From a virus, in the IMG/VR virus record IMGVR_UViG_3300030380_001590, positions 1 to 27,703 of that record: a stretch of 27,703 bases of DNA. The stretch is one strand, 5' to 3'. The translations under genes and the position numbers were made by a program. Numbering within the stretch: the stretch's first letter is position 1; each line of letters starts with the position of its first letter. The notes under the pieces were generated by a model that ran no database searches, was not told where the DNA came from, and saw only the letters and a list, made by a program, of their open reading frames with translations. Shown piece after piece: positions 1 to 27,703 of the stretch.

Positions 1-1474
1 CGTCAACATTATTTTTTACATCTTCATACACTTTCTCATCTTTGGCTAGAAACCCAGCTACACGAAACTCAAGCTGTGAATAATCACCCTCCAAAATATA
101 ACCACCTTGCCACCTGCTCACTACAACTTTACGTACAGGAAATGTACCACCTCTTGGCATATTTTGAAAGTTTGGATTCCTTGAAGATAATCTACCAGTT
201 GATGTGACGCACTGCATAAACTGTGGATGTATTTTATCTTTACTATCTAAACCCTTCTCAATACCCTCAATAAAAGTTTTCAAGTATGTTTTAATAGCAT
301 TATACCGACTGTAAGATTCCACGAAAATTTTTTGTTGGGAATTTGCGGATGAAACCAGTTTATCTATCATGCCTTTATCAGTCTTAAAACCATGCACTGT
401 AATATCATCTACGCTGTCTATGTTCATCTTAAATCCAGCTAACTCTTTTTGCCTGATGTAGACAACACCTTTGCCTCTACAGGCTTTACATAATCTTTTC
501 TGTTTACCAATAGTCCCATCTTTTTTCATAGCATAAAAATATCCAGAGCCACCACATTTATTACAAGATTCCATTTTAGTTTTGTACAGCAATCGTGTCT
601 GTCTGGCTACGTTCTGCGACAAGACAGCAGAAGTCATTCTCTTTGGTCTCTTCTTTCTTCTACTATTCCCCCGATCCTCATAGCCAAGATTAAATATCAT
701 AGCCCATCTTTTCTTATCAATAACTTCTCGTGAGAATATAACTCGTGATCTGTCCTCACTACTATCTAAATTAATCTCTGTATCTCCCATTACACGTTTA
801 ACTTCGCTAGTTAAGAATGATTCTAATGTACGGATTTCTTTTGTATACTCTTCTTTAATAGCCATTAAATTTTCTCTACTAATTTGTATACCCTCAAGCT
901 CCATATCTGTCAGTAAATCACACATCTCGTTTGACAATTCTAATGTAGCTTTCAATCTCTTGGGCATATTGTCAAGCTGTGCTTCATACAATTCTTTAGT
1001 CACTTTTACATCTGCCTCACCATACTCTTGAACAATAGGCCATGGTATCTTCTCAAAAGATATTTTATCCTGTAGATACTTTTCAGTCAGGTCTGTTTTC
1101 TTTGGCGAGAGTGCGTACCTCTCACAACATTTTTTCAAAGACAATGGCACTTTACTACCACCGTTTATCAAATACTCACAAATCATAGTGTCATGCACTC
1201 TGCCTGTATATACAAAGCCACATGCACGTAACCACTTCAAATCAAACTTTATGTTGTGTCCTACCAACAGCGTGGTCTTATCCAACACAGCCTGTAGAGT
1301 ATCTTTTGCATTATCAGTAGGTGGTCTGCTATCATGGTAGAAACATAAGTAATTCTTCTCGCCTTCACAATCATAACCTACAGACACCAACATGTTTCCT
1401 GTATGTGGATCAGCGTCTGTCTTCTTATCTGCCAACACTTTAAATGTTGTCTCTACATCTAATACTGTAATCAT
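1..1474 (-). CDS. Family A DNA polymerase with 3'-5' exonuclease and DnaJ-type zinc finger (3' end cut by window)
   Basis: Replicative phage DNA polymerase. I translated the minus strand from the ATG at 1472-1474; the frame stays open to the window edge (491 codons), so the C-terminal palm and fingers are missing. The exonuclease domain shows motif I D6-x-E8 (LDVET), motif II VGHNIKFD and motif III YGEAD. The polymerase domain shows TGRLSSRNPNFQNMP near residues 423-437 and motif A DYSQLEFR with the metal-binding Asp at about 464. Between them lies an insert with CNKCGGSG (C304, C307) and CKACRGKG (C329, C332), the paired CxxCxGxG pattern of the DnaJ central zinc domain. A partial DnaJ central domain in PolA is a described trait of SAR116 phage HMO-2011. 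The ATG overlaps the helicase stop as ATGA, which suggests translational coupling. Confidence 0.95.
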   Translation of the reverse strand, partial: MITVLDVETTFKVLADKKTDADPHTGNMLVSVGYDCEGEKNYLCFYHDSRPPTDNAKDTLQAVLDKTTLLVGHNIKFDLKWLRACGFVYTGRVHDTMICEYLINGGSKVPLSLKKCCERYALSPKKTDLTEKYLQDKISFEKIPWPIVQEYGEADVKVTKELYEAQLDNMPKRLKATLELSNEMCDLLTDMELEGIQISRENLMAIKEEYTKEIRTLESFLTSEVKRVMGDTEINLDSSEDRSRVIFSREVIDKKRWAMIFNLGYEDRGNSRRKKRPKRMTSAVLSQNVARQTRLLYKTKMESCNKCGGSGYFYAMKKDGTIGKQKRLCKACRGKGVVYIRQKELAGFKMNIDSVDDITVHGFKTDKGMIDKLVSSANSQQKIFVESYSRYNAIKTYLKTFIEGIEKGLDSKDKIHPQFMQCVTSTGRLSSRNPNFQNMPRGGTFPVRKVVVSRWQGGYILEGDYSQLEFRVAGFLAKDEKVYEDVKNNVD

Positions 1475-2679
1475 GGGATGTACCTCGCTTTCTTTATGTC
1501 TATTCTGCAAGTGACTACCCCATGCCATCCTGTCAGTTTATTTTTGCTCACACACAAATGTCGTATGTAATCTTCTTCTTCTCCAAAATTCTTGCCTATG
1601 CCTATAATTATGTCAGCCTCAGCGGCTTTGCCTGTACGGGAGTTTTCTAACATGCCAAAGTCTATCTCCTGTCTGTTATGTGCTTCATAACTAGCCTGTG
1701 ATACTGCCCATACCATACAGTCTCTTCTCTTTGCTATAGCTCTGGATGTTTCATAAATGGCTCTTAGTTTTTCGTCCACTCTTGTGAAGTTGTCATTAAT
1801 ACTTACTTTATCAAGCTGGTCTACAAAAATAATGTCAGGTTTATGAGACTCAACAAACTTGTCAATCTCCGATATAGAAATCTGTCTACCCTCTAACAAG
1901 GACAGCTTTGGTTTGATTTCGTTGCTGTACACCTCATCTGCTCTCTTAACACCTTCTCGTAACTCACTGACTGTTTTGCCTAAATAGGAACAAAAGATTC
2001 TACCCTTCACCATTCTTCCCGGTTCTTCATTTGCAAAGTACGCTACCTTATACCCTTGTTTGATATATTCAGACACTAAGTATGTACAGAAAGTTGTCTT
2101 ACCAGTCTCTGGCCTAGCAAAGATAATACCTAAATTGCCTCTGCCTACACCATTGATTTTGTCACGCAACGGTGCTAATTCAAACTGAAAGTCAAACCCC
2201 TTATCACAGCTTTCTAAATATTCTGACACGTTGTCATCCACTCTTACAAAATTACTGTCATCCGTAGGCTGTTTGTCAATCAATTTGTCAACTAAGTTTT
2301 GCAGTCCAGCATAGTCACCATTGTGACCTAACCAAATGTCAGTCGCTTTTGATCCTATCTCGTGTGCTTGGTTTCTTCTCCAAAAATTTATCACCAAGTC
2401 TTTTGCTAATTCTGAATTGCCTGTGTAGTTTTTTAAATCTCTAATTACTTCTTCTATCATATCACGGCTACTATCTGGCATTGCAGGGAACTTGTCTCTG
2501 TGTAAGTTAACAAGTTCCTCTACAGACAAATCGCTGTCATACTTTACGTGAGCATGAGCAATAGTATCGAATATAGTACCCACTCCATTGGCAAACATCT
2601 CCTTTCCTATAATGTCATTTACTTCATGATAGAAGTCTCTTTTTAAACAGTGTGCTAGTAATTGTCTCTCTATTGTCAT
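1471..2679 (-). CDS. DnaB-like replicative DNA helicase
   Basis: 402 aa, RecA-fold hexameric helicase expected to unwind the fork ahead of the adjacent polymerase. The Walker A is a variant, ARPETGKT (188-195); Walker B is PDIIFVDQ (281-288); the following motif is WAVSQAS (324-330), and a C-terminal KNKLTG (379-384) matches the DnaB/gp4 DNA-binding loop region. The first 150 residues lack a zinc finger or Toprim, so the primase is not fused as it is in T7 gp4; it is the separate gene immediately upstream. The ATG (2677-2679) overlaps the primase stop, and the stop overlaps the polymerase start (ATGA at both ends). Confidence 0.92.
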   Translation of the reverse strand: MTIERQLLAHCLKRDFYHEVNDIIGKEMFANGVGTIFDTIAHAHVKYDSDLSVEELVNLHRDKFPAMPDSSRDMIEEVIRDLKNYTGNSELAKDLVINFWRRNQAHEIGSKATDIWLGHNGDYAGLQNLVDKLIDKQPTDDSNFVRVDDNVSEYLESCDKGFDFQFELAPLRDKINGVGRGNLGIIFARPETGKTTFCTYLVSEYIKQGYKVAYFANEEPGRMVKGRIFCSYLGKTVSELREGVKRADEVYSNEIKPKLSLLEGRQISISEIDKFVESHKPDIIFVDQLDKVSINDNFTRVDEKLRAIYETSRAIAKRRDCMVWAVSQASYEAHNRQEIDFGMLENSRTGKAAEADIIIGIGKNFGEEEDYIRHLCVSKNKLTGWHGVVTCRIDIKKARYIP

Positions 2680-3461
2680 GAACTATACACTCTGAATCTC
2701 TCGTTAATTTTGTCAGTGTCCCATGTTTTAATGTCAGTTTCTATAAAAAGATTATGTACAGACATATGTGCAAACAACTCTTTAGCAATTGTCAGTGACT
2801 TTTGACTTGCATCTTTGTCAAGGGCAACGATTGCTGTTTTAAACTTCTTAATGTAAGAAATATAATTGTCAACCAAGTTTGTCCCCATCAGTGCGACACC
2901 AACGACACCCGCTTGTGTTACTGCACAGGCAGATGCACAATCTTCAACAATCACACAAGTGTCGCTTTTATTATTTGTCACGAATGGCACTCGACTTGAG
3001 CAATACCGCTTCCACTTTGGTTTTTTATTTGTCAAGGATCTACCGACAGCATCTAACAAAATATTGTCAGCATCATATATGAGAAACACCACCCTGTTCT
3101 CTCGAACATCATGTTCTAGACTTACCAACTTTTGGGAGTACGCATGATATATATTGTTATCTCTAATATACTGTACAGCTTTATTTGACCTAGTGATAGG
3201 TACAAAATATTGCCTGTACATACTTAAATTTAATCTTTTCTTTTCCTGATGCAGTCTATTAGAAGAGAGTAAGCCGTGCCTAACCTTACCACTAACTCCG
3301 CAATCAGCATAAAAACAATTATAAATAACGCTGTTACCCATATTTGTAACACTAAAACTGTTTTTGTGACCACAGACAGGACAGTCACTACGCATTGTAA
3401 CACCCTCCTGCACAGCCATAGCATCAATGTAACCATTTATATTTACTCCTTTATCCTTCAT
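2676..3461 (-). CDS. DNA primase, zinc finger plus Toprim
   Basis: 261 aa. An N-terminal zinc-binding site C27-x2-C30 and C49-x4-C54 is followed by a Toprim core with VIVEDCASA (catalytic Glu about 173) and IVALDKDA (Asp 215 and 217). This is the arrangement of the T7 gp4 primase half, which makes short RNA primers at GTC-containing template sites. The protein stands alone and is coupled to the helicase gene by an ATGA overlap, so primase and helicase probably act as partners. The start is the ATG overlapping the stop of a 45-aa upstream ORF. Length and motifs are complete. Confidence 0.9.
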   Translation of the reverse strand: MKDKGVNINGYIDAMAVQEGVTMRSDCPVCGHKNSFSVTNMGNSVIYNCFYADCGVSGKVRHGLLSSNRLHQEKKRLNLSMYRQYFVPITRSNKAVQYIRDNNIYHAYSQKLVSLEHDVRENRVVFLIYDADNILLDAVGRSLTNKKPKWKRYCSSRVPFVTNNKSDTCVIVEDCASACAVTQAGVVGVALMGTNLVDNYISYIKKFKTAIVALDKDASQKSLTIAKELFAHMSVHNLFIETDIKTWDTDKINERFRVYSS

Positions 3462-3595
3462 ATGTTCACCAACAGCAATATTAAACTAATAACTAACAGT
3501 ACAGGAAAAATATGATTAGTCCATAAACTCTTTTTTTGCTGTTTAGCAAACCACTTACCTGTTGCTTTTAATCTTCTGTCTCTCGCCTTGTTCAT
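3458..3595 (-). CDS. Small single-pass membrane protein, 45 aa
   Basis: Short ORF that exactly fills the gap between the zinc-ribbon gene and the primase. It starts at an ATG inside the 3' end of the upstream gene (41-nt overlap) and its TGA overlaps the primase ATG (ATGA). The product starts MNKARDRRLKATGKWF (strongly basic, residues 1-22) and ends with a hydrophobic helix at about 29-43 (HIFPVLLVISLILLLV), which predicts a one-pass inner-membrane peptide with a cytoplasmic basic N-terminus. The upstream purine run (AGAGAGAAGG) is very close to the ATG, so initiation may rely on coupling. No function is recognised; recruitment of the replication complex to the membrane is only a guess. Reality is supported by the double overlap and the TM segment. 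Confidence 0.6.
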   Translation of the reverse strand: MNKARDRRLKATGKWFAKQQKKSLWTNHIFPVLLVISLILLLVNI

Positions 3596-3740
3596 CCTTC
3601 TCTCTCTTACCCCAATATACTAAATGAAATGCCTCACACTGTGGACAAGTTAAATTTGTCACTATCTCATGATCCTCATCATCTTCACAATCGTGATCGC
3701 CACCCCAGATTAGTTCTGTATGGCAATTATAACACTTCAC
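3555..3740 (-). CDS. Small zinc-ribbon protein
   Basis: 61 aa with two CxxC knuckles (C3/C6 and C32/C35) separated by an acidic Asp/Glu-rich stretch, then a basic tail: a rubredoxin-like zinc ribbon. The start is GTG, and it overlaps the methylase stop as GTGA, so translation is coupled. Such mini zinc ribbons recur in marine phage replication modules but have no assigned reaction. Nucleic-acid or protein binding is inferred from the fold alone. Confidence 0.75.
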   Translation of the reverse strand: MKCYNCHTELIWGGDHDCEDDEDHEIVTNLTCPQCEAFHLVYWGKREKDEQGERQKIKSNR

Positions 3741-4159
3741 TTGTCACCTCTAAATATCACAACAGCAGACGGAAACGGTGCTGTACCTTTGTTAGAAAAA
3801 CTTAGTCTACCTCTCAAAAACCTTACTTCTCCCTTGAAACAGTAATCATGCCAATACGCTGTGTCTGTCCTAGCAGGGATTAAACACACCACTGTCGCAC
3901 CTCTTTTACTTTCTGTATAGGCTTTTTCTACCCAATGTTTGATTGCCCTACCATATGGAGGGTTCATAAACACAGTGTCGTCAGACCAATCCTGTTGTAA
4001 TCCGTCATCTTCTGCTGTATAGTATTTATCACACAGTGCAGAAGACTCTGTACAGCACGGATCAAGTGTAAATTGAAACTCTTTATGTAGCTTGTCAAAC
4101 AAGTCTTTTGGTGTGTACCACTCGTTGCTGTTACTAGAAAATAAACCTTTGTTAATCAT
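3737..4159 (-). CDS. Phage DNA N6-adenine methyltransferase (Dam family)
   Basis: 140 aa from the ATG at 4157-4159; a TTG one codon earlier is less likely. The protein carries the hallmarks of the short phage Dam family: an N-terminal NEWYTP (12-17), LDPCC (32-36), the catalytic MNPPYG (65-70, DPPY class), and a C-terminal RGRLSF ... PFPSAVVIF. It would transfer a methyl group from S-adenosylmethionine to adenine N6, protecting phage DNA from host restriction or marking it. The length is typical and no motif is missing. It overlaps the upstream nuclease-like gene by 8 nt. Confidence 0.9.
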   Translation of the reverse strand: MINKGLFSSNSNEWYTPKDLFDKLHKEFQFTLDPCCTESSALCDKYYTAEDDGLQQDWSDDTVFMNPPYGRAIKHWVEKAYTESKRGATVVCLIPARTDTAYWHDYCFKGEVRFLRGRLSFSNKGTAPFPSAVVIFRGDK

Positions 4160-4697
4160 CAATCCTGTCCAATTGTAATTTAGTAATGTCCTTATGTTTT
4201 ACATCCACATGAAAAAACGGTTCTTTCAAATGTGGTGCGTCCACATGCCGTGAGTTCTGTATAGTCTGTACAGGACTTATCTCTAATACATCATGTGGAA
4301 TAAACCACCCTTGATCCAAATGTCTGTTCAGTACGACAAATGTCAGCTGATATGGTTTGATAAATTCAGGCAAGTTATTATCCTGTGCAAACTCTTTTGC
4401 ATTATTTGTCTCGTGGTAAAATTTGTCAATCAATCTTTGTTTACGCTGTGGTATCCTAACCTCTTTCCAATTGTCATTCCATACCTTACCCCATTGATTT
4501 TTAATTTCTACCTCCCAGAAACTCACACAGCCAGATGGTGTTAGGGTCGACAAGTCCCATGAATAATTTTCTGTGTCGTTTAATATTTTATGGTCTCTGC
4601 TGTGTAGATACTTTTTAAGCACAGCCTTCGCCTTACCGTCATTTGCCATATAGGATAATCTGTTAAACCTACGGTTTTGGTGTCTTCTGATTAACAT
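4152..4697 (-). CDS. Probable PD-(D/E)XK-fold nuclease
   Basis: 181 aa from the ATG at 4695-4697, which has AGGAGG seven bases upstream; a TTG two codons earlier lacks that spacing. Residues 45-70 hold an Asp in YSWDLS (D48) and, on the next strand, WEVEIK (E64-x-K66), the D...ExK pattern of PD-(D/E)XK nucleases. A downstream IPQRKQRL resembles the conserved basic segment in phage members of this group. A Holliday-junction resolvase or recombination nuclease would suit the replication operon, but the specific role is inferred. The 5' end overlaps the upstream small gene by 29 nt. Confidence 0.5.
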   Translation of the reverse strand: MLIRRHQNRRFNRLSYMANDGKAKAVLKKYLHSRDHKILNDTENYSWDLSTLTPSGCVSFWEVEIKNQWGKVWNDNWKEVRIPQRKQRLIDKFYHETNNAKEFAQDNNLPEFIKPYQLTFVVLNRHLDQGWFIPHDVLEISPVQTIQNSRHVDAPHLKEPFFHVDVKHKDITKLQLDRIDD

Positions 4698-4884
4698 AAC
4701 CAAACCTCCTCAGCATAGTGTCAGTGCCTTTATTTTCACCTTGTCTGTATGCAATCTTATAATAGTCTTTAATCAATCCTAATTGAAACGGTGTCAGCTT
4801 TGTATCACCAAGTATTTCAATCAATCGCTGTTCGTAAAATGACTCGTCAAAGTCAATTGTTATCTTGTTCTTGTTCGCACTCAT
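4669..4884 (-). CDS. Hypothetical protein, 71 aa
   Basis: The frame is open further upstream, but the ATG at 4882-4884 has AGGAGG at good distance (CAGGAGGCAAGGA-ATG) and limits overlap with the preceding gene to 32 nt, so I chose it. The product (MSANKNKITIDFDESFYEQR...) is soluble, mixed in charge and mostly helical by eye, with a basic C-terminus. No family recognised. Confidence 0.65.
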   Translation of the reverse strand: MSANKNKITIDFDESFYEQRLIEILGDTKLTPFQLGLIKDYYKIAYRQGENKGTDTMLRRFGYVNQKTPKP

Positions 4885-5113
4885 TCCTTGCCTCCTGTTG
4901 TTTGTCATACCATACTTCTTGCCAGAGTTCTCTGACATCGTCCTCAAATTCATTCCATGAATATCCTGTCGGTAAAAACATCTTACCGTTTGTCATCTGC
5001 TCATCACAGGATTGTAAAACTTCCTCTACAGCTTCACTTTCTAAACACATCTTCTGTATAGCATACCACTGTTTGTTCTCTTGTTCCTGTATATACTGTT
5101 TGTATTTACCCAC
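4853..5113 (-). CDS. Hypothetical acidic protein, 86 aa
   Basis: I chose the GTG at 5111-5113 because AGGAGG lies six bases upstream (AAGGAGGTATGGC-GTG). An in-frame ATG at 5131 would add six residues but has no ribosome site. The protein is Gln/Glu-rich (YIQEQENKQWYAIQK at the start, EQEQDNN at the end) with a Trp-containing central part (FEDDVRELWQEVWYD). No function recognised. It lies directly downstream of the XRE regulator gene. Confidence 0.65.
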   Translation of the reverse strand: MGKYKQYIQEQENKQWYAIQKMCLESEAVEEVLQSCDEQMTNGKMFLPTGYSWNEFEDDVRELWQEVWYDKQQEARNECEQEQDNN

Positions 5114-5169
5114 GCCATACCTCCTTATCATGTAAACTAAATACTTATCTCTCTTTTTTTCTAAATTAA

Positions 5170-5343
5170 TTAGACACTCCCTAATGGCATTTTATAAACT
5201 TGTCTAATTTTCTTCATCAGTTTCATGCTAGGATTATACTTACCATCAATCAAGTTATATACATGCGTGACAGATACATCTAACTCTCTAGCAAAATCTT
5301 TAGGATCAATCTTTTTATCCTGTATAATCTTTTTTACGTTCAT
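5170..5343 (-). CDS. XRE/Cro-type helix-turn-helix regulator, 57 aa
   Basis: Short gene coupled to the upstream ORF by an ATGA overlap. The translation (MNVKKIIQDKKIDPKDFARE, then LDVSVTHVYNLIDGKYNPSM) has the classic HTH_3 layout: helix 2 DFARELDV, turn, recognition helix VTHVYNLI, then GKYNPSMKLMKKI, matching the 'G...PS...l.ki' signature of Cro/CI proteins. At 57 aa it is just the DNA-binding domain, as in Cro-like proteins. It is the only clear sequence-specific transcription regulator in the window, so it is the best candidate to bind the ACAG/CTGT palindromes at the phage promoters (inference). Confidence 0.8.
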   Translation of the reverse strand: MNVKKIIQDKKIDPKDFARELDVSVTHVYNLIDGKYNPSMKLMKKIRQVYKMPLGSV

Positions 5344-5552
5344 TCGTCATCCTCCTCTATGTTTTCCTCTATATGTAGTCCGTGATTATCTTCTAGCTGT
5401 GTTCTGGTCACAGTCTTGCCAACAGCTTTTACTAAAAACTGTACAGCATCCTTAACAGTGTCAAAAAGCATGATATCTTTTTTATCATCTAATGCAAACT
5501 CTTTACCGTTTAATCCTATGCCTTCTGGATGTCTATATATTCTATACTTCAT
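5340..5552 (-). CDS. Hypothetical protein, 70 aa
   Basis: Starts at an ATG preceded by AGGAGG and overlapping the upstream stop (ATGA). The sequence (MKYRIYRHPEGIGLNGKEFA...) suggests a small alpha/beta protein; the last 12 residues are almost all acidic (HIEENIEEDDE). Its TGA overlaps the XRE gene start. No family recognised. Confidence 0.7.
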   Translation of the reverse strand: MKYRIYRHPEGIGLNGKEFALDDKKDIMLFDTVKDAVQFLVKAVGKTVTRTQLEDNHGLHIEENIEEDDE

Positions 5553-5734
5553 TTGTTTTCCTCCTCTAAAATATCTGCAATGTAAAATTCTTCGTGTACA
5601 AAATCAAACGTGTCTTTTGTCAGTAAGCGTTCCATCTTTTTCTTCACGTCTTTCTCACTTGTGCCTTCTACAGTTCGCTTATAGTAAGATACTTCTCTTG
5701 CGTAAACAACATATTTCTTTTTCTGTACAGTCAT
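5549..5734 (-). CDS. Hypothetical protein, 61 aa
   Basis: Compact Lys/Tyr-rich protein (MTVQKKKYVVYAREVSYYKR...) with predicted beta strands at the N-terminus, a central charged helix (SEKDVKKKMERLL) and an acidic end. Coupled at both ends: TAATG with the upstream gene and ATGA with the downstream gene. No function recognised. Confidence 0.7.
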   Translation of the reverse strand: MTVQKKKYVVYAREVSYYKRTVEGTSEKDVKKKMERLLTKDTFDFVHEEFYIADILEEENK

Positions 5735-5952
5735 TATTCGTTAGTCTTCACTCCCACAACCAACAGCGTCAGTTTGTCAGCCACCTTTTCTTTGTCAAAC
5801 ACTTGGCATACTTCGTCCCATGCACCGTTTTGAAAGTCATCGTGGTACAAGTCTAAGAATCTAGCGTTTGGGATTACCTCCCAATCGACTCCCTTCAACT
5901 CTTTCTGCTGTTCAGCTGTCAGAGTCCATTTGCCTGTTTCTGGTTTATGCAT
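5734..5952 (-). CDS. Hypothetical protein, 72 aa
   Basis: Two ATGs lie close together; I chose the second (5950-5952) because GAGGAG sits seven bases before it and only one base before the first. The product (MHKPETGKWTLTAEQQKELK...) is a small acidic soluble protein with a hydrophobic strand near the end (KLTLLVVGV). It overlaps the upstream gene by 8 nt. No family recognised. Confidence 0.68.
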   Translation of the reverse strand: MHKPETGKWTLTAEQQKELKGVDWEVIPNARFLDLYHDDFQNGAWDEVCQVFDKEKVADKLTLLVVGVKTNE

Positions 5953-6232
5953 CTCCATGCTCCTCAAACTCTTTTTCAGTCACAGCATCTAACTTAGATG
6001 TTATACAACTTAATAATATATTAGTGGCACATGCATTGCTCGGTGCTGTATCAAAAGCCAACTGACAATTAAATAGCTGTATAGCCTGTACCATATTAGG
6101 AATTGTCACTCTCTCTGATAGCTCTTCAGACAAGTCTAATAATTTGTCACGCACTAATGCTATCTGCCCATTGTCAGATAATGGTATCTTCTTTGGTTTT
6201 AGTTTTACTAATTTTGGTTTTGTATTTGTCAT
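5945..6232 (-). CDS. Hypothetical protein, 95 aa, first gene of the leftward early operon
   Basis: First gene after the leftward promoter at 6368-6396, with a leader of about 130 nt and GAAGGG before the ATG. The N-terminus is very basic (MTNTKPKLVKLKPKKIPLSD) and the rest is helical with three Cys and an acidic tail (FEEHGDA). Promoter-proximal position suggests very early expression; an anti-host or DNA-binding role is possible but nothing in the sequence proves it. Confidence 0.72.
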   Translation of the reverse strand: MTNTKPKLVKLKPKKIPLSDNGQIALVRDKLLDLSEELSERVTIPNMVQAIQLFNCQLAFDTAPSNACATNILLSCITSKLDAVTEKEFEEHGDA

Positions 6233-6367
6233 TTGTCACCCTTCCTTGTTGTTCGTGGTAACAGTGTCAGCATAGTCACTTTTAATCTAGATACATACCT
6301 AACTGTCACCACTAAATTTATAAACGATAAGCAATATAAAACTTTGTTTGAATAAATCATATTGTGT

Positions 6368-6396
6368 TAAGTACAGTAACGATTGTAGTCAGTCAA
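6368..6396 (-). promoter_or_regulatory. Leftward early promoter, TTGACT-N17-TACTTA
   Basis: On the minus strand, TTGACT (6391-6396) and TACTTA (6368-6373) are separated by exactly 17 nt. The -35 is 5/6 to sigma70 consensus and the -10 is poor, yet the same two hexamers with the same spacing occur on the plus strand 34 bp away, which argues for a shared element. It would start transcription near 6361 for the 5945-to-polymerase operon. Confidence 0.5.
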
Positions 6397-6408
6397 GAAT
6401 AATAAACG

Positions 6409-6416
6409 CTGTACAG
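6409..6416. promoter_or_regulatory. CTGTACAG palindrome between the divergent early promoters
   Basis: Perfect 8-bp palindrome placed midway between the -35 boxes of the two divergent promoters, where a dimeric repressor or activator could control both. The same octamer recurs through the early region. Binding is inferred. Confidence 0.4.
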
Positions 6417-6429
6417 TATCTTTTTTATA

Positions 6430-6458
6430 TTGACTAAGGTCAGTCGATTTGGTACTTA
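6430..6458 (+). promoter_or_regulatory. Rightward early promoter, TTGACT-N17-TACTTA
   Basis: TTGACT (6430-6435), 17-nt spacer, TACTTA (6453-6458): identical hexamers and spacing to the leftward promoter. A GTCAGTC heptamer lies in its spacer and also at the leftward -35. Predicted start near 6465, leaving a leader of about 60 nt with a G7 run before the first gene of the rightward arm. Confidence 0.5.
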
Positions 6459-6523
6459 GGTATCACCGTCCAAATTTGGTTGGGGGGGTTTACATATATA
6501 TCCTATACAGAAAGGAAGGGATT

Positions 6524-6742
6524 ATGCAAAGACAGATAGTTAAAAATCTAATTAGTATCTATACAGCAGAGATTACAAAAGCTAAGACTAATATAGATGT
6601 ACTAATGGTCAATCCAACATCTATACCAGAGCATAGTGAATTTACTAAAGAACTTGATAAACATATAACAGAGATAGCTACGGCAAAAGAAAAGATTGAT
6701 GTATTGGAAACTGAGTTATCCTATTTAGGAAAGGATCACTGA
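6524..6742 (+). CDS. Hypothetical coiled-coil protein, 72 aa
   Basis: I chose the ATG at 6524 because AGAAAGGAAGGG lies just before it; an upstream in-frame TTG at 6449 falls inside the promoter. The product (MQRQIVKNLISIYTAEITKA...) is helical with heptad-like spacing of Ile/Leu, probably a small coiled coil. First gene of the rightward early arm. No family recognised. Confidence 0.7.
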   Translation: MQRQIVKNLISIYTAEITKAKTNIDVLMVNPTSIPEHSEFTKELDKHITEIATAKEKIDVLETELSYLGKDH

Positions 6743-6743
6743 T

Positions 6744-6929
6744 ATGGATGTAGAAACTTTAATAGAAGTATTACAGCAAATACCAGATAAGAAATTACTT
6801 GTTAGATTGGATACGCCTAAAGAAGATGATGACTATCCTAATTATTGGCTACACAGCATATTTGTACATAACAAAGGTGATTCTGGTTATGAGCAGAACG
6901 GTGAAGTAACTTTGTGGGGGGAGGAATGA
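6744..6929 (+). CDS. Hypothetical protein, 61 aa
   Basis: Starts one base after the upstream stop. Sequence MDVETLIEVLQQIPDKKLLV with a later DDDYPNYWLHS and GEVTLWGEE: the pattern 'ETLIEVLQQIPD...V' resembles small phage proteins of unknown function that begin with a short helix followed by a beta sheet. Its stop overlaps the reading start of the next gene. Confidence 0.68.
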   Translation: MDVETLIEVLQQIPDKKLLVRLDTPKEDDDYPNYWLHSIFVHNKGDSGYEQNGEVTLWGEE

Positions 6930-6931
6930 GA

Positions 6932-7111
6932 ATGAACGACAGTGACTTTCACAATGTCGATAGTGAACTACCACACTTTTTGTCGCAGATACTAGATATA
7001 CATATTAATTGGCAAGATGAAAAAGAAGTGGATAACTATCATAGTTTTAGAAATTTATTTGTTAGATTAGTAGAGAGGAGATATTTACGATATGACAAAC
7101 GAGATGTATGA
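6932..7111 (+). CDS. Hypothetical protein, 59 aa
   Basis: The frame opens at a GTG inside a GGGGGGAGG ribosome site; I chose the ATG at 6932, seven bases after GGAGG, over the ATG at 6926, which is too close to it. The product (MNDSDFHNVDSELPHFLSQI...) is acidic at the N-terminus and basic at the C-terminus (RRYLRYDKRDV). No family recognised. It overlaps the next gene by 20 nt. Confidence 0.6.
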   Translation: MNDSDFHNVDSELPHFLSQILDIHINWQDEKEVDNYHSFRNLFVRLVERRYLRYDKRDV

Positions 7112-7328
7112 GAAGACTATACAGCAATTACAAGATGCTTTGTACACAGCATACAATAGAATCAAGGAACTCAATGAGCAACTTGAGAAGATTAAGAAGG
7201 AACTTATTGAACTACGGTTGCTGTTACCAGAGAATAGGGTGACTGCCACAGAGCATATAGATAATGATTATGGACAGCAAGATATAGAAAAATATTTACA
7301 GAGAGTGAGGAAGAATGAAGGACAGTAG
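7092..7328 (+). CDS. Hypothetical coiled-coil protein, 78 aa
   Basis: Residues 8-45 are a strong coiled coil (IQQLQDALYTAYNRIKELNE, then QLEKIKKELIELRLLL) with clear heptads. The tail is polar and charged. GAGAGGAG lies upstream. It overlaps the next gene by 14 nt. Oligomerisation is likely; function unknown. Confidence 0.7.
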   Translation: MTNEMYEKTIQQLQDALYTAYNRIKELNEQLEKIKKELIELRLLLPENRVTATEHIDNDYGQQDIEKYLQRVRKNEGQ

Positions 7329-7644
7329 CATAAAAAAATATGTAGACGAATTAAAAGATAATAAATGGGTTGTTAACGTTGCTTCTCTTACCAATGAGGA
7401 GAAAAGTAAGTATATACAAGAGAAAGTACAAGGGAAGATATTCTCTGTATCTTTCATAAAGAAGGACGGCACTGAGAGAAATATGGTTTGTCGTTTGGGT
7501 GTACAGAAACATTTGTCAGGTGGAAAGAGTGTCAACGATCCTAGCAAGTATCTGACTGTATTCGACATGCAAAAGAATGCGTATAGAAATGTCGCTTTGG
7601 AAACTATTTATAGACTGAGGTGTAAAGATGTGTTCATTGGATAA
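7315..7644 (+). CDS. SH3-like beta-barrel (WYL_2-type) small phage protein
   Basis: 109 aa. The segment MVCRLGVQKHLSGGKS followed by YLTVFDMQKNAYRNVALETI matches a small protein very common in cyanophages and other marine phages and usually annotated as an SH3 beta-barrel fold protein. The function is unknown; a nucleic-acid or peptide-binding regulator is the usual guess. The start ATG has GAGTGAGGAAG upstream. It overlaps the next gene by 17 nt. Confidence 0.75.
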   Translation: MKDSSIKKYVDELKDNKWVVNVASLTNEEKSKYIQEKVQGKIFSVSFIKKDGTERNMVCRLGVQKHLSGGKSVNDPSKYLTVFDMQKNAYRNVALETIYRLRCKDVFIG

Positions 7645-7816
7645 TATTAATATCAAACAATTGTCAGCTGTTATGGATGACTTCGAGGAGAATTTGTCAA
7701 CAGACTGTATAGCAAAAAAGTATAATTTGTCAGTTAAAGAAGTAGTACAAATTGTCAACGAATTGTCATACTTTCGTAGGAACCGACATAAATTTGTCAC
7801 AGAAATTGTCAGATAA
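7628..7816 (+). CDS. Small HTH-like protein, 62 aa, lying over a TTGTCA repeat cluster
   Basis: MCSLDNINIKQLSAVMDDFE, then LSTDCIAKKYNLSVKEVVQI: residues 24-45 look like a helix-turn-helix (..IAKKYNLSVKEVV..), of the kind seen in resolvase and sigma region 4 folds. The ATG has GAGGTG at good spacing. Much of its length is built from repeated TTGTCA hexamers read in different frames (Leu-Ser, Ile-Val, Phe-Val), so codon choice is shaped by a DNA-level repeat. Real but unassigned. Confidence 0.6.
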   Translation: MCSLDNINIKQLSAVMDDFEENLSTDCIAKKYNLSVKEVVQIVNELSYFRRNRHKFVTEIVR

Positions 7817-7828
7817 AAAAATTTGTCA
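7661..7828 (+). repeat. Iteron-like cluster: eight direct TTGTCA repeats
   Basis: Eight copies of TTGTCA, mostly as AAT(T)TGTCA, all on the plus strand, start at 7661, 7694, 7727, 7752, 7763, 7794, 7806 and 7823. Spacings of 33, 33, 25, 11, 31, 12 and 17 mostly lie near whole helical turns. The set spans the end of one ORF, a frame change and the start of the next, so it is not a protein repeat. It looks like an array of sites for a DNA-binding or replication-initiation protein. Confidence 0.75.
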
Positions 7829-7943
7829 TTACTGTACAGCTAACGCTGTAATCTACCAATGGGATAAATGGTTGTGTTATGAACATTGGAAAGTTGAGAA
7901 ATATAAAGAAGAAGAAAAAGAAAAGTTGGCTGTACAGAAATAA
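7794..7943 (+). CDS. Small Cys/His zinc-finger-like protein, about 49 aa
   Basis: No ATG is available in frame. Possible TTG starts are 7752, 7794 and 7806; I give 7794, which follows TAGGAA at about 11 nt, but the start is uncertain. The solid part is KKICHYCTANAVIYQWDKWL, then CYEHW, a CxxC...CxxH zinc-binding pattern, followed by a Lys/Glu-rich tail. A small zinc-finger protein of unknown role. Confidence 0.5.
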   Translation: MSQKLSDKKICHYCTANAVIYQWDKWLCYEHWKVEKYKEEEKEKLAVQK

Positions 7944-7949
7944 ATTATC

Positions 7950-7979
7950 TTGACAGCATATATATTCATGCTGTATAAA
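7950..7979 (+). promoter_or_regulatory. Strong sigma70-type promoter, TTGACA-N18-TATAAA
   Basis: TTGACA (7950-7955, perfect) and TATAAA (7974-7979, 5/6) with an 18-nt spacer. Transcription would begin near 7986, about 37 nt before the DUF932 gene, inside another small palindrome (TTGTTA-T-TAACAA, 7985-7997). A textbook host-type promoter inside the rightward arm implies separate, strong control of the DUF932 gene. Confidence 0.75.
7953..7974. promoter_or_regulatory. Inverted repeat ACAGCAT-N8-ATGCTGT over the promoter
   Basis: Arms 7953-7959 and 7968-7974 are perfect inverted repeats that overlap both the -35 and the edge of the -10, as expected for a repressor operator. They contain the same ACAG/CTGT half-sites as the late promoter palindrome at 11089-11102. 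Confidence 0.5.
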
Positions 7980-8022
7980 CATAGTTGTTATTAACAAATT
8001 ATTTTTAGGAAGGAAAATAATC

Positions 8023-9087
8023 ATGACAACTACAACTAATACAAATGATGTAATGGGAGTTATCAAACCCACTACTAACATTCACAACAATATAGACGAT
8101 CTATCTTTTTTTGATTTCAAAGTTGAAAAGAGACCGTTGTTTTTTGAGAGTACAGAGAAAGATACTTCTGTACATATCTATCCAGATGAAGAACACGCTA
8201 ATATTATGACTGAAATAAAGGGTAAACACGCTGTAGTCAGAGCTGATACCAATCAATGTTTAGGAGTGCATGGGAGAACTTATAAGATTGTTCCACATAT
8301 TGATGTCTATAAGAGACACGCTGAATCTATAAAGAATAGTAGTGCTTATGACCCAGAGCAAATAGAGATTATAGACCAATTATGGGATAAGGGAGCTAAA
8401 GCACGTAGAACTATACACTTTCTAAATCATACTAAACGTGTTTCAGAGAGTGATGTTGTAACTATGCGTTCTGATACTTTTAACAGTTTAGATGGTTCAT
8501 TTGCATTTCAAGTATTTTCTGGAATGTATAGAGCATTATGTTTAAACACTTTGGTATTTGGAGGAGAGAAGTTTTACCACAGCAAACAGAAACACACTTC
8601 TAACATTAACTATGCTAGTGCTGTTTCTAAGATTGCTAATTCTGTAGACATGTACAATAGGGACTACGACAAGTTATGTAATTGGAGGGATACCAAAGTA
8701 ACTGACGAGCAAGTGGCAATGCTGTTTGCAAATACCATTGCTAAGAGAAAATCAGAGTCTACTACAGTTATTAAAGATGCTTTAAAAGAAGAGGGTGTAG
8801 AACTAAAACAGTTAATCAATGTTAAACTAAATGACTTTCTAATGCACCAATACGGTAAAGAAAAAGAGTCACTTGGTGGAACGTTGTACGCTGTATACAA
8901 TGCTTTAACACATTGGAGTACGCATACGGATAGTAGTTGGGAACGTACCAACACTAAAGGTGAAACTGTCACAGCGTATACTTCTAGGAATGGTTCGAAT
9001 GTTGGTTCTGTACAGATTGAGAGAGAGAACAAGGTTCGTACTTGTTTAGATTCTGACCATTGGCACGAATTGTCAGCAGTAGCTTAG
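8023..9087 (+). CDS. DUF932 family phage/plasmid-like protein
   Basis: 354 aa, the largest protein of the rightward early arm, with its own strong promoter and GGAAGGAAAATAATC before the ATG. The arrangement ('VVRADTNQCLGVHGRTYKIV' near 70-90, MYRALCLNTLVFGG near 170, then a helical half rich in Asn/Lys) matches the DUF932 family found in phages and plasmids. The biochemical role is not established; abundance and operator control suggest high-level early or middle expression. No signal peptide or TM helix. Confidence 0.8.
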   Translation: MTTTTNTNDVMGVIKPTTNIHNNIDDLSFFDFKVEKRPLFFESTEKDTSVHIYPDEEHANIMTEIKGKHAVVRADTNQCLGVHGRTYKIVPHIDVYKRHAESIKNSSAYDPEQIEIIDQLWDKGAKARRTIHFLNHTKRVSESDVVTMRSDTFNSLDGSFAFQVFSGMYRALCLNTLVFGGEKFYHSKQKHTSNINYASAVSKIANSVDMYNRDYDKLCNWRDTKVTDEQVAMLFANTIAKRKSESTTVIKDALKEEGVELKQLINVKLNDFLMHQYGKEKESLGGTLYAVYNALTHWSTHTDSSWERTNTKGETVTAYTSRNGSNVGSVQIERENKVRTCLDSDHWHELSAVA

Positions 9088-9102
9088 AAATTTGTCAGAC
9101 TG

Positions 9103-9378
9103 ATGTTGTTTGGTATATTTTTTCATTTCTGGATGGTACTTGCAACCGTACTCATAGTGGGTGGAAACGCCCAGACTACGGTTGCTGTACTTGGAATGCT
9201 TATTATTTCTTTTTTAATTTTAAGTTTGATTTGTTATCATATTTATATTAATATTTTGAACAATAGTAATTTTAATAATTTTATAGGAAGGGAAAAACAA
9301 AATGACTATTTACCTAAGAGAACAAATAAGCGAACTATCAAGACTTATTCTAAACGCTCAAAAAATAAAAGGAGATAA
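9103..9378 (+). CDS. Putative small membrane protein, 91 aa
   Basis: Two hydrophobic segments at about residues 4-24 (GIFFHFWMVLATVLIVGG) and 27-48 (VAVLGMLIISFLILSLICY), then a polar tail rich in Lys/Arg that runs 77 nt into the next gene. No good ribosome site precedes the ATG. The hydrophobic part looks like genuine coding sequence; the tail may be only the open frame running on. Possibly a holin-like or early membrane protein; unassigned. Confidence 0.45.
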   Translation: MLFGIFFHFWMVLATVLIVGGNAQTTVAVLGMLIISFLILSLICYHIYINILNNSNFNNFIGREKQNDYLPKRTNKRTIKTYSKRSKNKRR

Positions 9379-9610
9379 CAAGAGCAATCCAATTCACACA
9401 ACGGCAGGGATGAACGCTCAAGATGACATTGATAATTCAATGCTGTTATTAATAGATGACTTGAAAGCATTGCGAGGAAATCTAATAGGAGAAAAGACAA
9501 GGATTGAATCTCATTTATGGCAAGTTAATTGTTATATTTCAGATGCTTTAAATTATAATAATAAATTAATGACAGTTGACACACAAGGGAGGAAAAAGAA
9601 AAATGCCTAA
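9302..9610 (+). CDS. Hypothetical helical protein, 102 aa
   Basis: ATG preceded by AGGAAGGGAAAAACAAA. The protein (MTIYLREQISELSRLILNAQ...) is helical; a central DDIDNSMLLLIDDLKAL and RIESHLWQVNCYI suggest two amphipathic helices, and the end is basic. No family recognised. It overlaps the next gene by 8 nt. Confidence 0.68.
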   Translation: MTIYLREQISELSRLILNAQKIKGDNKSNPIHTTAGMNAQDDIDNSMLLLIDDLKALRGNLIGEKTRIESHLWQVNCYISDALNYNNKLMTVDTQGRKKKNA

Positions 9611-9950
9611 ATTTATATCTAAAAAACATTTAGAAATCTGTAATAACTTGAGTTATGACTTAGGATTTAATCAGACTATCAACCCAGATCTATTTGAATT
9701 TTTACCAAATACTTTTTTTGAAATTGTGTTTAGTATGCCACACGGTGGAGACGATCACGTTAGAACTAGAATCCTATTCCCAATTAGTAAAGAATTAAGA
9801 AATAAATTCAAATGGGAGAAAAGAACTCATTTCGAGTTAAACATGGACTTTACTTGGGAAGATTACGAGAGTTTAAACGAGTGGAATTGTTTTAGTGAAA
9901 TATTATTAAATCATGAATTAGAAAAAGAGGAGAGGAGGTTGAACCAATGA
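9603..9950 (+). CDS. Hypothetical protein, 115 aa
   Basis: The frame opens at a TTG at 9576, but the ATG at 9603 follows GGGAGGAAAAAG and is the likely start. Soluble alpha/beta protein, with aromatic-rich strands (FFEIVFSMP, THFELNMDFTWEDYE) and an acidic helical end (LEKEERRLNQ). The stop overlaps the next ATG as ATGA. Unassigned. Confidence 0.68.
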   Translation: MPKFISKKHLEICNNLSYDLGFNQTINPDLFEFLPNTFFEIVFSMPHGGDDHVRTRILFPISKELRNKFKWEKRTHFELNMDFTWEDYESLNEWNCFSEILLNHELEKEERRLNQ

Positions 9951-10240
9951 GTAGAGCATATCCAATTTGGAATGATATTACTGCTTGTATCTATAACGGC
10001 AGTAAATCTTATGGGGTTAAAAATGACGGTGTTGTTAATATTAAGGTGGGAACAAGTAAAAACTATTCTTATATGTTTATACAACACAGAACAACAGTAC
10101 GAGAAATTGACAAACATACGTTAGAATATAGATTTTTTGTAGATGGTAAATTACTAAAAAGAGCACAGTTTAATAAAAAAACTAAGATGTATTCTGACAG
10201 TTTACCTATTAATAATCATCAAAAAGTAATGGGGGAATAG
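9947..10240 (+). CDS. Hypothetical protein, 97 aa
   Basis: ATG coupled to the upstream stop (ATGA), with AGGAGG eight bases before. Predicted mostly beta (VVNIKVGTSKNYSYMFIQH, YRFFVDGKLLKRAQF), basic at the end. It resembles no family I can name. Confidence 0.65.
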   Translation: MSRAYPIWNDITACIYNGSKSYGVKNDGVVNIKVGTSKNYSYMFIQHRTTVREIDKHTLEYRFFVDGKLLKRAQFNKKTKMYSDSLPINNHQKVMGE

Positions 10241-10321
10241 ATGTTAGATTTTATAATTGGTTTACAGAAGATAGTTTTTATTATAGTTTGTATAGTAATT
10301 TTATTAATGATTTTAGGATAG
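10241..10321 (+). CDS. Tiny membrane peptide, 26 aa
   Basis: Starts directly after the upstream TAG (GGGGGAATAG-ATG), which supplies a ribosome site. The product is almost entirely one hydrophobic helix (IVFIIVCIVILLMILG after MLDFIIGLQK). It fits the style of small phage membrane peptides and sits next to another TM protein; a lysis-control or host-membrane role is possible but unproven. Confidence 0.5.
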   Translation: MLDFIIGLQKIVFIIVCIVILLMILG

Positions 10322-10329
10322 GTGAAAAG

Positions 10330-10548
10330 ATGAATGCACAATTAAAAGACTTAGAAATGCAGATTGACAAGGAACTAAAACAAAAGAAAATGCTTAATAA
10401 ATTCAATAGGGACTTTACAAAATTAGTATTGGATAAAGGAAAAACATATAAAGGATACGCTGAATATTATAAAACATTGTTTATTCTTTGGGTTGTAATT
10501 GCTTCACAGATGGCAGTTATTATTCTATTTCTTACTGATATTCTGTAG
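10330..10548 (+). CDS. Small protein with coiled coil and C-terminal TM helix, 72 aa
   Basis: The ATG at 10330 follows AGGTGAAAAG; an upstream TTG in frame lies inside the preceding ORF. Residues 4-30 form a charged helix (LKDLEMQIDKELKQKKMLNK), and residues 48-70 form one TM segment (LFILWVVIASQMAVIILFL). A tail-anchored protein of unknown function. Last gene before the terminator. Confidence 0.62.
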   Translation: MNAQLKDLEMQIDKELKQKKMLNKFNRDFTKLVLDKGKTYKGYAEYYKTLFILWVVIASQMAVIILFLTDIL

Positions 10549-10558
10549 ATAAAACTAT

Positions 10559-10601
10559 AAAAACCCGTTGCTGTATGTAGGTTATACCAATGGGTTTTTT
10601 T
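10559..10601. terminator. Strong bidirectional Rho-independent terminator
   Basis: Arms 10559-10570 (AAAAACCCGTTG) and 10588-10599 (CAATGGGTTTTT) pair over 12 bp with one G-T wobble; an inner GTAT/ATAC pair extends the hairpin. It is followed by a T7 run on the plus strand and a T5 run on the minus strand, so it can end both the rightward early operon and a leftward transcript from the 11021 promoter. Confidence 0.85.
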
Positions 10602-10854
10602 ATGCCTTGCTTAATTACACACTTAATTCGTAACTAATTGAAAACATTGGAATACATCTGGGTTGAATGACACGCCCCAGCACTGTTTAACATAAGATTT
10701 TTAAACGGTTAAACTAGAATTTGTCCAGCCCCAGAGATGCGTGTGTGTAGCGTGTGCGTGTTTATTGGAAATTTACACAGTATAAACCAATATTGGCAAG
10801 TTTGCAATCTGGTTATATTATTAATGTAATAACATAGATATATACTGTAATGGG

Positions 10855-10890
10855 TACGCATGGGTCACGGGGGGTACCCACGTATGCGTA
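10855..10890. repeat. Long inverted repeat in the noncoding region
   Basis: TACGCATGGGT (10855-10865) pairs with ACCCA (10876-10880) and TGCGTA (10885-10890), giving 11 bp with a 4-nt bulge and a GC-rich loop. It is the most stable structure in the 600-bp stretch and lacks a T-run, so it is not a terminator. It may be an RNA domain or a protein-binding cruciform. Confidence 0.6.
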
Positions 10891-11020
10891 TGCAATGGCG
10901 ATAATAATTTTGGGAAAATGGGGGTTTAAACCAGTTGCTGTCCATGGCTGTACCTAAGTAAGACCCCGTTGCTGTCTATAAGTATACTATATATATACAC
11001 CCCCCAAAGGCTTACCTTTT

Positions 11021-11049
11021 ATTATACACCCCATACGCCAACCTGTCAA
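11021..11049 (-). promoter_or_regulatory. Perfect consensus sigma70 promoter, leftward
   Basis: On the minus strand, TTGACA (11044-11049) and TATAAT (11021-11026) are separated by exactly 17 nt, a 12/12 match to consensus. It points into the 10602-11014 region, where no gene is found. Confidence 0.8.
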
Positions 11050-11075
11050 GCAAAAAATAAAAATACACAAAGTTC

Positions 11076-11104
11076 TTGACAACTATGCTATACAGCTGTA
11101 TAAT
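11076..11104 (+). promoter_or_regulatory. Perfect consensus sigma70 promoter for the late genes
   Basis: TTGACA (11076-11081), 17-nt spacer, TATAAT (11099-11104): 12/12 match. Predicted start near 11111. It faces away from the leftward perfect promoter only 26 bp away. It is the only strong promoter I see ahead of the 11212-27703 late cluster. Confidence 0.85.
11089..11102. promoter_or_regulatory. Operator-like 14-bp perfect palindrome over the late promoter
   Basis: TATACAGCTGTATA is perfectly self-complementary and covers the spacer and the first four bases of the -10 box. A dimer bound here would block RNA polymerase, which would explain how a consensus host promoter could stay off early in infection. 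It is built from ACAG and CTGT half-sites. Confidence 0.6.
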
Positions 11105-11110
11105 AATACA

Positions 11111-11211
11111 ATAAGGCATAAACTTCGTTCAGGTCTCACCAATTATACACAGGGATGAATCAGGGGACAGCAACCGTTTATGCTTCTTTCTAATTTAGCA
11201 CAGCAACAAAT
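11111..11211 (+). promoter_or_regulatory. Structured late-mRNA leader without a Shine-Dalgarno
   Basis: The predicted mRNA begins at the foot of a long-range stem GCATAAAC (11116-11123) / GTTTATGC (11176-11183), extendable by a G-U and an A-U pair. Inside it, GTTCA (11127-11131) can pair with TGAAT (11156-11160), and the loop GTCTC (11133-11137) with GGGAC (11164-11168), an H-type pseudoknot arrangement. ACAGCAAC occurs twice (11167, 11200). No purine-rich ribosome site precedes the ATG at 11212. A riboregulator, a 5' stabiliser or a cos/pac-linked element are all possible. Confidence 0.45.
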
Positions 11212-11622
11212 ATGAATCAAGGATTACTAAAAGAAAAATCCAGAGAGCTAACCAAGAAACAGCAATCGTTCTTAACAGAACTATTCAAGTGTGGTGGTAA
11301 TATTACAAAAGCACTAGAGCTGGCTGATTATAAGCCATCCTCTAGACAGCATGTATTACAGTCTCTCAAGGATGAGATTATAGAACAGGCAAAGGTAGAA
11401 CTTGCAGCACACTCGGTCACAGCAATCAATCGTGTAGTCGAAGGTATGAATGATATAGGTGAACACCCTAGAGCAGAGTTGCGATTAAAAGCTGCACAGA
11501 CACTTCTCGACAGGGTCGGTCTGGGTAAGCAAGAAAAAATGGAAGTTGAAGGTAAGTTACTTCATGGTGTGGTATTGATGCCAGCTAAGAAAGAGATGCC
11601 TACTGTGAGTGTGGAAGATTAA
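11212..11622 (+). CDS. Terminase small subunit candidate
   Basis: 136 aa. The N-terminal part (ELTKKQQSFLTELFKCGGNI, then TKALELADYKPSS) is the LTxKQxxF...GGNxTxALxxAGY helix-turn-helix typical of phage small terminase proteins, and the centre (RAELRLKAAQTLLDRVGLGK) matches their oligomerisation region. TerS would recognise the packaging site and load TerL. It is the first late gene, about 1.9 kb ahead of TerL. A second DNA-binding candidate lies directly before TerL, so the assignment is likely but not certain. Confidence 0.65.
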   Translation: MNQGLLKEKSRELTKKQQSFLTELFKCGGNITKALELADYKPSSRQHVLQSLKDEIIEQAKVELAAHSVTAINRVVEGMNDIGEHPRAELRLKAAQTLLDRVGLGKQEKMEVEGKLLHGVVLMPAKKEMPTVSVED

Positions 11623-11771
11623 TGAAAGATAATATAATCATATTTCCCAAAAATAAAATAACAAAAGAAGAGGATGCTGTAAGCAGGGAAGAAATATTGG
11701 AGCAACGTGAACAGCTTTTAAAACAGCAGCAAGAAATTATAGAACAGAGGGAGGCAATTAATAATGGATGA
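11622..11771 (+). CDS. Small Gln/Glu-rich helical protein, 49 aa
   Basis: Starts on a TAATG overlap with the TerS-like gene. MKDNIIIFPKNKITKEEDAV, then a polar coiled-coil-like helix (REQLLKQQQEIIEQREAI). It overlaps the next gene by 8 nt. The tight coupling supports it; no function recognised. Confidence 0.6.
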   Translation: MKDNIIIFPKNKITKEEDAVSREEILEQREQLLKQQQEIIEQREAINNG

Positions 11772-12072
11772 ACAAGAAAGATTGTTTGAAGAGTATAATA
11801 GAAAAAAAGATGCAGAAAAAATGGGAAATATAGAAGCTGAGATTCAAGCACAAGATCCTTTTTATAAAAGACAACTGCAGAGAAGACAAGATAGAATGAT
11901 GAGAGATAGGCTTGATAAGGAAGGTATTGAATTAGATTTACCATTGGAAGAAAGAGAATATGAGGTAAAGAAAAAAAAGAAGAAAAAGAAAAATTTAGTT
12001 GTACGCTACGAACATAAAAAAGGAAGTAATAAAGCATACGCAAAAAGTCCTAGACCAGTAAAAACAGTATGA
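11764..12072 (+). CDS. Highly charged helical protein, 102 aa
   Basis: Glu/Arg/Lys-rich throughout with a run of eight Lys (about 69-76, coded by an A-rich tract where polymerase or ribosome slippage is possible) and a basic C-terminus. GAGGGAGG lies upstream and the stop overlaps the next ATG (ATGA). Probably a nucleic-acid-binding or packaging-associated protein, judged only from charge and position. Confidence 0.62.
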   Translation: MDEQERLFEEYNRKKDAEKMGNIEAEIQAQDPFYKRQLQRRQDRMMRDRLDKEGIELDLPLEEREYEVKKKKKKKKNLVVRYEHKKGSNKAYAKSPRPVKTV

Positions 12073-12224
12073 GCATAGTCTGTTTAGTATTAGATTTTGT
12101 AACTAGGAAGTATTACACAGTTAGCGAACTGCAAAAGATATATAAAGAGAGAGAAGAGAAAAAGAAACAGCAACCGTTTAACTCGAAAGAGTCGGAAGTA
12201 GGGAAAACCGAAGAAACGCACTAA
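12069..12224 (+). CDS. Small protein, 51 aa, whose 3' end contains the riboswitch
   Basis: MSIVCLVLDFVTRKYYTVSE followed by a charged tail. The start overlaps the upstream stop (ATGA). Its last 17 codons (12174-12224) coincide with the glutamine-riboswitch fold, so either the codons were shaped by the RNA or the frame is open by chance. The N-terminal half looks like real coding sequence. No family recognised. Confidence 0.5.
   Translation: MSIVCLVLDFVTRKYYTVSELQKIYKEREEKKKQQPFNSKESEVGKTEETH
12175..12219 (+). ncRNA. Glutamine-II riboswitch (downstream-peptide motif)
   Basis: The core matches the downstream-peptide consensus in order: CGTTT (12175-12179) pairing with AAACG (12214-12218); a hairpin ACTC-GAAA-GAGT (12181-12192) with a GNRA loop; the invariant CGGAAGTAGG (12193-12202); CCGAAG (12208-12213); then the conserved C after the P1 stem. 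Relative to the usual CGUUCA...GGAACG, the helix carries a compensatory U-A pair (CGUUUA...AAACG). Known members bind L-glutamine and lie ahead of very short ORFs; here a 35-codon ORF with AGGAGG follows at 12245. Confidence 0.88.
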
Positions 12225-12244
12225 CTTTAATTAGGAGGTGTGTT

Positions 12245-12352
12245 ATGAACAGTCAAACATTGTACTGTTATTTAAAACAAAAAAAAGAAAGAAAAGTAAA
12301 ACTATTAAAAAAATTATTTTACGAGAGAATAAAAAATGCCACATTACACTAA
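12245..12352 (+). CDS. Downstream peptide controlled by the riboswitch, 35 aa
   Basis: ATG with a strong AGGAGG (12233-12238) six bases upstream, 25 nt after the riboswitch core, exactly the genetic setting that gave the downstream-peptide RNA its name. The product (MNSQTLYCYLKQKKERKVKL, then LKKLFYERIKNATLH) is short, Lys-rich and probably one amphipathic helix. In cyanobacteria some riboswitch-controlled small proteins inhibit nitrogen-assimilation enzymes; whether this phage peptide does so is unknown. The end overlaps the next gene by 17 nt. Confidence 0.65.
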   Translation: MNSQTLYCYLKQKKERKVKLLKKLFYERIKNATLH

Positions 12353-12497
12353 ACCACTTAGAAAAATTATAAAAGGATTGAATAAAGCATCTCGTTTACA
12401 CGCTGGACAGGCTAAAAAACTAAGTGAGATAGAGAAAGACCAAAGAAAAAGATATGCTAATGCACATGTTAGAAAAAGGTCTTCAAAAAGAGGTTAG
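12336..12497 (+). CDS. Small basic protein, 53 aa
   Basis: MPHYTKPLRKIIKGLNKASR, then LHAGQAKKLSEIEKDQRKRY and an Arg/Lys-rich end. More than a third of the residues are basic, suggesting DNA or RNA binding or packaging with the genome. The overlapping position in a tight gene string supports it. No family name known to me. Confidence 0.6.
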   Translation: MPHYTKPLRKIIKGLNKASRLHAGQAKKLSEIEKDQRKRYANAHVRKRSSKRG

Positions 12498-12530
12498 AAT
12501 GCTTAACAGAGGAAGGGAGAATATAGGCAT

Positions 12531-13277
12531 ATGGTTGATCCAGTTACGGCACTGGCTACGGCAACAGCAGCCTTTAATGTTATTAAGAAAGGCTTTTCAG
12601 TGGGTAAGGATATCGAAAGCATGTATGGAGATGTTGGTCGATGGATGGGTGCGTGCTCAGATATCGGACAGGCTCAAAAGATGTCGCAAAAGCCTCCGCT
12701 ATTTAAAAAGATATTTGCGGGTGCGTCTATTGAAGAGGAGGCGTTAAATGCTTTTGCAGCTAAGAAAAAAGCTCAAACAATGGAGAATGAACTTAGGAAT
12801 TTCATTAACCTTGCACATGGGCCGAATGCATGGAATGAACTTTTGCAAATGCAAGGAAAAATTAGAAAACAAAGACAAGAGATGATTTATAAACAGCAAG
12901 AGAGACAAAGAAAAATATTAGAAATATCTTCGTTAGCAGTGGTAGCAATAATAGCAGCAGCTTTGATGATATGGATTGCTTCTGCAGTAGCTAGTAAGGT
13001 CAAAGCACACGAACTCTGTGGAGAGTTCCAAACGGGCTACGCCATCTGTATAAACGAAGGGTACGATCAAGCACATGCCAGTATGTTTAACAAGAGGTTT
13101 CCTAAACACGAGAGATATATAAGTTGTAAACTTGCACAGTTTAGGCCTTACCTAGATAACAGCAACGGTATGAAAGGTATGCAGTGTAGATACAGATTTC
13201 CTAATCAGGATAGTTTTACTATTGTTACCTATGAGGGTATGTGCCCTGAACAGTTGACATGCACGGTGAGTAATTGA
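12531..13277 (+). CDS. Conserved marine-phage protein with one TM helix, 248 aa
   Basis: GGAAGGGAG lies about 10 nt before the ATG. Residues 1-125 are a soluble helical domain (start MVDPVTALATATAAFNVIKK), residues about 130-152 a TM helix (SLAVVAIIAAALMIWIASAV), and the rest a Cys-containing domain (at least six Cys, for example LCGEFQTGYAIC), which would be disulfide-bonded if it lies outside the cytoplasm. I recognise the start as recurring in marine phages, but it has no assigned function. It lies ahead of TerL. Confidence 0.7.
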   Translation: MVDPVTALATATAAFNVIKKGFSVGKDIESMYGDVGRWMGACSDIGQAQKMSQKPPLFKKIFAGASIEEEALNAFAAKKKAQTMENELRNFINLAHGPNAWNELLQMQGKIRKQRQEMIYKQQERQRKILEISSLAVVAIIAAALMIWIASAVASKVKAHELCGEFQTGYAICINEGYDQAHASMFNKRFPKHERYISCKLAQFRPYLDNSNGMKGMQCRYRFPNQDSFTIVTYEGMCPEQLTCTVSN

Positions 13278-13501
13278 GAAGAACAACATCAACCATCCCA
13301 TTTGGATATGAACTATCAGAGGACGGAAAAGAATATATTCCTGTAGATAAGGAATTAGAATTATTAGAAAAGGCGTTTACATTCGCAAACAGCTGTGGGC
13401 CTGCAAAAGCTGCGAGATGGCTAAGTACAGCATCGGGTAGAAGAATATCAAATCCCGGTCTGACAAAGCGAATGAAAATAGGTGTACACTTAGATAGATG
13501 A
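13274..13501 (+). CDS. Recombinase-type HTH protein directly before TerL, 75 aa
   Basis: Starts at TTG overlapping the upstream TGA, and its own TGA overlaps the TerL ATG. The pattern IPFGYELSEDGKEYIPV, then AARWLSTASGRRIS and GLTKR is that of the DNA-binding 'recombinase' domain of large serine recombinases (PFGY...W L...), without the catalytic domain. Marine phages often carry this mini-domain fused to or just before TerL, so it may help recognise DNA during packaging. An alternative TerS candidate. Confidence 0.6.
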   Translation: MRRTTSTIPFGYELSEDGKEYIPVDKELELLEKAFTFANSCGPAKAARWLSTASGRRISNPGLTKRMKIGVHLDR

Positions 13502-15183
13502 CAGAAGAACAGAAACCAAAAAGAGGTAGACCTCCCAAGAAAGAGGGAGAACCAAAGACGAGTTATAACTGGTCTATGAAGATGAAGGCCAGATTGGCTA
13601 CTCAGAGACAGCTATCTGAAAAGAAGCGAAGAGCTGAAAGACTGACAAAACAGGCTAAGAAAGCGAGGCGTTCAGCCAAAGAAGCTCAAGAAGCTGCTGT
13701 CAAGGTGGACAATGCTCTGAAGGGAAGACAGAAGTCCGTCAGTGTGATCACAGATGAGGACTTGAAGAAGGTGCCTCAAGCTGTACGTGAGCATTTACAG
13801 CACCACGATGTAGTATTCAGAGCCAACGAAGGCCCTCAAACTACATTCCTTGAGTCACCTGAAAGAGATGTCTTATACGGAGGAGCAGCAGGAGGGGGAA
13901 AATCCTATGCATTATTAGCAGATGTACTGCGAGATGCATCAAATCCCAACCATAGAGGGTTGCTGTTAAGAAGAACACTAGCTGAATTGACCGAATTGAT
14001 AGACAAAAGCAAGCAACTCTATCCAAAAGCGTTTCCCGGAGCTGTATTTAAAGAGGCAAAATCCATCTGGCAGTTTCCATCAGGTGCTAGAGTATGGTTT
14101 TCATACGTAGATGATGACCGAGATGTAACTAGATACCAAGGACAAGCGTTTAATTGGATAGGTATAGACGAGATTACGAACTACCCCACACCATACGTGT
14201 GGAATTACCTACGTTCTAGACTTAGAACTACTGATCCAGAACTAGGAATGTACATGAGATGTACAGCAAACCCCGGAGGAGTAGGGGGTTGGTGGGTAAA
14301 AAAGATGTATTTAGACCCTAATCCACCAGATAGTCCATTTTGGGCTAGGGATTTTGACACTGGTAAGGTTTTGAAGTACCCAGTGAACCACCCAAAGGCC
14401 GATGAACCGTTATTTTTACGTAAATTCGTGCCTGCAAGGTTGACAGACAACCCATATTTGTTTGAAGACGGTCAATACGAGGCAATGTTAATGTCTCTAC
14501 CGGAAATAGAGAGAAAAAGGTTGTTAGAAGGTGATTGGGACGTAGCAGATGGCTCTGCTTTCACTGAATTTAGTCGTGAAACACATGTTGTAGAGCCTTT
14601 TGAGGTGCCATCGGGCTGGACAAGGATAAGATCAGGCGATTATGGGTATTCTTCACCGTCTTGTATCTTATGGGGAGCCATAGATTGGGACAATAACATA
14701 TGGATTTATAGAGAATTATACGTAAAAGGATATACAGGAGAAAGGTTAGGAGATTTGATAGTACAAATGGAAAGAGAAGACCCACCAATGCAGCAGGCAA
14801 CGCTGGATTCTTCCTGTTGGAACAGAACAGGCTTGGGGCCTTCTATTGCCGAGACTATGGTACGAAGAGGAGCACGATGGACACCAGCAGACAGGAACAG
14901 AATTGCAGGAAAGATAGAAGTACACAGGAGATTAGCCTGTGATGACCACGGTACTCCTAGGCTTCGCTTTTTTTCTACGTGCAACAATACAATCAGGACT
15001 CTACCTACACTACCTATATCTAAAACTAACCCTGAAGATGTGGATACGAAAGCTGAAGACCATGCTTACGATGCGTTGAGATATATGGTAATGAGTAGAA
15101 CTTTAATGAATGTGCATTCTCCACATAGGATGATGAAACAAACACAACAATATGAACCACAAGATCAGGTATTTGGATATTAA
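13498..15183 (+). CDS. Terminase large subunit (TerL)
   Basis: 561 aa DNA-packaging motor. The N-terminus has an AT-hook-like KRGRPPKK (8-15) and a long basic helix. ATPase: Walker A GGAAGGGKS (128-136), Walker B IGIDE (221-225), coupling motif CTANPGG (255-261). Nuclease: first acidic residue in SGDYGYSSPS (D381), second in TLDSS (D437), third in EDHAYDALRY (about D521/D525). All key residues are present. The ATG overlaps the upstream stop (ATGA). Confidence 0.95.
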   Translation: MTEEQKPKRGRPPKKEGEPKTSYNWSMKMKARLATQRQLSEKKRRAERLTKQAKKARRSAKEAQEAAVKVDNALKGRQKSVSVITDEDLKKVPQAVREHLQHHDVVFRANEGPQTTFLESPERDVLYGGAAGGGKSYALLADVLRDASNPNHRGLLLRRTLAELTELIDKSKQLYPKAFPGAVFKEAKSIWQFPSGARVWFSYVDDDRDVTRYQGQAFNWIGIDEITNYPTPYVWNYLRSRLRTTDPELGMYMRCTANPGGVGGWWVKKMYLDPNPPDSPFWARDFDTGKVLKYPVNHPKADEPLFLRKFVPARLTDNPYLFEDGQYEAMLMSLPEIERKRLLEGDWDVADGSAFTEFSRETHVVEPFEVPSGWTRIRSGDYGYSSPSCILWGAIDWDNNIWIYRELYVKGYTGERLGDLIVQMEREDPPMQQATLDSSCWNRTGLGPSIAETMVRRGARWTPADRNRIAGKIEVHRRLACDDHGTPRLRFFSTCNNTIRTLPTLPISKTNPEDVDTKAEDHAYDALRYMVMSRTLMNVHSPHRMMKQTQQYEPQDQVFGY

Positions 15184-15186
15184 TAG

Positions 15187-16983
15187 ATGGCAAAAGAATT
15201 TGAAATAGGAACAGGTGATCAAGATTTAGGTAATAAACCTATAAGAGAAACTTTTGAAAATTTAAAAAGCAGACCTAGTTTTAAAAAAACTGTTGAAAGA
15301 TTAGATTTACAAAAGTTTGATTTAAAAAATGGTCGTAAAGGTATTTCTTTATTAGATTTAACTCCTAATGAAATATTAAAAAGTCCTACTATATTAGAAA
15401 AAATATTAATAGATCATACTAGTGAAATACAAAAATTAGAAAAAGAAAGAATAAAAAGAGGGAAAGTTGCACAACCTTTTTTATTTCCTATACTAAGAGA
15501 TTTAGATCAAGCTATAAATACAGCTTTAAAGCAAACAGGGCAAAAATTATCGCCTGTTCAAAGTTTGTTAAAAACAAATATAGGAAAAGAACAATTTGAA
15601 GTTCTTACAAAAAAATCAGGTGTTATGCAAACTAAAAATTATTTTTTTCCTGCTAATTATTATGATAAAGTTGGTAAAGCTATTTCTACTCTTAAAGGAG
15701 AACAAAAAAACGTAGCTTTAATGACTTTTTTAGGTGGTTTTAGAAGAGCTGATTTAGATAATTTAAAAATACAAAATATAGATTTAGATACTGGTGTAAT
15801 ATATTCCACAAAAACAAAGACAGGATTAGTAAATGGTGTTCTATCACCTCCTATGTTAGATGTTTTAAAAATGCAAATTGGAGACAGGACATCTGGAAAG
15901 GTATTTTTAAATAGTATGAATGAAAATGCATCCGGTATAAATTCAGTTTTAAAAAAGTTTTTTCCGGGTAAGGTAAAAGCAAAAAGTCCTTTTGAAGAAT
16001 CACCAAAATTAATATCAGTAACTTTACAAAGTTTAAGACATGCTAATGAAGAGTTATACAATGAAGAAGGCATATCAGGAGCTGATAAAAATAGAAGAAT
16101 AGCTACTCTTCGTGCTTTATCTACTCAATTTAGTGGTGCACAGTACGGAGAAGCAAATTTAGCTGACGGTAGAGCAAAAGAAATGGCTACTAGAATGAAC
16201 GCTAAATTAAGTGGTTATGTAGGGTATGTTAGTCCTGCTGAGTTTTTAAAATCTGTAGGTATTCCAGAAAATAGCATATCAGATGAAACTAGAAAAATAG
16301 TTGTAAATAAAGGTGATTTAACAAAAACTAAATATGTAAATTACCTTAATCAAAAAGACCCTAATTTTATAAAAAATTTACCCGATACTGGTAATAAATT
16401 AGATGCACCAATAGAAACTAAAAATATTATGCCTACCAGTGGTCTTGCCTCTGCTCAAATGGATAGAGATAGAATAGCTTTAGAAAAAGAGAATATTAAA
16501 GCTCAACAAGAGTTAGATGAATTAAAAATAAAAACAACTCCTGTTGAAAGACCTGTAAAAATAGACGAATCAAAAGTAGATAAAACATTCAAGTCAAACT
16601 TTGAAGAATTTGCTGCAAAGAATAGTTTAGACACAGGCACAAAAGAAAATAGAAGAATAGCATTTAAACAGTTTTTAAATAGTTTAAAAAAAGGATTACC
16701 TAGTATTGCAGGCGGAGGTGTTTTGGGCACTCTTTTCACAGGTCTTACTTATGATCCTGTGCAGGCAGAGGAAACTGGAGAAGATTTTGTGGCACAAACT
16801 ATAGGAGCAAGAGGTGCAACACCACCTAGACATGAAATGGAAGCATTAAACCCTGAAAGGCTTAAACAAATCAGAGGTGCAGACGTTGAATACGGCATTT
16901 CTAAAGACATAGAAGCAGAAAGAAAACAAAAAGAACAAGCAGAGCAGATGCAAGGAGTATTCCCTGAAGGATTCGGGGCGTAA
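15187..16983 (+). CDS. Tyrosine-recombinase-like protein within the virion gene cluster
   Basis: 598 aa. Residues about 175-325 resemble a tyrosine recombinase catalytic domain: ALMTFLGGFRRADLDNLKI (box I Arg 186), NIDLDTGVIYSTKTKTG (Lys 209/211 on the beta hairpin), then LQSLRHANEEL (the HxxR box with His replaced by Gln281; Arg284), and a candidate Tyr 320 at 36 residues after that Arg. About 250 residues follow, with a Lys/Glu-rich helix, a hydrophobic segment near 510-525 (SIAGGGVLGTLFTGL) and an acidic end. The gene is distinctly more AT-rich than TerL. It could be an active integrase, a virion-packaged recombinase or a repurposed fold. Confidence 0.55.
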   Translation: MAKEFEIGTGDQDLGNKPIRETFENLKSRPSFKKTVERLDLQKFDLKNGRKGISLLDLTPNEILKSPTILEKILIDHTSEIQKLEKERIKRGKVAQPFLFPILRDLDQAINTALKQTGQKLSPVQSLLKTNIGKEQFEVLTKKSGVMQTKNYFFPANYYDKVGKAISTLKGEQKNVALMTFLGGFRRADLDNLKIQNIDLDTGVIYSTKTKTGLVNGVLSPPMLDVLKMQIGDRTSGKVFLNSMNENASGINSVLKKFFPGKVKAKSPFEESPKLISVTLQSLRHANEELYNEEGISGADKNRRIATLRALSTQFSGAQYGEANLADGRAKEMATRMNAKLSGYVGYVSPAEFLKSVGIPENSISDETRKIVVNKGDLTKTKYVNYLNQKDPNFIKNLPDTGNKLDAPIETKNIMPTSGLASAQMDRDRIALEKENIKAQQELDELKIKTTPVERPVKIDESKVDKTFKSNFEEFAAKNSLDTGTKENRRIAFKQFLNSLKKGLPSIAGGGVLGTLFTGLTYDPVQAEETGEDFVAQTIGARGATPPRHEMEALNPERLKQIRGADVEYGISKDIEAERKQKEQAEQMQGVFPEGFGA

Positions 16984-17014
16984 TTAATTTTAACAACCAA
17001 AAAAGGAGGTAAAC

Positions 17015-17257
17015 ATGCCAAAAGGAACTTACGATAAAGGTTACATCATGGGACAAATGTCCAAACAAGGTGTAATGAATGAGGCTAGCGAAGGTTCTCT
17101 ATACAGAGAAGGTTTAGACCAGATGCTACTAGGCTCTACAGACCTTAATTCCTACAATGTGGCAACCCCAAAGCCAGCCGGAAATAGACATATGGGCGAT
17201 GCAGGCTATATCATGGGGCAGACACAGAAGCAAGGCTATCAAGGCACAGAAGGCTAA
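17015..17257 (+). CDS. Small Gly/Gln-rich protein with a repeated motif, 80 aa
   Basis: AAAGGAGGTAAAC before the ATG. The unit GYIMGQMSKQG at the start recurs as GYIMGQTQKQG at the end, an internal duplication. Polar, with no TM helix. Located between the recombinase-like gene and the portal, so probably a minor head protein. Confidence 0.65.
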   Translation: MPKGTYDKGYIMGQMSKQGVMNEASEGSLYREGLDQMLLGSTDLNSYNVATPKPAGNRHMGDAGYIMGQTQKQGYQGTEG

Positions 17258-17260
17258 TAA

Positions 17261-19372
17261 ATGAGTGATCCAGTAGATGTATCACAGGATTTAGGAGAAG
17301 AGAATGCTCCGGGTCTTGTTGGTTACGTAAAAGAAAAGCAAAGAGAAGCAGAGGACGGCAGGCTAGTACACGAAGAAAGATGGTTGAAAGCCTACAAAAA
17401 CTTCAGAGGAATCTATGATTCTAGCACTCAGTATACAAACACTGAAAAGTCTAAAGTATTTGTAAAAATAACCAAAACTAAAGTATTAGCTGCCTACGGG
17501 CAAATTGTAGATATTTTATTTGCAAATAAGAAGTTTCCGTTGACTGTAGAGGCTACTCCTATACCAGAAGGCATAGCAGAGTTTGCTCACTTACAGACAC
17601 CTCTAGATCAAGTCACACCAGCAGACCCTTACGGATTTAAAGGGGATGGTAGAGATTTACCACCCGGTGCTACAGAAGCTACTCAAGGTAATTTAGATTA
17701 TCTAGGAGGTTTAGCACCTAAATATGAGAACGCACCGATAGCAGAAGGTAAGGCTAGAGTTGGAGAACCACAAATATCTCCTGCACAAGAAGCTGCATTA
17801 CGTATGGAAAAGTTAATTCATGATCAACTTACTAACACCAACGCTGTTACGATGTTGAGAAACTCTATATTTGAATCTGTTTTACTAGGAACTGGAATTA
17901 TCAAAGGCCCATTTACTTTTACAAAGACCATACACAAATGGGAAAAACAAGAAGAAGGTAAAATTTATACACCTTATTTAAAAGACATACCAAAAGTAGA
18001 ATCTGTATCTTGTTGGGATTTATACACAGACCCTGTAGCTACTAATATAGAAGATTGTGATTATGTAATACAAAGACACAAAATGAACAGAGCACAGCTT
18101 CGATCTCTTATGGATATGCCCATGTTCAATTCAGATGCAATTGAAACTGTTTTAACAGGTGGTGGTAATTACGTAGATAAATATTATGAAAGTATCATAA
18201 GAGATGATGAGTATCTATCTAGAAGTTCATACGAAAGATTTGAAGTTTTAGAATACTGGGGTGTTGCAGATTCTGCAATGATGAAACAGATAGGTATGTC
18301 AGAAGAAGAATTAGGAGATTTAGATCAAGTTCAAATAAATGCTTGGATATGTGGTAATCAAGTATTAAGAGCTGTTGTAAATCCATTTACACCTATGAGA
18401 ATACCATTTCAAGTATTTCCATACGAAATAAGCCCTTATCAAATATGGGGTATTGGAGTGCCTGAAAATATGGAAGATGCACAGATGTTAATGAATGGCC
18501 ATGTAAGAATGGCTATTGATAATTTAACACTTGCAGGTAATTTAATATTTGATGTTGACGAGACATCATTAGTTCCCGGACAGAATTATGATATATTTCC
18601 GGGTAAGATATTCAGAAGACAGTCTGGCGTTACAGGAACCGCAGTGAATGGTATTAAGTTCCCTAATACCGCTGGTGAAAACATACAGATGTATGATAAA
18701 GCTAGACAGTTAGCTGATGAAGAAACTGGTATACCCAGTATTATGCACGGACAGACAGGCGTTAGTGGTACGGGCAGAACAGCAGCTGGCCTATCAATGT
18801 TGTTAGGATCAGCTGGATTATCAATCAAGACTGTGATTAAAAACTTAGATGATCACTTACTGAAACCGTTAGGAGAATCTTTCTTTCAATGGAACATGCA
18901 GTTCAATGAAGAAAACCCTGACATAGTTGGTGATTTAGAGATTAAACCAAAAGGAGTGTCTTCTGTGATGCAAAAAGAAGTGCGTTCACAAAGATTAACT
19001 ACTTTATTACAAACAGTTTCTAATCCTATGTTAGCACCTTTTATTAAGATACCAAACTTGTTAAAAGAACTAGCCATCTCACAGGATATAGACCCTGACA
19101 GTCTTGTAAATGATATGAACCAAGCTCAAATCTATTCAACCATGTTAAAAGGAGTAATGCAAAATGTCCAAGGAGAACAACAATCAGGAAGTCCTCAAAC
19201 GCCTATCACCGGTGGTGAACAACCCGCAGGTATGGGAGCCGCTACAGCAACTGCTGCAGGGCCTCAACCTACAGACCTTACAGGGGCTGGTAACGGCACA
19301 ATCGGAGTTGGAGGTGTACCGACTGCAGGGGAGGGCCAGTTTGCTGGCAATGCTCCTCAATTTGAAGAATAA
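17261..19372 (+). CDS. Portal protein
   Basis: 703 aa, podovirus head-tail connector through which DNA enters and leaves. N-terminal region (ERWLKAYKNFRGIYD, near 42) and the body match portal proteins of marine podoviruses; residues about 500-540 (TGVSGTGRTAAGLSMLLGSA, then GLSIKTVIKNLDDHLL) form the recognisable crown-adjacent segment. The last 65 residues are low-complexity Gly/Ala/Pro/Gln, and that part is overprinted by another gene. Position after TerL fits. Confidence 0.88.
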   Translation: MSDPVDVSQDLGEENAPGLVGYVKEKQREAEDGRLVHEERWLKAYKNFRGIYDSSTQYTNTEKSKVFVKITKTKVLAAYGQIVDILFANKKFPLTVEATPIPEGIAEFAHLQTPLDQVTPADPYGFKGDGRDLPPGATEATQGNLDYLGGLAPKYENAPIAEGKARVGEPQISPAQEAALRMEKLIHDQLTNTNAVTMLRNSIFESVLLGTGIIKGPFTFTKTIHKWEKQEEGKIYTPYLKDIPKVESVSCWDLYTDPVATNIEDCDYVIQRHKMNRAQLRSLMDMPMFNSDAIETVLTGGGNYVDKYYESIIRDDEYLSRSSYERFEVLEYWGVADSAMMKQIGMSEEELGDLDQVQINAWICGNQVLRAVVNPFTPMRIPFQVFPYEISPYQIWGIGVPENMEDAQMLMNGHVRMAIDNLTLAGNLIFDVDETSLVPGQNYDIFPGKIFRRQSGVTGTAVNGIKFPNTAGENIQMYDKARQLADEETGIPSIMHGQTGVSGTGRTAAGLSMLLGSAGLSIKTVIKNLDDHLLKPLGESFFQWNMQFNEENPDIVGDLEIKPKGVSSVMQKEVRSQRLTTLLQTVSNPMLAPFIKIPNLLKELAISQDIDPDSLVNDMNQAQIYSTMLKGVMQNVQGEQQSGSPQTPITGGEQPAGMGAATATAAGPQPTDLTGAGNGTIGVGGVPTAGEGQFAGNAPQFEE

Positions 19373-19412
19373 TTTTGATAATATGAAAAAGGAAGATAAT
19401 AAGAAAAAATGA
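19164..19412 (+). CDS. Overprinted small virion-cluster protein, 82 aa
   Basis: A complete gene in a different frame that overlaps the portal 3' end by 209 nt. The ATG has AAGGAG nine bases upstream, and the stop overlaps the next ATG (ATGA), the usual coupling in this operon. The product has a defined order (VLKRLSPVVNNPQVWEPLQQ, then LVTAQSELEVYRLQGRASLL) like the short helical protein that follows the portal in many phages. The portal frame is low-complexity across the same stretch, as expected where a second gene was born or is dominant. Confidence 0.7.
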   Translation: MSKENNNQEVLKRLSPVVNNPQVWEPLQQLLQGLNLQTLQGLVTAQSELEVYRLQGRASLLAMLLNLKNNFDNMKKEDNKKK

Positions 19413-20866
19413 GAGTAGAAGACATAGCAAATCCTTTAATTTCAGACCCTGAACAGGTAGGTGCTGATAATTTTCAAAAACTGTTTTCTGCAATTCCACA
19501 AACTGCACAGCAAGTGGCGACAGATAAACCGCAAGATTTGACTAGAACTATTTCATTAAATTTAAAAGACATAGGACAGCTGGATTATCAAGAACAACAA
19601 GACAAAAAAGATAGAGATAAGCCAGATGATGCTGTGTCTACTTATTTACAAACTATAGGATTAGCAGGGGGAATAGCAGACGCACCTGTAAAGTTACAAA
19701 CTGTAACTCCAAATATAGCTTCTTACAGCACAACTTCTAAACCTGTACAAGTTGCAAGCCTTACTAATATAGGAGCTACAGATGCAGCTACTGGAGTAGC
19801 AACTGGTGTTTCTGGCACAGATTTATTATCTACAGATGCATTTACACCTAACTTAACAGATATTGATGATTCTATGGTCTCTTCAGGGACTGCTGCTGCA
19901 GCTGAAAAAAGTATAGATTTACTCAGTGGTGAAAAAGCTGATGATTTAATAACTAAAGGATTATCAAAAATAGGAGTAGGCAATCGGCCTTTTACAAGTG
20001 TTGGAGGTTATAATCTTCCCGGTTACAGTGTTGCTTCATCTCCTTCAAGTAGTTTTGTAGGCCCAATGCCAAAAACACCTGCCAATCCTTATGTGGCAAC
20101 TACAGCAACAGGACAGTTGGCAGCTACAGGCAGTGCTGCTCTAGGTGCTATAGGTGCTGCTCAAGCATTAAAAGGTGGCATAGACAGCCCCCAAGAAGCT
20201 CTTCAATTTGGCACTGGCACGTTAACCACTTTAGCAGGCTTACAAACAGCTGGTATAATGGGTGGCAGTCAGTTTGCTGCACTAATGGCAAACCCATACG
20301 TAGCAATTGCTTTAACTGCTGCAAATATACTTGGGGGTAGTGGTATATTTGGAGGTAAAGGTAAACCTCCTATGGGTGGTGTAGAATTTAGATTAGTTGA
20401 TGATGCAGGTAAACAGTATTCAAATGTACAAGAAGGACAAAAGAGAAAAATAAAAGCTGTAAACCCTCATAGCTACAATGGGTTTAATTCTAGTGCTTTA
20501 TTATCTCAGGCGAACAAAAACGTAGATTACTTGTATGCATTTGCAGATGAGTTTGGATTAAAAGTAAACGAAAGTGCGTGGGCAAACGCTGCATTCGGCC
20601 CTAATAAATACATGCCTAGAGGTAGAGAGAAACCTTTTAGAAGTGCACTTGAAAGAATAGACTCTGCAGGAGATGGTTCTAGAAGTCCCGGAGAATGGTT
20701 AAGACATGCATTAGAATACGAAGGGCCAAACGGAGAGAGAATAGTAGAAGGAGATATTTACAAAGGATTGAGAATAGTTAATGGACAGCCTGTAAGAACT
20801 GGTTATAAATCACAGGAAGAATTTCAGCAAGCTGTAGATAAATTTAATAAACAATTTTTTGCATAA
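19409..20866 (+). CDS. Probable virion structural or internal protein, 485 aa
   Basis: Residues 1-200 are Ser/Thr/Asp-rich and low in structure; about 225-310 are Gly/Ala-rich and hydrophobic (LAATGSAALGAIGAAQALKG; NPYVAIALTAANILGGSGIF) and could insert in a membrane; the last 150 residues form a soluble domain (FNSSALLSQANKNVDYLYAF...). That layout suits an internal or ejection protein that crosses the host envelope, but no family is recognised. Confidence 0.6.
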   Translation: MRVEDIANPLISDPEQVGADNFQKLFSAIPQTAQQVATDKPQDLTRTISLNLKDIGQLDYQEQQDKKDRDKPDDAVSTYLQTIGLAGGIADAPVKLQTVTPNIASYSTTSKPVQVASLTNIGATDAATGVATGVSGTDLLSTDAFTPNLTDIDDSMVSSGTAAAAEKSIDLLSGEKADDLITKGLSKIGVGNRPFTSVGGYNLPGYSVASSPSSSFVGPMPKTPANPYVATTATGQLAATGSAALGAIGAAQALKGGIDSPQEALQFGTGTLTTLAGLQTAGIMGGSQFAALMANPYVAIALTAANILGGSGIFGGKGKPPMGGVEFRLVDDAGKQYSNVQEGQKRKIKAVNPHSYNGFNSSALLSQANKNVDYLYAFADEFGLKVNESAWANAAFGPNKYMPRGREKPFRSALERIDSAGDGSRSPGEWLRHALEYEGPNGERIVEGDIYKGLRIVNGQPVRTGYKSQEEFQQAVDKFNKQFFA

Positions 20867-20875
20867 GGAGCAAAC

Positions 20876-21241
20876 ATGTTACAATTTTTAAGCCCAATAG
20901 CAAACCTAGCAGGAACATGGTTGAAGGGTAGACAGAAGAAAGCAGAGATAAAACAGAAGCTAGAAGTAGCAAAGATAGAAGCACAGGTAAAAAGAGTACA
21001 GAGTGATGCGAACTGGGAAGAGAAAGCAATGGATGCTTCTGCAGATAGCTGGAAAGACGAGCTCTGGACAATTTGTTTCATCTCCATCATAGTAGCGTGC
21101 TTTATTCCTGCTGCACAGCCATATTTATCTGATGGGTTTAGGTTCTTGAGAGAGGACTGCCCTGATTGGTTGAGCTGGGGTATCCTTGCAAGTATCGGTG
21201 CTAGTTTTGGTTTGAAATCAATAGGACAATTTAAAAAATGA
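20876..21241 (+). CDS. Holin (three-TM phage holin type)
   Basis: 121 aa. A charged N-terminal helix (KGRQKKAEIKQKLEVAKIEA) is followed by SWKDELWTICFISIIVACFI (TM 64-81) and a second TM at about 99-114 (LSWGILASIGASFGLK). This matches the SWKDE...TM layout of the 3TM phage holin family, whose members make the membrane lesion that releases endolysin. The TGA overlaps the endolysin ATG (ATGA). Confidence 0.8.
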   Translation: MLQFLSPIANLAGTWLKGRQKKAEIKQKLEVAKIEAQVKRVQSDANWEEKAMDASADSWKDELWTICFISIIVACFIPAAQPYLSDGFRFLREDCPDWLSWGILASIGASFGLKSIGQFKK

Positions 21242-21711
21242 TAAACGAAGAAACAAGAGAAAAATTAATAGACAAGTTAGTATTGCACGAAGGTATGCGA
21301 TTGAAAGTGTACGATGATGCAAACGGCAACGAGGTAAGAGCTGGAGATACGCTTGTAGGACATCCTACGATTGGTGTAGGTAGAAACATCGCAGGAGATG
21401 GATTAGGCATTACGGAAGAAGAAGCAAAGATGCTGCTGTCTAATGATGTAGACAGAGTGCTGAAAGAAGTAGATCACTGGACTTTTATGAAAGACCTGAA
21501 TGAAGTGAGAAAAACTGTGATTATAGACATGGTATTTAACATGGGTGTATCTAGATTTAATCAAAGAGGATGGCCTAACTTCTTCGGTGCTGTAATAGAT
21601 GGGGACTTCAAACGAGCCAAGATAGAAATGCTGGACAGCAAGTGGGCTGGTCAAGTAAAAACAAGAGCAAATATATTAGCAAACATGATGGAAAGTGGTG
21701 AATGGTTGTAA
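21238..21711 (+). CDS. Endolysin, T4-type lysozyme (glycoside hydrolase 24)
   Basis: 157 aa, cleaves peptidoglycan at lysis. The catalytic Glu lies in LVLHEGMRLKVYDD (E18), the Asp at 26/27 and the Thr in HPTIGVGRN (T44), the E-D-T triad of T4 lysozyme; the rest (DMVFNMGVSRFNQRGWPNFF) matches the C-terminal lobe. No signal peptide, so it depends on the holin just upstream. Confidence 0.92.
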   Translation: MINEETREKLIDKLVLHEGMRLKVYDDANGNEVRAGDTLVGHPTIGVGRNIAGDGLGITEEEAKMLLSNDVDRVLKEVDHWTFMKDLNEVRKTVIIDMVFNMGVSRFNQRGWPNFFGAVIDGDFKRAKIEMLDSKWAGQVKTRANILANMMESGEWL

Positions 21712-22661
21712 ATAATCAACAGATGCAAATGCAAGAGGACAGACCTATAAGTATAGGAGAGATGGATTTTGAGTTTTTAACAAAAGGTGATCCTGCTACT
21801 GATATACAAGATGCAGCAAGCAGAATGACAGAAAATCTAACTCCTGAAGAACAAAAAGAAATATCAGGATTAGTTCCTTACGTAGAAAGATTTTTTATAC
21901 TGTCTCATAAAGCTGAAACAGGAGAGTTTCCTCCCGAACCAGAATTTGCAGCTGATGGTGGTGTTTCTATAGATGATTATAGGTCTATGAGTAATGAAGA
22001 ACAGATAGCCAACTCTATGGAGGGTAGACAAGTTAATTTAGGTGTAGCTCGTAAATCTTCTTTCGATAAAAGCCCTAGTGGTCTACCTCAATCAATGAAT
22101 GTTGAGTCTCCTGAAGTACAAGGGCCTCCAGCACCACAACAAGAAGCTGAAATGCAAGAAGGAGGAGTGGTAGAAGAAGAAATATCTAAAAAAGAAACAG
22201 GAGAAAAGGAAGTAATACCTGCAGGGCCAGTAGGAGAAGTTGATGTTGCTGGTAAAGATAATTCAGGAGTAGCAGATGATGTACAAAGTAGAAGTGATGG
22301 TTTTGTATTGAGCAAAGGAGCTGTGGTAGCAAATGGTAAAATGTACATTATGGAACTATTAAATGAGGCCATAGAAAGTTTAAAAGAAAAAGGAAAAGAA
22401 ATAGATACGAATGAAGTTCCACAAGATGCAGAAGAAATATTGGTGTCTAATGGAGAGATACTCATACCAGACATCATAGCACAAGAAATAGGATATAAAA
22501 GATTAGAAAAAATAAATAAAAGAGGTGAAGAACTAACAGAAAAGCTGATAGCTGAATACGAAGCTGGACAGCAACAACAGCCTCAACCACAGATTAAAGC
22601 ACCTTTTGAGCAGGCTCCTAAGAAGACTGCTTTCAAGGAAGCTAAACAGAGTTTTAGTTGA
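21702..22661 (+). CDS. Acidic conserved virion-cluster protein, 319 aa
   Basis: Acidic, with a disordered middle (about 130-190, Pro/Glu/Gly-rich). The most ordered part is residues about 200-285: DGFVLSKGAVVANGK, then EEILVSNGEILIPDIIAQEI and KRLEKINKRGEELTEKLI. This 'NGE(I/F)xIP' segment recurs in marine podovirus head clusters, function unknown. The C-terminus is Gln/Pro-rich. It overlaps the endolysin by 10 nt. Confidence 0.65.
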   Translation: MVVNNQQMQMQEDRPISIGEMDFEFLTKGDPATDIQDAASRMTENLTPEEQKEISGLVPYVERFFILSHKAETGEFPPEPEFAADGGVSIDDYRSMSNEEQIANSMEGRQVNLGVARKSSFDKSPSGLPQSMNVESPEVQGPPAPQQEAEMQEGGVVEEEISKKETGEKEVIPAGPVGEVDVAGKDNSGVADDVQSRSDGFVLSKGAVVANGKMYIMELLNEAIESLKEKGKEIDTNEVPQDAEEILVSNGEILIPDIIAQEIGYKRLEKINKRGEELTEKLIAEYEAGQQQQPQPQIKAPFEQAPKKTAFKEAKQSFS

Positions 22662-22674
22662 TGATAACTAAAAG

Positions 22675-22711
22675 TTCCAGCCACCCGATTTGCCTCGGCA
22701 CTGGATTTTTT
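22675..22711 (+). terminator. Hairpin with T-run between lysis and capsid genes
   Basis: CCAGCC (22677-22682) pairs with GG-CA-CTGG (22697-22704, two-base bulge), followed by ATTTTTTAT. This is a weak intrinsic terminator or attenuator that would lower read-through into, or protect the 5' end of, the scaffold/capsid transcript. Confidence 0.5.
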
Positions 22712-22724
22712 ATAAACCCGTAAA

Positions 22725-22748
22725 CAGCCACCCTCGTGAGAGGCACTG
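22725..22748 (+). promoter_or_regulatory. Second copy of the CAGCCACCC...GGCACTG hairpin
   Basis: The same arms as the preceding hairpin (CAGCCACCC and GGCACTG) with a different loop that forms CCTC-GTGA-GAGG, a GNRA tetraloop hairpin. No T-run follows; the scaffold ribosome site (GAAAGGAATAG) comes next. It may be an mRNA-stabilising or translation-control element for capsid genes. Confidence 0.45.
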
Positions 22749-22764
22749 AGAAAGGAATAGTAAA

Positions 22765-23661
22765 ATGGCAAAAAGAAAGACTAATGTACGCAATAAAGCA
22801 GAAGCACTAAGTACAGACCCTCGTGAAGAGATGTACAAGGGAAAGAACAGAGTGATGACTGCTGAGGAAGAAGAAACAGAAACTGAGGACACTGACATCA
22901 AGGCCACGATGGAAGCCACTCCAGAGGTAGAAGGTTTTATAGATTCCACCCAACCTGAAAGTAAAGAGGAACCAGTTCAGGAAGACGAAGGTAAGTATAA
23001 GAAAAGATACGATGACCTTAAAAAGTATTACGATCAGAAGCTGTCTGAATGGAAGCAAGAAAAGGAAGTCTTAGAAGCACAAAGTAAAGCTGTTGAAAAA
23101 GCACAACCTAAGTATGCTCCACCAAAGACACCGGAAGAACTTGATAAATTTAAAGATCAGTATCCAGATGTATACCAAGTTGTAGAGACCATATCTCACA
23201 ATATGGCAGCGAAACAAGTTGAAGACCTTCAAGCTGAAATAGGTAGATTGAGTGAGAAAGAAAAGAAACTCAAAGTGCAATCAGCCTACAAACAGCTTCT
23301 GAACAATCATCCAGATTTCGATGAGATCAAGAAATCATCTGAGTTTTTAGAATGGTTAGAACAACAGCCGAAGAGCATTTCTGAAGGTATCACAAAGAAC
23401 AATACCGATCCTATTTGGGCAAGCAGGACTGTTGATTTGTATAAAGCGGACATAGGTATAAATAGGAAACCGACTTCTGATAAATCTAAACAGGCTGCCA
23501 GAGCAGTGACGAAGACTGCTGCAAAGCAGATAAACACTACTGGTAAAACTGGAAAGGTTTGGAAGATGTCTGACATTCAGAAACTCAAGCCATGGGAGTT
23601 TGAGAAGTATGAAGCGGAGATTGATCAGGCCGTAAAATCTGGTCAAGTTGTAAATGATTAA
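22765..23661 (+). CDS. Capsid scaffolding protein
   Basis: 298 aa, very acidic N-terminus (AEEEETETEDTDIKA), then coiled coil (about 70-112, KYKKRYDDLKKYYDQKLSEW) and a Lys-rich C-terminus (about 235-260), the usual acidic-coiled-coil-basic layout of podovirus scaffolds placed directly before the major capsid gene. It would guide procapsid assembly and leave before packaging. Confidence 0.85.
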   Translation: MAKRKTNVRNKAEALSTDPREEMYKGKNRVMTAEEEETETEDTDIKATMEATPEVEGFIDSTQPESKEEPVQEDEGKYKKRYDDLKKYYDQKLSEWKQEKEVLEAQSKAVEKAQPKYAPPKTPEELDKFKDQYPDVYQVVETISHNMAAKQVEDLQAEIGRLSEKEKKLKVQSAYKQLLNNHPDFDEIKKSSEFLEWLEQQPKSISEGITKNNTDPIWASRTVDLYKADIGINRKPTSDKSKQAARAVTKTAAKQINTTGKTGKVWKMSDIQKLKPWEFEKYEAEIDQAVKSGQVVND

Positions 23662-23683
23662 CTAGCTAATAAAGGAGGAAAAC

Positions 23684-24640
23684 ATGGCTACTATGTCATC
23701 CGCTGCCGGATACCAAAACTTACCGGTTGGTAACTGGGCACCAGCGATATACAGTCAAAAAGTTCTCAAATATTTCCGTAGGGCATCAGTCGTAGAAGCT
23801 ATTACTAATACTGACTACACTGGGGAAATCGAGAATTTTGGCGATACGGTAAACATCATCAAAGAACCAACTATCACAGTCAAAGACTATGCTAGAGGTC
23901 AAACTGTAAATACAGAGAACCTAGACGATAATCAAATTCAATTGACTATCGACCAAGGTAGTTACTTTGCATTTAAAGTAGATGATATCGAAGAAAGACA
24001 GTCACATATCAACTTTGAAGCACTAGCAACCTCTTCAGGTGCCTATGCATTAAAGAAGAATTATGACTATAATGTGTTAAAGTACATTTTTGATAACGCT
24101 GTAGCATCTACAGGTACATTAGGAACTCAAAGCACATCAGCTAACACTGGTGATGAAGTTGCGAACCTAGTATCTCAAGCTGCTGCTGAATTAGATAAAA
24201 ACGATGTACCAGAAGAGAACAGATGGCTCGTTGCAGCACCTCAATTTTATGAAGTGTTAAGACAAGCTGGTTCTAAAATCATGGATATGTCTGTAACTGG
24301 TGGAGGAGCATCTCCTTTACTAAACGGTAGAGTTACTGATGGTAAATTACATGGCTTTGACTTATATCAAAGTAATGCAATTGGTGTCGGTACTACTGGT
24401 AGTGCAGCTACTCAAGTTTTTGGATCATCAGCTACATCTGGTCAAACATTAATCCTATACGGACATATGTCTGGAGTTGCTACTGCATCTCATATCGCAA
24501 AGACCGAAGTGATAAGAGACCCAGATAGTTTTTCTGACATCGTAAGAGGATTACATGTTTATGGTAGAAAAGTTCTAAGAGCTGAATCTGATACAGGCTT
24601 CAAAGGCGTGTTCAAAGGGCTTATGGACTTAGACTCTTAA
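23684..24640 (+). CDS. Major capsid protein
   Basis: 318 aa, preceded by AAAGGAGGAAAAC, the strongest ribosome site of the late genes, as expected for the most abundant virion protein. The pattern NWAPAIYSQKVLKYFRRASV, then DYTGEIENFGDTVNI and FKVDDIEERQSH matches the HK97-fold capsid proteins of marine podoviruses. It follows the scaffold gene. Confidence 0.92.
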   Translation: MATMSSAAGYQNLPVGNWAPAIYSQKVLKYFRRASVVEAITNTDYTGEIENFGDTVNIIKEPTITVKDYARGQTVNTENLDDNQIQLTIDQGSYFAFKVDDIEERQSHINFEALATSSGAYALKKNYDYNVLKYIFDNAVASTGTLGTQSTSANTGDEVANLVSQAAAELDKNDVPEENRWLVAAPQFYEVLRQAGSKIMDMSVTGGGASPLLNGRVTDGKLHGFDLYQSNAIGVGTTGSAATQVFGSSATSGQTLILYGHMSGVATASHIAKTEVIRDPDSFSDIVRGLHVYGRKVLRAESDTGFKGVFKGLMDLDS

Positions 24641-24665
24641 TCTTAATTTGGAAAGGAAATAAAAA

Positions 24666-25133
24666 ATGGCTACATATAATGTAACTGGTGCCGGTGGCAC
24701 TGCTGGTCATCCTTCCAATGGGAGGGTACCATATTTAGTTGAAAACACAATAGACGTATCTGCAATTAATGGAGATGCAGGAGCTGCTCAAAACGATGTT
24801 ATACAGTGTATTGACATTCCTGCTGAAACTTTAATTATGGAAGCTGGCATTGAAGTGATTACTGCACTATCAAGTTCAGTCACTATGGATTTAGGTATCA
24901 CAGGTGGCGATATTGATAGGTATGCAGACGGAGATACTAATGCTACAGGATTTTCTGCACCAACAGCTACAGCTAGAACTATAGTTGCAAGTGCTGATAC
25001 TCTTGACATTAAAATCTTAGACGCAGCATCAAGTGCCGGTAAAATCCGTGTATTCGCAGTTTTATGTGACGTATCAGGTATTGAAGAAGACGATAAGAAT
25101 ACTGCTACACAGCATGATACTGATGTGTCATAA
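24666..25133 (+). CDS. Probable head decoration or capsid-associated protein, 155 aa
   Basis: Follows the capsid gene with its own GGAAAGGAAATAAAAA. Ala/Gly/Thr/Asp-rich beta protein (AGIEVITALSSSVTMDLGIT; GKIRVFAVLCDVSGIEE) with no charged clusters. Position and composition fit a small capsid decoration protein; no family is certain. Confidence 0.65.
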   Translation: MATYNVTGAGGTAGHPSNGRVPYLVENTIDVSAINGDAGAAQNDVIQCIDIPAETLIMEAGIEVITALSSSVTMDLGITGGDIDRYADGDTNATGFSAPTATARTIVASADTLDIKILDAASSAGKIRVFAVLCDVSGIEEDDKNTATQHDTDVS

Positions 25134-25150
25134 GACAATATGATAAACTA

Positions 25151-25171
25151 AAGGGGGTGAAATTCCCCCTT
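25151..25171 (+). terminator. GC-stem hairpin after the capsid genes
   Basis: AAGGGGG (25151-25157), loop TGAAATT, CCCCCTT (25165-25171). The T-run is short (TTACATTT), so it probably acts as a partial terminator or as a 3' end protector for capsid mRNA rather than a full stop. Confidence 0.55.
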
Positions 25172-25187
25172 ACATTTAGGAGATAAC

Positions 25188-25394
25188 ATGGCAACGTATG
25201 ATATGAGAGCCACTCAAAAAATTTACAGACCAAAATCTGTAAATGACAAAGAAATAGATTCTTTAAACAAAAGAATGGAAACTATAGAAACAGCAATAAA
25301 TTTAATATTGCAAAAGTTAGATAACAACGATCAGGGGAAGGTAGAACAGGAGAAACAACTTGAGCTACCTAATTTCAAATATCCCGCACTTTAA
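25188..25394 (+). CDS. Small coiled-coil protein, 68 aa
   Basis: TTAGGAGATAAC before the ATG. Residues 20-45 (DKEIDSLNKRMETIETAINL) form a coiled coil. It overlaps the next gene by 35 nt. A small head-completion or tail-assembly helper is plausible; no family recognised. Confidence 0.62.
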   Translation: MATYDMRATQKIYRPKSVNDKEIDSLNKRMETIETAINLILQKLDNNDQGKVEQEKQLELPNFKYPAL

Positions 25395-26061
25395 GTGTTG
25401 GGTACGTAAGGAGTTTACGCATAACCACATGAAATACCACGGTGAGTATTTACATGGGTTAGCAATAGCAGTCAACACAATACCAGACAGATGTCTTAGT
25501 TTTCAGGTGGTGTTTACTGGTATCGAAGAAAAAGACAACGTAGTCGGTGGTGCGATGTGGGCTAGAATGCCAATCACCAGTTTGATTGCGGATGAGGTGT
25601 TAGAAGAAATGCCAGAACGAATGGACACACACCTAGCACAGCCTTGGGACTGTTCCTCAAGAGGTCACTCAGTAGTAGTGATGGACAGAGTAAGTTCAAG
25701 CCCATGGATATGCAAAATAGGAGGGGATTTTTATAAGGGTCGATATCTGTTTACGGTTGATTATACAGACAGCCACATATCAGACGATCCTGCACAGCAT
25801 AAACAGAGTCATGTGCTCCAGTTGATAGATGCTGATAAATGGACAGGCAACATAGTTGCATTACCAAACAACAGGGTTCGTGTTACTAATCCTGCTCTGT
25901 GGATAGCAGGCGAAGGGCCACCAGATTTTGCACCTAGCCAGTACATACACTCTGCAGAGATACACGATACATACACTGATCCTGACGTAACTTTTAATAA
26001 CTTATATAACCAAGCAGAAAGGAAAAAGAAAAATGCCCGGAAGAAAAACAACAAAAAATAA
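25360..26061 (+). CDS. Conserved marine-phage virion-cluster protein, 233 aa
   Basis: Starts at TTG with CAGGAG six bases upstream; the N-terminus SYLISNIPHFKCWVRKEF is the one I recognise at the start of homologues in cyanophages and pelagiphages, which supports that start. It includes AVNTIPDRCLSFQVVFTGIE and a Trp-rich middle, with a very Lys-rich end (ERKKKNARKKNNKK). Function unknown. Confidence 0.7.
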   Translation: MSYLISNIPHFKCWVRKEFTHNHMKYHGEYLHGLAIAVNTIPDRCLSFQVVFTGIEEKDNVVGGAMWARMPITSLIADEVLEEMPERMDTHLAQPWDCSSRGHSVVVMDRVSSSPWICKIGGDFYKGRYLFTVDYTDSHISDDPAQHKQSHVLQLIDADKWTGNIVALPNNRVRVTNPALWIAGEGPPDFAPSQYIHSAEIHDTYTDPDVTFNNLYNQAERKKKNARKKNNKK

Positions 26062-26170
26062 AGCAAAGATGATGCGTGTAGGTGGTAAGACTACCAAGAA
26101 CATGGCTAAAAGAAAAATGATGGGTGGTGGTAGAACTACTAAAAACATGGCTAAAGGCGGCAGAAGATAG
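26033..26170 (+). CDS. Very basic repeat peptide, 45 aa
   Basis: MPGRKTTKNKAKMM... with the unit GGKTTKNMAKRKMM repeated as GGRTTKNMAKGGRR. About 40 percent Lys/Arg and no acidic residue. GGAAAAAG lies upstream, it overlaps the previous gene by 29 nt, and the next gene starts one base after its stop. Probably DNA-binding and virion-packaged, or an internal core peptide (inference from charge). Confidence 0.6.
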   Translation: MPGRKTTKNKAKMMRVGGKTTKNMAKRKMMGGGRTTKNMAKGGRR

Positions 26171-26452
26171 ATGGCTAAAACACCAGCTTGGCAAAGAAAA
26201 GAGGGTAAGTCTAAATCAGGAGGCTTGAACCGAAAAGGTATCAAGTCTTACAGAAAGGCTAACCCCGGCTCTAAGTTGAGCATGGCTGTAACGACTAAAC
26301 CATCTAAGTTGAAGAAGGGTTCTAAAGCTGCTAAACGCAGAAAGAGCTTCTGTGCGAGGATGAAAGGCATGAAGAAGAAGTTGACGAGTAAGAAGACAGC
26401 TCGCAATCCTAATTCAAGAATTAATAAATCATTACGTAAATGGAATTGTTAA
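26171..26452 (+). CDS. Basic conserved marine-phage protein (DUF6321-like), 93 aa
   Basis: Lys/Arg-rich protein with the conserved end SFCARMKGMKKKLTSKKTAR, then NPNSRINKSLRKWNC, which I recognise from many cyanophages and marine phages (annotated DUF6321). The function is unknown; charge suggests nucleic-acid binding. It sits between head and tail genes. Confidence 0.78.
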   Translation: MAKTPAWQRKEGKSKSGGLNRKGIKSYRKANPGSKLSMAVTTKPSKLKKGSKAAKRRKSFCARMKGMKKKLTSKKTARNPNSRINKSLRKWNC

Positions 26453-27562
26453 ATGGCAACTACTTACTTAACATTAGTAAATAATGTACTAAACGAACTG
26501 AATGAATCAGAGTTGACAGCTTCTACATTTGCAAGTAGTAGAGGCGTACAAACAGCTGTAAAAAAGTTCGTGTTGAAAGCTATGCATGAAGTATACAGCA
26601 CCTTACAAGAAGTGCCTGACTTGTACATATCTACAAAACAGGATACGCAAGTAGGACAGAGAGTGTATAACCTACCAACCACAAACTCTCCACAGACAGG
26701 TGATGCTGAATATAGAAAGATTGATTACGATACCTTTCGGTTAGTACCAAAAGAGTTAACAACAAACGGTGAGTTCACTTCTGATATTAGCAGTTGGACA
26801 ACCATAGCTGGTGCTGGTAGTGCAAGTTACAGTTCTGCAGGAAATGGTAGATTAAGACTAAATGACTTTGCGGCTCATCAAACACTATCTACTGTAAAGA
26901 ATAGAGATTACAGAATACAAGTTAGAGTGTTAGACTCGAACAGCGTTGGTGCAGCATTGAAAGTACAAGTGGGTACAGCAGCTGAAGACGGTACGAATTT
27001 AAATACTACATTGACTGTTACAGATTTTGGAGAAGGTGCTGTGTTAGACACTACGTTTACAGCAACTGGACAATCTACGGTGGTCACTGTAAACAACACT
27101 GTTACTACTACAAACTTAGATGTGGACTACATCAGAATATCTGAAGACTTACCTGTAAAAAGACTGAAGTATATTACTTACGACAACTGGGCTGATAGAT
27201 TTTTAGAAACAGACTTATTAAACTCAAAAGAACATTTTGGTAGACCAGAGTTAGTTTATACTACACAAGATAAAAAGTTTGGTTTACACCCTGTGCCTGA
27301 TAAAGACACGTACACTATTGAATATGAATATTGGAAAGTGCACACAGATTTATCTGCAGCGACAGACACCATGGACTTAAATGACAGGTTTAAAGATGTA
27401 ATCATCTCAAGAGCAAAGTACCATACTTATGTGCTACGTTCTGATCCACAGGCTGCACAGATGGCATTGGCTGAATATAAGTTACAATTACAAATATTAA
27501 GAAGTGAATATATAAACACAAAAGCATATATGCGAGATACGAGGGTGCATGTAAATGCCTGA
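26453..27562 (+). CDS. Head-tail adaptor / tail tubular protein A-like with inserted CBM-like domain
   Basis: 369 aa. The N-terminal part (TYLTLVNNVLNELNE, AVKKFVLKAMHEVYSTLQEV) and the C-terminal part (ITYDNWADRFLETD, then RAKYHTYVLRSDPQAAQMAL) together look like the tail-tube adaptor of podoviruses (T7 gp11 / P22 gp4 type). Residues about 101-232 are an insert starting ELTTNGEFTSDISSWTTI and containing YRIQVRVL, the pattern of a CBM_4_9-like jelly roll. The insert could bind surface glycans; that is inference. Confidence 0.75.
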   Translation: MATTYLTLVNNVLNELNESELTASTFASSRGVQTAVKKFVLKAMHEVYSTLQEVPDLYISTKQDTQVGQRVYNLPTTNSPQTGDAEYRKIDYDTFRLVPKELTTNGEFTSDISSWTTIAGAGSASYSSAGNGRLRLNDFAAHQTLSTVKNRDYRIQVRVLDSNSVGAALKVQVGTAAEDGTNLNTTLTVTDFGEGAVLDTTFTATGQSTVVTVNNTVTTTNLDVDYIRISEDLPVKRLKYITYDNWADRFLETDLLNSKEHFGRPELVYTTQDKKFGLHPVPDKDTYTIEYEYWKVHTDLSAATDTMDLNDRFKDVIISRAKYHTYVLRSDPQAAQMALAEYKLQLQILRSEYINTKAYMRDTRVHVNA

Positions 27563-27703
27563 TACCTCAATCATATCACCATTTAACGCAAGCTGTGCAG
27601 GTGGCTTAGTATTGAACAAAGATGTGTACAGCATGGCTCCGGGTGAAGCACTACAGCTTACAAACTTTGAGCCAGACATCACTGGTGGTTATCGTAGAAT
27701 AAA
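27555..27703 (+). CDS. Tail/virion protein, N-terminal fragment
   Basis: Starts at an ATG overlapping the previous gene by 8 nt and runs off the window. The 49 residues (including CAGGLVLNKDVYSMAPGEAL and LTNFEPDITGGYRR) match the start of a conserved marine-podovirus protein next to the tail adaptor, probably the tail nozzle or a propeller-type tail protein. Too short for a firm call. Confidence 0.65.
   Translation, partial: MPDTSIISPFNASCAGGLVLNKDVYSMAPGEALQLTNFEPDITGGYRRI

Follow-up and report, generated by a model that had tools for sequence, protein, structure and literature searches.

The viral record IMGVR_UViG_3300030380_001590 carries, among the packaging genes of a marine phage, a class I glutamine riboswitch aptamer placed directly in front of a 35-codon ORF for a small basic peptide. 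RNA and peptide ORF form a cassette. We consider it likely that this RNA is a translational ON switch for the peptide, which is predicted to be helical and which may act on a host nitrogen-assimilation protein. The analysis covers positions 1 to 27,703 of this record, a stretch of 27,703 nucleotides referred to as the window in the following.

The aptamer lies at 12173-12222 on the plus strand, where the Rfam model RF01739 (glnA, the class I glutamine aptamer) matches with 53.4 bits and an E-value of 2.8e-9, well above its gathering score of 35 bits. This is the sole Rfam match in the whole window, and the 34,431-base viral record holds one aptamer copy only. An earlier note had proposed that a phage of alphaproteobacterial type carries a glutamine-II riboswitch ahead of a short peptide, to be checked against both Rfam models. 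The glutamine riboswitch, the short peptide and the type of phage stand; the class has to be corrected to class I, since only the glnA model matches. A permissive scan of 12000-12500 recovered RF01739 again and gave no match to RF01704 (Downstream-peptide, class II) even at E<=1, which rules out the class II identity. The likeness to class II is that these RNAs also bind glutamine and precede short ORFs.

All conserved blocks of glnA RNA and its P1-P2-P3 architecture are found in the window copy. P1 is formed by 12175-12179/12214-12218, P2 by 12181-12184/12189-12192 and P3 by 12201-12202/12208-12209; the conserved block CGGAAGUA occupies 12193-12200, and alignment and pair counts recover the invariant blocks CGGAAGUAGG, CCGAAG and ACGCA. 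What sets this copy apart within the known glnA RNA class is its HMO-2011-type phage host, its direct junction to a micropeptide that is not of the DUF4278 type, and a fifth P1 pair that is U-A rather than C-G. The latter had been noticed before as a compensatory change and is real: among 50 viral aptamers (alignment A1) this pair is CG in 45, UA in three and GC in two, and it is never broken. Over all helices of these aptamers, 97.2% of the cells are paired, a value reached by none of 500 shuffles. Judged from this covariation and the Rfam match, the RNA at 12173-12222 is a real class I glutamine riboswitch aptamer, for which glutamine binding is predicted.

The riboswitch unit extends over about 12172-12247, plus the ORF up to 12352, and its predicted expression platform spans 12215-12244 on the plus strand. 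In the ligand-free fold of 12173-12262, the stretch 12215-12222 (AACGCACU) pairs with 12237-12244 (GGUGUGUU) at pair probabilities of 0.86-1.0, while that of P1 is close to zero. Of the five bases in the 3' strand of P1, four are taken up by this switch helix, which also covers the final GG of AGGAGG, the Shine-Dalgarno sequence at 12233-12238, and the spacer up to the ATG. P1 and the switch helix exclude each other, and a translational ON switch is hence predicted. At low glutamine, the P1 3' strand is computed to pair with the end of the Shine-Dalgarno sequence and the spacer, which would block ribosomes; with glutamine bound, P1 would form, the switch helix would be lost and the peptide would be made. 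The ON direction is read from this helix geometry and from the activation of expression by glutamine that is reported, as reviewed, for both riboswitch classes in cyanobacteria (PMC6316151). An intrinsic terminator was rejected as a platform, as none is found near the aptamer.

The same pairing can be followed across 89 distinct viral leaders, in which the two switch stretches pair better with each other than across leaders (-7.03 versus -5.97 kcal/mol, not reached in any of 5000 permutations; related leaders among the 89 are not independent). By leader group, own pairing beats cross pairing in 12 of 19; the seven groups that do not follow suggest that some leaders use another platform. When the aptamer is forced in a constrained fold, a residual pairing of four base pairs stays over part of the Shine-Dalgarno sequence, and keeping C12219 and A12220 out of any pair removes it in part only—both within energy models that cannot score the ligand-bound tertiary fold. 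This remainder could speak for the opposite direction, in which glutamine binding represses the peptide as a feedback, e.g., by C12221-U12222 and their neighbours pairing with the Shine-Dalgarno sequence. However, the full helix of eight pairs depends on the P1 strand and has more strength in the absence of ligand, and both glutamine classes are reported as activating in cyanobacteria (PMC6316151), so that we hold repression by glutamine to be quite improbable.

Pattern scans and a search with the large terminase subunit yielded 15 further contigs with a window-type leader, 16 phages together with the window. The 72 nucleotides up to the ATG are identical in all 16 apart from the P3 loop, which reads GAAAA, GAAGA or AAATA. 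Three further phages (L122, L124 and L125), whose large terminase subunits are 97-98% identical, keep the same neighbours and have no aptamer anywhere in the record; their alignment to the window breaks off at 12161-12163 and picks up again at 12496-12514. On these comparisons, aptamer and peptide together are a cassette that is gained, lost and moved between phages.

Upstream, the aptamer overlaps the last 16 codons and the stop of a 51-amino acid ORF on the plus strand (12069-12224, stop at 12222-12224), as the earlier note had seen. It had taken this overlap as a possible coupling of glutamine sensing to upstream translation, in which ribosomes finishing the upstream ORF would unfold the aptamer. 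Under such a coupling, these ribosomes would melt both P1 and the switch helix, and the peptide would mainly follow upstream translation, with glutamine as a modulator. The upstream ORF indeed reads through the whole aptamer in one frame in 12 of the 16 phages, and in the window and 11 relatives its stop falls just past the aptamer, 20 nucleotides ahead of the next start. The remaining relatives argue against a conserved design. In L090 and L334, an indel shifts the upstream frame such that the stop falls inside the aptamer, while the RNA is unchanged; in L344, a different ORF precedes the aptamer, and in L337, aptamer and upstream ORF lie 541 nucleotides apart. The close relatives without aptamer (L122, L124 and L125) keep the ORF with a different Lys-rich tail, and most other phage aptamers have no real upstream gene overlapping them. 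Related phages that conserve the amino acids of this ORF and lose the RNA pairs would have pointed away from a riboswitch; the opposite is found, the RNA being kept and the overlap not. Conserved translational coupling through the upstream ORF is thus rejected as a general feature, and we regard control of the window peptide mainly by upstream translation as unlikely.

The micropeptide ORF (12245-12352, plus strand) starts behind the AGGAGG, just as the earlier note had described, and encodes the peptide MNSQTLYCYLKQKKERKVKLLKKLFYERIKNATLH with a net charge of +8 and homologues in the 15 other phage contigs. Its sequence speaks for coding constraint: synonymous change is saturated, and dN ranges from 0.23 to 0.45 over the first 17 codons (window versus L064, L090 and L127), and the start motif xQ(T/F)LYCxLKxK is kept despite this saturation. 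An AlphaFold2 model shows a single helix of residues 3-34 with a mean pLDDT of 92. PHROGs, NCBIfam and, above its cut-off, Pfam gave no family match—neither to DUF4278 nor to any curated family in Pfam or NCBIfam—, the PDB gave no related solved structure, and no INPHARED phage was found to encode this peptide at E<=10. A Fungal_TACC match in Pfam (0.007, below cut-off) was taken as compositional. A profile of window-type peptides does match the peptide of L042 (E 2.1e-4 against 20,777 decoys), which judged from its genes is probably a T4-like phage. The end of the micropeptide ORF is overlapped by a 53-amino acid ORF (12336-12497, plus strand); among the relatives examined, L344 alone has it together with the cassette (98% identical), and it is absent from the site in L064/L130, L090 and L127.

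The genes around the cassette place the record. The small terminase subunit (11212, a weak match), the large terminase subunit (13498), the portal (17261) and the major capsid protein (23684) surround or follow it, and genes for a DnaB-like helicase and a primase are found on the other strand. The nearest named relatives, at about 50% protein identity, are the Pelagibacter phages HTVC115P, HTVC103P and HTVC033P, the Roseobacter CRP phages and the Puniceispirillum phage HMO-2011; megablast of the window against the INPHARED collection gave no match. The record is an HMO-2011-type phage, and the packaging-gene setting in an alphaproteobacterial-type phage described in the earlier note is borne out. 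Several other genes of the window deserve mention. At 12531-13277, adjoining the cassette, lies a possible membrane protein gene (MVDPxTA...); genes of this type adjoin an aptamer cassette in two phage groups and on opposite sides (here, and at L342:4064-4669 and L345:2282-2890). A 75-amino acid ORF at 13274-13501 abuts the large terminase gene and is kept in almost all relatives fetched; it appears recombinase-like by eye and has no Pfam match. The interval between large terminase and portal holds a 598-amino acid ORF (15187-16983) that weakly matches tyrosine integrases (phrog_1, E 1.3e-6; PF00589, 0.0074, below cut-off). A DUF932 protein is encoded at 8023-9087 on the plus strand and, next to the genes for primase and helicase, a Dam-type adenine methyltransferase at 3737-4162 on the minus strand.

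Given the position of the cassette inside the packaging operon, the peptide might act on the phage itself or on the membrane—in lysis timing or as a part of the virion—rather than on host nitrogen, with glutamine reporting readiness for lysis, a role that has been speculated on for phage Melnitz (PMC9004378). The adjoining possible membrane protein gene and its distant relative beside the cassette of the L342/L345 phages fit such a role. On the contrary, the helix of the peptide is not significantly amphipathic (moment p 0.39), which leaves a membrane-active amphipathic helix without support, and a similar peptide is encoded in a bacterial chromosome at a motAB locus, away from recognisable phage genes. 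We hence treat a phage- or membrane-directed function as possible though rather doubtful, and an effect on host nitrogen metabolism as the preferred reading.

Aptamer–micropeptide units are found well beyond this phage group. At least 120 viral stretches carry the aptamer motif, mostly followed by short ORFs, whose products, with a median charge of 6.5, are more basic than those of 12,927 control ORFs taken from these loci, with a median of 2 (p 3e-34 by Mann-Whitney test, with related sequences not being independent). These short ORFs fall into several sequence families, some with the YRG repeat (DUF4278). In comparisons against 20,777 decoys, the peptides of the L326 group match that of the chromosomal contig L271 (E 0.0019), whereas window-type peptides reach only E 2 to 4 against Melnitz or L271; a single homologous family of all micropeptides is unsupported, as only the pairs window-type/L042 and L326 group/L271 stand out. 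In L271, a contig labelled Rhodospirillaceae, tandem aptamers precede a 35-amino acid ORF in the locus with motA and motB. Tandem glnA aptamers stand before micropeptide genes at L271:480-720, L265:930-1150, L299:3600-3740 and L280:1360-1455, in bacterial contigs labelled Rhodospirillaceae, Betaproteobacteria and Alphaproteobacteria. Several contigs labelled Betaproteobacteria, with no finer clade assigned, have aptamers before WxxYC micropeptides; OM43 genomes are reported to be without glutamine riboswitch (PMC9004378). No recognisable glutamine synthetase gene lies next to the chromosomal micropeptide genes in the loci inspected.

Viral glutamine riboswitches are known from Melnitz, Mosig and AG-345-P14 (PMC9004378) and from T4-like cyanophages (PMC9964418). 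A literature search, with subscription journals largely outside its scope, found no paper on these viral micropeptides or on a riboswitch of an HMO-2011-type phage. The methylophage Melnitz is a marine phage and carries the same RNA class as the window, but is a myophage, and its riboswitch has been published as controlling tmRNA (PMC9004378). Directly behind its RF01739 match (L352:1184-1232, MZ577097.1) come GGGGAG and a 32-amino acid basic ORF without annotation, MTLYQQWCYLKAQKEYRRRQKILMYFRIRLKG, the entire unit spanning L352:1184-1350. The aptamer lies beyond the Rfam tmRNA matches, although the annotated tmRNA feature runs into it. Standing directly before this ORF and outside those matches, it suggests the micropeptide as a more natural target than tmRNA. 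The likeness of the Melnitz peptide to that of the window is suggestive only (E 2).

For the function of the window peptide, the closest parallels are cyanobacterial; there, glutamine riboswitches control DUF4278 proteins and IF17, a factor that acts in the regulation of glutamine synthetase (PMC7760959, PMC6316151). Both gifB/IF17 of Synechocystis and the cyanobacterial DUF4278 micropeptides share with the window the glutamine riboswitch before a small protein, and charge-driven binding and an activating logic are reported for them, as reviewed (PMC6316151, PMC7760959). The window peptide differs in having neither DUF4278 nor detected similarity to a known family. By analogy with these proteins, an action on host nitrogen metabolism is plausible. 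At high glutamine, the peptide would probably bind a host nitrogen-assimilation protein, e.g., glutamine synthetase, by its charge; our best guess for its function is that it inhibits a nitrogen enzyme of the host.

The sensor and its switch are nearly unchanged in 16 phages, and similar units recur in phages unrelated to these and in chromosomes of marine bacteria; it hence seems that phages make peptides of this kind in line with the glutamine level of the cell. A wider proposal, which we put forward tentatively and with low confidence, is that unrelated marine phage lineages carry glutamine-switched micropeptides, in part derived from similarly designed regulators of the host, that clamp host nitrogen assimilation (e.g., at glutamine synthetase) when glutamine is high. 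If true, phages of proteobacteria would possess a viral equivalent of the IF17 circuit known from cyanobacteria.

The present results extend glutamine riboswitches to HMO-2011-type phages and make overlooked micropeptides the likeliest targets of viral glutamine riboswitches, rather than, e.g., tmRNA in Melnitz. The ON-switch model is now open to direct testing, and the set of viral and chromosomal peptides offers candidates that may regulate how the streamlined bacteria living at the ocean surface assimilate nitrogen.
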